Assembly (NCBI GenBank): GCA_947492375.1
Contig: CANLMI010000003.1
Location: 62,001-126,000, forward strand
DNA from: an uncultured Kordiimonas sp.
GTDB taxonomy: Bacteria > Pseudomonadota > Alphaproteobacteria > Sphingomonadales > Kordiimonadaceae
Reading direction: 5' to 3'
DNA length: 64,000 nucleotides
Shown here: one piece after another, positions 1 to 64,000 of the stretch
Position numbering within the stretch: the stretch's first letter is position 1
Layout of the letters: each line of letters opens with the position of its first letter
Notes under the pieces: model-generated
The model's input: the letters and a program-made list of their open reading frames with translations, nothing else
Told to the model about the DNA's origin: nothing
The model's database searches: none
Translations under genes and position numbers: made by a program

Positions 1-887
1 TATCAAACCGCTGGGACCGTAATTTTCAGAAAATGAATTGCGCAGCCTTGCCTGATACGCTGCTGGAAAGTGAATTGTTTGGGTACGAGCCTGGTGCATT
101 TACAGGCGCGAATAAAAAACGCAAGGGTCGGTTTGAGATTGCACACAAAGGTAGCCTATTTCTCGATGAGATTGGTACCATGAGTATGACAGCACAGGAG
201 AAATTGCTGCGCGTTATCGAATACGGCGAATTCGAACGTGTTGGTGGCAACGAAACGGTACATGTAAATGTGCGTATTATCGGTGCGACCAATATCGACT
301 TACCAGCAGCGGCTGACGTAGGTGATTTTCGCCATGACCTGCTGGACCGGTTGGCCTTTGATGTTATCACGGTGCCCCCTTTGCGTGAGCGGCATGATGA
401 TATTCTTTTGCTTGCTGAAAATTTTGGTAGGCAGATGGCACTAGAGCAGGAATGGCTTCAATTTCCTGGCTATACCGATGATGCGATTGATGCAATGTTG
501 GCATATGATTGGCCAGGGAATGTCCGGGAACTTAAAAATGTTGTTGAACGCGCAGTCTATAGGGCGTGGGACGGTGAGGAACCTATTGGTGATATCGTGT
601 TTGACCCTTTTGAGAGCCCGTATCGGCCAAAATCTAATATACGCAAAAAGTCTGCACAGGGTGGGAGCAAGGAAGTAACTGTTGATCTTGATAAGGCTGA
701 CGCTGGTGCAGTTGATGTTGATGCCCCTTTTGACTTTAAGGCATGTGTCGCACAACAAGAGCGTAATATACTTAAACAGGTTTTGATTAAGTTTCGCTAT
801 AACCAGCGCCAAGCTGCTCGGCACCTTTCGCTCAGTTATGACCAATTTCGCCATTTAATGAAAAAGCATGAACTATTTGGTGAGTGA
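1..887 (+). CDS. pspF: PspF-type sigma-54 transcriptional activator, 5' end outside window
   Basis: AAA+ enhancer-binding protein that activates sigma-54 RNA polymerase at phage-shock (psp) promoters. The frame is open from base 3, so the start lies upstream. Compared with E. coli PspF about 50 residues are missing, including Walker A. Visible are the GAFTGA sigma-54 contact loop, the Walker B-like stretch GSLFLDEIGT, the sensor region LRVIEYGEFERVGG, an LLDRLAFDV arginine-finger region, the WPGNVRELKNVVER segment and a C-terminal Fis-type helix-turn-helix ending LSYDQFRHLMKKH. There is no N-terminal receiver domain in what can be seen, which fits PspF. In PspF families pspA is usually divergent, so pspA would lie left of this window (inference). 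Confidence 0.88.
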   Translation, partial: SNRWDRNFQKMNCAALPDTLLESELFGYEPGAFTGANKKRKGRFEIAHKGSLFLDEIGTMSMTAQEKLLRVIEYGEFERVGGNETVHVNVRIIGATNIDLPAAADVGDFRHDLLDRLAFDVITVPPLRERHDDILLLAENFGRQMALEQEWLQFPGYTDDAIDAMLAYDWPGNVRELKNVVERAVYRAWDGEEPIGDIVFDPFESPYRPKSNIRKKSAQGGSKEVTVDLDKADAGAVDVDAPFDFKACVAQQERNILKQVLIKFRYNQRQAARHLSLSYDQFRHLMKKHELFGE

Positions 888-946
888 TGTTGATATTATC
901 ACCATCGTGACTTGCGTGTGTTGGTGCTTTTGGTCATAGTCGCGCA

Positions 947-1315
947 ATGCCAGAACATGTATTTTTAGAAAAACGCAAACGTAGCCGCCGAAGGTATGCT
1001 CTTTCCTTTTCAGTAAAGGTAGTCCTCAGCTTAGTGTCAATTTCGCTCCTTGTATGGATGGCGTTTACGCAGTTTATCGGTAATCCGAATAATATTGAAT
1101 GCGTTGGAGAATGTGAGCCCAGTATAAGTATTGTTACCTGGGTACTTGCAATTGCACTTATGTTTGCCGCAGTTATTGGTGCAGGTGCTTTGCTGGGTGC
1201 TTTTGTTGGGTTTATGAGGCGCCGGTCTGCGTCAGATTATAAGTCACCATTTGCACAGGTGATAGAAAAAGCAGTACAAGAAAACGAAACAAATCCCTCA
1301 GATGATGGTCAGTGA
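947..1315 (+). CDS. Small two-TM membrane protein, unknown function
   Basis: I do not recognise the family of this 122-residue protein. It has a basic N-terminus (KRKRSRRRYALS), a first hydrophobic segment at about residues 24-44, a short loop with two cysteines (IECVGECEP), a second long hydrophobic segment at about 63-90, and a charged polar C-terminal tail. The loop cysteines could form a disulfide or bind a ligand if periplasmic (inference). It lies 59 bp after the pspF-like gene on the same strand, so it could be cotranscribed with it. It is convergent with the O-ligase homologue, with about 15 bp between stops. Confidence 0.6.
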   Translation: MPEHVFLEKRKRSRRRYALSFSVKVVLSLVSISLLVWMAFTQFIGNPNNIECVGECEPSISIVTWVLAIALMFAAVIGAGALLGAFVGFMRRRSASDYKSPFAQVIEKAVQENETNPSDDGQ

Positions 1316-1330
1316 TGTAAAGTTCCTCAC

Positions 1331-2641
1331 TTAAGCTTTATGAGGGGACCATTTTTCTAACACTGTTGTTACCTTGGTGTCTTTTCCGTCAATAGTAACG
1401 CCTTTTATAATTATTTTCTCACCAACAACGTTCGCCATAACTACAACAGCCAATAAATGGTAGAAAAAGTCAAATGTTGCTATATTCACGGTTAATCCAC
1501 CTACTGCATACCCAACGAGACTGAGTTGTATGGCAGCACATAAGTCTGAAAGCCATTTCGTTTGATCGTATGGTCGGAAGCGTTTTGCAGCACTGCCAGC
1601 GGAATACCAGCCAGTGAACAAGATACTTAGGAAGAGAATAAGCCCGACATATCCGTGTTCAGCTAACACTTCGAAATATATTGAGTGAGGGGCGCGGGGT
1701 TTAAAGCCTGATGGCATATATAGTTCGCGGGCTTTGTCATCATAAAATACATCAAATCCTCCTCCCTCAAGAATATTGTCACCAGCTAAGTTAGTGGAAA
1801 ATTTCCACATAGAAACCCGGCCTACAAAACTATCATCCTCGGTGGCGTTTTCAGTGCTTTGGATTCTGTTTTTCCAACTATCAGGCATGAAGGTTACTGC
1901 GCCGATCACCAAGGGAACAACAAGTGCAATATAAACGAACTTTTTGTTGCTTTTTAGTAAGGTCATAGCCATTACCGCCGCAAAAGCAACAAAACCGCCA
2001 CGGGACTGTGTGCCAAGTATGGAAATCGCCACGAGTGCTGTAGCACCGAGCATAGGCCATTTTAAAAGCGGGTGTGGCGGGTGCTGAAAGTGCCAATAAG
2101 CTACAGGTAAAAACATAGATAGTGCCATCGCGAGCTGGTTATTATCTTCAATCATACCACCTGCACCTTGAACGCGGGCACCGCCGCCAGTGAGAATTGT
2201 AAATAAACCCCCTTTTACCGCGACATATGCCAACGATAACGCCATGATCCATACAAAAGCCTTCAGGCGCATAGGGCTTTGCATTACAATGATTGCAACA
2301 AAAGCAAATAAAAGAACCTTCAAAAAATGTGTTAATTTCGGGATGGCAAGATCGACATTAAAAGCAGCGATTGTTGTAAAAAGAACCCAAATAAAATATA
2401 GAATCAGCGCGAGCATAATAGGATGGGATGGGAAGCTCTTTTTATCTCGGCCAAGTATGATGCCAATAATGGTGCAGCCAGCAGCAAAATCCAGAAATGG
2501 GAATGTTCTTACCCAGCCCCCCACTTCCAGATGAGGGTTCATGTGGGAAAACCAATTCCAAATGAGCACACCTACATGAGGCTTAAAAAGGGCAAATGCT
2601 ATCCATGGAGCAGCCAAAACAAATAGAAATAATCCGCGCAC
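1331..2641 (-). CDS. O-antigen ligase-like protein, exosortase-A-associated O-glycosylation ligase type
   Basis: Polytopic inner-membrane protein of 436 residues with about ten or more hydrophobic segments and the Wzy/WaaL-type ligase region in the C-terminal half. The large loop and following helix contain RAPHSIYFEVLAEHGYVGL, the conserved His region of O-antigen ligase/polymerase families. The N-terminus (APWIAFALFKPHVGVLIWNW) resembles the subfamily named putative O-glycosylation ligase, exosortase A system-associated. Such proteins are thought to transfer lipid-linked glycans to exported material. No exosortase, PEP-CTERM protein or glycosyltransferase gene is present here, so it is an orphan. 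The generic alternative is a Wzy-like polymerase or WaaL-like ligase. Confidence 0.75.
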   Translation of the reverse strand: MRGLFLFVLAAPWIAFALFKPHVGVLIWNWFSHMNPHLEVGGWVRTFPFLDFAAGCTIIGIILGRDKKSFPSHPIMLALILYFIWVLFTTIAAFNVDLAIPKLTHFLKVLLFAFVAIIVMQSPMRLKAFVWIMALSLAYVAVKGGLFTILTGGGARVQGAGGMIEDNNQLAMALSMFLPVAYWHFQHPPHPLLKWPMLGATALVAISILGTQSRGGFVAFAAVMAMTLLKSNKKFVYIALVVPLVIGAVTFMPDSWKNRIQSTENATEDDSFVGRVSMWKFSTNLAGDNILEGGGFDVFYDDKARELYMPSGFKPRAPHSIYFEVLAEHGYVGLILFLSILFTGWYSAGSAAKRFRPYDQTKWLSDLCAAIQLSLVGYAVGGLTVNIATFDFFYHLLAVVVMANVVGEKIIIKGVTIDGKDTKVTTVLEKWSPHKA

Positions 2642-2720
2642 AAATTTGCTCTTATTCTTATTAAACCATCACTCTTTTGAGAGTTTGCACGATAATGATA
2701 GGAAAGTGCAACCCGCTTGC

Positions 2721-2768
2721 TTGACAGGGGTGTTAGTTTCCCTAGCATATATAGCCATATGGCTAGGG
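2721..2768 (+). promoter_or_regulatory. Predicted promoter overlapped by an imperfect dyad, upstream of the amidohydrolase
   Basis: A perfect TTGACA box (2721-2726) is followed after 16 bp by TAGCAT (2743-2748). The -10 lies inside a dyad: CCCTAGCATAT (2740-2750) pairs with ATATGGCTAGGG (2757-2768) with one bulged base. A dyad over the -10 box looks like a repressor operator. The gene start chosen is 2819, about 50 bp downstream of the dyad. Confidence 0.45.
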
Positions 2769-2818
2769 TTAGACTTTATAAATGTCGGTCTAATGATATT
2801 TCGACAGGGAGGGCACAG

Positions 2819-4507
2819 ATGAGATTCACAGCCAAACTGATGGCAATTTACCTTGCTATCGCGGTGATAGTAACGGGGGTAAATGCACAAGATGAGTTTG
2901 CTGATACTGTTATTTGGGGCGGCCCAATATATACCGCAGATGATGCCAATCCTGAAGTTGAGGCAGTAGCGATCAAAGATGGCCTGTTTGTTTATGCAGG
3001 GCCCCGGGGCGGTGCACAGTCGCTTGTAGGTGAGGATACAACCGTGCTTTCACTTGATGGCGCAGCCTTATTTCCGGGGTTCGTTGATGCGCATGCGCAC
3101 TTAAGTGGTATCGGCGAGCGGGAGTTGACGCTTAATCTGGAAGGTACATTGTCAGTGAGTGACTTTGCTGCCAGAGTAAGCGCATGGCGTGAAGCCCATA
3201 ATGATGATGTTATGGTTGGGCGTGGATGGATTGAGACACATTGGCCTGAAAAACGGTTTCCTACTCGTTGGGATATCGATGACGTAGTGGCCGACATTCC
3301 GGTTATTCTGGGTCGCTCGGACGGACATGCCCTGGTTGCGAATTCAAGAGCATTAGAGCTTGCAGGTATTACCGGTGATACGGAGGCCCCTTTCGGAGGC
3401 GAAATAATTAAGAATGCTTTGAATGAACCTACCGGAATATTAATTGATGCCGCGATGGATATGGTTTCTGGTTTGATTCCTGAGGCTGATGCATCACGCA
3501 TATCCGAGGCTATCAAGGTTGGTGGTGAAGTGTATGCCCGCTATGGCTGGGCTGGCTTACACAGTATGTCTGTTGGTTGGAATGAAGTTCTGGCTATGGA
3601 AAGCCTGTCTGAAACTGGTGATTTGGGGATTCGTGTATATAATTCAGTAAACCCGGGGGATGCGCAAAACCTCTTTGACGGTGGTGCGCGGTCGAGTAGT
3701 TCTGGAACTATTGTTACGCGGGCTATTAAAATGTATGTGGATGGTGCACTTGGTTCGCGCGGCGCCGCACTGTTGGCACCGTATTCTGATGCTGATACCC
3801 ATGGATTAATCACAATAAAAGAAGCCGAAGCACTGCCGGTTATGGAGCAAGCGCTTAGAAGTGGTATTCAGATGAATATTCACGCGATTGGGGATCGGGG
3901 TAACCGACAACTTTTAGATTGGTACGAGCAGATATTTAATAAGGTTGATAGTGCTGACCGGGCAATCGTTGAGCCACGTTGGCGAATTGAGCATGCGCAA
4001 ATTGTGCATCCCGGTGATATACCTCGCTTTCAAAGCCTTGGCGTTATTCCATCTATGCAACCCTCTCATGCTATTGGTGATTTGCATTTTGCTCCCGATA
4101 GATTAGGCGATGAGCGTTTGGTCGGGGCGTACGCATGGCAAAGCTTGATTGCAAGCGGCGTTATTGTGCCTGGTGGTTCAGACGCACCTGTTGAGCGGGG
4201 TGACCCATTGATCGAATTCTATGCAGCAACAGCGCGCCGGGATTTGAGCGGCTTTCAAGGAGAAAACTGGCATGCTGAAGAGGCGGTAAGCCGTGAAGAC
4301 GCTCTTAAAATGTTTACTCTTTGGCCTGCGGTTGCAGCTTTTGCTGAAGCCGAACAGGGGAGCATCACTGTTGGAAAAAAGGCCGATTTAACGGCGTTTG
4401 ATATTGATATCATGAGTGTAGATGAAACGGATATTCCGAAAGGGCGTGCTATCTTGACCATGGTTGATGGAAAAGTGATCTTCATTGATCAAGCGTCCGC
4501 TGATTAG
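2819..4507 (+). CDS. Secreted amidohydrolase, YtcJ-like (amidohydrolase 3 family)
   Basis: Metal-dependent hydrolase of 562 residues; the substrate cannot be told from sequence. I chose the ATG at 2819 over an upstream start because an AGGGAGGG Shine-Dalgarno lies just before it and the protein then begins with a clean signal peptide (MRFTAKLMAIYLAIAV, Ala before QDEF). A periplasmic or exported location is therefore expected. Landmarks are FVDAHAHLSG (metal-binding HxH, about residues 92 and 94), MNIHAIGDRGNRQLLD, WRIEHAQIVHP, PGGSDAPVERGDP and the C-terminal beta-sandwich strand ITVGKKADLTAFD. These are typical of the YtcJ/TIM-barrel family. A Rho-independent terminator follows the stop. 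Confidence 0.85.
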   Translation: MRFTAKLMAIYLAIAVIVTGVNAQDEFADTVIWGGPIYTADDANPEVEAVAIKDGLFVYAGPRGGAQSLVGEDTTVLSLDGAALFPGFVDAHAHLSGIGERELTLNLEGTLSVSDFAARVSAWREAHNDDVMVGRGWIETHWPEKRFPTRWDIDDVVADIPVILGRSDGHALVANSRALELAGITGDTEAPFGGEIIKNALNEPTGILIDAAMDMVSGLIPEADASRISEAIKVGGEVYARYGWAGLHSMSVGWNEVLAMESLSETGDLGIRVYNSVNPGDAQNLFDGGARSSSSGTIVTRAIKMYVDGALGSRGAALLAPYSDADTHGLITIKEAEALPVMEQALRSGIQMNIHAIGDRGNRQLLDWYEQIFNKVDSADRAIVEPRWRIEHAQIVHPGDIPRFQSLGVIPSMQPSHAIGDLHFAPDRLGDERLVGAYAWQSLIASGVIVPGGSDAPVERGDPLIEFYAATARRDLSGFQGENWHAEEAVSREDALKMFTLWPAVAAFAEAEQGSITVGKKADLTAFDIDIMSVDETDIPKGRAILTMVDGKVIFIDQASAD

Positions 4508-4526
4508 TATTTTAAATACTATTGTG

Positions 4527-4554
4527 AAAAAGGGGGCAATTTACCCCCTTTTTT
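4527..4554 (+). terminator. Rho-independent terminator after the amidohydrolase
   Basis: A 10-bp stem, AAAAAGGGGG (4527-4536) with CCCCCTTTTT (4544-4553), encloses a 7-base loop and ends in a T-run. It begins 20 bp after the amidohydrolase stop. Confidence 0.85.
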
Positions 4555-4555
4555 A

Positions 4556-4834
4556 TTGCCTAAATCTTCTTATATAGACCCTTCGAGCAAGCTTCTATAT
4601 CGATTGGAAAACTGTGTGACAATATTACAGACTATTGTTGGTCTTATAGCATTTATCTGTTTGTTATTGATTTCCAAATGGCGTGAAAAGAAACGTAAAC
4701 TTGGGCAACCAGCGTTAATTCCCCATGTTTATATCCAATTTACTGCGATTTTGGCTATTTTAGTATTTCTCGCACATTTGATCGCGCTTGTTACAGGTGT
4801 TGAATGGCAATCACCGTTTCGACCATCAATCTAA
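4556..4834 (+). CDS. Possible small two-TM membrane protein, unknown
   Basis: An open frame of 92 codons encodes two clear hydrophobic helices (about residues 22-41 and 61-82) separated by a basic segment (SKWREKKRKLG), a reasonable small inner-membrane protein. The start is uncertain. The first possible codon is a TTG immediately after the terminator, and in-frame TTG (4604) or GTG (4616) codons are alternatives; none has a strong ribosome-binding site. The stop overlaps the stop of the convergent gene by 4 bp. I recognise no family. Confidence 0.4.
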   Translation: MPKSSYIDPSSKLLYRLENCVTILQTIVGLIAFICLLLISKWREKKRKLGQPALIPHVYIQFTAILAILVFLAHLIALVTGVEWQSPFRPSI

Positions 4835-5661
4835 AGTGAATGATGGTCTGAAGTTTCTTCTTTTTGGGTAATTGGGGCAGGTGGGCTGACCTCAAATATT
4901 CTGGACCGTAAATAACGATAGGATAAAGCCCAAAATATTGATGCAAAAAACCGTCTGTGCCCACTTTTTCCCCGGACAATATAAATGCCTGTCGGGTGGC
5001 GGAATATACCAGCAAATAATGCCTTACTCTCGTTCGTTAGTTGGTCTTTGGTTTCTTTGCTAACACGACGACTGAATAATTGGGCATCTGCATCTTTTCT
5101 TGACGTACTACGGCGCCATAAGCCTAGTGACAAGATAATGCTTAACGCGATAATGATTAAAACCATAAGAATGAATAATAAAATATATATAGGGCTGAAT
5201 TTATCATTATTTTGTAATCGGGCAGCAGTTTCATTAAGAACGCTATCAACCGTTAAGCCCTCGGTCGGTTCCAGTTTACCATCTACACCAAAGCTGTAGA
5301 TAACACCATCACGGCGATCTAGGCCTGCAATAATTCCGTCGCCGCCATAAACAGACATATAACCGTTTGACCCAACACTAACACCGTATAGCGGCGAGGT
5401 GCTGCATTTTACTTTTAGTGTTGAGAGGTTTTGATTTTTCGAATAAATCTGAAAATCAGTTACTTCGCTACATTCACTACGAAACAATTGAATTGCGTTG
5501 GTTAGTTTTAGCGCTATAGCTTCGGGAGTGCTCTCTCTATTGAGGCTTAAATGGATATCAACGGCGAGCGTTCTGAGGTCATTACCTGTTTGCTGTTGAT
5601 TTCTATCTTGTGCAAAACCAACATTTATTGGCAGCAAGATTACATACAAGCATAAAAGCAC
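4831..5661 (-). CDS. Signal peptide and single-TM protein, unknown
   Basis: A 276-residue protein read from a GTG start. It opens with a hydrophobic signal sequence (LLCLYVILLPINVGFAQ). A predicted periplasmic part of about 135 residues follows, with several cysteines (SECSE, KVKCSTS) and Gly/Tyr-rich strands (NGYMSVYGGDG). One transmembrane helix lies at about 158-180, and the C-terminal tail of about 95 residues is basic and charged. The layout suggests an anchored periplasmic sensor or assembly factor, but no family is recognised and no function is claimed. It stands alone on the minus strand, downstream of the candidate sRNA terminator. Confidence 0.6.
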   Translation of the reverse strand: MLLCLYVILLPINVGFAQDRNQQQTGNDLRTLAVDIHLSLNRESTPEAIALKLTNAIQLFRSECSEVTDFQIYSKNQNLSTLKVKCSTSPLYGVSVGSNGYMSVYGGDGIIAGLDRRDGVIYSFGVDGKLEPTEGLTVDSVLNETAARLQNNDKFSPIYILLFILMVLIIIALSIILSLGLWRRSTSRKDADAQLFSRRVSKETKDQLTNESKALFAGIFRHPTGIYIVRGKSGHRRFFASIFWALSYRYLRSRIFEVSPPAPITQKEETSDHHSL

Positions 5662-5787
5662 AAGTCTATGGAATGAATGTAACAGTTTAGGTCTTCCCGC
5701 ATTAGTATTTCACTATTAAATCCTATTGGTAGCAAAATAATATTCTCAATAGGTTAATATTATACAAGAATTTATCGCGGCGGAATG

Positions 5788-5832
5788 AAAATAAAAAGCG
5801 GAACCGTCATCGGGGGAAGATGTCGGTTCCGC
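5788..5832 (-). terminator. Strong minus-strand Rho-independent terminator
   Basis: GCGGAACCG (5798-5806) pairs perfectly with CGGTTCCGC (5824-5832). Inside, CATC (5808-5811) pairs with GATG (5819-5822), leaving a 7-base G-rich loop on the plus strand (C-rich in the minus RNA). Read on the minus strand the stem is followed by TTTTTATTTT, so it ends minus-strand transcripts from lepA or from the candidate sRNA. Confidence 0.8.
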
Positions 5833-5919
5833 AAATGATACAGTCAGATCAAGGGAGCTAATAGGCTGCATCAACAATGCAACAATAGCTCACTTCATGT
5901 TAATAACTAGTAAACAAAA
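5788..5919 (-). ncRNA. Candidate small RNA between lepA and the unknown membrane gene
   Basis: The 5662-6029 gap (368 bp) has no credible gene but is structured on the minus strand. A possible promoter reads TTGCAA (5950-5955), 18 bp, GATATT (5926-5931), predicting an RNA from about 5919. The RNA would contain a hairpin (GAGCTA 5855-5860 with TAGCTC 5886-5891, enclosing TGCAT/ATGCA), a single-stranded stretch carrying CTCCCTT, and the strong terminator whose loop in the RNA is TTCCCCC. C-rich loops that can pair with Shine-Dalgarno sequences are common in alphaproteobacterial sRNAs. The alternative is the processed 3' UTR of lepA, whose stop is about 110 bp upstream. Confidence 0.35.
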
Positions 5920-6029
5920 TACAAAAATATCCATTTTTTGTGAATATTTTTGCAAGTTTTGTCACTTTAGTAGCTTCTTATACTTCTTTATAAGAAATAG
6001 AAATGTTTGAGACCTCTAGTTGAAAGAGG

Positions 6030-7832
6030 TTAATTTTCTCGCATTTTTAGTGCTGCGATGAATGCATTGTGAGGGATTTCCACTTTCCCATACATACGCA
6101 TTTTTGCTTTTCCTTTTTTCTGTTTTTCTAACAGCTTCTTCTTACGGGTTACGTCACCGCCGTAGCATTTGGCTGTCACATCCTTGCGCATTGCAGATAT
6201 GGTTTCGCGTGCGATGACCTTACCGCCAATTGCTGCCTGGATAGGGATCTTAAACAATTGGCGAGGGATTAGGTCTTTTAACCTTTCGCAAAGTGCTTTT
6301 CCCCGGCCCGCTGCTTGACTGCGGTGGACTAGCATTGAGAGAGCGTCAACAGGTTCTGCATTAACAAGAATTGACATTTTAACTAGGTCTGATTGCTCGT
6401 ATCCTGCCATGTCATAATCAAAACTGGCATATCCGCGACTGATAGATTTCAAGCGATCGTAGAAATCATAAACAACCTCGTTAAGCGGTAGACGGTATTT
6501 TAGCATTGCGCGCGTGCCGGCATATGTGAGGTCAGATTGAATTCCGCGTTTATCTTCACATAATTTCAGCACCGCACCCAAATGATCGTCAGGAACTAGG
6601 ATTGTAGCGTCGATCCAAGGCTCTTTAATATGGTCGATACGAGTCACGTCCGGCATATCAGCAGGGTTATGAAGTTCGAGCATAGAGCCATCATTCATGG
6701 ATATCTCATAGATTACACTTGGACTTGTCGTGATTAGCTCAAGGTCGAATTCACGGTTAAGGCGTTCTTGAATAATTTCAAGATGTAACATACCAAGGAA
6801 GCCACACCGGAAACCGAAACCGAGAGCGGCTGACGTTTCGGTTTCAAATTCGAAACTGGCATCATTTAGACGAAGTTTTTCCAATGCATCGCGCAGGCGC
6901 TCAAATTCTGAGGTATCGGCAGGGAATAATCCGCAGAAAACGACAGAGCGACTAGGTTGGAAGCCGGGCAATGCCTCTGCACACGGTTTTTTAGCGTCAG
7001 TTATGGTATCTCCAACATGGGTATCAGCAACCTCTTTAATCGATGCGGTAATAAAACCAACTTCACCGGGACCTAGTTCAGGCACCATGACACCTTTTGG
7101 CGTGAAGATACCTACACGGTCAACAAGATGCTCGCTATCGGCGGCCATCATTTTTACCGTTTGCCCTTTTTTGATAGTGCCATCGATCACGCGGAGCAAA
7201 ACCATCACACCGAGGTAACTATCGTACCAACTATCTACCAGCATAGCCTTTAAGGGCGCATTTGGATCACCAACCGGCGCTGGCAGGCGTTCAACGACGC
7301 TTTCCAGAACTTCTTCGATACCAATACCTGATTTTGCTGAACATTCCACTGCATCAGATGCATCAAGCCCGATCACATCTTCGATTTGCGTTCGAACACG
7401 GTCTGGCTCGGCAGCAGGTAAGTCAATCTTATTAAGTACCGGAACAATGTCATGATCGTTTTCAATAGCTTGATAGACATTAGCCAGAGTTTGAGCTTCT
7501 ACGCCTTGGCTGGCGTCTACTACAAGCAATGAACCTTCGCACGCCGATAAGCAGCGGCTAACTTCATAGGCAAAATCAACGTGACCAGGAGTATCCATAA
7601 GGTTGAGAATATATTTCTCACCATTTTGGGCTTTGTATTCCAATCGCACGGTTTGGGCTTTGATTGTGATACCACGTTCGCGCTCTATTTCCATGCTGTC
7701 AAGAACTTGTTGTTTCATTTCCCGATCAGAAAGGGCGCCAGTAACCTGAATCAGCCGGTCTGCCAATGTAGACTTTCCGTGGTCAATATGCGCAATAATG
7801 GAGAAATTGCGGATATTCTTTTGCTCTGTCAT
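6030..7832 (-). CDS. lepA: Elongation factor 4 (LepA), ribosome back-translocating GTPase
   Basis: Translational GTPase of 600 residues, the normal size for EF4. The G domain shows G1 AHIDHGKST (about residues 14-22), switch [10 protein letters not shown] and G4 NKIDLP. It is followed by EF-G-like domains II, III and V and the LepA-specific C-terminal domain with its lysine-rich segment ([22 protein letters not shown]). EF4 acts on stalled or mistranslocated 70S ribosomes. It is transcribed alone or with the upstream dehydrogenase gene, which ends 49 bp before the lepA start. The terminator at 5788-5832 may end its transcript. Confidence 0.97.
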
Positions 7833-7881
7833 TTCAATATATTCTCAATTTGTACGATTAAAGCCGTACTGTTTTTGTTTA

Positions 7882-8880
7882 CTAAAAAGGAAGTACTCTA
7901 TCTGGCGCTTTGTGGCCATCAACAAAGGCTCTAATATTTATGAGAACCTTTTCCCCCATAGCGACACGTGCCTCTATTGTTGCAGATCCCATGTGCGGTA
8001 AAAGTACAACATTGTCCAATTCCAAGAGTTTTGGATTTATGGTTGGTTCTTGCTCAAAAACGTCAAGACCAGCACCAGCAATTCGGCCTACTTCGATCAG
8101 GTCAGCAAGGGCGTGTTCATCGATAATTTCACCGCGTGCCGTGTTTATCAAAACTGCATGCGGTTGCAATTTTTTCAGACGATCCCTGTTAAGAAGGTGA
8201 TGGGTTTCTTCTGTAAGCGGGCAATTGACTGAGACAAAGTCCATCCGGGTCAACATTTCATCAAGGTTATCCCAGTAAGTTGCCTCTAGCTCATTTTCTA
8301 TTTCATTGGGAAGGCGTGATCTCTTGTGATAATGCACAGCAATATTGAACGCTTTTGCCCGCTTGGCAATGGCTTGGCCAATACGCCCCATACCAATGAT
8401 GCCCAAGCGTTTTCCTTGGATTCTACGGCCCATTAAAAATGTTGGTGCCCAGCCTGACCATTCGCCAGCGCGGAGGATCTTTTCCCCTTCGAAGATACGC
8501 CGGGGTACTGATAATAAAAGTGACATGGCTAGGTCGGCGGTGTCGTCAGTGAGAACACCAGGCGTATTTGTGATCGTTATGCCAGCCTCTTTTGCGGCAA
8601 CTGCGTCAATATGATTTACGCCTGCGCCAAAGTTTGCAATTAGCTTGAGTGTATTTTTTCCGGCACGAATTACATCAGCGTTAATATCGTCGGTTACGGT
8701 AGGCACCAGAACATCTGCTGTTCTTGCGGCTTCTTCCAAGGCGGCTTGATCCATCGGATTATCAGCCAGATTTAATTGAATATCGAACAATTCTGCCATA
8801 CGTGTTTCGATAGCGTCAGGTAATTTTCGAGTTACGACAACCTTTGGCCTGTTTTGCGAAGCTTTTTCGTTCATACTCAT
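7882..8880 (-). CDS. D-2-hydroxyacid dehydrogenase (glyoxylate/hydroxypyruvate reductase-like)
   Basis: NAD(P)-dependent D-isomer-specific 2-hydroxyacid dehydrogenase of 332 residues. The Rossmann motif GIIGMGRIGQ is at about 160-169. The catalytic triad is visible as Arg249 (NTARGEIID), Glu278 (DVFEQEP) and His296 (LLPHMGSAT). The catalytic-domain segment NFGAGVNHIDAVAAKEAGI is typical of the glyoxylate reductase branch, the most likely activity. Exact substrate and cofactor preference cannot be read here. It lies upstream of lepA on the same strand and is divergent from the SH3 gene. Confidence 0.88.
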   Translation of the reverse strand: MSMNEKASQNRPKVVVTRKLPDAIETRMAELFDIQLNLADNPMDQAALEEAARTADVLVPTVTDDINADVIRAGKNTLKLIANFGAGVNHIDAVAAKEAGITITNTPGVLTDDTADLAMSLLLSVPRRIFEGEKILRAGEWSGWAPTFLMGRRIQGKRLGIIGMGRIGQAIAKRAKAFNIAVHYHKRSRLPNEIENELEATYWDNLDEMLTRMDFVSVNCPLTEETHHLLNRDRLKKLQPHAVLINTARGEIIDEHALADLIEVGRIAGAGLDVFEQEPTINPKLLELDNVVLLPHMGSATIEARVAMGEKVLINIRAFVDGHKAPDRVLPF

Positions 8881-8912
8881 GATCCTTATGGACAGTAAAA
8901 CTGTGACTGATG

Positions 8913-8937
8913 AGGCAATTATGGAAAGTTATTGCCT
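8913..8937. promoter_or_regulatory. Short dyad between the dehydrogenase and SH3 genes
   Basis: AGGCAAT (8913-8919) and ATTGCCT (8931-8937) form a perfect 7-bp dyad with an 11-base spacer. It lies 33 bp upstream of the dehydrogenase start, in the 187-bp divergent intergenic region. It could be an operator or a 5' UTR hairpin. I see nothing else definite in this gap. Confidence 0.25.
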
Positions 8938-9067
8938 AATAGACACTGAAAATATTAATCTTGGCATTGTCGCTGACGCCTTGATCAGGCTATGTAACAG
9001 AAGCGCGCTATAGTTTCAAATCTGAAGGTAGTGCAATGCAATTATTTTCAGGGCTTATTGAGGATAG

Positions 9068-9601
9068 ATGGTGAGATCAGGTCTAAATAAAATTGTTTCA
9101 AGTGTCTTAGTGAATTTTATTGTGCTTTTTTTGACGGCGGGTTCTGTTGCTGCTTGTGTAACAGAAGAAGGGCAGAAAGTTGGCCCAAGCGGCGGTGTTT
9201 TACCTCGCTTTGTATCGCTTTCAGCGGATGAGGCAAATATGCGTACTGGGCCGGGTAGGCAATATCCTATCGAATGGGTTTATGCGCGCCGGGATCTTCC
9301 TTTGGAGGTGATTGATGAATTTGGCCCGTGGCGGCAGGTACGAGATAATGTAGGTACCGTTGGCTGGATGCATGTGATTTTACTGGATAATAAACGCACA
9401 GCGATGATTGCCGATGAAAAGCTACGCCTTTTTGAAGAGGCCTCTCAGGCATCTGAAGTAACTATTATTGCTGACCGAGGTGTGATTGGTTCTATTGAAT
9501 TTTGTAAAGATGTTTGGTGCAAGATCAATATTGATGGCACAAGTGGTTGGGCGGAGCGTAAATATTTGTGGGGTGTATATCCTTCTGAAGTCATAGAATA
9601 A
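9068..9601 (+). CDS. Exported protein with two SH3-like domains (DUF1058/SH3_4 type)
   Basis: A 177-residue exported protein. The N-terminal hydrophobic segment is followed by AGSVAAC; VAAC fits a lipobox, so it may be a lipoprotein, although a plain signal peptide is also possible. The mature part holds two bacterial SH3-like units: LPRFVSLSADEANMRTGPG through WMHVILL (about 45-100), and a second from about 105 to 170 ending GTSGWAERKYLWGVYP. Alphaproteobacterial relatives are thought to bind cell-wall material, but the function is not established. It stands as a single gene, divergent from the dehydrogenase. Confidence 0.8.
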   Translation: MVRSGLNKIVSSVLVNFIVLFLTAGSVAACVTEEGQKVGPSGGVLPRFVSLSADEANMRTGPGRQYPIEWVYARRDLPLEVIDEFGPWRQVRDNVGTVGWMHVILLDNKRTAMIADEKLRLFEEASQASEVTIIADRGVIGSIEFCKDVWCKINIDGTSGWAERKYLWGVYPSEVIE

Positions 9602-9626
9602 CTTTTACGAATCTATAGTTGATTAG

Positions 9627-9678
9627 TTGAGTAAAGAAGTGATAGTATTTATATAAAAACTTATATAAATACTATCAC
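9627..9678 (+). promoter_or_regulatory. Promoter with perfect 18-bp-arm palindrome, probable MarR operator
   Basis: GTGATAGTATTTATATAA (9639-9656) and its exact reverse complement (9661-9678) flank a 4-base spacer. A promoter reads TTGAGT (9627-9632), 17 bp, TATATA (9650-9655), placing the -10 box inside the left arm. Transcription would then start inside the palindrome, so it is more likely a DNA operator than an RNA hairpin. It ends 11 bp before the MarR-GNAT start codon. Confidence 0.65.
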
Positions 9679-9689
9679 TTTGAGGAAGT

Positions 9690-10646
9690 ATGGAACCGAC
9701 TGAAATATATTTTGAACTTGGTATTGGAACACGGATAAGGCGCCTGTATGAAACTTTAAGCGCGGATACTGATCGTTTGTATTCTGAGCAGAATTTAAAT
9801 TTTAAAGTTAGTTATTTCTATGTGATGTATGCTCTATCAAAAAATGATAGCTTGCCTATATCAGCAATATCAACGTTAGCCGGGTTTAGTCACTCTGCGG
9901 TTAGTCAAACGGTTAAAAAGCTGGTTACACTGGGGTATGTGCAGTTTGACGGCGCTAAGGATGGTAGGCAAAAACTCGTAAAATTAACCCCCGTTGGTGT
10001 CTCAATGCTTCAGTCGCTTAGCCCGCTTTGGAAGGCTTTTGAGACTGCTATGAAACAGATTTTAGCAGAATCGCCAAATAATTTTATGACGGCATTAACG
10101 GATGTTGAGGCTGCACTGGAACATAAGAGTTTTTATGACCGTGCAAAAACACAGATGGCCGATTTGCATAACAGGCGAACAATTCCAGATGTCGATATTG
10201 TCGCCTATGACAGGCAATATCAAAAGGCATTCTACGATTTAAATATATCTTGGCTTGAAAAATATTTTACAGTTGAACCGATTGATGAATTGGTTCTTTC
10301 CAATCCAGAAGGTCACATTCTTGGCAAAGGCGGGGAAATATTTTTTGCGTTACAAGGCACAAAAGTTTTGGGTGTGGTGGCGATGAAGTTGAACGGAAAT
10401 AACGTATTTGAACTTACAAAGCTTGCTGTAGACTCGGAGGTGCGTAGAGGTGGTGTTGGCAAAGCTTTGTGTATGAAAGTGATTGAACGTTTCAATGCCC
10501 GGGGCGGTAAATTGCTTTATCTTGAAACCAATACGCGTTTAGAAAATGCAATTCGTTTATATAAAAAAATAGGGTTTAAAGAATTACCAAACCCTATGGA
10601 CAGCCCATATGAACGCTCTAATTTCTATATGGAATGGCAAGGATAA
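9690..10646 (+). CDS. MarR-family regulator fused to a GNAT acetyltransferase
   Basis: A 318-residue two-domain protein. Residues 1-150 form a MarR winged helix-turn-helix domain (SAISTLAGFSHSAVSQTVKKLVTLGYVQF, then the wing DGAKDGRQKLVKLTPVG). Residues about 165-318 form a GNAT fold with an acetyl-CoA motif A (LTKLAVDSEVRRGGVGKALC) and the usual C-terminal YLETNTRLENAIRLYKKIGF. MarR-GNAT fusions are a known architecture, but the ligand and acetyl acceptor are generally unknown. A GAGGAAG ribosome-binding site precedes the ATG. The palindrome directly upstream suggests autorepression. The gene is followed after 6 bp by a second GNAT gene. Confidence 0.88.
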   Translation: MEPTEIYFELGIGTRIRRLYETLSADTDRLYSEQNLNFKVSYFYVMYALSKNDSLPISAISTLAGFSHSAVSQTVKKLVTLGYVQFDGAKDGRQKLVKLTPVGVSMLQSLSPLWKAFETAMKQILAESPNNFMTALTDVEAALEHKSFYDRAKTQMADLHNRRTIPDVDIVAYDRQYQKAFYDLNISWLEKYFTVEPIDELVLSNPEGHILGKGGEIFFALQGTKVLGVVAMKLNGNNVFELTKLAVDSEVRRGGVGKALCMKVIERFNARGGKLLYLETNTRLENAIRLYKKIGFKELPNPMDSPYERSNFYMEWQG

Positions 10647-10652
10647 GGCATA

Positions 10653-11111
10653 ATGGCAATCGTTATTGATTATGCGGTAAGTAAAGCGGATATCGAAGCA
10701 GTAAAAACCCTTTTTCAAACATATTCGCAGTGGCTTCCTATTGATTTGGAGTTTCAGGGCCTTAAAGATGAATTTGCCAATTTTCCAGCTGGCTATGAAT
10801 TTTTATTATTAGCTAAAAATATGGGTGAGCCTATCGGCGCAGTTGGCCTAAAAAAACATTCGAATGATATATGTGAAATGAAACGTTTGTTTGTTGATCC
10901 TAACATCCAGCGTTCTGGTGTTGGTGAAGCTCTCAGCGTTCGTTTGATAGCTGAGGCAAAAAAATACGGTTTTAAAAAGATGCTGCTTGATAGTTTGCGA
11001 AGGTTAAAGCCTGCTGTTGCCCTGTATCAGAAATTAGGATTCATTGAGATAGAACCATATAATTATAACCCTGAAGAGGATGTAATTTATATGGAATTAC
11101 CATTTAAATAG
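10653..11111 (+). CDS. GNAT-family N-acetyltransferase
   Basis: A 152-residue single-domain acetyltransferase. Motif A is ICEMKRLFVDPNIQRSGVGEALS (about 78-100), followed by the motif B helix and the C-terminal PAVALYQKLGFIEIEPY. The substrate is unknown. It begins 6 bp after the MarR-GNAT stop, and its likely ribosome-binding site (AAGGATAAGG) overlaps the end of that gene, so the two are translationally linked. Being paired with a fusion that has its own GNAT domain suggests a shared detoxification or small-molecule acetylation role (inference). Confidence 0.85.
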   Translation: MAIVIDYAVSKADIEAVKTLFQTYSQWLPIDLEFQGLKDEFANFPAGYEFLLLAKNMGEPIGAVGLKKHSNDICEMKRLFVDPNIQRSGVGEALSVRLIAEAKKYGFKKMLLDSLRRLKPAVALYQKLGFIEIEPYNYNPEEDVIYMELPFK

Positions 11112-11130
11112 CCACGGATCTCGCTTTATT

Positions 11131-11517
11131 ATGCGCAAAATTATAGATGAAGGTGATGCACAAAAGCTTTTCGCGTTAGAACAACGTTTAAGTGATCCAG
11201 ATATTCGAAGTAATCCTGAAGCGCTAGCTGAAATACTCCATGATGATTTTCAAGAGATTGGAGCTTCGGGGCGTTATTTCAGTAAGATGGATATCATCCG
11301 CTTATTAAAGAGCGAAAAAGAGTATGAAGCTTATGTAATTGAAGACTTTCAGGCGATTTATATAAGTGACGATGTGATCCAGATAGTATACCGAATTCCC
11401 GCTAGAGTGTCTCCCGGTGGTGAAGCCTACGCTGGTTCACTGCGCTCATCACTTTGGCTATATACTGGAAACAAGTGGCAGATTATTTTTCATCAAGGAA
11501 CGAAAGTTTCAAAGTAA
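11131..11517 (+). CDS. DUF4440/SnoaL-like (NTF2 fold) protein
   Basis: A 128-residue cytoplasmic protein of the NTF2-like superfamily, closest in appearance to DUF4440. It has an N-terminal helix (ALEQRLSDPDIRSNPEALAEIL), the HDDFQEIGASGRYFSKMDIIRLL cone-forming segment, and alternating strands ending RSSLWLYTGNKWQIIFHQGTKV. Family members are small-ligand binding proteins or enzymes, and none of these residues fixes an activity. It lies 19 bp after the GNAT gene and is the last gene before a terminator, so it is probably part of the MarR-controlled operon. Confidence 0.75.
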   Translation: MRKIIDEGDAQKLFALEQRLSDPDIRSNPEALAEILHDDFQEIGASGRYFSKMDIIRLLKSEKEYEAYVIEDFQAIYISDDVIQIVYRIPARVSPGGEAYAGSLRSSLWLYTGNKWQIIFHQGTKVSK

Positions 11518-11556
11518 AAGCCCCACAATTGAATTGCGGGGCTTAATTATTTTATC
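11518..11556. terminator. Bidirectional terminator between converging genes
   Basis: AAGCCCC (11518-11524) pairs with GGGGCTT (11538-11544), and CAATT/AATTG extend the stem inside. A T-rich tract follows on the plus strand, and TTTTACTTT follows on the minus strand. It sits between the NTF2-like gene and the nitronate-monooxygenase-like gene, which converge. Confidence 0.75.
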
Positions 11557-11571
11557 AGTATTCAGTGTGTA

Positions 11572-12966
11572 TTAATCGCCTGATGCGATACGATTAACGA
11601 GCTGTTTGACCGTTGGTACAAATCCGTTTGAATAAAATGGATCGCTGCCAAAACGGAATACATTGTGACCAGCAAACAAAAGATTTTCATTCACGCTGCC
11701 ATCATGAGCAACGTCATCCAGTGTCTTCTGAATGCAGAAGCTACGAGGGTCAGCAAGGCGGCCAGTTGAGTTTTTCTCATTATCGGCCCAGCTTGAAAAA
11801 CGACACTGGCTTAAGCACCCAACGCAGTCAGCTTGATCCTTGCGGATTTCAGCACCTTTTTCAGCGCCAACAAAAACCAATGTATCGTCGGGTGTTTTCA
11901 TCGCTTTTTCAAAGCCAGTCTTCACCCATTCCTGAATGCGGGCAACGGCTTCGCCGCGAACAAAATATTTTTTGCGCTCTAAAGTTACCTCAGTATTGAA
12001 CTCTTCATCCTGTTTGCTTCTGAAATCAACCTGACGTTCAGAACGATTGAGAAGTTCACCGAGGAAACTGTTTTTAACAGCGCTTGAAAAGAAGCCTGTT
12101 GGGCTAAAGTTCTGTAAGAGAACATCACCTTTTTTCAGATTCAGGAGTTTTTGTTTCCACTTCTCTGAAATAGGGCTTTCTTTGGTGACAAGAGGGCGTG
12201 TGCCAAACTGAAAGACAATTGGTCCAAGTTCCTTATTATCAATCCAGTCCTTCCATTCCTTCAGGTTCCAGACACCGCCCGCCATAATAATAGGTACATG
12301 GTCAAGGCCAAGCTTGCGCATGATATTGCGCAGTTCAAGAACACGCGGGTATGGATCGCCTGGCTTGGTAGGGTCTTCAGCGTTTGAAAGGCCGTTATGA
12401 CCGCCGGCAAGCCACGGATCTTCATATACAACGCCGCCTAATAGCTCAGCGGTGTTTTTATAGGCACGCCGCCAAAGAGCATTGAAAGCACGGCCAGAGG
12501 ATACGATTGGGTAATAATGAACACCGTATTTCTGCGCTAGTTCAGCGAGCTTATATGGCATGCCGGCACCGCAAGTTACGCCGTGTACCATATCTTTGGT
12601 TTTCGCTAGAACTTCATGCAAGATGCGTTGTGCACCGCCCAGTTCCCAAAGCATGTTAATGTTAATCAAGCCCTCACCACGAGAAATTTCCCATGCTTTG
12701 CGTACTTGATCAATTGTCCCTTTGATCGAATAATCAACCATTTCATCGTGGCGGTCACGGCGGGTACGGCCATTGTACTCGTGTTCAATGGTATTGCCGT
12801 GTGCATCATAACTATCTGCAATAACTGCTGATATGGTACCAATTCCGCCAGCTGCCGCCCATGGTCCCGATGACGCGCCAGTTGAAATTGCTACACCTTT
12901 ACCACCTTCAATCAGGGGTAAAACATCTTTGCCGCCAAGCTTGATAGAGTTTAAGCTGAAACTCAT
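11572..12966 (-). CDS. NAD(P)H-dependent flavin oxidoreductase, nitronate monooxygenase family
   Basis: TIM-barrel FMN enzyme of about 464 residues related to nitronate monooxygenase and FabK. Seen are the N-terminal ISTGASSGPWAAAGGIGTISA, the substrate-loop region HGVTCGAGMPYKLAEL, the phosphate-binding stretch GGVVYEDPWLAGGHNG, and VPIIMAGGVW with QFGTRPL. The C-terminal half has a cysteine cluster (CVGCLSQCRFSSW plus a later Cys), as in longer family members; its role is unknown. I chose the ATG at 12966 because the upstream ATG at 12981 contains the ribosome-binding site (GGGAG) in its own codons. An inverted repeat lies about 65-100 bp upstream. Confidence 0.8.
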   Translation of the reverse strand: MSFSLNSIKLGGKDVLPLIEGGKGVAISTGASSGPWAAAGGIGTISAVIADSYDAHGNTIEHEYNGRTRRDRHDEMVDYSIKGTIDQVRKAWEISRGEGLININMLWELGGAQRILHEVLAKTKDMVHGVTCGAGMPYKLAELAQKYGVHYYPIVSSGRAFNALWRRAYKNTAELLGGVVYEDPWLAGGHNGLSNAEDPTKPGDPYPRVLELRNIMRKLGLDHVPIIMAGGVWNLKEWKDWIDNKELGPIVFQFGTRPLVTKESPISEKWKQKLLNLKKGDVLLQNFSPTGFFSSAVKNSFLGELLNRSERQVDFRSKQDEEFNTEVTLERKKYFVRGEAVARIQEWVKTGFEKAMKTPDDTLVFVGAEKGAEIRKDQADCVGCLSQCRFSSWADNEKNSTGRLADPRSFCIQKTLDDVAHDGSVNENLLFAGHNVFRFGSDPFYSNGFVPTVKQLVNRIASGD

Positions 12967-13028
12967 TAAAATCTCCCACACATTAAGCTAGCGATGCTTT
13001 TATAGAAATACTCAGTACTATATATATA

Positions 13029-13065
13029 ACTATGTCGACACGATATTACACCATGTCGACTTAGT
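13029..13065 (-). promoter_or_regulatory. Inverted repeat upstream of the nitronate monooxygenase-like gene
   Basis: ACTATGTCGACA (13029-13040) and TGTCGACTTAGT (13054-13065) match as an inverted repeat at 11 of 12 positions with a 13-base spacer. Each arm has a palindromic GTCGAC core, and the two cores are about 23 bp apart, close to two helical turns. This looks like an operator for a dimeric or tetrameric regulator. No regulator gene is adjacent. Confidence 0.4.
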
Positions 13066-13096
13066 ATATGGTTAATTTAATATTATATCGAACTTG

Positions 13097-13126
13097 AACA
13101 GAAGCTGAATAAATCCTGCTTCTGTT
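13097..13126 (-). terminator. Terminator-like hairpin after pnp
   Basis: AACAGAAGC (13097-13105) pairs perfectly with GCTTCTGTT (13118-13126) around a 12-base loop, starting 13 bp after the pnp stop. The minus-strand tail is not T-rich (the plus-strand tail has GTTTT), so it may act as an mRNA-stabilising stem rather than a strict terminator. Confidence 0.45.
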
Positions 13127-13139
13127 GTTTTACGATATT

Positions 13140-15317
13140 TTAATCGCGAGGTTTACCCTTGCCTTTACCGCCGCCTGATGGGCCTGATTTTGGCGGGCGT
13201 GCATCTGGGTTTTCTTCACCTGTTTCCTGATCAACAACACGCATTGAAAGGCGTACTTTACCGCGTCCATCAATCTCCAGGCATTTAACAAAGACTTCGT
13301 CGCCTTCTTTAACGACATCAGTTACTTTCTCAACGCGCTCTTCAACAAGTTCAGAGATATGCACGAGACCGTCACGTGATCCCATGAAGTTAACAAAGGC
13401 GCCAAAGTCCATAATACGAACAACTTTACCTTTATAGATTACGCCAACTTCTGGTTCTGCAACGATGCCCATGATCCACTCTTTAGCGGCTTCGATTTGT
13501 GCGCCATCGCTTGAAGCAATATTGATAGTACCGTCATCGTCGATATTAACTTTTGCACCAGTTTTTTCGACGATTTCACGGATAACTTTACCACCAGTAC
13601 CGATAACTTCACGGATTTTGTCTGATGGGATTTTAAAGCTTTCGATACGTGGTGCGTGAGCTGAAAGTTCAGTCCGTGCACCTGTAAGGGCTTTGTTCAT
13701 CTCATCAAGGATGTGCGCGCGGCCACCACTGGCTTGCTCGAGCGCAGTTTCCATAATCTCGCGTGTGATACCAGTAATTTTGATATCCATTTGAAGAGCA
13801 GTGATACCCTCAGATGTGCCAGCCACTTTAAAGTCCATGTCACCAAGATGATCTTCGTCGCCGAGGATATCAGAAAGAACAGCGAAATCATCGCCTTCTT
13901 TGATAAGGCCCATAGCAATACCAGAAACAGGGCGACTGATTGGAACACCAGCATCCATCATTGCAAGTGATGAACCACATACGCTCGCCATTGATGACGA
14001 ACCATTTGATTCTGTAATTTCAGAAACAATACGGATTGTATATGGGAAATCTTCTTTGGTTGGAAGAACTGCGTTTACTGCACGCCAAGCAAGTTTACCG
14101 TGGCCAACTTCGCGGCGGCCTGTAAAGCCTACACGGCCACATTCGCCAACAGAGAATGGCGGGAAGTTATAATGCAACATGAAGTTCGAACGGTAGCTAC
14201 CATCGAGGTTATCAATGATCTGCTCGTCTTCTGCTGTACCAAGCGTTGCTACGACAAGGGCTTGTGTTTCACCGCGTGTAAAGAGTGATGAACCGTGCGA
14301 GCGCGGTAGTGTTCCAACTTCTGAAACGATCGAGCGAACTTGATCAAGCGATCTGCCGTCAATACGTTTGCTTGTAGAGAGGATATTGCCGCGAACGATT
14401 GAGCTTTCGAGCTTTTTAATCAAATCACCAACAACAGTTGTGCTTAGATCATCATTTTCTTCAAGGTCAGTTGCGAGTGCTTCGAAAACTTTTTCTTTAA
14501 CTTCAGCGATTTTCTTGGAACGTTCTTGTTTTACCACAAGGCCGTATGCATTACGCAGATCAGCTTCAGCGATTTCGGCAATTTTTGCTTTTGTTGCGCT
14601 AAAGTCTGGGCCTTCAGGAAGTTCCCAAGGATCTTTTGCGGCAACTTCAGCCAAATCGATGATCGCGCCAATTACTTTTTGCATTTCATCATGGCCGAAC
14701 ATAACAGCACCGAGCATGATATCTTCAGAAAGCTCTTTCGCTTCTGATTCCACCATAAGAACAGCGTCATGTGTACCGGCAACAGAAAGCTCAAGTTCGC
14801 TTTCCTTAATCTCTTCAATCGTCGGGTTAAGAATATATTCGCCGTCTTTGTAACCAACTTTGGCTGCACCAATTGGGCCAAGGAACGGGATACCAGATAG
14901 TGTAAGGGCCGCTGATGCGCCGATCATTGCAACGATGTCTGAATCGTTCTCAAGGTCGTGGCTAACAACAGTACAGATCACTTGTACTTCGTTTTTAAAC
15001 CCGTCTGGGAAAAGCGGACGGATAGGGCGGTCAATCAGGCGTGAAACCAGTGTTTCTTTTTCAGTAGGGCGGCCTTCGCGTTTGAAGAAGCCACCAGGAA
15101 TTTTACCTGCCGCATAATATTTTTCTGTATAGTTTACAGTTAATGGGAAGAAATCCTGCCCCGGCTTAACTGAGCGTGCGCCAACAACTGTACATAAAAC
15201 AGTTGTGTCGCCGTAAGTTGCCATAACAGCGCCGTCTGCCTGTCTTGCAATATGGCCTGTTTCCAGTGTGAGCGTGCGACCGCCCCATTCTATTTCTCGT
15301 TTATGTATATCAAACAT
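13140..15317 (-). CDS. pnp: Polyribonucleotide nucleotidyltransferase (PNPase)
   Basis: Phosphorolytic 3'-5' exoribonuclease and degradosome component, 725 residues (the family is usually about 700-715). Domains in order: RNase PH-like core 1 ([19 protein letters not shown]), an alpha-helical linker, RNase PH core 2 ([17 protein letters not shown], the catalytic-core segment [18 protein letters not shown], and [20 protein letters not shown]), a KH domain ([15 protein letters not shown], about 565-580) and an S1 domain (about 625-695), then a Gly/Lys-rich tail. It follows rpsO in the usual order and has a structured leader. Confidence 0.98.
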
Positions 15318-15371
15318 TTAATACCTTTCGTGAACCCATCGGTCATATTCTATCTTTGCCGATATGGTTCT

Positions 15372-15448
15372 GACATGACCCCCTATGGGCATGTCCCGCT
15401 TTCAAATAATCCTGAACATTATGTTCAGGCGTTCAGTTTTAGAACTGA
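15372..15448 (-). promoter_or_regulatory. Structured pnp leader, three successive hairpins
   Basis: The 235-bp rpsO-pnp gap has, after the rpsO hairpin, three more inverted repeats: TCAGTT/AACTGA (15433-15448), CCTGAACAT/ATGTTCAGG (15411-15429, 9-bp arms and a 1-base centre), and GACATG/CATGTC (15372-15395) with CCC/GGG inside. In E. coli the pnp leader is a double-stranded RNase III target used for PNPase autoregulation. The same role is inferred here, not shown. The 15411-15429 dyad could instead be a protein-binding palindrome. Confidence 0.45.
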
Positions 15449-15512
15449 GTAAACCTGTTGTCAGGTACGTGACAATCGAATGTCAGTGGTTATGACTGAG
15501 GTCCCCAAAGTA

Positions 15513-15541
15513 GAAAGGCCGATCACAGGGATCGGCCTTTC
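15513..15541 (-). terminator. rpsO-pnp intergenic hairpin, attenuator or partial terminator
   Basis: A perfect 12-bp stem, GAAAGGCCGATC (15513-15524) with its complement (15530-15541), has a 5-base loop. It starts 11 bp after the rpsO stop and is followed on the minus strand by TACTTT. This is the position of the leaky rpsO terminator in other proteobacteria. Confidence 0.7.
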
Positions 15542-15552
15542 TTATCAGTATT

Positions 15553-15822
15553 TTATTTTCTGAGGCCAAGGCTGCTGATCAACGTTTGGTAACGTGATAC
15601 GTCCTTGCGCTTCAAATAATCCAGCAGACTGCGGCGCTGGTTAACAAGCTTCAATAGGCCACGACGAGAGTGGTTGTCTTTTTTGTGCTCTTTGAAGTGG
15701 TCTGTAAGGTTTGCAATGCGCTTTGAAAGAATAGCTACCTGAACCTCTGGGGAACCTGTGTCGCCTTCTTTAGTTGCGTATTCGCTAATTACACTTTGCT
15801 TTTCTTCAGCAGTAATCGACAT
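15553..15822 (-). CDS. rpsO: 30S ribosomal protein S15
   Basis: A primary rRNA-binding protein of the 30S subunit that binds the 16S central domain; 89 residues, the exact family length. I chose the ATG at 15822 ([16 protein letters not shown]) because it matches the conserved S15 N-terminus and has an AGGAGA site upstream; longer reading would run into truB. Conserved segments are [33 protein letters not shown] and [13 protein letters not shown]. It lies 16 bp downstream of truB and upstream of pnp in the conserved operon. Confidence 0.98.
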
Positions 15823-15838
15823 CGTCTTCTCCTGTTGT

Positions 15839-16738
15839 TTATATGTTGAAGACCCGCAGGGGGCGTATTTGCCCTTCTTCTGAATGTGCCATCGCCAGAG
15901 GCGTGTCATTCACTATCAGCACAATTGTGCCCTGCTTGGCTGTAGAGTGTTGGATTGAACGACCAAATCTTATGTCGTCTGCTTCCTTTTCCGTTACGGC
16001 AACCGCCGGGATGTCGTCCAGCGCTGTCGTGATCGGAAGTACGTAATCCACAGCGCGCGCACTATGGCTTAAGTCATTTAAATTTTCCAGTGAAATCGCA
16101 TGGCCCAGTGTAAATGGCCCTACTTTCGTGCGGCGAAGCATAGTTACATAGCCATATGTGCCGAGTTTGTAGGCCAAATCACGGGCGAGAGAGCGCACAT
16201 ATGTGCCTTTGCCGCATTGAACGCGGAAAGTTGTTTCATGAGTTTCAGGGGTATTGTCAATAATGCTAAGTGATTGAATTTCAATATTTCTTGGCTTTAT
16301 TTCAACATCTTTACCTTCGCGGGCAAGAGCATAGGCGCGCTTACCATCTATTTTAATTGCGCTATAGGCGGGTGGTATCTGTGAAATTGTTCCAGTAAAC
16401 TCGGAGAGGATAGCTTGAATAGCTGATTGCGTGGGAATGGCCCCATTTTCATGGATGGCAGTGCCTTCGCTATCAAGCGAATCGGTTTCAATGCCCCATT
16501 TTACCGTAAAATCATAGCCTTTGGTTGCGTCCACAATATAGGGCATTGTCTTGGTCGCTTCACCAAGGCCTATGGGTAAAATGCCACTCGCCAGTGGGTC
16601 TAGAGTGCCGCCGTGGCCAACCTTCTGTGCGTTGGTTGCGCGCTTAATGGCACCGACAACTTTTGCACTTGTGATACCGAGTGGTTTGTCAATGACTAGC
16701 CAGCCATTAACTTTATCGCCTTTGCGTTTACGCGCCAT
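15839..16738 (-). CDS. truB: tRNA pseudouridine(55) synthase
   Basis: Forms pseudouridine 55 in the T-loop of tRNAs; 299 residues from the ATG at 16738 ([19 protein letters not shown]). The catalytic aspartate is in [19 protein letters not shown] (about residues 40-58). The [27 protein letters not shown] and [14 protein letters not shown] motifs are also present, followed by a C-terminal PUA-like region. An upstream in-frame start would overlap rbfA and is not needed. It lies 7 bp after rbfA and 16 bp before rpsO. Confidence 0.96.
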
Positions 16739-16745
16739 GATATTC

Positions 16746-17168
16746 TTATTCGTTTTCTGATGAAGTCTCATCAGGTTGATCAAGATCACGGCTTACACGC
16801 GGGTCACGCAGTAATGTTTCGATATGGCTGGCTTCATCAAAGCTTTCATCCAATAGAAACTTAAGCCGTGGCATATATTTCATATGCACCATTTTACTCA
16901 TGAGGCCGCGAATATGGGCGCTATTGCGATTGAGGGCTTTGGTGATTTTTGTGTCCGGGTCACCGCCTAAAGGCATAACAAATACTGTTGCGTTCCGTAG
17001 ATCAGGGCTTACACGCACTTCTGACACAGAAATAGAAGTTCCATTAAGGTCTGTGTCTTGTACGTCGCCGCGCATCAAAATCGTAGAGATGGCATGGCGG
17101 ATATTTTCACCTACCCGTAAAAGGCGTAGACTTGGTCCGCCCGATCCATTTTGATCAGATTTACCCAT
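16746..17168 (-). CDS. rbfA: 30S ribosome-binding factor A
   Basis: Late 30S maturation factor that binds the 16S 5' region and is needed for cold adaptation; 140 residues. The KH-like fold is shown by LRVGENIRHAISTILMRGDV, ISVSEVRVSPDLRNATVFVMPLG and the C-terminal KYMPRLKFLLDESFDEASHIETLL. The acidic C-terminal tail (DQPDETSSENE) resembles that of other family members. It lies in the infB-rbfA-truB order, 59 bp after infB. Confidence 0.96.
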   Translation of the reverse strand: MGKSDQNGSGGPSLRLLRVGENIRHAISTILMRGDVQDTDLNGTSISVSEVRVSPDLRNATVFVMPLGGDPDTKITKALNRNSAHIRGLMSKMVHMKYMPRLKFLLDESFDEASHIETLLRDPRVSRDLDQPDETSSENE

Positions 17169-17227
17169 AAGATAAGAGCCTTATTCCCAATAGTCCTTAC
17201 TGTATTAGTTGGTTAGCGTTGAGCGCG

Positions 17228-19849
17228 TTATAATTTACGCTCAACTTCCAACAATTCATACACTTCAACGACATCACCAGCACGGAAATCATGATAATTC
17301 TCAAATGTCATACCACAATCTTGACCAGAGCGTACTTCCTTAACGTCGTCCTTAAAGCGACGCAGGTTATTGATCTCGCCTTCATAGATGATGACATCAT
17401 CACGAAGGATACGGGCTTTACAGTCGCTGCGGATTGAACCTTCAATAACGAAACAACCTGCTGCTTTACCAGCTTTACCTGCAGTAAAGGCTTCTTTGAT
17501 TTCCGCCTGACCAATGACGTTTTCTTTGAACTCAGGGCCAAGCTGGCCGATCATTGCTGCCTTAACTTCGTCGATAAGATCATAGATAATCGAATAGTAT
17601 TTGATCGTCACGCCTTCTGCTTCTGCGGCTTCGCGTGCCTGACGGCTTGGGCGAACATTAAAGCCCATAATCAAAGCGTTTGATGCTTGTGCAAGTGCGA
17701 TATCAGTTTCAGTAATACCACCAACTGCACCGTGAATTACACGGCACTGGATGTCATCATTACCAGCCTTTTGAAGGGCCTGTGTAATCGCTTCTACAGA
17801 GCCTTGTACATCGCCTTTTAAAACAACATCGAAATGTTGTGTACCTTCATCATCCTTGATTTTGGAGAAGATAGATTCGAGTGTTTTTGGCGCCGCCATT
17901 GCAGCCTGACGTTTCTTGAGCGCTTGATCCTGACGATATGCAGTGACTTCTCTTGCGCGGGCTTCGTTTTCCACAACAGCAAAGTCATCACCGGCACCTG
18001 GTGTACCGTTAAGGCCCAGAACTTCTACGGGAACACTTGGCCCTGCTTCTTTAACCTGTGAGCCTTTATCGTTGATAAGCGCACGTACTTTACCCCATTC
18101 GGCGCCAGCAACAAATATATCACCAACTTTAAGAGTACCGCGTTGAACAAGGACAGTGGCAACAGGGCCGCGTCCTTTATCGAGCTTGGCTTCAACCACA
18201 ACGCCTTCGGCAGCACGCTCAGGATTTGCTTTCAATTCTAGAATTTCAGCTTGCAGGCCGAGCGCTTCTCTCAATTTATCAAGGCCCATGCCTGTAATCG
18301 CAGACACTTCAACTTCCTGGGTATCACCCTGGAATGTCTCCACAACAACTTCATGTTGCAATAGTTCTTGACGGACACGGTCGGGGTTAGCGCCTTCACG
18401 GTCCATTTTGTTAATTGCAACAATTAACGGAACCCCTGCTGCTTTTGCGTGATTGATTGCTTCAATTGTCTGAGGCATTACGCCGTCATCACCTGCAACA
18501 ACAAGGACAACAATATCTGTTACGCTGGCACCGCGTGCGCGCATTTGTGTAAAGGCGGCGTGGCCGGGTGTATCAAGAAAAGTGATTTTATTATCGCCGT
18601 CGATTGGCACTTGATATGCGCCGATATGCTGCGTGATACCACCAGCTTCACCAGACACAACATTTGCTTTTCTTAGGGCATCAAGAAGTGATGTTTTACC
18701 GTGATCCACATGACCCATAACAGTTACAATGGGAGCGCGTGATTGTAAATCTTCGGTCTTATCATCGTCACCAACAAGGCCAATTTCTACATCAGCTTCA
18801 CTGACGCGTTTGGCAGTGTGGCCAAATTCTTCTATTACGAGTTCAGCCGTATCTTGGTCCAGTGTTTCATTAATAGTTGCAATAACACCAAGCTTCATAA
18901 GTGTTTTTAGAACACCAGTAGCTTTTTCAGCCATACGGTTGGCTAGTTCCTGAACGCTAATTGCCTCAGGAACAGTAATTTCACGCGATTGTTTTGGTTG
19001 TGCTGAGCTTGCATTAGAAGCTAGGCCCATCTTTTTCGCTTGCATCCGTTTGTATGATGCGAGTGAGCGTTGACGCTCTTCACCGCCTACATTTGAAATG
19101 CTGAGACGGCCACCTTTGCGGCGATCATCGCCGCGGCCCCGGCGCGCTTGCTGCTCATTATTCTGGTTTTTACGGTCCTTGGTACGCTTAGGTTTGCCTT
19201 TGCGTTCTTCGGGCTTGTCGCCGCCGGATGCTTGGCGGGCTTCACTTGCCTTACGCAACTGTACAGCTCTTGCTTCAAGGTCCGCTTTTTTCTTGGCTTC
19301 TGCTTCCGCTTTGTCTTTCGCAGCTTTTTGTTCCGCCAAACGTTTTTCAGCTTCTACATCAGCTTTTTTCTTTGCATCAGTTTCAGCTTTTTTCTTTGCA
19401 TCAGCTTCAGCTAGCGCCCGTGCGGTTTCTTCTTCGCTGCGTGCTGCCGCTTCCGCTGCTTCGCGTTTTTTACGTTCAGCTTCATCTTTAGCGCGTTTCG
19501 CTTCGATTGCAGCTTTTTCTTTCGCTTCTTCTTCGGCGCGAATTTTTGCTTCACCTAAAACTTTTGCACGCTTTTCCATTTCGGCGTCTGTAAGCGTTGT
19601 GCCTGATGATTTAGAAGGCTTTTTCGGCTTGAACCCTTTAGGTTGTTGAGGGGGGACCGGTTTAGCTTCTGTTTGCGCAGGGCTAGGTGACGTGCCACTT
19701 TTGGTTAAGACACGTTTCTTTTTACGCTCAACTACAACTGCCTTGCTGCGCCCATGGCTAAAGTTCTGGCGAACTTGGCCAGTTTCCACGCCTTTACCAA
19801 CACCCAGTGTTGTGCGTCCAGTCAGTGTGAGTTTTTTTTCGTCGCTCAT
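17228..19849 (-). CDS. infB: Translation initiation factor IF-2
   Basis: Initiation GTPase that brings fMet-tRNA to the 30S subunit; 873 residues. The N-terminus has the IF2-associated segment ([16 protein letters not shown]), then a long Ala/Lys/Glu-rich helix (about 90-205) with repeated AKKKAE-type units and an arginine-rich patch ([13 protein letters not shown]). An IF2_N domain follows at about 290-340. The G domain starts near 372: G1 GHVDHGKTS, the [11 protein letters not shown] switch, DTPGHAAF, and G4 NKMD. Domains II, III and IV complete the protein, ending [12 protein letters not shown]. It is in the nusA-ylxR-infB-rbfA operon. Confidence 0.98.
19359..19404. repeat. 24-bp tandem duplication inside infB
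   Basis: A 22-base unit beginning TCAGCTTTTTTC occurs at 19359-19380 and again at 19383-19404 (period 24 bp). It encodes two successive copies of an AKKKA-type helical unit in the IF-2 N-terminal region. It is in frame and probably length-variable between strains. Confidence 0.75.
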
Positions 19850-19877
19850 GCTACTCTTCGTTCCTTTAGCCTACTAA

Positions 19878-20537
19878 CTATTCAGCGCTTGCCTGAAAGT
19901 TTTGTAGGCGGTCAAGTTCAGCCTTTAATATTTTGGCACCACCGCTATTGAAAACAACGACATGCACCACATTGTCTTTTCCAAGTGCCTTGCTAAGTTG
20001 TTCCCGATTGAAAAGCGATGATATCATTACTTTTTCGGGCAAAGCTGCACTCAGTTTAGTTCGGCCATCATCGCTGCTGTCGGTCGCGGTGATATACCCA
20101 ACAATATTTTTTACTGACTTGCCCATAATTTCCGCTTTGATTTTATCAAATCCGGTAACTATGTGGCCAGCCTTTTGTTCCAGACCCAGCCTATCAAGGC
20201 AACGCCTAATCAATAATCTTTCTATTAGCGATGGTAAATCACTGCTGTCATCCCCAAAAGGTGCCTTTAAAGACCTGGCGACAGCTTTTTTAAATTTACC
20301 TGATGCTATATTATTTTCTAATATAGCACGATTAACGCTAATCCATATGCCCCGTCCTGGCAGTTTCTTTGCCAAATCCGGAACAAGTGATCCATTTGGC
20401 CCCATGACCAAGCGGATCATTGTATCTCTGGGATTATCTTCGCCAGTTATAATGCAAATACGATTATTTGATCGTTTTGCATTTTTGAATGTATCGCCCG
20501 CCAGATGCGTTGTATTTTGTTCATCGGTTTTGGACAT
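19878..20537 (-). CDS. YlxR (RnpM-type) RNA-binding protein with L7Ae-like domain
   Basis: A 219-residue protein. Residues 20-100 form the YlxR/DUF448 domain (NRICIITGEDNPRDTMIRLV, LPGRGIWISVNRAILE). A ribosomal L7Ae/L30e-like domain covers about 110-210. This two-domain form is normal in Alphaproteobacteria, between nusA and infB. YlxR homologues bind RNA, and in Gram-positive bacteria one interacts with RNase P; the alphaproteobacterial role is less clear. The usual C-G-R motif is represented by CIITGE, so one typical cysteine-rich feature is reduced. It lies 64 bp after nusA. Confidence 0.9.
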   Translation of the reverse strand: MSKTDEQNTTHLAGDTFKNAKRSNNRICIITGEDNPRDTMIRLVMGPNGSLVPDLAKKLPGRGIWISVNRAILENNIASGKFKKAVARSLKAPFGDDSSDLPSLIERLLIRRCLDRLGLEQKAGHIVTGFDKIKAEIMGKSVKNIVGYITATDSSDDGRTKLSAALPEKVMISSLFNREQLSKALGKDNVVHVVVFNSGGAKILKAELDRLQNFQASAE

Positions 20538-20601
20538 ATTCAGTCATGACGGTTTCTAACCCGCTAATCTCCTTTGTTATTCACCTGATTAAACAAGTGA
20601 A

Positions 20602-22194
20602 TTATTCTTCTTCGCTTTCAGCAGTGTCACTGTCTTCGGTTGTTTCTGGCTCTTCACTAGCCATGAGTTCTTCCGCTGTAATCCAGCCAAGAGCAACACG
20701 CGCAGACATAATCATATCGCTTGCGTCTTCTTCAGTAATCGAGAATTTGCGCAGGATACCATCTTCTTTGCTTGTTAATTCGTCTGCAGCACAACCAGCA
20801 AAGTCTTCGAGTGTTTTGATTTCGTCTTCACCAAGTGCAACCAACATTTGCGGGGTTAAGCCTTCCATGTCGGCCAAGTCATCCTGGACACCGAGCTCTA
20901 CACGCTTTTTATCCGCTGCTTTTGCTTCTGCCTCAAGGAAATCACGGGCCCGTCGCTGTAATTCTGCAACCAAATCGTCATCGAAACCTTCTACACCTAG
21001 AAGTTCTTCAGGTTCCACATACCCGATTTCTTCGACTTCGGTGAAACCTTCTGCAACAAGAAGGTGCGCAAGTGTATCATCAACATCCAGTGCTTCAATG
21101 AAGCGTTGGCTCTGCGCCATAAATTCTTCCTGACGGCGCTCGCTTTCCTCTGCTTCTGTCATTATGTCGATAGTCCAGCCGGTCAATTGGCTGGCAAGAC
21201 GAACATTTTGCCCCCGGCGTCCAATAGCGAGTGATAGCTGATCATCAGGAACAACAACCTCAACCCTTGAACGTTCTTCATCCATAACAACTTTGGCAAC
21301 TTCCGCAGGCTGTAGAGCATTTACTATGAAGCTCGCCACGTCAGGGGACCAGGGAATAATGTCGATCTTTTCGCCTTGCAATTCGTTAACAACGGCTTGA
21401 ACACGGCTACCGCGCATCCCAACGCATGCACCAACGGGATCAATCGATGGATCGTTTGAAATTACTGCAATTTTCGCACGGCTACCCGGATCACGAGCGA
21501 TAGAGCGTAATTCAATAATATTATCGTAAATTTCGGGAACTTCTTGTGAAAAGAGCGACCCCATAAATTCAGGCCGTGTGCGAGATATAAAAATCTGTGG
21601 TCCACGGTTTTCGCGGCGTACTTCATAGATAAAACCACGCATACGCTCGTTTTGGCGAATATGTTCACGTGGAATTACCTGATCGCGGCGCATGATTGCC
21701 TCGGCGCGGCCAAGATCAATAATAACATTTCCATATTCAACACGTTTGACCATGCCGGTAACAACTTCACCAACCCGGTCTTTGTATTCCTCATACTGAC
21801 GCTGACGTTCAGCATCGCGGACTTTTTGAACAATAACTTGTTTAGCAGTTTGTGCTGCGATACGACCAAAATCCATAGGCGGAAGTGAAGAGGCTAAGTA
21901 ATCACCAGGAACTGCATCAGCTTTACTCTCTTTAGCATCTTCAACGCTGATTTGTATTGCAGGGTTTTCAACTTCCTCAACGACTTCAAGCACTCTGAAT
22001 AGACGGATGTCACCGGTGTTTTTATCAATCTGGGCGCGAATTTCATTTTCTATTCCATACTTGGAACGAGCCGCCTTTTGAATCGCTTCTTCCATCGCTT
22101 CAAGAACGATGGTTTTATCGATCGATTTTTCACGTGCGACTGCATCAGCTATTTGCAGAAGTTCCAGTCTATTTGCGCTGACAGCAGGTGTCAT
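20602..22194 (-). CDS. nusA: Transcription termination/antitermination factor NusA
   Basis: RNA polymerase-binding elongation factor of about 530 residues. I chose the ATG at 22194 (MTPAVSANRLELLQIADAVAREKSIDK) because GGAG lies 8 bp before it; the alternative upstream start is a TTG. Domains: N-terminal RNAP-binding domain, S1 (RVGEVVTGMVKRVEYGNVIIDLG), KH1 and KH2 (GACVGMRGSRVQAVVNEL; LAIGRRGQNVRLASQLTGW), and C-terminal helix-hairpin-helix acidic repeats. The tail is Glu-rich. It lies between rimP and ylxR in the conserved order. Confidence 0.97.
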   Translation of the reverse strand: MTPAVSANRLELLQIADAVAREKSIDKTIVLEAMEEAIQKAARSKYGIENEIRAQIDKNTGDIRLFRVLEVVEEVENPAIQISVEDAKESKADAVPGDYLASSLPPMDFGRIAAQTAKQVIVQKVRDAERQRQYEEYKDRVGEVVTGMVKRVEYGNVIIDLGRAEAIMRRDQVIPREHIRQNERMRGFIYEVRRENRGPQIFISRTRPEFMGSLFSQEVPEIYDNIIELRSIARDPGSRAKIAVISNDPSIDPVGACVGMRGSRVQAVVNELQGEKIDIIPWSPDVASFIVNALQPAEVAKVVMDEERSRVEVVVPDDQLSLAIGRRGQNVRLASQLTGWTIDIMTEAEESERRQEEFMAQSQRFIEALDVDDTLAHLLVAEGFTEVEEIGYVEPEELLGVEGFDDDLVAELQRRARDFLEAEAKAADKKRVELGVQDDLADMEGLTPQMLVALGEDEIKTLEDFAGCAADELTSKEDGILRKFSITEEDASDMIMSARVALGWITAEELMASEEPETTEDSDTAESEEE

Positions 22195-22258
22195 TACATT
22201 CACTCCAGTTGCTTTGTGGGTCAAATACCCTACAAACCAGTTTCATTCAACCGGCAGA

Positions 22259-22783
22259 TTAATTATCTGCCTGCTCCATTTCGCGCTGTTTTTGTACAGC
22301 GTCCAATAACTCATCAGTTAACAAAAGCTTCGCCTTACTAATTTCATCAAAGTTTAGCGAAATATGGCCTTCGTCGGTATACATATTCAATGTGTCATTT
22401 TCAAATGACACTAGTCTTCCTCTAAAACGACGGCGACCTTCAATCTGGCCTTTTAGTTCTATTTTAGCATCAAACCCAATCCAGCGTTTGAAATCTTTAG
22501 GGCGTGTTAGAGGGCGGTCAACTCCTGGCGAGCTTACTTCAAGGAGGTATTCATCTGGCAACGGGTCTTCAACGTCCATCAGGGCAGATAGTTCGCGAGA
22601 TAATTTCGCGCAATCATCGACACCCATCGTTCCGTCAGGTTTCTCTGCCATTATTTGCAATGTTGGCTTGCGGCCGCCACCATAGCTGACACGTATAAGC
22701 TCGTAGCCTAGTGCCTCTACAGTAGGTTCAATCAAATCAGCAATATGTTCAGCAGGATCGCTCAATCCTATTCCTTTCGTCAC
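22259..22783 (-). CDS. rimP: Ribosome maturation factor RimP
   Basis: 30S assembly factor acting early at the S12/S19 stage; 174 residues. GTG start with an AAGGAAG site upstream. Conserved segments are the LGYELIRVSYGGGRKPTLQIMAEKPDG strand region, DDCAKLSRELSALMDVEDPLPDEYLLEVSSPGVDRPLTRPKDF (the family signature, about 55-98) and a C-terminal SH3-like barrel. It is the first gene of the rimP-nusA-ylxR-infB-rbfA-truB-rpsO-pnp operon. Confidence 0.96.
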   Translation of the reverse strand: MTKGIGLSDPAEHIADLIEPTVEALGYELIRVSYGGGRKPTLQIMAEKPDGTMGVDDCAKLSRELSALMDVEDPLPDEYLLEVSSPGVDRPLTRPKDFKRWIGFDAKIELKGQIEGRRRFRGRLVSFENDTLNMYTDEGHISLNFDEISKAKLLLTDELLDAVQKQREMEQADN

Positions 22784-22818
22784 TCGCTTCCTTGGGTTTC
22801 AGGTATAGAATATCGCAA

Positions 22819-22836
22819 AGTGGGTAAAAACCCACT
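22819..22836 (-). promoter_or_regulatory. Hairpin in the rimP leader
   Basis: AGTGGGT (22819-22825) and ACCCACT (22830-22836) form a perfect 7-bp stem with a 4-base loop, about 36 bp upstream of the rimP GTG and downstream of the predicted promoter. It would be in the 5' UTR of the whole operon. The loop reads TTTT in the minus RNA. Confidence 0.4.
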
Positions 22837-22873
22837 CCCGAATAATTAACAATACTCTGGGAGAAGCGCGTTT

Positions 22874-22902
22874 TATATACAGGGATGCAAGCATTGCCGC
22901 AA
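22874..22902 (-). promoter_or_regulatory. Predicted promoter of the rimP-nusA-infB operon
   Basis: On the minus strand TTGCGG (22897-22902) is followed after 17 bp by TATATA (22874-22879). It lies about 90 bp upstream of rimP. It is a reasonable sigma-70 match in the 205-bp gap after trmB; other initiation sites are possible. Confidence 0.45.
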
Positions 22903-22988
22903 GCTACAAATGACTCATTTGCCATATATTAAGCCTGCTATGTCACTAATTTGGGTATTTTTGTGAGATTTCGGGGAGATAATTGCCG

Positions 22989-23708
22989 TTATTCACATTT
23001 GGTAAAGACCAGATATGTTGCTTTTCCTTCCATGGCTTTAGCTTCATATCTTGTCTCAGGCCAGTCTGCGGGGCGGTTTTGCCAGTCTTCAGGTGTTTCG
23101 GCTGTCCAAATAAAGTCATTGCGATTCGCCATCTGAATCATTGTCCACTCTCGGTAAATTGGATGATCAGTACCGATGCGTAATTCTCCGCCGGGTTTTA
23201 AAATACGTGAAATATCGTTAAGATTGTCGGGGTTAACAAATCGTCTGCGGGCGTGGCGCTTTTTAGGCCAAGGGTCGGGGTGAATCAAAAAGACTTTTGT
23301 GACAGCTTCATCAGGCAGGTGCCATAAAATATGCCGGGCATCATCACTATATAACCGGATGTTCTTTTGCCCGCTCGCATCAATTTTATCCAATAGACTG
23401 GCAACACCGTTCATATAAGGCTCGCAGCCAATTAACCCAACATGTGGGTTCTTGTGCGCTTGCCATGCCAAATGTTCGCCTTTGCCAAACCCTATCTCTA
23501 GCCAGACTTCTTCATAGTTTTTGAAATAACTTTCAGTATCAATGAATTGCTGCGGTTTTCGTTGATTTGATGCTTCTATCAATAGAGAAGGCAGGCATTC
23601 GTCAATAAGTTTTTGTTGACGTGCTGACAGCGTAGGGCCCTTGCGTCGGCCGAAAAAACGCTGTTCTGGCCTTAAGTATTCAATGTCTTTTGTATCAGTA
23701 TCGGTCAT
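22989..23708 (-). CDS. trmB: tRNA (guanine-N7-)-methyltransferase
   Basis: SAM-dependent enzyme that makes m7G46 in tRNA; 239 residues. The SAM-binding motif EVWLEIGFGKGEHLAWQA is at about 68-85, the LYSDDARHILWHLP acidic motif follows, and the family signature IHPDPWPKKRHARRRFV is at about 138-155, with ELRIGTDHPIYREWTM later. The N-terminus (PEQRFFGRRKGPTLSARQQ) carries the usual arginine-rich lead-in. In related genomes trmB follows metK; here metK is absent and the plus-strand cpaF-like gene starts 196 bp away. Confidence 0.95.
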   Translation of the reverse strand: MTDTDTKDIEYLRPEQRFFGRRKGPTLSARQQKLIDECLPSLLIEASNQRKPQQFIDTESYFKNYEEVWLEIGFGKGEHLAWQAHKNPHVGLIGCEPYMNGVASLLDKIDASGQKNIRLYSDDARHILWHLPDEAVTKVFLIHPDPWPKKRHARRRFVNPDNLNDISRILKPGGELRIGTDHPIYREWTMIQMANRNDFIWTAETPEDWQNRPADWPETRYEAKAMEGKATYLVFTKCE

Positions 23709-23904
23709 GGGTGACCTGTTAAACTAATTTTTTGCGATGAGCAATTATTCAATTTTTTACCTTGAGTGTTTTGATTTGCCGAGCGCTTCAAAAAAGGTTT
23801 CAGCCTGATTGGTTTTATAACTGGAATATTTCTCAGCTATTAACTCTAAGCTAATATTTATGCGGTAGTTTTACTTATATTTTAGATTATTTTTTAGGAA
23901 TATT

Positions 23905-25389
23905 ATGACTAAGAAAAAAGCATTTGGAACATTTGGGCGCAAGCCATCTGGTTTAATTGCAAGCGCACTGGCACAGTCGCCCCCTGCCAAATATTTGGAC
24001 GATAAGATCGATTTTGATTCTGACGAGGATGATGAGCAAGCTTCTGAAACGGATGTAAATAATGAAACTGTTGACAAAGCTAAACCGCAAAAGCGCATTC
24101 TGACCAACACTATTTCTCAGCGCGATAAGCAAGATTGGTTGTTTAAAGTTAAGGATCAGGTTTTACCTATTTTACTTAGCCGTATTGATGTGGAACCCGC
24201 CTCTTTACTTGAGCGCGATGAATTGGAGGTTGAATTAGAACCTGTTATTCATGATGTAATAGGTGCGCTAAAATTGACCCTGAACAGGCAAGAGTTTAAT
24301 GAGTTAATTCCTCTTATCTTGGATGAAATGGTTGGGTTTGGCCCGCTCGAAAGATTACTGGCTGATGAGGCTGTTAGTGATATTCTGGTGAATGGGCCGA
24401 AGCAAATTTACACTGAAAAAGGCGGTAAACTCGTCCAGTCGGATCTAACATTTCGCAATAATGAACATGTGCAGGAAATCGCTACCCGGATTTGTAATAA
24501 AGTTGGAAGAAATGTGAATATTTCTTCGCCCATTGCTGATGCTCGCTTACCAGATGGTAGCCGGGTGAATGTTATCTTACCGCCGCTCTCGTTAAAAGGA
24601 ACTGCGATTTCGATTCGTAAATTTCGTCAGGATCGTATGCAACTGGATGATTTGGTTGATCGTGATTCGCTGTCAGTGGATATGGCGCGTTTTCTTAAAA
24701 TTGCAACGTTGGCTCGGATGAATATTGTGGTTTCCGGGGGAACAGGTTCTGGTAAAACAACTATGTTGAATGCGTTGTCACAGTTTATTCACCCTGGTGA
24801 ACGTATTGTTACAATTGAGGATGCGGCAGAGTTACAACTTAAACAACCTCATGTTCTGCCACTTGAAACTCGTCCAGCCAATCTGGAAGGGCAGGGGGCA
24901 ATAACTATTCGTGATCTTTTGATTAACTCTCTTCGGATGCGACCGGACCGTATTATCCTTGGTGAGGTTCGCGGTGATGAATGTGCCGAAATGCTTCAGG
25001 CATTTAATACAGGGCATGATGGGGGCATGTGTACAATACACTCTAATAGCCCTCGTGACGCAATTACACGTATGGAGAACTTGCTTCAGGCTTCAGGTTC
25101 GCAGTTCCCTATCGCAGCTTTGAGGCGTCAAATTTTGGATGCTGTTGATATCATTGTTCAGGTGAAACGACTGAGAGATGGCTCAAGAAAAGTAATCTCG
25201 ATTGAAGAACTTGTTGGTATGGAAGGAACGGTTGTTACTTCGCAGACGCTCTATAATTTTGATTATAATGATAATCCGACAGCAGATAAAATAGAGGGTG
25301 ATTTTGTCCGCAAGGCAACAAGACTGCACAATGAAAAACGCTTTGTTGAAGCAGGCTTGGGCGATAATATTAAGGAACTCTACCGATGA
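23905..25389 (+). CDS. CpaF/TadA-type secretion ATPase (orphan)
   Basis: Type II/IV secretion-superfamily ATPase of 494 residues. After a polar, acidic N-terminal region (about 30-65) there is an all-alpha N-terminal domain ([24 protein letters not shown]) and the RecA-like ATPase core. The core has Walker [10 protein letters not shown] (278-286), the Asp/His box region ([24 protein letters not shown]), Walker B-like [11 protein letters not shown] (349-358) and the His box ([11 protein letters not shown]). CpaF drives assembly of Flp/Tad pili, but no other tad, cpa or pilin gene is present. It is coupled to a small downstream gene by a 4-bp stop-start overlap. Confidence 0.88.
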
Positions 25390-25631
25390 CGGTACAATCA
25401 ACTTCGGGGAAAAAAAGCCTTTTGGTTCATAAAGAGCGTGTAGAGGTTTCAATCATAATGCCCGATGGATCTAATATTGAAGGGTATGTTTTCCTGAGTG
25501 AGGGGGAGCGCGTTTCTGATATGCTGAATTCTGAGCGTAGATTCTTACCACTTGAACTTACCAGCCGTGAACTATTGCTGGTGAATAAAGATTCGATCGC
25601 ACTTTGTAAGCCAATCAATAGGCCCGATTAA
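25386..25631 (+). CDS. Small protein coupled to the CpaF-like ATPase (DUF6812-like)
   Basis: An 81-residue protein whose ATG overlaps the cpaF stop (ATGA), so the two are translationally coupled. It is predicted to be a small beta-rich domain: VEVSIIMPDGSNIEGYVFLSEGERVSDMLNSERRFLPLELTSRELLLVNKDSIALCKP. The motif of a GERVSDMLN stretch followed by RFLPL resembles the uncharacterised DUF6812 family as I remember it (not checked). There is no signal peptide or membrane segment. Its position suggests it regulates or adapts the ATPase (inference). Confidence 0.65.
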   Translation: MTVQSTSGKKSLLVHKERVEVSIIMPDGSNIEGYVFLSEGERVSDMLNSERRFLPLELTSRELLLVNKDSIALCKPINRPD

Positions 25632-25654
25632 TCCTTTGATATGTGATTATTATC

Positions 25655-27295
25655 CTAACGTTTTCTTTTTTGTATTAAATATGTCAGCGCTAGGATAATC
25701 AGCGAGGTAAGGATAACCAGCAGTATTTTTACTCTTACGGGTACCCTCGGGGCTTCGATTGCGCGCGGTAAAACGCTATCAATAACGCCTTGCCGGTTGA
25801 GTTCTAGCTGGCTGAGTGTACGCCCATAAGGGTCAATAACTGCGCTTATGCCGCCGCCTGCATTACGCACCAATGGTAAGCCCTCTTCAATAGCTCTAAA
25901 GCGCGCCAGCGCTAGATGTTGGTATGGGCCATCTGTTAATCCAAACCATCCATCATTTGTTATATTTAGAATCCACTCTGGGCGCGGTGCCTCTTTGCTT
26001 GAAGGAGCAAGCACATTACCAGGGAAGATAACTTCATAACAAATCAACGGTGAAAAAGGTGGAACACCAGGCAGCGAAAGAGTTTCATTTTGTTGCCCGC
26101 CCTGGAAGGCAGAACCACCTGTTAATTGCGATAAGCCTACAGCATTCAGTATGCCTTCGAATGGTAAATATTCACCGAAAGGAACTAGATGTTTTTTGTC
26201 GTATCTGGCGTGAATATCGCCCTTATAGTTCACTGCAAACAAGCTATTATAAAAATCATACTTATTATCGTTTGCTTGATATCTGGGGGCCCCTACTAAG
26301 GCATATGACCCTCTGTCAAGCAGGCGAGAGAGCCGCCAGCGGGGGATTGAACCTTCACGGTCAAAATTTTGTCGTTGTACGGCTGTTTCTGGCCAAATTA
26401 ATAATTTAACGCCGTCTGCTTTTCCTTGTGGAGAGGATGAGCGCGATAACCCTATATGTTTGTCGAAATGGTTTTCAATCAGATAGGAAATCCATTTTTC
26501 GCGTTGTTTAACATTTGCTTGAACCAGCCTGATTGATACGCCGGTATGGAATTTCACTTCGGCTGTTTCTAGTCGCAAGTAGCCTGCCGAACCGATAATA
26601 ATACTTACCAGTGTGGAGGCTAAGGGAAACAAAAGCCAAACGGGTTTTGCGGCTTTTCGAAATATACAGATGTATGACCCTGCAACGATTAGCGACACGA
26701 GTGACAGGCCATAGACGGTAATAAAGCTTGCAGATTGTGCAATGGGTAGCCAGTTGGCCCACATTGCACCAATCAGGTGCCAGGGAAAGCCACTGAAAAG
26801 AATGCCACGGGCAATTTCAAGTAATGTCCAGATCGCTGCAAATACGAAGATGCGAGCTACCATATTGCCTTTGATAAGCCATGTTAGCCAAAATGCTAAC
26901 CCAATATAAAGGGATAGAATTCCAGCAAGACCGAGAATAGCAAATGGCGCCAAAAAGGCCGGAACAGCTTCTTGTTGGGTGAAAGAATACCCTATCCAGT
27001 TTAAACCGAAGGCAAATAAACCAAACCCTGTCCACCATCCGAAACTGAATATCTGCTTTCCAGAAGGTGATCTGTTAATTGCCGTAAGCCATAAGGGTAC
27101 GATAATGAAAAGGAGGGGGAAAAAATCGTTTGGCGCAAAAATACGAGATATTGCAGCGCCGAGAATGAAGGCAAATAACCAATAGGCCATTGAGCCCTTT
27201 GCCTCAATCCACGCAAAAATAAGATCCAGGTAACTGTTTTCTAGGTTTTGTTGAGCGTTGGAAGGCATAAAGCTGTCATTCTTTTTATTGTGCAT
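25655..27295 (-). CDS. lnt: Apolipoprotein N-acyltransferase
   Basis: Inner-membrane enzyme that adds the third acyl chain to lipoproteins, 546 residues. About eight hydrophobic segments (residues 35-245 plus a C-terminal anchor at about 520-540) frame a periplasmic nitrilase-like domain. The catalytic triad is visible: Glu303 (LLIWPETAVQ), Lys367 (ARYDKKHLVPFGEYLP) and Cys419 (PLICYEVIFP). The N-terminus carries a short polar extension before the first helix. It follows corC by 18 bp in the usual phoH-ybeY-corC-lnt order. Confidence 0.96.
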   Translation of the reverse strand: MHNKKNDSFMPSNAQQNLENSYLDLIFAWIEAKGSMAYWLFAFILGAAISRIFAPNDFFPLLFIIVPLWLTAINRSPSGKQIFSFGWWTGFGLFAFGLNWIGYSFTQQEAVPAFLAPFAILGLAGILSLYIGLAFWLTWLIKGNMVARIFVFAAIWTLLEIARGILFSGFPWHLIGAMWANWLPIAQSASFITVYGLSLVSLIVAGSYICIFRKAAKPVWLLFPLASTLVSIIIGSAGYLRLETAEVKFHTGVSIRLVQANVKQREKWISYLIENHFDKHIGLSRSSSPQGKADGVKLLIWPETAVQRQNFDREGSIPRWRLSRLLDRGSYALVGAPRYQANDNKYDFYNSLFAVNYKGDIHARYDKKHLVPFGEYLPFEGILNAVGLSQLTGGSAFQGGQQNETLSLPGVPPFSPLICYEVIFPGNVLAPSSKEAPRPEWILNITNDGWFGLTDGPYQHLALARFRAIEEGLPLVRNAGGGISAVIDPYGRTLSQLELNRQGVIDSVLPRAIEAPRVPVRVKILLVILTSLIILALTYLIQKRKR

Positions 27296-27313
27296 TATTC
27301 ATGCGCATGAGAT

Positions 27314-28213
27314 TTATTTTTGACGGGTATTTTTTGCTGAAACAGCATTTGTGTATATACGTATTTTGTGGATTCGGCGCGGGTCGGCATCCAATACTTC
27401 AAAGTCATAGCCTGAACTATGGCGAATAATCTCTCCAATTTCAGGGATATGTCCTGCAAGCGAAAAAACAAGCCCTCCTAATGTATCGACATCCTCTTCT
27501 TTGTCATGAGGAAGAAGATCAGCACCCAGTGTCTCTTCTACAAGTTCAATTTCTGCTCTGGCATCCGCATCGTAATAACCGTCTGTACTGATGCTTATTT
27601 CAGGTTCCTGTTCCGTATCGTGTTCGTCTTCGATCTCGCCGACAATTTCTTCTACCATATCTTCTACAGTAACAAGACCGTCTGTACCGCCGTATTCATC
27701 AACGACAATGGCCATATGGGTTCTACTTGCGCGCATTTTGGCCAGCAGGTCGATAACTTTCATGGATGGAGGTACAAATAATACAGGGCGTTGAATGGTT
27801 TCAATCTTAAAGCTTTCACTGTTAGCGCCGTCCGCTATGGCCTTTAGCATATCTTTCACGTGTACCATGCCAATAACGTCATCGAGCGTTTCACGGTAAA
27901 CAGGCATTCTGGAATGAGCAGCTTCGGAAAAGACCTTTAACAACTCTTCAAATTCATTTTGTTGGTCAACTGCCGTTATATCAGCTCTGGGGACCATGAC
28001 ATCATTAACACGCAGTTCCCCGTATTCGAGAATGTTGAACAGCATGGTGCGCTCTTCGACACCAAGTGCAGGCGCCCGTGTTTCTTCTTCATGTTCTTCG
28101 ATCGCTTCTTCGAGGCTTTCCCGTAAACTTGTTTCAACTGGTTTTCCGGTAAGGGTTCTTTTTAGCGATGCGAAAAAACCTAAATTTTCTGATCGATTTT
28201 TTGTGTCAGTCAC
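27314..28213 (-). CDS. CorC/HlyC-family CBS-pair protein
   Basis: A 299-residue cytoplasmic protein with a short N-terminal region, a tandem CBS pair (VMVPRADITAVDQQNEFEELL through about 200; HSRMPVYRETLDDVIGMVHVKDML; THMAIVVDEYGGTDGLVTVEDMVEEIVGEIEDEHD) and a C-terminal CorC_HlyC transporter-associated domain (LGGLVFSLAGHIPEIGEII). CorC-type proteins are linked to Mg2+/Co2+ handling, though the mechanism is not settled. The start is GTG and overlaps the end of ybeY by 8 bp, giving tight coupling. Confidence 0.9.
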   Translation of the reverse strand: MTDTKNRSENLGFFASLKRTLTGKPVETSLRESLEEAIEEHEEETRAPALGVEERTMLFNILEYGELRVNDVMVPRADITAVDQQNEFEELLKVFSEAAHSRMPVYRETLDDVIGMVHVKDMLKAIADGANSESFKIETIQRPVLFVPPSMKVIDLLAKMRASRTHMAIVVDEYGGTDGLVTVEDMVEEIVGEIEDEHDTEQEPEISISTDGYYDADARAEIELVEETLGADLLPHDKEEDVDTLGGLVFSLAGHIPEIGEIIRHSSGYDFEVLDADPRRIHKIRIYTNAVSAKNTRQK

Positions 28214-28856
28214 TGTTTATCCCGTGAGTATAGTCCACATAAGGGTCGCGAATATTCAGTGTTGAGAGGATTTGACGCTCTCTATTTTCCATAATTTCCG
28301 CATCTTCATCATTGATATGATCATATCCAAGTAAATGCAATAAACCGTGAGTAACAAGATGTGTGAAGTGATCAGTGATCGGTTTATTTTGGTTTAATGC
28401 TTCAAAATCAATTGTTTCATAAGCAATAATTAAATCTCCGAGCATAAAAGGTGGCAGAGACACTTGTTGCTTTGGGGGGGACAGAAATATTTCAAGCTCT
28501 TGGTCATCAATGCCAGGAAATGACAAAATATTTGTTGGCTTGTCCTTACCCCTGTAATCCCGGTTATATTGCTGCACTGAATTGTTGTTACTGAGTACAA
28601 TCGATAGCTCACAATTTGGGATATTCGAGACGGCATCAATGTCTAATTCTGTTAAGAGAACTGCTGACAAGGTCTTTTCGATTATTAAACCCCATTGTTG
28701 ATGTGGTATCCAGCCAGATTGATTTCCCAACTCTGTGGTATGCCCCGGATGTTCCGGTGAATGGATCTCTATGTCAACGTTTAATCCGCCTATGTTTAGG
28801 CTAACGTTTTCCTGAGAAGCAGGAGCTGAGTCACAAGAAAAATCGGGGTCATTCAT
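28206..28856 (-). CDS. ybeY: Endoribonuclease YbeY (rRNA maturation)
   Basis: Metal-dependent endoribonuclease for 16S 3'-end processing and 70S quality control; 216 residues. The zinc site is in FTHLVTHGLLHLLGYDHINDEDAEIMENRE (three His, about 165-178). The conserved LSIVLSNNNSVQQYNRDYRGKDKPTNILSFP block is at about 85-115. The family is usually about 155-170 residues; this one has an N-terminal extension of about 30 residues (polar, two Ser/Ala-rich stretches) before the DIEIHSP strand. No other Met start is available before the core. It lies 11 bp after phoH. Confidence 0.93.
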   Translation of the reverse strand: MNDPDFSCDSAPASQENVSLNIGGLNVDIEIHSPEHPGHTTELGNQSGWIPHQQWGLIIEKTLSAVLLTELDIDAVSNIPNCELSIVLSNNNSVQQYNRDYRGKDKPTNILSFPGIDDQELEIFLSPPKQQVSLPPFMLGDLIIAYETIDFEALNQNKPITDHFTHLVTHGLLHLLGYDHINDEDAEIMENRERQILSTLNIRDPYVDYTHGINSD

Positions 28857-28867
28857 GGTTGATATCT

Positions 28868-29914
28868 TTACGGATGGCCATCATCATCGTCGTAAGCATC
28901 TACAATACGCCCTACAAGAGGATGTCTAACCACATCCTTGTTTTGGAAGCGAGTAACAGCGATACCTTTAACATTACTCAGTAAATCTAGCGCATGAACA
29001 AGACCGGATTTCGTACCGCGCGGTAAATCAACCTGGCTTGGGTCACCGCAAATTACCATTCGGCTATTTTCACCAAACCGCGTCAAAAACATCTTCATCT
29101 GCATTGGGGTGGTGTTTTGTGCTTCGTCTAATATCACGAATGCATTTGCAAGTGTTCTTCCACGCATGTAAGCGAGCGGTGCAATTTCAATTTGATTGCT
29201 GGCCAGGCGTTTTTCAACCTGTTCGGCTGGCATCATATCGTAAAGGGCATCATAAAGGGGGCGGAGGTATGGATCTACTTTATCCTTGAGGTCACCAGGA
29301 AGGAAGCCAAGGTTTTCCCCGGCTTCGACCGCAGGTCTGGATAGAATAATACGATCAATTTCTCCTGCCAGCATTCGAGCGACAGCCATAGCGACGGCAA
29401 GATAAGTTTTTCCTGTTCCGGCAGGCCCAACACCAAAAACCATTTCGGTTTTTGACAAGTTTGATATGTAATCAGCCTGCCCTGGTGATCTGGGCATAAT
29501 CACGCGGTTACGTGTCGTGATCTTCATATCTTTTGAGAGAGATGAGGTTTCCATATGATTTGTGATTCTATTGGATGATGGCGCTTCTGTCTGTGTGTCA
29601 GAAGGGATGCCTTCTGCCATTCTTATAGCACCGTCAACAAGGCCAATATCGACCGTTTCGCCAGCTTTGGCTTGCTCGTATAATTCAGACAAAATATTTT
29701 CAGCTAAATGAGCGCGATCATTGTTCGCTTCTATCGCTATTCTATTGCCTCTGTTAATAAGAACAACACCAATTCGTTGTTCAATTCTGGCAAGGTTTCT
29801 GTCATGTTCCCCGAATACAATCGCCGCTAAGCGATTATCATCAAACTCTATCACTTTGCGATTATGATTTGATGGTTTCTTTTTGTCCCGGTTAGGGCGC
29901 TCTTTAGCGTACAT
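28868..29914 (-). CDS. PhoH-family ATPase (YbeZ type)
   Basis: P-loop NTPase of about 348 residues. Walker A is GVGPAGTGKTYLAVA (about 163-177) and Walker B AFVILDEAQNTTPMQMKMFLTRFG (about 254-277). An N-terminal KH-like segment (RNLARIEQRIGVVLINRGNRIAIEA) precedes the ATPase. PhoH/YbeZ partners with YbeY in ribosomal RNA work in other bacteria, and the genes are adjacent here. The start is uncertain: ATG at 29914 is chosen, and TTG codons at 29920 or 29956 are alternatives. Confidence 0.92.
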   Translation of the reverse strand: MYAKERPNRDKKKPSNHNRKVIEFDDNRLAAIVFGEHDRNLARIEQRIGVVLINRGNRIAIEANNDRAHLAENILSELYEQAKAGETVDIGLVDGAIRMAEGIPSDTQTEAPSSNRITNHMETSSLSKDMKITTRNRVIMPRSPGQADYISNLSKTEMVFGVGPAGTGKTYLAVAMAVARMLAGEIDRIILSRPAVEAGENLGFLPGDLKDKVDPYLRPLYDALYDMMPAEQVEKRLASNQIEIAPLAYMRGRTLANAFVILDEAQNTTPMQMKMFLTRFGENSRMVICGDPSQVDLPRGTKSGLVHALDLLSNVKGIAVTRFQNKDVVRHPLVGRIVDAYDDDDGHP

Positions 29915-29999
29915 ATTCAAGTAACAGCTTTCTCCAGTATGCGGTGTTGTAAGCAATAAAATAAGTAATCAATCTATCATATGCTTTCATAGCCCGCAA

Positions 30000-31397
30000 T
30001 TAATGTCCAGCTAATTTGCCCTTTAAACTTCTTGGGCCTGCTTCAACTATTTCAACTTTGGCGAGTTTATTCATCATGTGACTAACTGCGTCGGATGAAT
30101 TGTTAGATTGCATGGTATTTGTTACATCTACATGAACGGCTTGAAGGTAGGGGCTTCGACCAACCAGTTGGCCAGCTTCTTTACCTTCTCGTTCGAGGAG
30201 CACATCCATTGTTTTTCCGACAGATTTGTTGTTGAAATTAATCTGTTGCTCGCCGAGAAGTGCCTGTAAGGCGGTTAAGCGCTCTGATTTAACATGCTCT
30301 TCAACTTGTGTGTTCATTACAGAAGCTGGTGTTCCCGGGCGAGGGCTATATTTGAAGCTATATGCCTGTGCGTAATCAACTTTACGTACAAGTTCCATTG
30401 TTGCTTCAAAGTCTTCATCGCTTTCCCCAGGGAAACCCACGATAAAATCGGACGAAAGGGCGATGTCTGGCCGTCCAACACGTAATTCATCGATAATTTC
30501 AAAATAGCGTTCAGCCGTATGCTTTCGGTTCATAGCCTCAAGAATTTTATCCGACCCGCTTTGTACCGGGAGGTGTAAATATGGCATGCATTGAGGGATG
30601 TCACGGTGTGCTGCAATGAGTTCACCGTCCATGTCTCTTGGGTGAGACGTGGTATAGCGAATGCGCTCTAGTCCGTCCAGGTCTGCCAACCTGCGGATTA
30701 GTTCGCCGAGTGATGCTGTTTTCCCGCTTGCTAAGTCACCGTGATAAGCGTTTACATTTTGGCCTAATAAGGTGATTTCAAGAACGCCTTTATTGATCAG
30801 GAGCTTCGCTTCATCAAGAATGTCTTGAACCGGGCGGCTATACTCTGCACCGCGTGTGTAAGGCACAACACAGAATGTACAGAATTTGTCGCAGCCTTCC
30901 TGCACCGTTAAAAATGCGGCAGGGCCTTCAAAATCGCTATCTTGGGGCAAGTGATCAAATTTTGTTTCTACTGGAAACTCTGTATCCAGTACACGTGATG
31001 ATCGCCGCCCTGATTGTCTTTGTTCTTCTGCTGATTTAAGCATATCGGGCAGGCGGTGATATGTTTGCGGGCCAAGCACAAGATCAATCGCCGGTGCCCG
31101 GCGCATCATTTCTGGGCCCTCTGCCTGTGCAACACAGCCAGCAACAGCGATATACATATCTTCACCACTGGCGGCTTTTGCCTCTTTAATCTGCCTGAGC
31201 CTGCCAATTTCAGAGTACACTTTTTCTGCTGCTTTTTCCCGGATGTGGCAGGTGTTTAACACAACAAGATTAGCTTCATCAGGAGTTTCAGATAGGCTGT
31301 AACCATGCGGCTTTAAAACATCAGCCATCCGCTTAGAATCATAAACATTCATTTGGCACCCGTAGGTCTTGATAAATAGCTTCTTGGTCAAGGCCAT
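30000..31397 (-). CDS. miaB: tRNA-2-methylthio-N6-dimethylallyladenosine synthase (MiaB)
   Basis: Radical-SAM methylthiotransferase modifying A37 of tRNAs that read codons starting with U; 465 residues. An N-terminal MTTase domain supplies three Fe-S cysteines ([23 protein letters not shown]). The radical SAM CxxxCxxC is in [18 protein letters not shown] (about 170-187). A TRAM domain ends the protein ([26 protein letters not shown], about 385-430). It lies just upstream of phoH with an 85-bp gap. Confidence 0.97.
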
Positions 31398-31567
31398 ACT
31401 CCTTAGGCTTGCTCGGGATCATGCCCGTAAATTGATCATTTTTGTATAATTTACGCGCTTCTTACGCTATTTAATCATAAATCACCAGTCTAAATAATAT
31501 GTCTGATAAATGGTGTAGACGCACTAAGAGTAAAACTAATAGAAAATGCCCGGATACAGATTTTAAT

Positions 31568-32440
31568 CTAGGGGTTTTCTATATCATGCGAGCGTTTGCC
31601 CATCGAATATTCTGCCCGGTGAGCGCGTTCCAAACCTTCGCGTACCGCCTTCTCGCTGATTTGAGCAGCGTTTTTCCGTGACCCTACTTCTTCGAGGAGA
31701 ATAGGGGGATGATATTCGACAGTAGCAACAATTTTTGCCTTACCAAAGAACTGTTTCAGATGCAGAAGCAATTCCATATCTCCAATCCAGGCCACCCATG
31801 GTTTCTGAGATCTTACCAGTGGCATACCATTTACTTCTGTGTAAGACAGTGTAACTGGTTGAATGCATAGGCTTTCATCGAGATCATGGTTAGCCATTTC
31901 TGCGACAGAGAATAATGAAGATTTAAAAGGAGCAACCTGCATGCCATCAGTGGAGGTGCCTTCTGGAAATAGAATTAAGCTGTTACCTTCTTTTACCCGA
32001 TTGGTTAATTCATCGCGTTGCTTTACGCTGTCGCTACGTCTTGATCTGTTTATGAATAATGTTTTTTGAAGTGCACACACGCTCCCAATCATGCCCCATC
32101 CGGCGATTTCTGATTTTGCTACAAAACTGGCGTTTTTCAAGATGCCACCAAGCACAAGAATATCGACCCATGAAATATGATTAGAGACGTATAAGGTGGC
32201 TTTGTTCGTAGGTGGTGTACCTATTTCATGAATTTTAAGGCCTGTAATTCGGCAAGCGAGCCTGTGCCAGACACCAGCAAAAGACCACCAGTACTTCTTT
32301 GATAATCGAACCATTAAGAATTGAAGTGATAATACCGGAATTGACATACCCAGTATGAGAAAGGTGCGAAAAAGGCTTCGAAAAGTCCATCCTTTTCCAG
32401 TAACGCTTGACTTTAACCCTGCATACTCAACGCTCATCAC
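31568..32440 (-). CDS. plsC: 1-acyl-sn-glycerol-3-phosphate acyltransferase
   Basis: Makes phosphatidic acid from lysophosphatidic acid at the inner membrane; 290 residues. N-terminal hydrophobic segment at about 25-50. The acyltransferase block HX4D is in LYVSNHISWVDILVLGG (about 88-105), FINRSRRSD is the second block, and LILFPEGTSTDG (about 155-167) the third, followed by IQPVTLSYTEVNG. The C-terminus is basic. It sits between the Fur-family gene and miaB, as in other Alphaproteobacteria, with 14 bp to the fur stop. Confidence 0.92.
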   Translation of the reverse strand: MMSVEYAGLKSSVTGKGWTFRSLFRTFLILGMSIPVLSLQFLMVRLSKKYWWSFAGVWHRLACRITGLKIHEIGTPPTNKATLYVSNHISWVDILVLGGILKNASFVAKSEIAGWGMIGSVCALQKTLFINRSRRSDSVKQRDELTNRVKEGNSLILFPEGTSTDGMQVAPFKSSLFSVAEMANHDLDESLCIQPVTLSYTEVNGMPLVRSQKPWVAWIGDMELLLHLKQFFGKAKIVATVEYHPPILLEEVGSRKNAAQISEKAVREGLERAHRAEYSMGKRSHDIENP

Positions 32441-32454
32441 GGATACTCTTGATT

Positions 32455-32880
32455 TTAGTCCGTTTCGTCAAGCGGTACGCCGTAGAGTTCCATCCGGTGA
32501 TCAATGAGTTTAAAGCCTAGCTTGCGTGCGATTTCTTCTTGAAGTTTTTCAATTTCATCATTGTGGAATTCAAGCACTTCGCCAGTTTCAACATTGATTA
32601 AGTGATCGTGATGTTCATCGCTAACAGGTTCATAACGTGACCTGCCATCTCTAAAGTCATGCCGCTCTAAAATGCCTGCTTCTTCAAATAAACGTACAGT
32701 CCGGTATACGGTGGCTATGCTAATTCCAGAGTCAATAGATGTTGCCCGTCTGTAAACTTCATCAACATCTGGGTGGTCTGTCGCATCGCTTAAGACTCTG
32801 GCGATAACTCGTCTTTGGTCTGTCATGCGCATGCCTTTTTCGAGGCAGAGCGCTTCTATATCCTTTGAACTGTTAGGCAT
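32455..32880 (-). CDS. Fur-family metal regulator (Fur/Mur/Irr type)
   Basis: A 141-residue winged-helix repressor starting at the ATG at 32880 (MPNSSKDIEALC), five codons inside the longest frame. The DNA-binding part holds GMRMTDQRRVIARVL and DSGISIATVYRTVRLFEEAGILERHDF. The dimer/metal part has SDEHHDHLINVETGEVLEFHNDEIEKLQEEIARKLGFKLIDHRMELYGVPL. The C-terminal CxxC structural zinc pair of classical Fur is absent, as in alphaproteobacterial Fur/Mur proteins that respond to iron or manganese. Which metal applies cannot be read here. Confidence 0.88.
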   Translation of the reverse strand: MPNSSKDIEALCLEKGMRMTDQRRVIARVLSDATDHPDVDEVYRRATSIDSGISIATVYRTVRLFEEAGILERHDFRDGRSRYEPVSDEHHDHLINVETGEVLEFHNDEIEKLQEEIARKLGFKLIDHRMELYGVPLDETD

Positions 32881-33016
32881 ATGTATATATCCCATACTCT
32901 AATGGCTGATGCGAAATGGTTTGGCTTCATATGCCATAAGCAGCCTATTAGGGCAAGTTATCCTTCATCAAGGATTCGAGATATATACCCTATAAAGCTG
33001 ACTAAACCTCCGGGTT

Positions 33017-33421
33017 TTATTTGCCTCGGCCCAGACCAATTTTTTGCGCAAGTAAACGGCGTTGGTTTGCATAGTTTGGAGCAACCATTGGATAATCAGC
33101 AGGTAAGCCCCAGCGTTCTCTATATTCATCCGGCGTAAGGTCATACCGTGTCTTGATATGGCGTTTTAACATTTTGAGTTTCTTGCCGTCTTCCAAGCAA
33201 ATGATGAAATCAGGCGTGATCGATTTCTTGATGGGGACAGCAGGTTCCAGAATCTCTTTGTTCGCGGTATTGCCAATATGCAAATGTAGAAGAGTGTTAA
33301 AGACTTGTTCGATTAAGTTTGGTAGTTCACCAACAGCAACAGAATTATTAGCAACATGAGATGATACTATATCCACAGTTAGTGCCAATACTTCGTCTCT
33401 GTTAACTTGCTTGTCTTCCAT
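33017..33421 (-). CDS. MucR/Ros-family transcriptional regulator with degenerate zinc finger
   Basis: A Ros/MucR-type regulator of about 134 residues; MucR proteins are pleiotropic heterochromatin-like silencers of surface and virulence genes in Alphaproteobacteria. The zinc-finger-like region is PDFIICLEDGKKLKMLKRHIKTRYDLTPDEYRERWGLPADYPMVAPNYANQRRLLAQKIGLG. The second cysteine of the usual CxxC is Asp (CLED), and the THH-type His pair is reduced to RH...TRY, so a classical zinc site is lacking. The start is chosen at ATG 33421; ATG 33430 and 33451 are alternatives. Confidence 0.88.
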   Translation of the reverse strand: MEDKQVNRDEVLALTVDIVSSHVANNSVAVGELPNLIEQVFNTLLHLHIGNTANKEILEPAVPIKKSITPDFIICLEDGKKLKMLKRHIKTRYDLTPDEYRERWGLPADYPMVAPNYANQRRLLAQKIGLGRGK

Positions 33422-33532
33422 CGTTTTCATGTTCCAATTTAGTATGTACAATAATATACGTTGAAAATATACTTGATCTAAATCACAAGTATTATAAATT
33501 TACTTGTTTATTTTTAATCAGTAGTAATTCCA

Positions 33533-33835
33533 ATGCCATTATTGTCTTTCGACCAATTTATTGACCTCAGAGGTTTTCTTTGTCCAATGGCATTTGTCAA
33601 AGCGAGACTATTTCTCGACAAATGCGCCAACGAAGAAACGGCTGTTATTTTACTGGATCAGACAAAATCAAATGATCCATTGCCTCGGTCTATCGAAGCA
33701 CTTGGTCATGTAATACTATCTATTAATCACGTTGGCACTCTTGAGGAAATTCAAGAATTGTACCTACTTGATTCCAGCCTATTTCCTGAAGCAAGTTTAA
33801 ATCTATTACTAATAAAAGTTCAAGTAAAGAAGTAA
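33533..33835 (+). CDS. TusA/SirA-like sulfur-carrier family protein, atypical motif
   Basis: A 100-residue protein with the two-layer TusA-like fold: FIDLRGFLCPMAFVKARLFLDKCANEETAVILL, followed by polar residues and the second strand pair. The cysteine aligns with the catalytic Cys of TusA (CPxP), but the second proline is Ala (CPMA). Such variants occur in divergent family branches, so sulfur transfer is not assured. It is on the plus strand between mucR and rimI, convergent with rimI by 39 bp. Confidence 0.7.
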   Translation: MPLLSFDQFIDLRGFLCPMAFVKARLFLDKCANEETAVILLDQTKSNDPLPRSIEALGHVILSINHVGTLEEIQELYLLDSSLFPEASLNLLLIKVQVKK

Positions 33836-33874
33836 AAAAAAATAGTTTTGATATTATTTAAGTGCAATTCAAAG

Positions 33875-34360
33875 TTATATTTCTAACTTAAACGTTAAAG
33901 CATCAATCAGTTTTCTATCTAAAGTTTGATAATATTTACTTCGAACACCAATTTTTCTAAATTTGAACGTTTTGTACAAATGGATTGCCTTGATATTGTC
34001 TTCCCTAACTTCAAGAAATACTTTTTTAACTTTAAATAATCTTAATATTTTCAAGGTTTCGTATAAGAGAAATCGGCCATAGCCGAGTTGTTGGTAATGC
34101 GGGTCGAGGCCTAGAGTAATAACTTCAGCCTCAATATCGACTAACCTTATCATAACAAATCCATAAGGAACCTGATTCTCTTGCAGAAGAAAGCCGTGAA
34201 TAGACTCTGATGATAGTAACGATGTTACTTCGCTTTCACTCCAGCTTTTTTGCCCTATATTTTGGAAAGCTTTGTGGTGCAATGAAGCAAATATTTGAAC
34301 GGCGGGCGTGTTGGTAGCATTAACTTCAAACAAGGAAATTGTATTGGGTGTTTGGTTCAT
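33875..34360 (-). CDS. rimI: RimI-like ribosomal-protein-alanine N-acetyltransferase
   Basis: GNAT acetyltransferase of about 161 residues. Motif A: VITLGLDPHYQQLGYGRFLLYETL (about 78-101), then VKKVFLEVREDNIKAIHLYKTFKFRKIGVRSKYY, the RimI-type C-terminus. In E. coli RimI acetylates S18, and in other bacteria it can act on further proteins. The start is chosen at ATG 34360, 7 bp after tsaB; an upstream TTG would overlap tsaB by 11 bp. The tsaB-rimI pairing is conserved. Confidence 0.85.
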   Translation of the reverse strand: MNQTPNTISLFEVNATNTPAVQIFASLHHKAFQNIGQKSWSESEVTSLLSSESIHGFLLQENQVPYGFVMIRLVDIEAEVITLGLDPHYQQLGYGRFLLYETLKILRLFKVKKVFLEVREDNIKAIHLYKTFKFRKIGVRSKYYQTLDRKLIDALTFKLEI

Positions 34361-34367
34361 TAGCCGC

Positions 34368-35045
34368 TTATTTCCCAAGAACTGGAAATATTGATTTTGC
34401 TTTTGCGGCGTCTGGTGCTCGCAAATAATGCGGTGTAGCTGGATTTGTGATTTTATTAAGTGACTGCGCTAATGTGCCAAGTGTACTCATGTCGCAAGGT
34501 TCGCAATTGATGGTGCGTTCAGGTTTACCAGTGTTCTCGGCGAAAATCGCGGCGCCACTGCCGATAATCTGTATTGTCGGGTTTTCTTGATCAATCATTT
34601 GAGCAATATCAATATTTGGTAATGAAGCGGCGGTTGAAAGGCTTTTTAATGTTCCGTCATCAGACTTCATGAATTTCTGATGATAACTGGTTTCCCCCCG
34701 GCCAAGGATACATGCGTGAATAATGCCGGCCTCTTTTGCTTGTGATGCAAGGCATTCAAGGGCGCTTATTCCTACACACGGTACATTCAAACTAATGGCG
34801 AGCCCTCTCGCAACAGATAGCCCTATCCGTAACCCTGTGAATGTGCCTGGGCCAGTTATTACAGCTATCTTGTCGATATCCGCCCAATTTTTTTGTGCGT
34901 TACCTAGTATTCTTTCGATTGCGGGCAATAGTTTTTCCGCATGGCCGCGGCCAATATTTTCAGAGTAACATTCAAGGATAACACCGTTATTAACAAGGGC
35001 GGTCGAGCAATATGATTCACATGTATCTATGGTCAGAATAATCAT
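34368..35045 (-). CDS. tsaB: TsaB, tRNA t6A37 biosynthesis partner protein
   Basis: ASKHA-fold pseudo-glycoprotease of 225 residues needed with TsaC, TsaD and TsaE for N6-threonylcarbamoyl-A37. The N-terminal ATPase-like motif is TIDTCESYCSTAL (about 5-17). GPGTFTGLRIGLSVARGLA (about 65-83) is the family signature, followed by the SALECLASQA helix. The C-terminal half has diverged, as is usual for TsaB. It heads the tsaB-rimI pair, whose two genes are 7 bp apart. Confidence 0.92.
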   Translation of the reverse strand: MIILTIDTCESYCSTALVNNGVILECYSENIGRGHAEKLLPAIERILGNAQKNWADIDKIAVITGPGTFTGLRIGLSVARGLAISLNVPCVGISALECLASQAKEAGIIHACILGRGETSYHQKFMKSDDGTLKSLSTAASLPNIDIAQMIDQENPTIQIIGSGAAIFAENTGKPERTINCEPCDMSTLGTLAQSLNKITNPATPHYLRAPDAAKAKSIFPVLGK

Positions 35046-35087
35046 GATGAAACTAGTTTACTCCAGAGTTTATGGACTATGTGCCTA

Positions 35088-35678
35088 TTATAGTATCTTG
35101 GCAGCCTCATCAAATTTTAGTCGTGGGCTGCGAGGGAAAATACCTTCGGATGCCCCATACCCTATTGAGCAGATAAAGTTTGACTTTACCTTTGTATCCT
35201 TAAAAAATTCAGCATCAACGCCTGCGAGGTCAAAACCTGACATCGGCCCACAGTCTAATCCCAGGCTGCGGGCAGCCATCATCAGATATGCACCTTGTAA
35301 AGTTCCGTTTCTAAAAGCGGTGTCATATGCAACCTGCTCATCAGCAAACCAACTGGAGGCGCTCAGGTCATGCGGAAAAAGCTCGGGTAGTTTGGAGGCA
35401 AAGTCCATATCGAAACCGATAATGACACAAACCGGTGCTTCAATGACCTTTGGGACATTACTTTCCATTAGATAAGGTTTTAAACGCTCTTTTGCCTCAG
35501 GGCTTTTAAGGAACAAAAACCTGGCTGGTGAGCAATTAGCGCTTGTAGGTGCCATCTTTAGTAGGTCGTAAAGCTCTGTTATCTGCTCTTCGGATACAGG
35601 TTTGTCTGTCCATACATTTATTGATCGCGCTGTATTGAAAAGCTGATTCATTGACTGTTGGTTCAACTTATTTTTCAT
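35088..35678 (-). CDS. RutE/malonic semialdehyde reductase-like nitroreductase
   Basis: FMN nitroreductase-fold enzyme of 196 residues. The start at 35678 has GGAG 5 bp upstream; the longer upstream frame adds a hydrophobic stretch with no support. Motifs: FNTARSINVWTDKPVSEEQI, MAPTSANCSPARFLFL, GAYLMMAARSLGLDCGPMSGFD, FICSIGYGASEGIFPRSPR. The GYG...PRSPR end is the RutE/HadB pattern. In E. coli RutE reduces malonic semialdehyde in uracil breakdown. No rut genes lie nearby, so the substrate is open. Confidence 0.82.
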   Translation of the reverse strand: MKNKLNQQSMNQLFNTARSINVWTDKPVSEEQITELYDLLKMAPTSANCSPARFLFLKSPEAKERLKPYLMESNVPKVIEAPVCVIIGFDMDFASKLPELFPHDLSASSWFADEQVAYDTAFRNGTLQGAYLMMAARSLGLDCGPMSGFDLAGVDAEFFKDTKVKSNFICSIGYGASEGIFPRSPRLKFDEAAKIL

Positions 35679-35788
35679 ATTTAGCTCCATTTTATGGACA
35701 TTCGAGCAGAAAATTATCAATAATGTCGAAACTCTTGCCAGTTTGTTCACGCAATAGCAAGGGAGAACCTGTAAAGATATTGCGGTGA

Positions 35789-36838
35789 ATGATGAATAAG
35801 ATTGTTTTTAAAATTATAATATTGTTAATCGGTTTACTAACTACACCTATTGATAGTTTGTACGCTCAGAATGATGCTTCTGCGGTATTCTTGATTTATC
35901 ATCGTTTCGGAGAAGATCGTTATCCCACCACAAATGTTAGGCTTGATCAATTTGATGCGCAAATTGCAGAGCTAAAAAGTGGGGGGTATCATTTCATGAA
36001 AATGTCGACTGCTATAGAACACCTTAAGGCAGGGCAGAATTTTCAGGAAAAAACGGTTGTCTTAACGGTGGATGATGCCTTTGACAGTGTATTAACCGAG
36101 GCGTGGCCGAGATTAAAAGCCGCTGGTATACCGCTTGCGCTCTTTGTTTCTACGGATTTGGTTGATAAAAACACTCCTGGCTATCTGTCGTGGGATGAAA
36201 TCCGACAACTTCAAAAGGAAGGCGTTGAAATAGGACATCATGGTGCTGCACATAGCCATTTACTGTATGAAGAAGGGGCCGGAGCCCAGGAAGATATAGA
36301 ACGGGCGTCGCGTCGGTTTCAGGAAGAGCTTGGTTTTGTACCTGAGGTGTTTGCTTATCCTTACGGTGAATATGATCAAGGGTTAATTAATCTGGTTCAA
36401 CGTTTGGGGTTCAAAGCTGCGTTTGCACAGTATTCAGGTGCTGCACCTATTCAAAGTGATATGTATTCCATACCGCGTTTCCCGGTTAATGAACGATTTG
36501 GTAATTTGGACAGGTTTAAGCTAATTAGCAATTCGATTGCGCTGCCGGTAAGTGATGTAATTCCACGCGAGCCAACGTTATTGAATACACAAAACCCACC
36601 GTCTTTTGGGTTTACTGTGGATGTGAAAGTGAAAAGTCTGGCAAATTTGGCGTGTTATCCTAGTCACCTTGGTAAGGCGGCTAAATTGATTAAACTGGAT
36701 GGAAACAGAGTAGAGGTAAGATTTGATAAGCCATTTCCAGCTGGGCGAAATAGGATTAACTGCACTATGCCTGCTGGTGACGGTCGGTGGTATTGGCTGG
36801 GCAGGTACTTTTTGGTTTCAGGGGGAATTCCTGATTAA
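35789..36838 (+). CDS. Secreted polysaccharide deacetylase (NodB fold)
   Basis: Exported carbohydrate esterase family 4-type protein of 349 residues with a signal peptide (MMNKIVFKIIILLIGLLTTP to AQND). Motifs: YHRFGEDRYP, KTVVLTVDDAFDS (motif 1, metal Asp pair), VEIGHHGAAHSHL (motif 2, His pair), PEVFAYPYGEYD (motif 3). The C-terminal part of about 100 residues (NPPSFGFTVDVKVKS to the end) looks like a separate beta domain. Peptidoglycan, exopolysaccharide or an oligosaccharide are possible substrates. A hairpin overlaps the stop codon. Confidence 0.85.
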   Translation: MMNKIVFKIIILLIGLLTTPIDSLYAQNDASAVFLIYHRFGEDRYPTTNVRLDQFDAQIAELKSGGYHFMKMSTAIEHLKAGQNFQEKTVVLTVDDAFDSVLTEAWPRLKAAGIPLALFVSTDLVDKNTPGYLSWDEIRQLQKEGVEIGHHGAAHSHLLYEEGAGAQEDIERASRRFQEELGFVPEVFAYPYGEYDQGLINLVQRLGFKAAFAQYSGAAPIQSDMYSIPRFPVNERFGNLDRFKLISNSIALPVSDVIPREPTLLNTQNPPSFGFTVDVKVKSLANLACYPSHLGKAAKLIKLDGNRVEVRFDKPFPAGRNRINCTMPAGDGRWYWLGRYFLVSGGIPD

Positions 36839-36849
36839 TCCCCCTGAAA
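36816..36849. terminator. Hairpin at the deacetylase stop, between converging genes
   Basis: TTTCAGGGGG (36816-36825) and CCCCCTGAAA (36840-36849) form a perfect 10-bp stem with a 14-base loop that contains the deacetylase stop codon. Tails are not clearly T-rich on either strand, so call it a terminator-like hairpin between the deacetylase and nfuA. Confidence 0.5.
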
Positions 36850-36862
36850 AATATGTAAGTGG

Positions 36863-37423
36863 CTACATTTCAACTGGTTGAACATCAACAACTTCGGGAA
36901 CATAGTATTTTAACAAGTTTTCAATACCGTGCTTGAGTGTAATTGTTGAGCTTGGGCAACCTGCGCATGCCCCTTGCATTTGAAGATATACAACGCCTTC
37001 TTTGAAACCACGGTATATAATGTCACCGCCGTCACCAGCGACAGCTGGTCGTACTTTTTCATCAAGAAGCGTTTTTATCTGCTCGATAATATCAGCGTCT
37101 TCTTCGTTTTCTTCGACAGCTATATTGTCATTAGCTTCGCCAGTGATAACAGGGGCCCCAGTGGAGAAAAACTGCATTAAGCCAGCTAATACCAGCGGTT
37201 TGACGCTGGTCCAGTCCATTTCTGTTGCTTTGGTAACTGATACAAAGTCATAGCCGATAAAAACGCCGCTTACCCCGTCAATTGCAAAGAGTGCTTGGGC
37301 GAGTGGAGAGTTGTCAGCAGCATCGACGTCAGAAAAGTTGGCTGTGCCTTCCTCAAGTAACGTCCTTCCGGGCAGAAATTTCAATGTATCAGGGTTAGGT
37401 GTAACATCTGTTTCTATAAACAT
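36863..37423 (-). CDS. nfuA: NfuA-type iron-sulfur carrier (Nfu N-terminal plus NifU domains)
   Basis: Fe-S cluster carrier of 186 residues. The N-terminal Nfu domain has TPNPDTLKFLPGRTLLEEGT and FIGYDFVSVTKATEMDW (about 8-85). The C-terminal NifU-like domain carries the cluster-binding CxxC in QGACAGCPSSTITLKHGIENLL (about 152-173), after DEKVRPAVAGDGGDI. It delivers clusters to target enzymes under iron or oxidative stress. It stands alone; in many Alphaproteobacteria it precedes tsaB, and here the RutE-like and deacetylase genes lie between them. Confidence 0.93.
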   Translation of the reverse strand: MFIETDVTPNPDTLKFLPGRTLLEEGTANFSDVDAADNSPLAQALFAIDGVSGVFIGYDFVSVTKATEMDWTSVKPLVLAGLMQFFSTGAPVITGEANDNIAVEENEEDADIIEQIKTLLDEKVRPAVAGDGGDIIYRGFKEGVVYLQMQGACAGCPSSTITLKHGIENLLKYYVPEVVDVQPVEM

Positions 37424-37516
37424 GACTAAATCCTTCAGGTTTTACCTTCAATTGGGGGTAAAATGATGAAAGGTCAAGCCTAGAATAAGAAAATAATTGA
37501 TTATCCGGGTAGATGC

Positions 37517-38077
37517 TTAATCTTTGATCAAGCTATTTTTAATTCTTTCTATGGTTTGATGAAGCGGTTGTGCGCTTTCTTCAAGCCGGCAAATAATTAA
37601 GGAACCCTGGATAGATTGTATCAGCGACCTGGCCTGGTCGGTGGCATGTTTATCAGCTAAGCCTAGCTTGGAAAAAGCTGTGGTAAGTAAATTAATCCAT
37701 ATTGCTACAGTTGATCTGATTTCTGCACCGAATAAACCCTTACCTTCCCCGACTGTAAGGCTATTCATAAGGCACACAGGTATGGGGTCATCATAAAATT
37801 TTACAATTCCATCCATGCTTGTTGTTATGGCTTTGAGGGCATTTTCTTGTTTGAGTGGGTTCAGAATATGTTTTTGCAGGCGAGTGCCAGTATAGGCAAG
37901 CGCATGTCGTCCCATGTCTTCTTTACCTTTAGGGTAGTGATGATATAGGCTTGCTTTAGAAAGGTTAGTGGCACTTGATAGTTTGCTTAAGGTTGCCCCT
38001 TCGTACCCAAAGTTTTGAAAAATAGGTATTATACTTTGGGCAAGTTGATTTTTTGACAATTGTGCTGGGCGAGGCAT
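37517..38077 (-). CDS. TetR-family repressor (LmrA/YxaF-like)
   Basis: TetR-type regulator of about 186 residues starting at the ATG at 38077 (MPRPAQLSKNQLAQ). The N-terminal helix-turn-helix is FGYEGATLSKLSSATNLSKASLYHHYPKGKEDMG (about 24-57), a recognition helix of the usual KxSLYHHFxxK type. The C-terminal ligand domain is LmrA/YxaF-like (GKGLFGAEIRSTVAIWINLLTTAF). The effector is unknown. A likely operator (38109-38128) lies about 30 bp upstream, suggesting autorepression. PBP is divergent. Confidence 0.82.
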   Translation of the reverse strand: MPRPAQLSKNQLAQSIIPIFQNFGYEGATLSKLSSATNLSKASLYHHYPKGKEDMGRHALAYTGTRLQKHILNPLKQENALKAITTSMDGIVKFYDDPIPVCLMNSLTVGEGKGLFGAEIRSTVAIWINLLTTAFSKLGLADKHATDQARSLIQSIQGSLIICRLEESAQPLHQTIERIKNSLIKD

Positions 38078-38108
38078 TTGCAAATCCAATAGTGATAAAA
38101 GTGTATAT

Positions 38109-38128
38109 TATACCAATCGTTCGGTTAT
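38109..38128 (-). promoter_or_regulatory. Probable TetR operator
   Basis: ACCAATCGTTCGGT (38112-38125) is a dyad matching at 10 of 14 positions, flanked by TATA on both sides. It fits the ACCGAxCG half-site style of TetR operators. It is 32 bp upstream of the TetR start, and probably autoregulatory. It lies in the 179-bp gap before the divergent PBP gene, which could also be affected. Confidence 0.5.
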
Positions 38129-38256
38129 ATTGAGGCTATAGGTTTTAAGATGCAAGGACTTCTTTAAGGTGCTTGTGGGAAAGGTATTTCTTGCCCTATT
38201 TTGAACGAAGGATTGTGAAATGTTTGGTTCTTGTAAACAATGCATGAGATGAATGA

Positions 38257-40302
38257 GTGACAGATAAGAAGAAAAAACACACGAGTCAGCGAGCAAAGCC
38301 AAAAACTAAGACTGTTTTACGGGCTGAAAAGCGGCAACGCCCTGCCAATTCAAAAGCATCAAAGAATGGCAAGTCAGGCAAAACTCCTAAAAACTCTAAA
38401 TCAAAACATGATCGTGATAGGTCGTGGCTCAGAAAGCTGTTTTATTATGGCGCTGTTGTTTCTGTCTGGGCAATGATTGTTGGTGTTGTTGTCCTTGGGT
38501 ATTTAGCCCATGACCTGCCTGATTTAGATAATCTCCCGCATCCTGGCGCTGATGACCCAGCGCTTATTGTTAAAGCGGCCAATGGTGTAACGCTTGTGCG
38601 GCAAGGTCCAATTTACGGTGATTGGATTCGGTATCAAGAAGTGCCAGATGCGCTGGTTATGGCCCTAACATCGGTAGAAGATCGGTATTTCTTTACGCAT
38701 AATGGCTTTGATGGCCGAGGGTTCTTGCGCGCAGCCTATACTAATATACGTGCTGGCCGCGTGCGGGCAGGAGGCAGCACTATTACGCAGCAGCTCGCGA
38801 AAAATACATTTCTAACAAATGTGCGATCTTTCAAGCGTAAGGCGCAAGAATTACTTTTGGCGTTTTGGTTAGAACAAAAATTTACGAAAAAACAAATTTT
38901 GTCCTTGTACCTCAATCGAGCGTATTTCGGCGGTGGAGCATATGGCATCGATGCTGCCTCTCAAAAATTCTTTGGCCATAGTGCCAGAAGTTTGTCTGTT
39001 GCTGAAGCGGCCTTGTTGGCAGGTCTTGTCAAATCGCCTTCTACATTGGCTCCGCATATTAATCCTGATGGTGCGTGGGAGCGGGCTAAGGTTGTGTTGG
39101 GTGCAATGATTGACGCTGGAGCAATTAACCAGGCAGCCGCTAATAAAATTTCCAGTCAACCACCCGCAATTAAAACGTCTTCAGTTGGTAATGATGTTCG
39201 ATACTTTACCGATTGGGCCATTCAGCGTTCCAGAGGCTATTTAGGTAAAGATGCGCCCCGGTCTTTAGTGATTTACACGACGTTAGATCCTTCAATCCAG
39301 CGGGCGGGTTCCTTGGCTGTAAAACGTGGTTTGAAGAAAGAAGGTCAAACACGTGATGCAAGCCAAGCTGCGCTCGTTGCGATTGACCATGACGGCGCAG
39401 TAAGGGCAATGGTTGGCGGCGCTAATTATGCGAAAAGTCAGTATAATCGGGCGGCCCAAGCCAAGAGGCAACCTGGTTCGGCTTTCAAGTTGATTTCTTA
39501 TTTGGCTGCTATGGAGCAAGGGGTTTCGATTTCAGATCAATATTATGATGAAAAGATAACTGTCGATGGATGGTCCCCCAAGAATTATACCGGGGTTTTT
39601 AATGGTTCGATGACGGTTCGGGAGGCATTTGCACGTTCGATCAATACAATTGCGGTTCAAGTTGCAGAAGAAGCAGGACGTGAGAATGTTGTTAATATGG
39701 CGAAACGATTAGGTATCACTACAAATGTTTCGCCTGTCGCTAGTTTACCACTCGGCACTGAGGAAGTCAGGTTAATCGAGCTTGCTGGAGCGTATGCAGT
39801 GTTAGCAAACGGTGGTCACAGGGCAAACCCTTACGGCGTTATTGAAATCACGTCACTTGAAGGGGAAGTATTATATCGGCGTCAGGCGGAACCGCCCATT
39901 TCTATTCTTGGTAATGATATTGTTAACGATATGACGAATATGTTGACGGCGGTTATCAGTTGGGGGTCTGGAAAGAATGCAAAAATTGACCGGCCCGCTG
40001 CTGGCAAATCGGGTACGTCGCAGGATAGTCGTGATGCCTTATTTGCTGGGTTTACAAGTGATCTGTCGGCGGCTGTATGGGTTGGAAATGATGATGGCGC
40101 TCCTATGAAAGGCGTTACTGGCGGTGGTTTGCCTGCGCGAATATGGGCTGACTTTATGGTTGATGCGCACGTGGGACGGGGAGCAAGACCATTACTAGCT
40201 GATGCTACCTTGTATGAGAATGCTGCAAATTTAGAGTATGAACCTGAGAAGAAAAAAAAGAAACGTGGGCTTTGGGGACGGATATTTGGCGGCAATGATT
40301 AA
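38257..40302 (+). CDS. Bifunctional penicillin-binding protein, PBP1 family (GT51 + transpeptidase)
   Basis: Class A PBP of 681 residues that polymerises and cross-links peptidoglycan. A long Lys/Arg/Ser-rich cytoplasmic tail (1-55) precedes one membrane anchor at about 62-83. GT51: SVEDRYFFTHNGFD (catalytic Glu141) and RAGGSTITQQLAKN. Transpeptidase: SxxK with Ser408 (QPGSAFKLISY), the SxN-type ARSINTIAV, and KSGTSQD (Lys584). It is short beside PBP1A (about 800-850) and lacks an OB domain insert. GTG start. It overlaps the ygjP-like gene by 4 bp at the 3' ends. Confidence 0.92.
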   Translation: MTDKKKKHTSQRAKPKTKTVLRAEKRQRPANSKASKNGKSGKTPKNSKSKHDRDRSWLRKLFYYGAVVSVWAMIVGVVVLGYLAHDLPDLDNLPHPGADDPALIVKAANGVTLVRQGPIYGDWIRYQEVPDALVMALTSVEDRYFFTHNGFDGRGFLRAAYTNIRAGRVRAGGSTITQQLAKNTFLTNVRSFKRKAQELLLAFWLEQKFTKKQILSLYLNRAYFGGGAYGIDAASQKFFGHSARSLSVAEAALLAGLVKSPSTLAPHINPDGAWERAKVVLGAMIDAGAINQAAANKISSQPPAIKTSSVGNDVRYFTDWAIQRSRGYLGKDAPRSLVIYTTLDPSIQRAGSLAVKRGLKKEGQTRDASQAALVAIDHDGAVRAMVGGANYAKSQYNRAAQAKRQPGSAFKLISYLAAMEQGVSISDQYYDEKITVDGWSPKNYTGVFNGSMTVREAFARSINTIAVQVAEEAGRENVVNMAKRLGITTNVSPVASLPLGTEEVRLIELAGAYAVLANGGHRANPYGVIEITSLEGEVLYRRQAEPPISILGNDIVNDMTNMLTAVISWGSGKNAKIDRPAAGKSGTSQDSRDALFAGFTSDLSAAVWVGNDDGAPMKGVTGGGLPARIWADFMVDAHVGRGARPLLADATLYENAANLEYEPEKKKKKRGLWGRIFGGND

Positions 40303-41045
40303 GTTAAAAATTTGACCGACATTAAATTTTGCCCAGATGTACGGAGCCATTTTCTGTGACTATAATAGTCAGGCATGCAAGAGTTCACATGAGACCAGAA
40401 GCGATCAGAATGGTTCATTTCTAATAAATGACATACTTCGTGCGCAGCAACATAATGAAGAATTTGCGGCGGGGCCATAATTAGGCGCCAGTTGAACCGG
40501 AGTATTTTTTGAGAAGAGCAACTGCCCCAACGGCTTTTCATGTCACCGATACTGATTTTATTATATTCGACACCGAGCAATTTAGAATAGTGATCGCAAG
40601 CTTTAATTAGTTTGATACGTGCTTCTTGTTTTAACCATTTTTCCAAACGTTTGCCTGCCTGATCTTCGGGCCCACCCACAGAAATAGTTTTTTCATGGCT
40701 TTGGCCTGTCAATGTTATCATTCTCGGTGGAGTGTCTGTATATATTAGGCGGTATTGCTGCCCTTGAAAGAGGGCAATATCGCCGTCACCAATGTGGGAC
40801 TGTAATGTTTTAGTGTATTGTTCTAAAATCCAACTCTGATGTTGAGTGACAAACTGAACGACCTGCTTTTGTGAGATACCTTTCGGAACAGTTACGACAG
40901 GCTCGCCTGTTTTTATATCTATACGCAGGATAAGCTTTTTAGCTCGATAGTTAATACGCTGTTTCACAGAAACAGGCCCTGTTTCTGTATCGAGGATAAT
41001 AGTATCTATGGGATGGTTCTTTGGTTTGAAACCAGCAAATCTCAT
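40299..41045 (-). CDS. YgjP-like zinc metallopeptidase-fold protein (DUF45)
   Basis: A 248-residue predicted metalloprotease. The zinc motif is HYVAAHEVCHLLEMNHSDRFW (HExxH, then a third His in MNHS) at about 202-222. Upstream are KISIGDMKSRWGSCSSQKILRFNWRLIMAP, the YgjP signature, and the N-terminal RAKKLILRIDIKTGEPVVTVPKGIS. The cellular substrate is unknown. It is the last gene of a minus-strand set (sco, ycgN, ygjP), 39 bp after ycgN. Confidence 0.85.
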   Translation of the reverse strand: MRFAGFKPKNHPIDTIILDTETGPVSVKQRINYRAKKLILRIDIKTGEPVVTVPKGISQKQVVQFVTQHQSWILEQYTKTLQSHIGDGDIALFQGQQYRLIYTDTPPRMITLTGQSHEKTISVGGPEDQAGKRLEKWLKQEARIKLIKACDHYSKLLGVEYNKISIGDMKSRWGSCSSQKILRFNWRLIMAPPQILHYVAAHEVCHLLEMNHSDRFWSHVNSCMPDYYSHRKWLRTSGQNLMSVKFLT

Positions 41046-41084
41046 ATGTCCATATGCCTTAGAGTGTTTATTATGCTCGAAATA

Positions 41085-41531
41085 TTAAGCTGGCCAATCA
41101 ACTAAATGGTCTTCAAAGTCACCGGCTTCACGTTCATCGACATAGCGCCCTTTAACGGAAACACCAGCTTTATGGACACTGTCAGGGTCGCCGCTGACTA
41201 ATGGGTGCCACTCTGGTAACTCTTTTCCTTCATAAAGCAAGCGATATGCGCAGGTACTTGGCATCCACGGTAGTTGATCAAGAAGGTTGGCATTCATGAC
41301 CACGCAGTTCCCCACATACCGTTTGCGCACAGTATATTTGCTACATTTAATGGTTTTACTATCCAAAAACCTACAGGCTACGTCAGTGTAATAGATTTCC
41401 CCTGTCTCTTCATCCTCCAGCTTATGCAAACAGCATTTTCCACAGCTATCGCAAAGTGATTCCCATTCTTCTCGATTCATCTCCGTTAGAGACTTTTGTT
41501 TCCAGAACGGAGTATCAGGCCCTGAAGTCAT
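41085..41531 (-). CDS. YcgN-family cysteine-cluster protein (UPF0260)
   Basis: A 148-residue cytoplasmic protein of the UPF0260 family. The N-terminal cysteine cluster ESLCDSCGKCCLHKLEDEETGEIYYTDVACRFLD (about 25-58) and later KCSKYTVRKRYVGNCV suggest a metal or Fe-S site. STCAYRLLYEGKELPEWHPLVSGD is the other conserved block. The function is unknown. Its ATG overlaps the sco stop by one base (TAATG), so the two are translationally coupled. Confidence 0.88.
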   Translation of the reverse strand: MTSGPDTPFWKQKSLTEMNREEWESLCDSCGKCCLHKLEDEETGEIYYTDVACRFLDSKTIKCSKYTVRKRYVGNCVVMNANLLDQLPWMPSTCAYRLLYEGKELPEWHPLVSGDPDSVHKAGVSVKGRYVDEREAGDFEDHLVDWPA

Positions 41532-42148
41532 TAGCTAACTCTCTTGAGAAGTGGTTTGAGTGCATCGACAATATTATCAGGTTTATCACGGGTAGTGAAT
41601 AATCTTTGGTAGTTTCCTGAGGTGTCCATGAAAAAGATTACCGATAAATGGTCCATGAGGTAGCTGTCGATGTCATCGCTTTCGCGTTTTGCATAATAAA
41701 CTTTATACTGTTTGGCGACAGCCTCAATTTCCTCAGTCGTGCCTGTTAAGCCAATAAGGGACGGATGGAATAAAGGTACGTATTCACTGAGTGCTTCCGG
41801 GGTGTCGCGCTCTGGATCAACCGAAATAAACACTGGTTGAATGATGGATGTGTCATAACCTTCTTTTTCCAGCTCTAAAAGGCTTGTTGTAAGTTTCTGT
41901 AATTCAAGGGGGCATACATCAGGGCAATAGCTGTACCCGAAATATACCATCATATACTTGCCTTCGAAATCTGTATCAGACACTTTTTCCCCCAGATGAG
42001 ACGTGAGGGTGAAAGGCCCACCCGGGCCGCTGGCTATTGGTGCTTCTGTGCCATGATCTAACCCTGCTGGATTGGTCAGCATCCGTATACCAAGAAACGC
42101 CAAGGCAATAAATACAGCACCCCATGTGATCAGGCGGATAGACTTCAT
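41531..42148 (-). CDS. SCO1/SenC-type copper chaperone for cytochrome oxidase
   Basis: Membrane-anchored thioredoxin-fold copper carrier of about 205 residues. Start at the ATG 42148, which has GGAGAG 5 bp upstream; the longer frame has none. A membrane anchor is at about 7-24. The CxxxC is YCPDVCPLELQ (Cys75, Cys79), and the third ligand His167 is in LMDHLSVIFFMD. SenC and RegB/RegA genes are neighbours in Rhodobacter, and here regB-regA lie about 800 bp away, divergent. It helps build the CuA/CuB site. Confidence 0.92.
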   Translation of the reverse strand: MKSIRLITWGAVFIALAFLGIRMLTNPAGLDHGTEAPIASGPGGPFTLTSHLGEKVSDTDFEGKYMMVYFGYSYCPDVCPLELQKLTTSLLELEKEGYDTSIIQPVFISVDPERDTPEALSEYVPLFHPSLIGLTGTTEEIEAVAKQYKVYYAKRESDDIDSYLMDHLSVIFFMDTSGNYQRLFTTRDKPDNIVDALKPLLKRVS

Positions 42149-42329
42149 CCTTACTCTCCATTTTTTGAACAGGTTTCGCTCGCAAAAAATAATCGAGCCA
42201 CTATCATAAAGCGCTCTTATAGAAATTTGTTTGCTTGTTGTCACGGTAAAGGGATAATTTGCCGCATCGGGTATCATTCTATTACATTGTATACAGTTTA
42301 GCAGCTAACATTTGGGAAGAAATGAAATA

Positions 42330-42908
42330 ATGATAAACCAACTCCGCAGTTTCCCGATCATGACAATTGGTATTTTAATGCTTATGTTCGTGGGTGGATA
42401 CAACGAAGCTATGGCTCAATCGTCTCAATATCAGCTTTTAAGAGAAGTTGACCGTAATGATATTCAGGAAGTGCAATCGCTTTTAAAGAAGGGTGTGTCG
42501 CCAGATACACGTCGTAGAAGTGACGGAATGCCCGGGCTTATTATTGCTGCCAGACATGCAAATGGTGATATGATGAAGGTGTTGTTGGATGCCGGTGCGA
42601 ACCCAAACTTAACCGACAGGCAACGCGGGGAAACGGCTTTGATGATTCGCTCATTGGCTGGTGACCTGGCGCAGGTGAAAATGCTTTTAGAAAATAATGC
42701 TGACCCTGACAGGGCTGACATTGGCCAAGAAACAGCACTTATGAAAGCCGTTCGTGCGCGTAAATTTAGGGTGGTTGAAGTTTTATTGGGCGCAGGGGCT
42801 GATGCCAATGTGCAAGACCTAAGCGGTAAAACAGCTTTGGAATATGCAAAAATCAGCCGTAGCCGGCGGATGATAAGGGCACTCCAGGACGCTGGTGCAA
42901 CATATTAA
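42330..42908 (+). CDS. Periplasmic ankyrin-repeat protein
   Basis: An exported protein of 192 residues. The signal peptide is MINQLRSFPIMTIGILMLMFVGGYNEAMA, cleaved before QSSQYQ; the earlier TTG codon at 42312 is weaker. The mature part is almost all ankyrin repeats of about 33 residues: VDRNDIQEVQSLLKKGVSPDTR, GLIIAARHANGDMMKVLLDAGANPN, ALMIRSLAGDLAQVKMLLENNADPD, ALMKAVRARKFRVVEVLLGAGADAN, ALEYAKISRSRRMIRALQDAGA. A binding role in the periplasm is likely. It precedes regB by 20 bp. Confidence 0.82.
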   Translation: MINQLRSFPIMTIGILMLMFVGGYNEAMAQSSQYQLLREVDRNDIQEVQSLLKKGVSPDTRRRSDGMPGLIIAARHANGDMMKVLLDAGANPNLTDRQRGETALMIRSLAGDLAQVKMLLENNADPDRADIGQETALMKAVRARKFRVVEVLLGAGADANVQDLSGKTALEYAKISRSRRMIRALQDAGATY

Positions 42909-42928
42909 ATCAAGGCTCCTTTCAATCG

Positions 42929-44269
42929 ATGGACAGCATTCAGGCAAAAGCTACTCAAAGTAAATTTGATGCATCGGTTACCGATGTTTATTTAGATGGC
43001 AGGGTCAGGCTGGGAACACTGGTATTGATCCGTTGGATGGCTGTTGTTGGGCAGCTTGGTAGTTTGCTACTGGTATATTTTGTGCTGGATTTTTCGGTGC
43101 CGATATATCTTACGGTTTCGGCCGTTGCGATCTCGGCAGCCTTAAACCTTTGGCTTTCATTTCAGGCTGATTTAAATCGGCGCTTAACGGATAAAGAGGC
43201 CGCTGGCCAGTTGGCATTTGATCTGCTGCATCTGGCTTTACTCTTATTTTTTACCGGTGGGTTAGCTAATCCTTTTGCGATTTTGCTTTTGGCACCTACC
43301 AGTGTATCCGCGAGTATTTTGGGCCAACGTAGTACAAAGTCGTTAATCTTTCTGGCAATAACAGCAATTACAGCGCTTGCTTTTACCCCGTATCATTTGC
43401 CTTGGAACGGTGAACCACCCGTTTTGCATCCGATGATTAAGATGGGGTTATGGATAGGCGCTGCTTTTACCATTGTATTCATTGCGGTTTACATGGCGAA
43501 AGTAAGCAGTGAAGGGCGTAATCATGCACGGGCACTCGCAGCAACACAAATAGCCTTGGAAAGAGAGCAAAAGCTCTCGGCCTTGGGAACATTGGCCGCC
43601 GCTGCCGCACATGAACTAGGGACGCCGCTTGGTACGATAATGTTAGCTTCAAAAGAGCTTCTTGATACGTGGCAAGGTGATGAATTAACCAAATCAGATC
43701 TCGAACTGATTTATTCAGAAACAACACGGTGCAGGAATATTTTATCGCAGTTGAGAGAGGAAAGAAGAGCCGGAAATACCGAGCATTTTACTCGGGTGAC
43801 GTTGGATGCTCTTATTCATGAAGCAGCATTGCCGCATGAAGGCCGGGGAAGTATTTTCATCGATTATCATGTTTCCAGTGCAGGCCGTGATATAGTTGTT
43901 CGCAAGCTACCGCATCTTATTCATGCGATTCGAAATATAATCGAAAATGCTGTTGGTTACGCCAAAGCAATGGTGAAAATATCAATAGACAAAGACGATG
44001 AAAGATTTTGGGTTAGAATAGAAGATGATGGCCCGGGGTTTGACCCTCAGATATTAAAAGCCCTTGGTGAGCCATATGTTTCAACGCGCCAACCAACACC
44101 GGGTAAGGATGGTGGCTTGGGCCTTGGTTTGTTTATTGCTAAAACATTACTTGAACAGGCTGGGGCCAAACTTGTATTTGGGCTGTCTAGTTCAGAAACC
44201 GGCTCGTCAGGTGCACAAGTTATAATATCATGGCCTATTAGCATGATCGATAATGAACAACGGACATAA
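42929..44269 (+). CDS. regB: RegB/PrrB/ActS redox-sensing histidine kinase
   Basis: Membrane histidine kinase of 446 residues that tunes energy genes to the redox state of the quinone pool. About six hydrophobic segments (residues 28-190). GGLANPF (110-116) is the conserved quinone-binding heptapeptide region. The H-box is LAAAAAHELGTPLGT with His228. Cys268 (TTRCRNILSQL) matches the redox-active cysteine of RegB. The ATPase has NIIENAV, DDGPGFDP and GGLGLGLFIA. It overlaps nothing and is followed by regA after 15 bp, as in the known pairs. Confidence 0.94.
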   Translation: MDSIQAKATQSKFDASVTDVYLDGRVRLGTLVLIRWMAVVGQLGSLLLVYFVLDFSVPIYLTVSAVAISAALNLWLSFQADLNRRLTDKEAAGQLAFDLLHLALLLFFTGGLANPFAILLLAPTSVSASILGQRSTKSLIFLAITAITALAFTPYHLPWNGEPPVLHPMIKMGLWIGAAFTIVFIAVYMAKVSSEGRNHARALAATQIALEREQKLSALGTLAAAAAHELGTPLGTIMLASKELLDTWQGDELTKSDLELIYSETTRCRNILSQLREERRAGNTEHFTRVTLDALIHEAALPHEGRGSIFIDYHVSSAGRDIVVRKLPHLIHAIRNIIENAVGYAKAMVKISIDKDDERFWVRIEDDGPGFDPQILKALGEPYVSTRQPTPGKDGGLGLGLFIAKTLLEQAGAKLVFGLSSSETGSSGAQVIISWPISMIDNEQRT

Positions 44270-44284
44270 TCGTAGGAAAAAACA

Positions 44285-44818
44285 ATGGAAAATCAGAGCA
44301 AAAAGTTGCTGATTGTTGAGGATGACAAAGCGTATCGCAATCGATTGACATTGAGTATGGAACGTAAAGGCTTTACCGTTTTTGCAGCGGACGGAATAGA
44401 AGAAGGTGCTATTTTAGCGAGCGAGCATAAACCAGATTATGCAGTTCTGGATATGCGACTACAGGATGGTAATGGATTGGATCTGGTGCCACAACTTCGG
44501 CGATTATTACCGGAAATCAGGGTCGTTATGCTGTCTGGCTATGGTAATATTGCAAGCGCTGTATCCGCTGTGAAAGCAGGTGCGGTGGATTTTTTAGCAA
44601 AGCCGGCAGACCCTGATGAAATAGAAAAAGCCCTTTTAACACCAGCAGGTCAAACACCGCCCCCACCAGAAAACCCAATGTCTGCTGATCGGGTTAAGTG
44701 GGAGCATATCCAACGTGTTTACGAACTATGTGACCGGAATGTTTCTGAAACAGCCAGACGCCTTAATATGCACCGACGCACTCTTCAGCGTATTTTGGCA
44801 AAGCGATCACCGCAATAA
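44285..44818 (+). CDS. regA: RegA/PrrA/ActR response regulator
   Basis: Two-domain regulator of 177 residues that partners RegB. Receiver domain: acidic pair EDDK (12-13), phospho-acceptor Asp56 (YAVLDMRLQDGNG), Ser in MLSGYG, Lys in FLAKPA. A four-proline linker (TPPPPENPMS) leads to a Fis-type helix-turn-helix: RVKWEHIQRVYELCDRNVSETARRLNMHRRTLQRILAKR, which is nearly invariant in RegA homologues. It controls photosynthesis, respiration and fixation genes in relatives; no such targets are seen here. It ends 2 bp from the photolyase end. Confidence 0.95.
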   Translation: MENQSKKLLIVEDDKAYRNRLTLSMERKGFTVFAADGIEEGAILASEHKPDYAVLDMRLQDGNGLDLVPQLRRLLPEIRVVMLSGYGNIASAVSAVKAGAVDFLAKPADPDEIEKALLTPAGQTPPPPENPMSADRVKWEHIQRVYELCDRNVSETARRLNMHRRTLQRILAKRSPQ

Positions 44819-44819
44819 A

Positions 44820-46271
44820 CTAAACAACAAGCGCTTGGCTTGATTTGGTTTGCTGATAGGCTGCAAGTGCTGCTTCGCGTGTTGTTTTCAGATCAATAAT
44901 AGGGCTGGGGTATGTTTTACCGAGCTCTATTTGGGCGTTAGTGAGAATATCCTGATTTGCCGTCCAGGGTTCATGAATATATCGATCAGGCAGATTTTTT
45001 ATTTCGGGAATGAAACGGCGAACATAGTCACCAGTTGGATCAAACTTTTTGCCTTGCAAGATTGGATTGAAAATTCGGAAATAGGGGGCTGCATCAGCGC
45101 CGCATCCTGCTACCCACTGCCAGCTTGCGCTATTGCTAGCTAAATCCGCATCAAGCAGCGTATCCCAGAACCATTTTGCTCCTTCAAGCCAATGAATTCT
45201 GAGATTTTTAACGAGAAATGAAGCAACGATCATTCTTACCCTGTTATGCATCCATCCAGTTTGCCAAAGTTCCCGCATGCCAGCATCGATTATAGGGTAG
45301 CCTGTTTGCCCTTTTTGCCAGGCAAGCAAGGAATTGTTGTCTTGTGCCCAAGGGAAACTCTGAAATTTTTGATTGAGTGGTGATGTGTCTAAATCGTTAA
45401 AGTGAAACAATAAATGATATGAAAATTCACGCCATCCAATTTCTTTTAAGAATATTTTCCCGCCATTATCGCTCTTTGGTTGATCAAAGATAGCTTTTTT
45501 AGCGTAATGCCAAACAGTGGCCGGGCTTATTTCACCGAAATGAAGGTGGGGTGATAGTTTGGATGTGCCAGATGTTAAGCTTGGAATATTTCGATTATCT
45601 TCATATCCTGACATATGCTCTGTAACGAAGCTGTCGAGGGCCAGGCGTGCGTTTGCTTCTCCCGGCTTCCATTTCTGTGCGATAGTTTTGGTCCAGTTAA
45701 AGCCTGATGGTAAAAGGTCGAGTTCTTCTGTTTTTTGTGAAGTAGGCCATTTTACAGGGGATTTAAGGTTGGGTATAGGCAGCGGCGTCGGTACGACATG
45801 GTGGTTAAGGCAACTGTTCCAGAATGGTGTGAACACTTTGTAAGGCTTGTTATCTTTTGTCAGGACTTGGCTAGGGTGAAATAAAGTCTGTCCGGGAAAT
45901 CTTTTAGCCTCGCCTTTAAAGCGCTTGCAAAGTTTATGTAAACGATCCTCATGAATATAGGCGCTGGGTAATAATGATTGTTCAAAATAAATATCTCTAA
46001 ACCCAGTTTCTTCTATCAAGTCCTTCAAAACGAGATAACTATTACCTTCTCTTATAATCAACCGGCTACCAATTGAATCAAGGTCGTTTGATAGAGATTG
46101 TAAACTATTATGTAGCCACCATTTTGATGCAGCGCCCAATTGCCATGATGCCTTGGTGTCATTCTGAAATACAAATACCGGGATGACTGGCCCTTTATTG
46201 GCTGCGGCATGCAAGGGCGAATTGTCGTGTAGCCGTAAATTATGATTTAAAAGAACAAGAGTGCCAGTCAT
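44820..46271 (-). CDS. phrB: Deoxyribodipyrimidine photolyase, class I CPD
   Basis: FAD enzyme of 483 residues that repairs cyclobutane dimers with blue light. The N-terminal alpha/beta domain is VLLNHNLRLHDNSPLHAA, and the FAD domain has FLKEIGWREFSYHLLFHFND, IDAGMRELWQTGWMHNRVRMIVASFLVKN, and WFWDTLLDADLASNSASWQWVAGCGADAAPYFRIFNPILQGKKFDPTGDYVRRFIPEI. The tryptophans of the electron-transfer chain (W-rich WQWVAG segment) and the DADLASN motif are present. The alternative is a cryptochrome-like protein, less likely. It is convergent with regA. Confidence 0.92.
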   Translation of the reverse strand: MTGTLVLLNHNLRLHDNSPLHAAANKGPVIPVFVFQNDTKASWQLGAASKWWLHNSLQSLSNDLDSIGSRLIIREGNSYLVLKDLIEETGFRDIYFEQSLLPSAYIHEDRLHKLCKRFKGEAKRFPGQTLFHPSQVLTKDNKPYKVFTPFWNSCLNHHVVPTPLPIPNLKSPVKWPTSQKTEELDLLPSGFNWTKTIAQKWKPGEANARLALDSFVTEHMSGYEDNRNIPSLTSGTSKLSPHLHFGEISPATVWHYAKKAIFDQPKSDNGGKIFLKEIGWREFSYHLLFHFNDLDTSPLNQKFQSFPWAQDNNSLLAWQKGQTGYPIIDAGMRELWQTGWMHNRVRMIVASFLVKNLRIHWLEGAKWFWDTLLDADLASNSASWQWVAGCGADAAPYFRIFNPILQGKKFDPTGDYVRRFIPEIKNLPDRYIHEPWTANQDILTNAQIELGKTYPSPIIDLKTTREAALAAYQQTKSSQALVV

Positions 46272-46375
46272 AAAGTTTTGGACCTAATTATCATTGCTTG
46301 AATCACTATACGCTGACTTTTCTGGACGAACACCTGTTATTCGCATAGTGTTCCTAGAAAAATGGGGTAATTCGC

Positions 46376-47044
46376 ATGAATAGGGGTTTTTTCATGAGGT
46401 TTTCAAGTAGTATTCGGTCAACTTTGTTACTATATATTTTGGCGTTACCTATATTTGTTGGAGGTTTTAGTGCCTTTTCAACTAGTGTATTAGCGAGTGA
46501 GGAAACTCTTTTACTACGGCAACCCGACATCAGTAAGAAGAATATCGCTTTTATATATGCTGGTGACATATGGGTTGCAGACCGTGACGGTAAAAAGCCC
46601 AGACGGTTAACATCACATCCTGCCAGTGAAATAAATCCAAAGTTTTCCCCGAATGGCCAAGAGATTGCCTTTACAGCAAATTATGATGGTAATAACGATG
46701 TTTATGTTATTTCACTTGATGGTGGGCAACCCCGGCGGCTGACATATCACCCTGGTACGGATATGGTTAATGGCTGGACACCCGATGGTAAGGAAGTTGT
46801 TTTTGCCTCAAGCCGTGAAGTGAAAAGCGGGCGTTCTAACCAGATATACCATATCTCGAAAAATGGTGGCTACCCTGAGAAAATGATGGATGCTCTTGCC
46901 TATGAGGGAGTGTGGTCTCCTGATGGAGAGCGTTTTGCGTATCGGCCACATCGTCAAGCCTATTTTGGGGCAAGTGGTTGGCGTCAGTATCGGGGCGGTG
47001 CAAACCCCCCATCTGGATATATTCGCCAAAAGGTGGGGAATTAG
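46376..47044 (+). CDS. Tricorn-like protease, 5' part (frameshifted)
   Basis: The first 222 codons of a frameshifted gene. A signal peptide (residues 7-40, RFSSSIRSTLLLYILALPIF) precedes a beta-propeller with PD40-type repeats: NIAFIYAGDIWVADRDGKKPRRL, INPKFSPNGQEIAFTANYDGNNDVYVISLDGGQPRRL, MVNGWTPDGKEVVFASSREV. The reading is normal as far as GWRQYRGGANPP, then runs SGYIRQKVGN and stops. Homologues continue PPIW there, and that sequence is found in the -1 frame immediately downstream. With the shift repaired the whole protein would be about 1114 residues, the usual size. Confidence 0.85.
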   Translation: MNRGFFMRFSSSIRSTLLLYILALPIFVGGFSAFSTSVLASEETLLLRQPDISKKNIAFIYAGDIWVADRDGKKPRRLTSHPASEINPKFSPNGQEIAFTANYDGNNDVYVISLDGGQPRRLTYHPGTDMVNGWTPDGKEVVFASSREVKSGRSNQIYHISKNGGYPEKMMDALAYEGVWSPDGERFAYRPHRQAYFGASGWRQYRGGANPPSGYIRQKVGN

Positions 47045-49719
47045 AAAAAATTCCACATGACCGTGTGAACGATACTAATCCAATGTGGTTGAAGGATACG
47101 GTCTATTTTATTTCAGACCGCGCTGATGGTGCTATGAATATTCATGGTTACAATACAAAAAACCAAAAATTAACACAGTTAACGAAAGAAACGGTGTGGG
47201 ATGTTAGAAGCGCGGGTGCTTATGGTGACAGGATTATATATGCCACAGGCGGTAACCTGAAGGAACTGAATGTTAAATCGGGCCGCATTAAAGATATTGA
47301 TGTAAAAATCAATCCTGACTTGCCGCAGCTTCGCCCCCAATGGAAAGATGCTAGTCAGACTTTACAGAGTATCGAGTTATCACCTACGGGCAAGCGCGCT
47401 CTTTTGTCAGCGCGCGGAGATATTTTTACAGTCCCTGTCAAAGAAGGAACGACTAGAAACCTAACAAAATCAGCCGGAATTCGTGAAGGGTCTGCTTTGT
47501 GGTCACCAAAAGGTGGTGAAATTGCCTATATCTCTGATGAGGGTATGAAACATACGCTGATCATTGCGCCGCAAACAGGTATCGGTGAGATCCGTAAATT
47601 GTCACTGGGTGAAAAGGGGTATTTTACGCTTTTAGAATGGTCAGCAAAGGCCAATAGAATTGTATATAATGATAATCATTTAGGGTTGTTTGCTATAGAC
47701 CTGACCAGCGGTGAGCGTACGCAAATTGCGAAAATGAGACGTCGTAGTTCGATGAACATATCGCTCTCTAAAGACGGCGAATGGCTGGCTTATACCGCGC
47801 CGCGTACTAACTTCTTTGATGATATCATGCTGTATAGCTTTGAAAGCGGCGAAACAACTGCTCTTACTGATGGTATGGTTCATGCTGGTTCTCCTGCTTT
47901 TTCAAAAGATGGACAATATCTTTATTTTACGGGCTCAACTAACTCTGGCCCAAGCCAATCAGTATGGTTGGATTTAAGCGCGCAGGAACGTCCTCTTCGC
48001 CGGGGTATCTATGTTGCTGTTCTACATAATGATGGACGCTCGCCGTTATTACCTGAAGCCGGTGATGAGATTGACAGGTCCGAGAGAGAGCCTGAGGATA
48101 ACGAAGAGGAAGCGGATCAAAATGATGAACAGGGCAGCGAAAGTAAGAGCGTTCCAAGCATTCATGTTGATGGGTTGAAAGAGCGGATTATTGCCCTTCC
48201 AATTGCGGAGCGCAGTTATGATAACCTCGAAGTTGCAAAAGACGGTGGTTTATTCTTTGTTGAGCGTGTGCAACCGGGCATCAGTAACGAACCACCAAAT
48301 GCGCCGCGCGGTGCTATTCATAAATTGATGCGGTTTGATTTTAAATCTCAAAAAGCATCACGTGTGTTTGACTTGGTACAGAATTATACCATGAGCGCCG
48401 ATGGAAAAACTTTATTAGTGCTGGGCGCAAATAATCGTTTGCTTACTGGTAATGCAGGTAGGCAAGTCAGCGGGAAAACGCTGCGGCTGAATGATGTTCG
48501 AATGTTTGTTAATCCACGCGAGGAATGGGTTCAGATATTTAATGATGTTTGGCGTATGGAGGCCGAGTATTTTTATGACCCTAACATGCATGGTTTGGAT
48601 TGGCAGGCTGTGTATGATCGTTTCAGGCCTTTAGTGAACCATGTGGGCAGACGTGAAGACCTCAATACATTAATGATAGAGATGATTGCGGAAATGCAGG
48701 TTGGTCATAATCGCATTTTTGGCGGGGATACACATAATGAACGCCCTGTAAGTGTTGGCCTTTTGGGGGCAGATTTGCGTGTTGAAGAGGGCGTTTACCG
48801 GATTAAAGACATCTATTCGGGTGAAAACTGGAATCCGTTCCAGAATGCGCCGTTGTCTGCACCTGGCATTGATGTAAATATTGGCGATTATATCATCGCT
48901 GTGAATGGCCGCCCCATAACAGGAGCTGATAATTTCTTCGCTTATTTTGAGGGGACTGTTGGCAAGCAGGTAACGCTAACTATGGCTGAAAATGCTGCTG
49001 GTGATGATGCACGTGACGTTGTTATTGAGCCGGTAAGAAATGACAGGCGACTACGTAACTGGCGCTGGATCGAAGATAACCGCAAATATGTTGAACAAAA
49101 AACAAATGGCCGTGTTGGTTATGTATATGTACCTAACACAGCGGGTGCTGGATTTACTTACTTTAACCGTATGTTTTTCGCTCAATTTGATAAGGAAGCT
49201 GTGATCATTGATGAACGTTCTAATGGCGGTGGTCAGGCTGCTAATTATATTACGGACATCTTATCTCGTGAATATCTGGCAGGCTGGAAGGACCGTGATG
49301 CCATTCTTTTTGATACGCCAGGTGCTGCCACTTATGGGCCGAAAGCAATGCTTATTGATCAAGATGCGGGATCAGGTGGTGATTTCTTGCCTTACAGTTT
49401 CAAACGTATGGGCCTAGGGAAATTAATAGGTACACGAACATGGGGCGGGCTTATTGGTATTTCAACAAACCCTCAATTGATTGACGGCGGTGTTGTTACA
49501 GTTCCTTATTTCCGCTTTTTCACTCCGGACGGGGAATGGCGCATCGAGAATGAAGGGGCTGCACCAGATATTGAGGTAGAACTTTTCCCTCAAGATGTGA
49601 ATGCAGGTAAAGATGCGCAGCTTGACCGTGCAATTGAAGAAATGTTGAGTGACTTGAAAACATACAAACCAATTCGCTTGAAGGAGGCACCAGCTTACCC
49701 GACAGAATTAGGGAAATAA
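46978..49719 (+). CDS. Tricorn-like S41 protease, 3' part (frameshifted)
   Basis: The remaining 900 codons, in the -1 frame relative to the first part. The frame opens with a TTG that has no ribosome-binding site, so independent translation is unlikely. After PPIWIYSPKGGELEKIPHDR come more propeller repeats, a Glu-rich linker (about 365-390), then the catalytic part: C1 helices ending EMQVGHNRIFGGD (His), a PDZ domain (GIDVNIGDYIIAVNGRPITGADNFFAYFEGT), and C2 with the nucleophile Ser in DQDAGSGGDFLPY and the Glu of IENEGAAPDIEVELFP. All S41/Tricorn active-site regions are intact. Confidence 0.88.
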   Translation: MASVSGRCKPPIWIYSPKGGELEKIPHDRVNDTNPMWLKDTVYFISDRADGAMNIHGYNTKNQKLTQLTKETVWDVRSAGAYGDRIIYATGGNLKELNVKSGRIKDIDVKINPDLPQLRPQWKDASQTLQSIELSPTGKRALLSARGDIFTVPVKEGTTRNLTKSAGIREGSALWSPKGGEIAYISDEGMKHTLIIAPQTGIGEIRKLSLGEKGYFTLLEWSAKANRIVYNDNHLGLFAIDLTSGERTQIAKMRRRSSMNISLSKDGEWLAYTAPRTNFFDDIMLYSFESGETTALTDGMVHAGSPAFSKDGQYLYFTGSTNSGPSQSVWLDLSAQERPLRRGIYVAVLHNDGRSPLLPEAGDEIDRSEREPEDNEEEADQNDEQGSESKSVPSIHVDGLKERIIALPIAERSYDNLEVAKDGGLFFVERVQPGISNEPPNAPRGAIHKLMRFDFKSQKASRVFDLVQNYTMSADGKTLLVLGANNRLLTGNAGRQVSGKTLRLNDVRMFVNPREEWVQIFNDVWRMEAEYFYDPNMHGLDWQAVYDRFRPLVNHVGRREDLNTLMIEMIAEMQVGHNRIFGGDTHNERPVSVGLLGADLRVEEGVYRIKDIYSGENWNPFQNAPLSAPGIDVNIGDYIIAVNGRPITGADNFFAYFEGTVGKQVTLTMAENAAGDDARDVVIEPVRNDRRLRNWRWIEDNRKYVEQKTNGRVGYVYVPNTAGAGFTYFNRMFFAQFDKEAVIIDERSNGGGQAANYITDILSREYLAGWKDRDAILFDTPGAATYGPKAMLIDQDAGSGGDFLPYSFKRMGLGKLIGTRTWGGLIGISTNPQLIDGGVVTVPYFRFFTPDGEWRIENEGAAPDIEVELFPQDVNAGKDAQLDRAIEEMLSDLKTYKPIRLKEAPAYPTELGK
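47005..47010 (+). other. C6 homopolymer at the frame break of the Tricorn gene
   Basis: The frame change falls at six consecutive C in gcaaac-ccccc. In frame this reads AAC CCC CCA. A -1 slip over C CCC CCA gives AAC CCC CCC ATC TGG, restoring the expected N P P I W. One extra C in the DNA would give the same protein. Sequencing error, phase variation or recoding are all possible. Confidence 0.9.
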
Positions 49720-49738
49720 CAGTGACCTAAAGACAAAT

Positions 49739-49809
49739 ATGCTTTGAGGCAATATCGGGGAGGTAGGGTTGAAAAATGACCTAATCTACTCATTATTGCC
49801 TCAAAGCAT
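49739..49809. repeat. Long inverted repeat between the Tricorn gene and rppH
   Basis: ATGCTTTGAGGCAATA (49739-49754) is matched by its exact reverse complement (49794-49809) with a 39-base loop. It starts 19 bp after the Tricorn stop. The loop has a partial second pairing (AGGTAGG with CCTAATCT). No T-run follows, so it is not a standard terminator; it may be a 3'-UTR structure or a small repeat element. The rest of the 218-bp gap shows nothing I can name. Confidence 0.6.
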
Positions 49810-49937
49810 GTTACATAAGCCTATGAAGGCCGCAAAATCAGAACAGGCCTTTGCCCCATGTGTGCGAAGTGGGCCTTTTAGAGCATCCTGAATTTTATAA
49901 GAGATTGTAACTTGGGGCTATATATCAGTAGCTATAT

Positions 49938-50420
49938 CTATTCTGGAAAAAACTCTGATAGTATCCGGATGTAAATGTCTCGCTTGAAAGGGACAATCTC
50001 AGCGATAAGCTCGGAATGATTTGACCATTTCCATTTTGAGAACTCAGGGTGTTGACCGTTAATGTTAATGGCATCATCGCCAGTTTTGAGCTGCATCAAA
50101 AACCATTTTTGTTTTTGGCCCCTAAACTGGCCGCCCCACACCTTACCTAAAAGATCGTCGGGTAAATCATAATATACCCAGTTCTCTGTATGATTAAGAA
50201 TATCAACTTGTTCAGGCGATACGCCAATTTCTTCTTCAAGTTCCCGGAGTGCCGCGACTTTTTCAGTTTCACCTGTATCAATGCCACCTTGAGGCATTTG
50301 CCATGCATTTGGCTTATCCAGTCTTTCCCCAGTGAAAATCAGGCCTTGGTCATTGAGCAACATAATGCCTACACATGGCCGATATGGTAGTTTATTATGG
50401 GGAAGGTGATTGGGGGACAT
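49938..50420 (-). CDS. rppH: RNA pyrophosphohydrolase RppH (Nudix)
   Basis: Removes pyrophosphate from mRNA 5' ends to start decay; 160 residues. The Nudix box is GGIDTGETEKVAALRELEEEIGV (45-67). Other RppH marks are YRPCVGIMLLNDQGLIF, the WQMPQGGIDTGE lead-in, WVYYDLPDDLLGKVWGGQFRGQKQKWFLMQL and the C-terminal FKRDIYIRILSEF. The ialA-type invasion proteins are the same family. It is last in the minus-strand set ctpA, deacetylase, rppH, as in other Alphaproteobacteria, 33 bp after the deacetylase. Confidence 0.93.
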   Translation of the reverse strand: MSPNHLPHNKLPYRPCVGIMLLNDQGLIFTGERLDKPNAWQMPQGGIDTGETEKVAALRELEEEIGVSPEQVDILNHTENWVYYDLPDDLLGKVWGGQFRGQKQKWFLMQLKTGDDAININGQHPEFSKWKWSNHSELIAEIVPFKRDIYIRILSEFFPE

Positions 50421-50453
50421 AGGCTTCTTTATTAATTTTCTATTTGAAAGTTA

Positions 50454-51584
50454 TTAACGCGATAACGGCTGCCGGTCTACGACTTGGCTAATGGGCACCA
50501 ATTGATAGCCTCGTGCTTCAAGGCCGGATGCCCATTCGGTGATAGCGTTAATAGAAATTGGGTAGGCATGAATAATACCAACTGCCGCACCGAGTGTGCG
50601 GGCGCGGCCTTCCAGTTTATTTAATTCGGTTGAAATTGATGACTGGTTTGGTTGATCATCTATGTAACTATTGCTGATTGCAGTTGGGATATTGAGGGCA
50701 CGGCTCATTGATGCCGCTCTGGAAAATTGTGTGGCGCGGCTATCTACAAAGAGTAAGCCTCTGTTTTCAAACTCTTTCAAAATTGGGTTAAGGGCATCAC
50801 TTAGGGCTGTAAAGCGTGATCCCATATGGTTTATAACACCAACATAGCCTTGCGTGCGTGCCAATGATGAGCGCAGTAAGTTCAGGTTTTGTCGGCTATT
50901 GTTTGCCGCGAGGAGCGCAAGAGGGCCTGCATCATTTTGTGCCGAGTTTGTAGATTCCATTGGGATCATTAGCAAACTTTCGTGCCCTTTTTGCCTGGCA
51001 ATATTTGACCATTTATCAAGGTTTGTTCCATACGGGGAAAAGGCAATTGTAACATTTGGGGGCAGAGTATCAAATGCACGCTGGGTTTGCCGTGACCGCC
51101 GCCCAATATCGGTTATAATGATCGCTATTCTAGGTAACTGTTCATCTGCTTTTACCGGTGACGCATAGAATAGGGATGGCTGCCTGCCATCTGCGGCAAT
51201 TATTGGTAGTTTTCCGGCTCTTGTTTCTTCCAAAAGGCTTACATCGATAGAATTGATTGATGATGGTGTTCCAGGCTCTTCAGGCGCGGGTGGTTGTGAT
51301 TGAACATCAGCATTGTTGTTCGCTGTTGAGATGGGCTGGTCTTCGGTTGCAGGATCAGTGATATCATGCGGTGTATTGTTTGTTGTTTCACCGCCATCAC
51401 TATGATCATCTGAAGACTTATCGGCTTTTAGATCCGGGCTTGCCTCTAAACTATTTTCAGCGGTGATTTCGTCTTCTGTGTGTGCAGTGTTATCGTAGGA
51501 AAGCTGTAAATATACAGTTCCCCCGACAACAATAATTAAGCTGATTGCCCACGCAATCAATAATGCATTCATATTTGAAGGCAT
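50454..51584 (-). CDS. Divergent polysaccharide deacetylase family protein (DUF610/YibQ type)
   Basis: A 376-residue membrane-anchored periplasmic protein. An N-terminal helix (residues 5-28) is followed by a long Ser/Asp/Thr/Pro-rich linker (about 35-110), then the divergent deacetylase domain: PRIAIIITDIGRRSRQTQRAFDTLPPNVTIAFSPYGTNLDKW, GHESLLMIPMES, GYVGVINHMGSRFTAL, LLFVDSRATQFSR. Catalytic metal ligands of NodB are only partly kept, so activity is uncertain. It is often next to envC/ctpA and is thought to help cell-wall work. Confidence 0.85.
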   Translation of the reverse strand: MPSNMNALLIAWAISLIIVVGGTVYLQLSYDNTAHTEDEITAENSLEASPDLKADKSSDDHSDGGETTNNTPHDITDPATEDQPISTANNNADVQSQPPAPEEPGTPSSINSIDVSLLEETRAGKLPIIAADGRQPSLFYASPVKADEQLPRIAIIITDIGRRSRQTQRAFDTLPPNVTIAFSPYGTNLDKWSNIARQKGHESLLMIPMESTNSAQNDAGPLALLAANNSRQNLNLLRSSLARTQGYVGVINHMGSRFTALSDALNPILKEFENRGLLFVDSRATQFSRAASMSRALNIPTAISNSYIDDQPNQSSISTELNKLEGRARTLGAAVGIIHAYPISINAITEWASGLEARGYQLVPISQVVDRQPLSR

Positions 51585-51646
51585 TCACCTGATCCTGACT
51601 TTAGGTAGGGAACAATTTGCCTGTGAACCCTACCAGTAATATTATT

Positions 51647-52990
51647 TTATCGTGCTTCAGCGATTTGTGCTTGTGGAAGCTGCGACATATTCTTGAGTAG
51701 TTTGATAGCATATTTCAATTGAACATCAACCCGGTCTTCAGGTGCGGGCGCGGTTGGTGCCTGTTGAACACCTTCCTCTAATGCTTCAGGCGCAGGCTCT
51801 GCATTCTCTTCACCGGCACGGTCAGATGTCGTTTGGTCATTTTCAATATGGCCGCGTAAATCAGCCTCCCGGCGCGGGTTTCCACGTGCATTGGCAGGGC
51901 GCGGGAACAACACTTCAATATCAGGCTCAACGCCGCGTTCCTGAATTGATTGCCCGCTTGGTGTAAAATATCGCGCCGTTGTTAGGCGAATGGCATAATC
52001 GCGTTTTTCACCTAATCGGATTTCGCTTTGTACAGTGCCCTTGCCAAACGTTTTATCCCCAAGGATAACAGCACGCCGGTGATCTTTAAGGGCACCTGCA
52101 ACAATCTCGGAAGCTGACGCAGAATATGCGTTTACAAGAACAACAATTGGTAGACCGTCCAGCATATCGCCGCTTGTCGCATACCAGCGGTTATTATTTT
52201 CACGGCGCCTTCCGCGCGTAGAGACAATCTCGCCGCGATCAAGGAAAGTATCGGAAACACGAATAGCTTCATCCAATAAGCCGCCAGGATTGTTGCGAAG
52301 GTCAATAATAAGGCCATCGAGGTCTTGGCCAACTTCATCGCGTATCTTGCGAACAGCGTCTTCAACGCCCTTACCAGTTTGTTGGTTAAATGTTGTGATA
52401 CGCAGGTAACCAATTGTATCTTCTTCGATACGGTGGCGGACAGCGCGTACAAGAATTTTTTCACGGATGATTTCTACGTCAAACGGGCCGTCCTCGCCTT
52501 CACGAACAACGGTGACAGTAATAGGCTCACCTACACCGCCGCGCATAATCTTGATGGCGTCGGTTAGGGTTTGGCCAAGGATTGCTTCGCCGTTCAGGTG
52601 AGTGATGTAATCACCGCCCTGAATACCTGCGCGGTCTGCGGGTGTATCATCAATAGGGGATACAACCTTAACAACGCCTTTATCCATTTGAACCTCAATC
52701 CCGAGGCCGCCGTATTCGCCTTCGGTTTGAATGCGAACTTGCTCGAATGCATCTGTATTGAAATAGGTCGAATGTGGATCAAGTGAGCGGAGCATGCCTT
52801 GAATAGCGGCTTCAATAGCCTCTTTATCGTCGATATCGTCAACATACTGGCTGCGCATAAGTTGAAAGATGCGCATGAAGCGATCTAGCTGTTCGTAAAC
52901 ATCTTCTTGATCATTTGATTTGTTTGACTGTGCCACTGCCGGAAGCACAAGCATTAAAGCCAGTGCTGCACTCGTAACCAATTTCCACAT
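51647..52990 (-). CDS. ctpA: CtpA-type carboxy-terminal processing protease (S41)
   Basis: Periplasmic serine protease of 447 residues. Signal peptide MWKLVTSAALALMLVLPAVAQS, a helical N-terminus (YEQLDRFMRIFQLMRSQYVDDIDDKEAIEAAIQGMLRSLDPHSTYF), a PDZ domain (about 85-165: YGGLGIEVQMDKGVVKVVSPIDDTPADRAGIQGGD), and the S41 core DGLIIDLRNNPGGLLDEAI, NAYSASASEIVAGALKDHRRAVILGDKTFGKGTVQ, holding the Ser and Lys dyad. The C-terminal tail is long, Glu/Ala/Pro-rich. It follows envC by 49 bp; the pair is conserved. Confidence 0.94.
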   Translation of the reverse strand: MWKLVTSAALALMLVLPAVAQSNKSNDQEDVYEQLDRFMRIFQLMRSQYVDDIDDKEAIEAAIQGMLRSLDPHSTYFNTDAFEQVRIQTEGEYGGLGIEVQMDKGVVKVVSPIDDTPADRAGIQGGDYITHLNGEAILGQTLTDAIKIMRGGVGEPITVTVVREGEDGPFDVEIIREKILVRAVRHRIEEDTIGYLRITTFNQQTGKGVEDAVRKIRDEVGQDLDGLIIDLRNNPGGLLDEAIRVSDTFLDRGEIVSTRGRRRENNNRWYATSGDMLDGLPIVVLVNAYSASASEIVAGALKDHRRAVILGDKTFGKGTVQSEIRLGEKRDYAIRLTTARYFTPSGQSIQERGVEPDIEVLFPRPANARGNPRREADLRGHIENDQTTSDRAGEENAEPAPEALEEGVQQAPTAPAPEDRVDVQLKYAIKLLKNMSQLPQAQIAEAR

Positions 52991-53039
52991 TCTCAGACAC
53001 CTTTCTGTCTATATATTTTATCTGGCTCTAAAAGCCTTT

Positions 53040-54329
53040 TTATTGTGCGCTTGCCTGTTGTCTTTGCAGCCACGGTAAAGGATCAATCGCTTCCCCGCGT
53101 TGCCGTAATTCCAGATACAAGGGCGCAGGATCAGCATTATCGTCTTCCAAAACACCGACTGGCTCACCAGTTAATACCCACTGGCCAGGAGCGCCGTATA
53201 TCTGGCCTAAGCCAGCAAGCAAACTATGGTAACCTTCTCCGTGTTCAATGATCAAGAGGTTGCCGTAATTTCTAAAGGGTCCAGTGAACACAATTTGTCC
53301 ATCATAAGGTGATATCACTTGTCCGCCTGATCGTCCGCGAATTTGAATACCGCGTGCTTCGAGAGCACCATTCTGGTCACCAAATTTGCTTATAACGCTA
53401 CCAGATGCAGGGTAGGGGATAAGCCCTTTTGATGCAGCAAAATTTCGCCCACTTGTTCTTGGAGGGCGTGGAAGTGTTCTTGTTGAATTGTTATTTGCTG
53501 GTCTGTTAGGTTTGATATTTGGGGCAGCAAAAGCGTTTAATCGTTTGTTGCGTTCATCGATTTTCGCCAAAAGCTCCTGCAAGGATTTTGCTTCATTTCC
53601 AAGGTCTTGTAGCTTTTTCTCATCACGTCGAAGGGCCAGATTGATCGATTGTATTTCGCGTTCTCTATTGAGAACAAGTTGGCTAAGCTGTCGTCTATTA
53701 TCAGTAAGGTTAGCGAGGTTTTGGTCCAAGTCTGCACGTTCGGTAATGAGGGTGTTTTGGATGACTGTAAGAGCCTTTAACTCATTCCTGAGGCTGTCAG
53801 CTTTTGAATTTACCTCTGGTACGATCGTGCTCATAACGGATGCACTGCGTGCTGTTGAAACTGCTTCACCGGGCTGTAATAAAGCGAGCACTGCTGGTCT
53901 TCGTGATAGACGCTCCAAAGCAGCTAAAAGTTCTGCCAGTTCTTCCTGACGGTTATTGAGCGCGGTAGATTTTTCTATCTCTTCCGATTCGAGTGTTTTA
54001 ATCCTTGCTTCTAATCTTGTGGCATTATCTTCTGTTAATTGAATTGTTGTTCCCAGATTGATCATCTGCTGGGTGATCTCAGCGACGGCTTCTTCTGCTG
54101 CATTTACTTGTTCTTGATGGCTGTTTTTTTCTGCGGCTGTTGCTTCGATTTGGGATTGGATTTTCTCAAGCTTTTCCTGTGCCTGTTTTTCGTCGTCGTT
54201 GTTATTTTGTGCGGCGACCGAAAAGGAAAAGAAGCAGGTAATGACCGACAGGTAGATAGCATTTTTTAGATTGGGTAACAATTTATCCAATGTGCGCGTA
54301 GCTGATTTTGTTGAAGCAAATGTCTGCAA
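53040..54329 (-). CDS. EnvC-like murein hydrolase activator
   Basis: Exported protein of 429 residues that activates amidases at division. TTG start with AAGAG upstream. Signal segment at about 22-41 (NAIYLSVITCFFSFSVAA). Two coiled coils (about 45-115 and 160-262) precede a proline/asparagine linker and a C-terminal LytM/M23 domain (about 320-425: GVLEDDNADPAPLYLELRQRGEAIDP). The M23 zinc residues are missing (LYLELRQ in place of HxH), as in E. coli EnvC, so it is an activator, not an enzyme. 12 bp after gpmI. Confidence 0.88.
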   Translation of the reverse strand: MQTFASTKSATRTLDKLLPNLKNAIYLSVITCFFSFSVAAQNNNDDEKQAQEKLEKIQSQIEATAAEKNSHQEQVNAAEEAVAEITQQMINLGTTIQLTEDNATRLEARIKTLESEEIEKSTALNNRQEELAELLAALERLSRRPAVLALLQPGEAVSTARSASVMSTIVPEVNSKADSLRNELKALTVIQNTLITERADLDQNLANLTDNRRQLSQLVLNREREIQSINLALRRDEKKLQDLGNEAKSLQELLAKIDERNKRLNAFAAPNIKPNRPANNNSTRTLPRPPRTSGRNFAASKGLIPYPASGSVISKFGDQNGALEARGIQIRGRSGGQVISPYDGQIVFTGPFRNYGNLLIIEHGEGYHSLLAGLGQIYGAPGQWVLTGEPVGVLEDDNADPAPLYLELRQRGEAIDPLPWLQRQQASAQ

Positions 54330-54341
54330 ACTATAACTCTT

Positions 54342-55886
54342 TTACTTGGTAAGTAAGCTTGTGCCGGTCATTTCAGCTGGCTGTTCTATATTTATCAGTT
54401 CGAGCATTGTTGGTGCTATGTCGGAAAGTGCCCCATTATTAATGTTTTTCCCGCCATTCGCGCCAATAAGTAAAAGTGGTACATCAAAACTGGTATGAGC
54501 TGTGTGTGGCTGGCCTGTTTCCTGATCTTTCATCAGTTCAACGTTACCGTGGTCTGCAGTGATCAACAAAGACCCCTCTACCGCTTCAATGGCTGTTTTT
54601 AGGCGGCCAATACACTGGTCAACTGTTTCAACGGCTGTAATCGCAGCACTTAAGACGCCGGTATGTCCAACCATGTCTGGATTGGCATAGTTCACAATGA
54701 TCGTATCAAATTTGTTGCTTTCAATAGCGGCTACGAGCTTATCGGTAACTTCATGCGCTGACATTTCCGGTTTCAGGTCATAGGTTGCAACATCAGGGGA
54801 AGGTACAAGAATGCGTTCTTCGCCTGCAAAGTTATCTTCAAGGCCACCATTAAAGAAAAAGGTAATGTGGGCATATTTCTCGGTTTCAGAAATCCGTAAT
54901 TGCTTTTTACCCGCTGCGGCTATTACTTCGCCGTAACTATTTTTAATATCAACAGAAGGGAATAGAGCTGGTATAAATTTATTGAGATCGGTCGAGTATT
55001 CAACCATACCTGTAACAGCAGTCAGTTTTAATGCTGGGCGCTCAAATTCATTAAATTCAGGGTCAACGAATGCCGTTAAAATTTCCCGCGCTCGGTCTGC
55101 ACGGAAGTTTGCCATCAATAAGCCATCACCGTCTTGCATGCCTTGGTAATCATCAATAACCGTTGCCTGGATAAATTCATCATTTTCATCTCGTATATAG
55201 GCTGATTTCACGGCTTCTAGCGCTGATGGTGCTTGATACTTTGAGGTTGCATTCGCCATAACATCATAGGCGTTTTTTACGCGCTCCCAACGTTGGTCGC
55301 GGTCTAATGCATAATATCTGCCTGTCATGCTTGCAATCTTGCAATTCCTTAGGCCTTTAATATCGCTTTCAAACTTTTCTATGAAACCTTCAGCACTTCT
55401 CGGTGGTGTATCGCGGCCATCCATAAAGGCGTGAATGCGAACGGGGATGTTTTCTTTATCAAGAATACTCGTTAGTGCTGCAATGTGATCCTGATGGCTG
55501 TGGACGCCGCCCGGTGACATAAGGCCCATGATATGTGCTGTGCCGCCTGATTGTTTCAGTTTCGAAATAAATGATTGTAATTCAGTGTTACCTGCTAAGC
55601 TTTTATCTTCGATCGCTTGATTGATGCGCGGTAAATCCTGCATCACAACTCTGCCACCGCCAATATTCATATGCCCAACTTCTGAGTTGCCCATTTGGCC
55701 ATCAGGCAAACCAACAGCGAGACCGCTTGTTTTAAGCCATGCACGGGGAACCGTGTTCCACAAGTTATCATATACAGGAGTATCTGCAAGTTTGACGGCG
55801 TTATCAACGCTGTCTTCGCGGTATCCAAAACCATCAAGGATACATAAAACAACAGGGCCTTTGGGTTTGTTTTCCTGATCAGACAT
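54342..55886 (-). CDS. gpmI: 2,3-bisphosphoglycerate-independent phosphoglycerate mutase
   Basis: Mn2+-dependent glycolytic enzyme of about 514 residues interconverting 2- and 3-phosphoglycerate. Start at ATG 55886 (MSDQENKPKGPVVLCILDGFG); the upstream frame adds 12 residues without support. Phosphoserine motif GQMGNSEVGHMNIGGG (about 62-77). Other marks: HIMGLMSPGGVHSHQDH, FMDGRDTPPRS, SMTGRYYALDRDQRW, NYANPDMVGHTG, LLITADHGNVE. It is the first gene of the gpmI-envC-ctpA set. The adjacent GNAT gene is divergent. Confidence 0.96.
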   Translation of the reverse strand: MSDQENKPKGPVVLCILDGFGYREDSVDNAVKLADTPVYDNLWNTVPRAWLKTSGLAVGLPDGQMGNSEVGHMNIGGGRVVMQDLPRINQAIEDKSLAGNTELQSFISKLKQSGGTAHIMGLMSPGGVHSHQDHIAALTSILDKENIPVRIHAFMDGRDTPPRSAEGFIEKFESDIKGLRNCKIASMTGRYYALDRDQRWERVKNAYDVMANATSKYQAPSALEAVKSAYIRDENDEFIQATVIDDYQGMQDGDGLLMANFRADRAREILTAFVDPEFNEFERPALKLTAVTGMVEYSTDLNKFIPALFPSVDIKNSYGEVIAAAGKKQLRISETEKYAHITFFFNGGLEDNFAGEERILVPSPDVATYDLKPEMSAHEVTDKLVAAIESNKFDTIIVNYANPDMVGHTGVLSAAITAVETVDQCIGRLKTAIEAVEGSLLITADHGNVELMKDQETGQPHTAHTSFDVPLLLIGANGGKNINNGALSDIAPTMLELINIEQPAEMTGTSLLTK

Positions 55887-56069
55887 TCTGGAACTCTCAA
55901 ATCTTATAGTTATGAATACCAATGTTACATAATGAAGAATTTATCATACATAGATAGTGTTAATGGTCTTTTACTCTGCATGTGCGTTATGATCAATAAG
56001 GCTTCTTGCAAAATTAAACGTATGATCTGTTATAAATTGCATGCGGTGAGATTGAAGAAAGGTAAACGT

Positions 56070-56555
56070 GTGTCTGAGTTTTCTAATTTGCGCGATGCAA
56101 GTGTAAGCGATGTCCAGTTACTTGTTAATTTGGAACATATGCAGGAAAACAACTTTGTTAACAGGAATTCAGTTAAGGAGCACACAGATGCTATTCTGAA
56201 TAACCCGGACATGATTTATCTGATAGCAGAGTCTTCAACAAATGATGTACTCGGCTATGCAATTCTATTCCATGAAGATATGCGGCGAATCGAATTTCGC
56301 AGAGTCGTCATCATCGAAAAAGGCAAGGGGTTGGGTACTGTATTTATTCGCGCTATATTAGATCATATATTTGAGCGTTATGATGCTCAAAAAATATGGC
56401 TTGATGTCTATGAAGAAAACAAACGGGCACAGCACCTTTATAGAAAAGTTGGTTTTGAAATCAGTGGTGAGACCAGAGAACAAATATCACCTGAGTTTGG
56501 TAAACTGATAGTTATGGAATTGCATAGAGATTACTATCAAGAGCGGCAAGGGTGA
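56070..56555 (+). CDS. GNAT-family N-acetyltransferase
   Basis: A predicted 161-residue acetyltransferase starting at the GTG at 56070, preceded by AAGAAAGG 7 bp before. The open frame extends to ATG 55932, which would add 46 Cys- and Lys-rich residues with no family likeness. Motif A: FRRVVIIEKGKGLGTVFIRAIL, with the C-terminal KIWLDVYEENKRAQHLYRKVGFEISGE. The substrate is unknown. It is divergent from gpmI and convergent with rlmH, with 38 bp between the stops. Confidence 0.75.
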   Translation: MSEFSNLRDASVSDVQLLVNLEHMQENNFVNRNSVKEHTDAILNNPDMIYLIAESSTNDVLGYAILFHEDMRRIEFRRVVIIEKGKGLGTVFIRAILDHIFERYDAQKIWLDVYEENKRAQHLYRKVGFEISGETREQISPEFGKLIVMELHRDYYQERQG

Positions 56556-56593
56556 ACATTAGATATAAGGGTGAGCATAAGATATATAGTATA

Positions 56594-57055
56594 TTAGTCT
56601 CTGTGATAAGGGTGTCCGGCAAGGATTGACCAGGCGCGGTATATTTGCTCACCGATCATAGCGCGTACCATCATATGCGGCCATGTGAGCGCGCCGAAAG
56701 CAAGTTTGAGGTCAGCACGCTCAAGAACAGCTTTATCCAGGCCGTCTGCGCCGCCAATCATAAAGACAATGGTATTAATGCCTGTCATTTGCCAGTCATC
56801 AATTTTGCTCGCAAGTTGACGTGATGAAAGCGCTTTACCGCGCTCATCAAGCACGACAAGGGCAGCGCCGTCAGGAATAGTTGCAAGCAAGCTCGCTGCC
56901 TCGCGGGCTTTACGCTCATCAGTGTTGGCGCTTTGTTTCTTTATGTCGATTTCTTTAACGGTTGTTTTCCACGGCAAGCGCTTGATATAGGCATCAAGCA
57001 AATCTTGCTCTGGTCCGCGTTGCATACGGCCAACAGCCACAATAATGATATTCAC
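56594..57055 (-). CDS. rlmH: 23S rRNA (pseudouridine1915-N3)-methyltransferase RlmH
   Basis: SPOUT-family methyltransferase of 153 residues; GTG start. Conserved: NIIIVAVGRMQRGPEQDLLDAYIKRLPW, ALVVLDERGKALSSRQLASKI, the knotted SAM site VFMIGGADGLDKAVLERADLKLAFGALTWPHMMVRAMIGEQIYRAW. It acts on the assembled 70S at helix 69. It ends 38 bp from the GNAT gene stop, and is the last of the set rsfS, rlmH. Confidence 0.97.
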   Translation of the reverse strand: MNIIIVAVGRMQRGPEQDLLDAYIKRLPWKTTVKEIDIKKQSANTDERKAREAASLLATIPDGAALVVLDERGKALSSRQLASKIDDWQMTGINTIVFMIGGADGLDKAVLERADLKLAFGALTWPHMMVRAMIGEQIYRAWSILAGHPYHRD

Positions 57056-57116
57056 ATCTGAGTTACGCCCATACGTTTAGGGCGCACCTTCCTGGTTACG
57101 CTTTAACCTTACCGCC

Positions 57117-57512
57117 TTAATTGACGGTTTCAGGTTCTTCGATATCCGTGGTCCATAATTTATCCAGATTATAGAAGTTACGAACTTCTGGTCTGAAAAT
57201 ATGAACGATTACATCTCCAGCATCAATCAATACCCAGTCAGCTTGTTCAAGGCCTTGAACAGATGCTCCCTTGAAACCAGTTTCCTTGATACCTTTAAGA
57301 ACGTAATCAGCAAGAGCGGCTACTTGGCGCTGAGAGCGGCCATTGGCGATAACCATATGGTCTGCGATAGCTGATTTTCCAGAGAGGTCGATGGATACGA
57401 TGTCTTCGGCCTTATTATCATCAAGGTTTTTGACAACTGATTCGAGAAGGTCCTGAGGCATAACAGCCGATACAGGGTCAGTGACGCTTTGCGTCTCCGA
57501 TGAAATTTGCAA
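57117..57512 (-). CDS. rsfS: Ribosome silencing factor RsfS
   Basis: Binds L14 on the 50S subunit and blocks subunit joining in stationary phase; 131 residues. Conserved: LLESVVKNLDDNKAEDIVSIDLSGKSAIADHMVIANGRSQRQVAALADYVL, GASVQGLEQADWVLIDAGDVIVHIFRPEVRNFYNLDKLW. The N-terminus is slightly longer than the E. coli form. It lies 11 bp after nadD and 61 bp before rlmH in the conserved order. Confidence 0.96.
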   Translation of the reverse strand: MQISSETQSVTDPVSAVMPQDLLESVVKNLDDNKAEDIVSIDLSGKSAIADHMVIANGRSQRQVAALADYVLKGIKETGFKGASVQGLEQADWVLIDAGDVIVHIFRPEVRNFYNLDKLWTTDIEEPETVN

Positions 57513-57523
57513 CTAGGTCTCCT

Positions 57524-58162
57524 TTACGTTTTGTTGCTATCCGCCATTTTCAGCTTTTTAAGTGCTTTTCTGGCGCGTATTTCCGTAGCATTCGCAGGAT
57601 GGCGTGGAATTGTTACAAATGTCCATGCGGGCCTGCCGGAATTGAAAATTTTTTCTGGTGTGACCTGATTTTTATCATATCGCAAGCAAAAATTGCTCTT
57701 CAATCCTGCCCAACCATACCCTGGACGATCAAAAATCGCAATGGGAATAGCTCTTGCTATGTCCTGCCAGCGCATCCAAGTGTGAAATGTTGCTAAATTG
57801 TCAGCCCCCATAATCCAGGCAAATTCTGTTTTAGGCATGCCTCTTTGTAGATGGTTGATTGTATCAACGCTAAATCGGGTGCCGAGTTTCTTCTCAATAT
57901 TTGTAACTTGCATGTGTCCGTTTGCATGGGTGGTTTTGCGTGCTCGCTTCATGCGTTTTTTTAAGGATGCCATATGCATCCCGTCTTTTTGAGGATTGCC
58001 TGGGCTGATTAAAAACCAAAGCTCATCGATTGGCAGTCGTTTCAGGGCATGTTCGGCTACATGCATGTGGCCATCGTGAAAGGGGTTGAAGCTACCGCCG
58101 TATAAGCCGATCTTTTGTCCAGCGTATTTTGCGGCTATTCGCTGGGTAATCGGCGTTTTCAT
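57524..58162 (-). CDS. nadD: Nicotinate-nucleotide adenylyltransferase
   Basis: NAD biosynthesis enzyme of 212 residues making deamido-NAD from nicotinate mononucleotide. The nucleotide-binding motif is [23 protein letters not shown] (GGSFNPxHxGH, about 17-40). [34 protein letters not shown] and a C-terminal [16 protein letters not shown] region follow. The start overlaps the proA stop by 4 bp (ATGA). The order proA-nadD-rsfS-rlmH is conserved. Confidence 0.95.
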
Positions 58163-59424
58163 GGCCGGGTTTGCCCTGAGCCACGCACTTGATATTTAAA
58201 GCTGGTCAGTTGCTCAAGACCGACAGGGCCGCGTGCATGAATACGGCCAGTGGCAATACCAATTTCAGCGCCCATGCCAAACTCGCCGCCATCGGCAAAT
58301 TGTGTGGAAGCATTATGCATAACGATAGCGCTATCGACTTCACGAAGGAAGCGATCAGCGATGACCTTATCCTCTGTGATAATAGTTTCAGTATGGCCCG
58401 ATGAATATTTGGCGATATGGTCAATCGCTCCTTGAACACCGCCTACTGTTTTAATGGATAAAACAGGTGCTAAATATTCAGTATGCCAATCGTTTTCACT
58501 GGCAGGAATAATGCGGTTATCCATGCCTGAGATTGTTTTATCGCCTCGTAGCTCACAACCTGCGTCCAATAGAGCATCAAGTGTATCACCGATAAAATTG
58601 AGGGCGTTATTATCCACAAGTAACGTTTCCGCAGAGCCGCAAATACCCGTGCGGCGCATTTTTGCATTTAAGGTTACTTCTCTGGCTTTTAGAGGATCGG
58701 CCAATTCGTCAATATAAACATGGCATATGCCCTCTAAGTGCGCAAAAACGGGAACACGGCTTTCATTTTGAACGCGTTCAACGAGCGAACGCCCCCCGCG
58801 CGGTACGATAATATCAATAACCCCGCTCATCCGCAGCATTTCACCAACCGCTTCGCGGTCACGGGTTGGGACTAGTTGAACGGCGTTTTCATCCAAGCCA
58901 GCTTTCAAGAGGCCATGCTGTAGCGCGGTGTGTATTGCTTTGCTTGAATGGAGGCTGTCACTACCGCCCCGTAGAATTGCTGCATTGCCTGACTTTAGGC
59001 ATAAGGCACCTGCGTCCGCCGTAACATTGGGGCGGCTTTCATAGATAATCCCGATAACACCAAGTGGGACGCGAATACGGGATATTTTTAAGCCGTTAGG
59101 TCTATCCCATTCGGTAATAATTTCACCAACAGGATCATCAAGTTTACTGATTGAATGCAGTCCATCGGCAATTCCATGAACTCTATCCGCGTCGAGTTTT
59201 AACCGATCGAGCATGGCATCGCTCAGGCCTTTTTCCTGACCGGAAGCCATATCTTTGGCGTTTGCGGCAAGAACTGTATCGATGTTGTTGCGTAAATATT
59301 CTTCTGTAAATCTGAGGGCCGTATTTTTCTGATCCGTTGTCGCGAGGGCAAGCGAACGGGTCGCAGTATGAGCCTTATTGCCGATTTCAGTCATTAGTTC
59401 GGTAATGTTATTTTTATCCTGCAC
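58159..59424 (-). CDS. proA: Gamma-glutamyl phosphate reductase
   Basis: Aldehyde-dehydrogenase-fold enzyme of proline biosynthesis, 421 residues. The catalytic Cys is in [15 protein letters not shown] (about 255-270). Others: [38 protein letters not shown] and the C-terminal [37 protein letters not shown]. It reduces gamma-glutamyl phosphate to the semialdehyde. It is downstream of proB by 12 bp, and its stop overlaps the nadD start. Confidence 0.97.
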
Positions 59425-59436
59425 AGCTCGTATCTC

Positions 59437-60564
59437 TTAGTCTAAAATCAGGTCATCTCGGTGAATAAGGGCAGAGCGGCCAGCGTATCCAAGAATATCA
59501 ACGATGTCTCTTAATTTCTTACCCTTGATACTCTCGATTTCAGTGGCATCGTAGCTCACAAGCCCTTGGCCCAGAATAGTGCCTTTAGCATTAATAATGC
59601 TGACCAAATCACCACGATTAAAGTTGCCCTTAATGGCTGTAATACCCGCAGGTAGAATACTGGCACCGCTTTTGATGGCTTCAATGGCACCTTGATCAAG
59701 TGTGATAGTGCCTTTTGCCGCTGTCAGGCTACGTATCCATTGTTTGCGCGCATCAAGCGGTTTTTGTGTGGTTTGGAAAAGTGTATGTCGTTCACCGCTC
59801 ATCACTCTTGATATGGGCGCAGATTTATGGCCATTTGCAATAATCATTGAGCATCCAGAGGCAAGCGCAATCTGTGCTGCTGCTATCTTCGTTGCCATGC
59901 CACCAGTGCCAAAGGCGCTTTTGGTCGGGCCTGCCATTTGGATAATGTCGTCACTAATTTCAGTAACGGTTGGCAGGAACTTTGCTGAAGGGTCTTTGTT
60001 CGGGTCAGCGTTGTATAGGCCGTCGATATCTGAGAGCAGGATTAGCATATCAGCGCCCGCCAGCTGCGCCACGCGCGCTGCTAATCGGTCATTATCACCG
60101 AATTTAATTTCTGATGTGGCGACGGTATCATTTTCGTTAATGATCGGAACGATATTGTTCGAGAGCAATGCTTCCAATGTACCTCGGGCATTCAAATGTC
60201 TCGGGCGATCTTCAAGATCATTTAGTGTAAGAAGAAGTTGTGCGACGGTATGGCCGTCTTTGCTTAAGCATTCCTCAAAGGCCCGCGCGAGCTTTATTTG
60301 CCCGATTGCGGCTGATGCCTGTGCATCATCAAGTTTCTGTGGCTTGTCTGTTAGGCCAAGTGATGTTTTACCAAGTGCGATAGCACCGCTTGAGACCACA
60401 ATAACGCTTTTGCCGTTCTTTGTAAGTTTGGTGATGTCATCGCTGACCGAGCGCAGCCAGTTGCTGCGAAGGTTGCCGTCCGCATCAACAAGAAGCGCAG
60501 AGCCAATTTTGATAATGACCCTTTTAGCGTTTGCTAAACTGGATATGTCTGAGGCATCTTCCAT
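59437..60564 (-). CDS. proB: Glutamate 5-kinase
   Basis: First enzyme of proline biosynthesis, 375 residues. Amino acid kinase domain: KRVIIKIGSALLVDADGNLRSNWL, VIVVSSGAIALG, PIINENDTVATSEIKFGDNDRLAARVAQLAGADMLILLSDIDGLYNADPNKDP, FGTGGMATKIAAAQIALASG. A C-terminal PUA domain (about 285-365: ILPAGITAIKGNFNRGDLVSII). The kinase is normally feedback-inhibited by proline. It lies 9 bp after obgE, upstream of proA. Confidence 0.97.
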   Translation of the reverse strand: MEDASDISSLANAKRVIIKIGSALLVDADGNLRSNWLRSVSDDITKLTKNGKSVIVVSSGAIALGKTSLGLTDKPQKLDDAQASAAIGQIKLARAFEECLSKDGHTVAQLLLTLNDLEDRPRHLNARGTLEALLSNNIVPIINENDTVATSEIKFGDNDRLAARVAQLAGADMLILLSDIDGLYNADPNKDPSAKFLPTVTEISDDIIQMAGPTKSAFGTGGMATKIAAAQIALASGCSMIIANGHKSAPISRVMSGERHTLFQTTQKPLDARKQWIRSLTAAKGTITLDQGAIEAIKSGASILPAGITAIKGNFNRGDLVSIINAKGTILGQGLVSYDATEIESIKGKKLRDIVDILGYAGRSALIHRDDLILD

Positions 60565-60573
60565 TCATATGCC

Positions 60574-61674
60574 TCAAGAAAGCGGTGACCATTCGTTTGA
60601 AGGTATTTCATCGTCGTCAAAGTCGCCAGAAAGCTTTTGCTCTAAGGCCTTTGCTTCACGGGCTAAACGCTCAGTTTCTTTAGCGCGTTCGCCGTTGATA
60701 ACCTTCCAAAGCGCGCCAAGCACCTCTGGCACGCCGCCGCCTGTTGCCCCCGATAATGTTAGAACAGTTGCGCCTGATGCTTCTTCCAGCAAGGCTTTCT
60801 TTTCTGCAATTTCTTCGTCCAGCAGGGCATCACATTTATTAAGGCCAATAATGATTGGCTTGCCGACCAAGTCGCCGCCGTATTCATTGACTTCGTTCGT
60901 AATAGTTTCATAGGCGTCAACGACGTCTTCCTGTGTGCCATCAACCAGATGCAAGAGTATACCGCAGCGCTCTACATGACCAAGGAAACGATGGCCAAGG
61001 CCTACGCCTTCGCTCGCCCCTTCAATAAGACCCGGGATATCAGCCATGACGAATTCATTGCTTTCAAAGCCAACAACACCAAGCTGTGGGCGGATCGTTG
61101 TAAAAGGATAGTCTGCAATTTTGGGCCTTGCGCGTGATACAGCACTCAGGAATGTTGACTTTCCAGCGTTCGGGAGGCCAAGCAAGCCAGCGTCTGCAAT
61201 CAGCTTGAGACGTAGGACAACCCACATCTCATCACCTTCGCCGCCCGGTGTTGCACGCCTTGGTGCTCGGTTCGTTGATGACTTGAAATGGGTGTTGCCG
61301 AGGCCGCCATGCCCACCTTCGATCAAGGTAACACGGTCCCCTTCTTTTGCGAGGTCAGCGACAATGAATTCCTGATCACCGTCATAAATCTGGGTGCCAA
61401 CAGGTACTTTCAGGATCATATCCTGACCGGCGGCACCTGTCATGTTCTTGCCCATGCCGTGTTGGCCTTTTTGAGCTTTATAATGGCGCTTGTATCGGTA
61501 ATCGACAAGTGTATTAAGGCCTGTGACTGCCTCAAAGACTATATCGCCGCCTTTGCCGCCGTCGCCGCCATTTGGGCCACCGAATTCGACATATTTTTCA
61601 CGCCGAAAGGAAACGATCCCATTACCACCGGGGCCGCTTTTTAAAAATATTCTTGTTTGATCTACGAATTTCAT
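60574..61674 (-). CDS. obgE: GTPase ObgE/CgtA
   Basis: Essential GTPase in 50S assembly and stress control; 366 residues. The N-terminal Obg fold is glycine-rich ([41 protein letters not shown]). The G domain begins near 159: G1 [15 protein letters not shown], switch [12 protein letters not shown]3 [17 protein letters not shown]4 NKCDAL. The C-terminus is short and acidic. In most Alphaproteobacteria rplU-rpmA precede obgE; here the upstream neighbour is a chemoreceptor gene. Confidence 0.97.
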
Positions 61675-61744
61675 GGCGCGCTTGTATCAGATTGACGTCA
61701 AAGGGGAAAGGGGAATAACGCTTGATTTAGGTGAATATAGGCAG

Positions 61745-61774
61745 GTTTATCAGGGGCACACACCCCTGATAAAC
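61745..61774. terminator. Strong hairpin after the chemoreceptor gene
   Basis: GTTTATCAGGGG (61745-61756) and its exact complement (61763-61774) form a 12-bp stem with a 6-base loop, 10 bp after the chemoreceptor stop and upstream of obgE. The minus-strand tail is CTGCCTATATT, not a T-run; the plus tail has GTTTTC. Probably a terminator or insulating structure. Confidence 0.6.
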
Positions 61775-61784
61775 ATTGTTTTCA

Positions 61785-63938
61785 TTATGCTGCGCGAATT
61801 GTTGACAGGAATAGGTCAACTTGTTGCTTGAGAGTGTCTGAATTCCCAGACAATTCCCCTGCTGCTTGAAGTACGCTATGTGCCGCCGCATCAGTTTCTT
61901 GTGCTACAGTATTAACACTTGTAACACTTGTGACGACTTCCTGCGTTCCGCTTGCTGCTTCTGCTGCGCTTCGGCTGATCTCATTAGTTGCAGAAGACTG
62001 TTCATCAACGGTGGTTGAGAGAGCTAGCGCAATTTCATTGATTTCTTCAACAGTGCTACTGACTGATCCAACTGCTTTAACAGCTCCGTTCGTAATCGAC
62101 TGCATGTTGGCTATTTGGGCTTCAATTTCACTTGTTGCCCCCGCGGTTTGATTGGCAAGGCTTTTCACTTCACTTGCAACAACCGCAAAACCTTTTCCGG
62201 CGTCACCCGCCCGTGCGGCTTCAATGGTTGCGTTAAGTGCCAAAAGATTTGTTTGCTCGGCAATATCGTTAATAAGTCCAACAATTTCGCCAATTTTATC
62301 GGCTGCCTCAGAAAGTTGTGAAACCTGATTCTGTGCTTCAGACGCTGTGCTAACAGCATTTGTTGCAATAGTTGTGGCTGTTGTGACCTGCTGTTGTACT
62401 TCATTGATAGATGCGGACATTTCCTCTGCGGCGGCTGCAACAGTTTGAACATTGGCTCCGGCTAGTTCACAGGCGCTTGAGGCTGTGCTTGCTTCTGTTT
62501 GTGTATTGGATGCAGCAGATGTCATTTGACTAGCGGTAGAATTTAATTGTGTTGCAGCGCTTGCGACATCCTGAAGAACACCAACAACACTGTTTTCAAA
62601 TGTATCTGCTAACTTCATTTGGCTTTCTACGCGCTCACGCTCGGCAAGGGCTTTCATTTCCTCAACTTCAGCCTGACGTTGTTTTTCTTCCTCTGCTTCA
62701 GCTTCCACGCGGTCAGCGTCTGCAATTTCCTGGCGGAATCGATCTGCAAATGAGTTGATTTCTACAATCTTTGCCTCTCTTGCTTTGTCTTTGAAATTCT
62801 GGACTGAAGCAGCGATTTCGCCGATTTCACTACTGAAATTACTGTATGGAACATTAGTATCCAAATCACCGTCAGCAAGCATGCCCATTGAGCCACGCAG
62901 GTTATTGAGAGGTGTTGTAATACTGCGGTAAACCATGAAACTAAGAGCAATTATAAGGATTGTAATGATGATGATGCTTATCAACAAAGCCGTGAATGCA
63001 GTGTTTGCACTAGATGAATTTGAGGCAACACTTTGAACAATTTGTTGATTTAAATAATCTTCGACGTTTTTAAGAAGGTTAATTTTTTTAGTGATTTCAC
63101 CGAACCAATAAGCGCTTTCATACTCGCCGCCTGAAACATCGCCGCCTTCAGCCGCAAGCGCGTACTCACGCATTTTCTGTACGTTATCAACCGCAGAACC
63201 GCGCACTGTGTTCTTATAATAGTCTCGAGCTTCTTTAGTTGCGAATATTTCAAAGGTGTCAAGGAAACTACGTTGTTCGGCAATTAGCTCGATGAAGCGC
63301 TGACGCCCTGCGCCAACAAATTTGCCGCTGCTGTAACCACCGTTACCAAAGGCACGTTCCTGACCTGCACGTTCTTTTGCTTGCAAAAGACCGATATAAG
63401 CTGAAATACGTTTGGTTGTTGCAACATCGTCGGATAGCACAGCCATATTTTCAATTAGATCCAGCAATTTTGCGATTGTTGGTGTATAATACGATGCCAT
63501 TTGAGGAACACTACGAACCAAATCATTTACCTCTCCGCGTACCTTGGATAGGGTATTTAGTTCTTGCTGGGCCATGTCGGCAATACTAGAGAATTCCTCG
63601 CCATATTCTTTAAAGTCAAAACTCTGGCTTGCCTTTTTAAAAGCGTTAAAGGCTTTGTCGCTCTCGCTTTTTTGAGTGTTCAGAGCGGTATTTTGTGCAC
63701 TTCCGCCTTGTGAGGCAATGTAGCCGGCTGATCTGCCACGTTCTTTTTGTAGCTCATGAACCAGACCTGTTACAAAAGGCGCGTACTGCGCAAGCCTGTT
63801 TAGTTTTGATGAATTATTAGCGATAGTATTTGTATCAGATATACTTACTACCGCAAATCCGAGTGCTATTAATAATGGAATAAGAGATAAGGCAAGTATG
63901 CGCAGGCCTAATCCAAATCGATTAAAAAATTCTAACAT
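61785..63938 (-). CDS. Methyl-accepting chemotaxis protein with NIT sensor domain
   Basis: Transmembrane chemoreceptor of 717 residues. An N-terminal helix (about 10-30) leads to a large periplasmic NIT (nitrate/nitrite-sensing) domain with [26 protein letters not shown] second helix lies at about 315-337 ([24 protein letters not shown]), then a HAMP region ([24 protein letters not shown]), a Glu/Arg-rich coiled coil, and the MCP signalling hairpin ([50 protein letters not shown]). No CheR-tethering pentapeptide at the end. The ligand is predicted to be nitrate-like, not proven. Confidence 0.9.
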
Positions 63939-64000
63939 GTTTGCACATTCCCAGTAACAATTAAGCCGACCCCACGTCAGTTGTAGCTAAAACTGATTTT

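What the first reader, a model, noticed from the sequence alone, without database searches (positions are those of the whole stretch)
9627..11517. MarR-GNAT fusion operon behind a perfect 18-bp-arm palindrome
The palindrome (18-bp arms, 4-bp spacer) covers the -10 box of a good promoter and ends 11 bp from the start codon. Downstream are a regulator fused to an acetyltransferase, a second GNAT 6 bp later, and an NTF2-fold protein, ending in a terminator. This looks like a self-contained, autoregulated small-molecule modification unit. A perfect 36-bp dyad is longer than typical MarR operators, which suggests a high-affinity or double site.
Basis: partly seen in the sequence, partly recalled or inferred. 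Interest (0 to 1): 0.6.

Follow-up and report, generated by a model that had tools for sequence, protein, structure and literature searches.

The report
Self-regulated MarR-acetyltransferase operon
A gene that joins a DNA-binding repressor to an acetyl-transferring enzyme sits behind a conserved repeat that is almost certainly its own control switch, which makes this a real but fairly ordinary self-regulated bacterial operon whose chemical target is unknown.

Summary
The palindrome has 20-nt perfect arms (9637-9656 / 9661-9680, 4-nt centre) and ends 9 bp before a 318-aa MarR-GNAT fusion gene, followed by a second GNAT and a DUF4440 gene. Its inner 20 bp (TTATATAA-N4-TTATATAA) recur, with at most 2 of 16 mismatches, shortly before the fusion in 37 of 37 close relatives' loci scored, own locus included. 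In 29 family genomes a strict form occurs at 19 places, 18 of them at this gene. Three genomes that keep the gene next door and the GNATs but have no MarR part lack the site. Best reading: a dedicated autorepressor operator. Distant fusions match the site less well (4 of 5 have 4-5 mismatches). Both GNATs keep the acetyl-CoA loop; substrate and inducer are unknown, and binding was not tested. A new member of a known kind: an autoregulated MarR operon with an enzyme fused to the repressor.

The parts
9637..9680 (.). Palindrome, 20-nt perfect arms with AAAC centre; proposed operator. Reads as four boxes at 12-bp pitch: AAGTGATA-gtat-TTATATAA-aaac-TTATATAA-atac-TATCACTT
   Evidence: arms; chance; conservation
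9649..9668 (.). Conserved operator core TTATATAA-N4-TTATATAA
   Evidence: 37 of 37 near fusion loci with at most 2 of 16 mismatches; only exact match in the own genome
9627..9655 (+). Possible promoter: TTGAGT, 17, TATATA (8 of 12); weak
   Evidence: Sequence; not listed by the scan at 9 of 12
9690..10646 (+). MarR-GNAT fusion, 318 aa; proposed autorepressor with acetyltransferase domain
10653..11111 (+). Second GNAT acetyltransferase, 152 aa
   Evidence: counterpart in 16 of the 27 other fusion loci, alone or fused
11131..11517 (+). DUF4440 protein, 128 aa
   Evidence: a counterpart in 2 of the 29 other loci, L017 and L033
11518..11544 (.). Stem-loop between convergent genes, terminator-like
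   Evidence: listed on the minus strand

Best explanation
An autoregulated operon. The fusion protein binds, through its MarR winged helix and presumably as a dimer, to the TTATATAA-N4-TTATATAA core (9649-9668) in its own promoter region and represses the operon. Shown by comparison: site, conservation, near uniqueness in the genome, and absence where the MarR part is absent. Inferred: binding, repression, dimer, inducer, substrate. In this genome the operator has grown two outer boxes into a 44-bp palindrome, which may let two dimers bind; that is a lineage-specific variation.
For: (1) The core is present with at most 2 of 16 mismatches in the 200 bp before 28 of 28 fusion genes, 0.035 of 28 expected from shuffles, and in 9 of 9 further Emcibacteraceae-type loci. 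(2) TTAYRTAA-N4-TTAYRTAA occurs exactly at 19 places in 17 of 29 family genomes; 18 of 19 lie just before the fusion; reversed-pattern control 4 places. (3) Three genomes that keep the SH3-gene neighbour and the GNATs without a MarR part lack it: best 5 mismatches in G001, 8 in G005 and G007; 28 of 28 against 0 of 3 gives p = 2e-4, relatedness ignored. The GNAT of G001 is sister to the window's fused GNAT (support 99/96), so there the MarR part was lost. (4) In 22 of 28 loci the best sigma-70-like match (9 or more of 12) has its -10 hexamer starting inside the core. (5) Recognition-helix residues S69, A70, S72, Q73, K76 and wing residues D91, R93 are invariant in 24 aligned fusions. (6) Stand-alone MarR relatives L097 and L101 have the core with 2 mismatches at their own start.
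Against: No binding data. The core is AT-rich, so its likeness to a -10 hexamer is partly built in; no control was run for point 4. The window's own promoter is weak (8 of 12), and its centre AAAC departs from the commonest GTAC. Distant fusions fit less well: L085 5 mismatches, L086, L106 and L107 4 each, L108 1. Seven family genomes with the fusion have no exact strict match, only 1-2 mismatches to the core. Of nine stand-alone MarR relatives looked at, seven have 3 or more mismatches. G007's GNAT does not group with the fused ones, so a loss of MarR is not shown there.
Confidence: 0.82

Rival explanations
1. The palindrome acts as RNA: a hairpin in the 5' leader that sets mRNA stability or translation of the fusion, not a protein-binding site.
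For: As RNA 9630-9700 folds into one long hairpin, -23.8 kcal/mol, z -7.3; if transcription starts near 9662 or upstream, part or all of it is transcribed.
Against: Any perfect dyad folds so. What relatives keep is the sequence of the 20-bp core rather than arm pairing: outer arms are mostly unpaired (flank symmetry mean 4.4 of 12, 3.1 expected), and in 22 of 28 loci the core lies at the -10 hexamer of the best promoter match, hence mostly upstream of the start of transcription.
Confidence: 0.06
2. Operator for another regulator of the cell; the fused MarR acts elsewhere.
For: Related stand-alone MarR proteins exist in these genomes, and some have similar TATA-rich palindromes at their own starts.
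Against: The site is present with the fused MarR and absent in the three genomes without it, and 18 of 19 strict sites are at this gene: a regulator of other genes would have more sites.
Confidence: 0.08
3. Terminal repeat or relic of a mobile element, or chance.
For: Perfect long inverted repeats are common in such elements (general knowledge).
Against: No other copy in the genome; conserved position and sequence across genera; shuffles give none of this length.
Confidence: 0.01

Closest known systems
Autoregulated MarR-family repressors that control their own operon
   Same: MarR winged helix above the Pfam cut-off, inverted-repeat site of about 20 bp at the promoter, enzyme genes in the same operon.
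   Different: The repressor is fused to a GNAT enzyme, and in the window the dyad extends to 44 bp.
Proteins annotated as 'bifunctional helix-turn-helix transcriptional regulator/GNAT family N-acetyltransferase' (name recalled; the phrase appears in one paper listed, seen only as a listing)
   Same: Same order of domains: N-terminal HTH, C-terminal GNAT.
   Different: No operator or substrate for this kind turned up in the searches; here an operator is proposed from comparison.
GNAT 3d8p (Staphylococcus aureus) and 8iyo/8iym (HP0935)
   Same: Fold of the C-terminal domain; 3d8p is the only PDB chain found by sequence and the best by fold.
   Different: Single GNAT domains at 24% identity or less; no MarR part.
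PA3458 of Pseudomonas aeruginosa (PMC8070244, passages read)
   Same: MarR-type regulator of an operon that includes a GNAT.
   Different: Separate genes in divergent orientation and more than 300 binding sites, against a nearly unique site here.

Membership tests
MarR family of transcription regulators | MarR winged-helix domain | tested here: met
   PF12802 MarR_2, 35.6 bits against cut-off 27; model with helices and wing in MarR order (order recalled)
MarR family of transcription regulators | Inverted-repeat operator at the own promoter | tested here: met
   Conserved core before 37 of 37 near fusion loci; by sequence only
MarR family of transcription regulators | Homodimer that binds DNA and responds to a ligand | not testable with these tools
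   No binding or ligand data; only a single chain was modelled (pTM 0.52)
GNAT N-acetyltransferases | GNAT domain with acetyl-CoA loop R/Q-x-x-G-x-G/A (motif recalled) | tested here: met
   Pfam hits above cut-off for both proteins; RRGGVG in the fusion with G255 and G257 invariant in 24 sequences, QRSGVG in the second GNAT
GNAT N-acetyltransferases | Acetyl transfer activity | not testable with these tools
   -
GNAT toxin-antitoxin pairs | Small separate antitoxin gene next to the GNAT (recalled) | tested here: not met
   The three operon genes are a MarR-GNAT fusion, a GNAT and a DUF4440 protein; no antitoxin family was hit

The most novel reading that the evidence does not exclude
The fused GNAT is part of the switch: it acetylates the repressor's own recognition helix (lysine 76, often followed by lysine 77, in SHSAVSQTVKKL), so that acetyl-CoA or substrate supply directly sets DNA binding. 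This would be a one-protein acetylation-controlled repressor. K76 is invariant in 37 of 37 near fusions, but it is absent in 5 of 5 distant fusions and present in 1 of 9 stand-alone relatives, so it marks this clade, not fusion as such, and may simply contact DNA.
Probability: 0.07. Interest if true: 0.7.

Novelty: new member of a known kind. Interest (0 to 1): 0.33.

Why it matters
It gives a MarR-GNAT fusion group a predicted operator that is nearly unique in its genome, and natural variants without the repressor part, which makes mechanism and inducer directly testable. Fusing sensor and enzyme raises the question whether the enzyme domain gates the repressor. Beyond that it is a typical small autoregulated operon.

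Tried and rejected
A wide regulon was rejected: up to 3 mismatches give 63 places in the own genome against 112 for the reversed control; only the window site is exact, two others have 1 mismatch. Mobile-element origin was rejected. No Rfam family in 9000-12200 at the gathering threshold. A defence role has no support: the only PADLOC hits are marginal matches of the HTH part to CARF models, E about 7e-4. A relic of the operator in G001 (TCATCTAAGTATCTGTATGA, 5 mismatches) cannot be told from chance: 118 of 1000 shuffles do as well. A first single-protein scan of genome contigs found no relative; the scan by alignment found 46 loci. Reading recognition-helix lysine 76 as a mark of fusion was not borne out by distant fusions. 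The paper searches gave no paper that, by its listing, describes this fusion's regulation; one search was mostly noise; one search was left unused.

The exceptional strict site G020:C1:257574 was not examined. The list of matches was cut off by the tool.

Full report
Observation. The palindrome is real: 20-nt perfect arms at 9637-9656 and 9661-9680 around AAAC. It is the only inverted repeat of that class in the window; five shuffled windows had none with arms of 12 or more. It ends 9 bp before the start of a 318-aa protein with MarR_2 and Acetyltransf_1 domains. A second GNAT starts 6 bp after its stop, and a DUF4440 gene follows 19 bp after that. A stem-loop lies between this and the convergent nitronate-monooxygenase-like gene; the scan listed it on the minus strand.

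Relatives. A full-length fusion is present in 23 of 28 relatives of the same family and in 4 of 5 of family f8. In the other 25 genomes of the order no strong full-length match was listed; G040 has a weak one over residues 44-300 (E 2.5e-5), and the list was cut off. In the class at large, 3 of 288 other sampled genomes have a distant one at E up to 1e-30, 30-33% identical. Two Lysobacteraceae MAGs also have it.

Layout. The locus tends to sit after the same SH3-domain gene (17 of 30 loci) and before the convergent NMO gene (9 of 30), within the limited flanks held. Of 28 fusion loci, 17 have a counterpart of the second GNAT, alone or fused, and 15 have a further GNAT related to the fused one. 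DUF4440 is in 3 of 30 loci. L015 carries MarR, GNAT and the second GNAT in one 490-aa protein. The GNAT content thus varies while fusion and operator stay. The GNAT of G001, in the same genus, is sister to the window's fused GNAT (99/96), and that of G005 groups with the fused GNATs (98/90): there the MarR part seems to have been lost. G007's GNAT groups elsewhere, on a long branch.

Operator. In the 200 bp before the fusion start, all 28 loci hold TTATATAA-N4-TTATATAA with at most 2 of 16 mismatches; shuffles predict 0.035 of 28. Nine further Emcibacteraceae-type loci agree. Consensus of the 37: TTATATAAGTACTTATATAA; the window has AAAC at the centre. Exact TTAYRTAA-N4-TTAYRTAA occurs at 19 places in 29 family genomes, 18 of them at the fusion, against 4 for the reversed control; seven genomes with the fusion have no exact strict match. 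Loci without a MarR part have at best 5 (G001), 8 (G005) and 8 (G007) mismatches upstream of the GNAT; the 5-mismatch case is at chance level (118 of 1000 shuffles). Distant fusions fit less well to the strict core: L108 1 mismatch, L086, L106 and L107 4, L085 5; by eye L106 and L107 hold ATATGTAA-N4-TTACGTAA, a form of the same box pair.

The long dyad. Beyond the 20-bp core, perfect flanking symmetry of 9 bp or more occurs in 3 of 37 loci: window 12, L030 10, L015 9. Mean flank symmetry is 4.4 of 12 against 3.1 expected. Several loci show a third box at 12-bp pitch: mean match to TTATATAA is 3.93 of 8 at +24 and 3.50 at -12, against 1.7-3.7 at most other offsets outside the core, a modest signal. 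Long palindromes also stand before stand-alone relatives of this MarR: L100, 21 of 22 pairs, and L103, 16 of 18. Three such stand-alone genes (L097, L099, L100) lie divergent to an S41 peptidase gene. So extension of the dyad has precedent in the wider MarR group and is no special mark of this operon.

Mechanism. The MarR part keeps invariant recognition-helix and wing residues. Both GNATs keep the acetyl-CoA loop (motif recalled). The model is confident within domains (mean pLDDT 90.4) but not for their arrangement (pTM 0.52); the best fold matches are single GNATs of unassigned substrate, 3d8p first. The simplest mechanism is autorepression released by the substrate of the acetyltransferases; signal and substrate are inferred only.

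Verdict. It is a new member of a known kind.

Noticed in passing
L100:2440-2485, L103 before the MarR start at 1004: Stand-alone MarR relatives have very long palindromes at their own start: 44 bp with 21 of 22 pairs (L100, Sphingorhabdus profundilacus) and 36 bp with 16 of 18 pairs (L103).
   Followed up: partly
L097:1528-2968, L099:1497-2989, L100:1418-2971: Stand-alone relatives of this MarR lie divergent to an S41-family peptidase gene in three species, with a TATA-rich palindromic site next to the MarR start: a possible separate regulatory pair.
   Followed up: partly
L015 (G024), fusion gene: The MarR, GNAT and second GNAT domains are joined in a single protein of 490 aa.
   Followed up: no
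window 63819-63837: A 3-mismatch match to the palindrome half-arm (AGCGATAGTATTTGTATCA); not more than the control expects and without a mirror copy.
   Followed up: yes
G020:C1:257574-257593: The single strict operator-like site in 29 family genomes that does not lie before the fusion gene.
   Followed up: no
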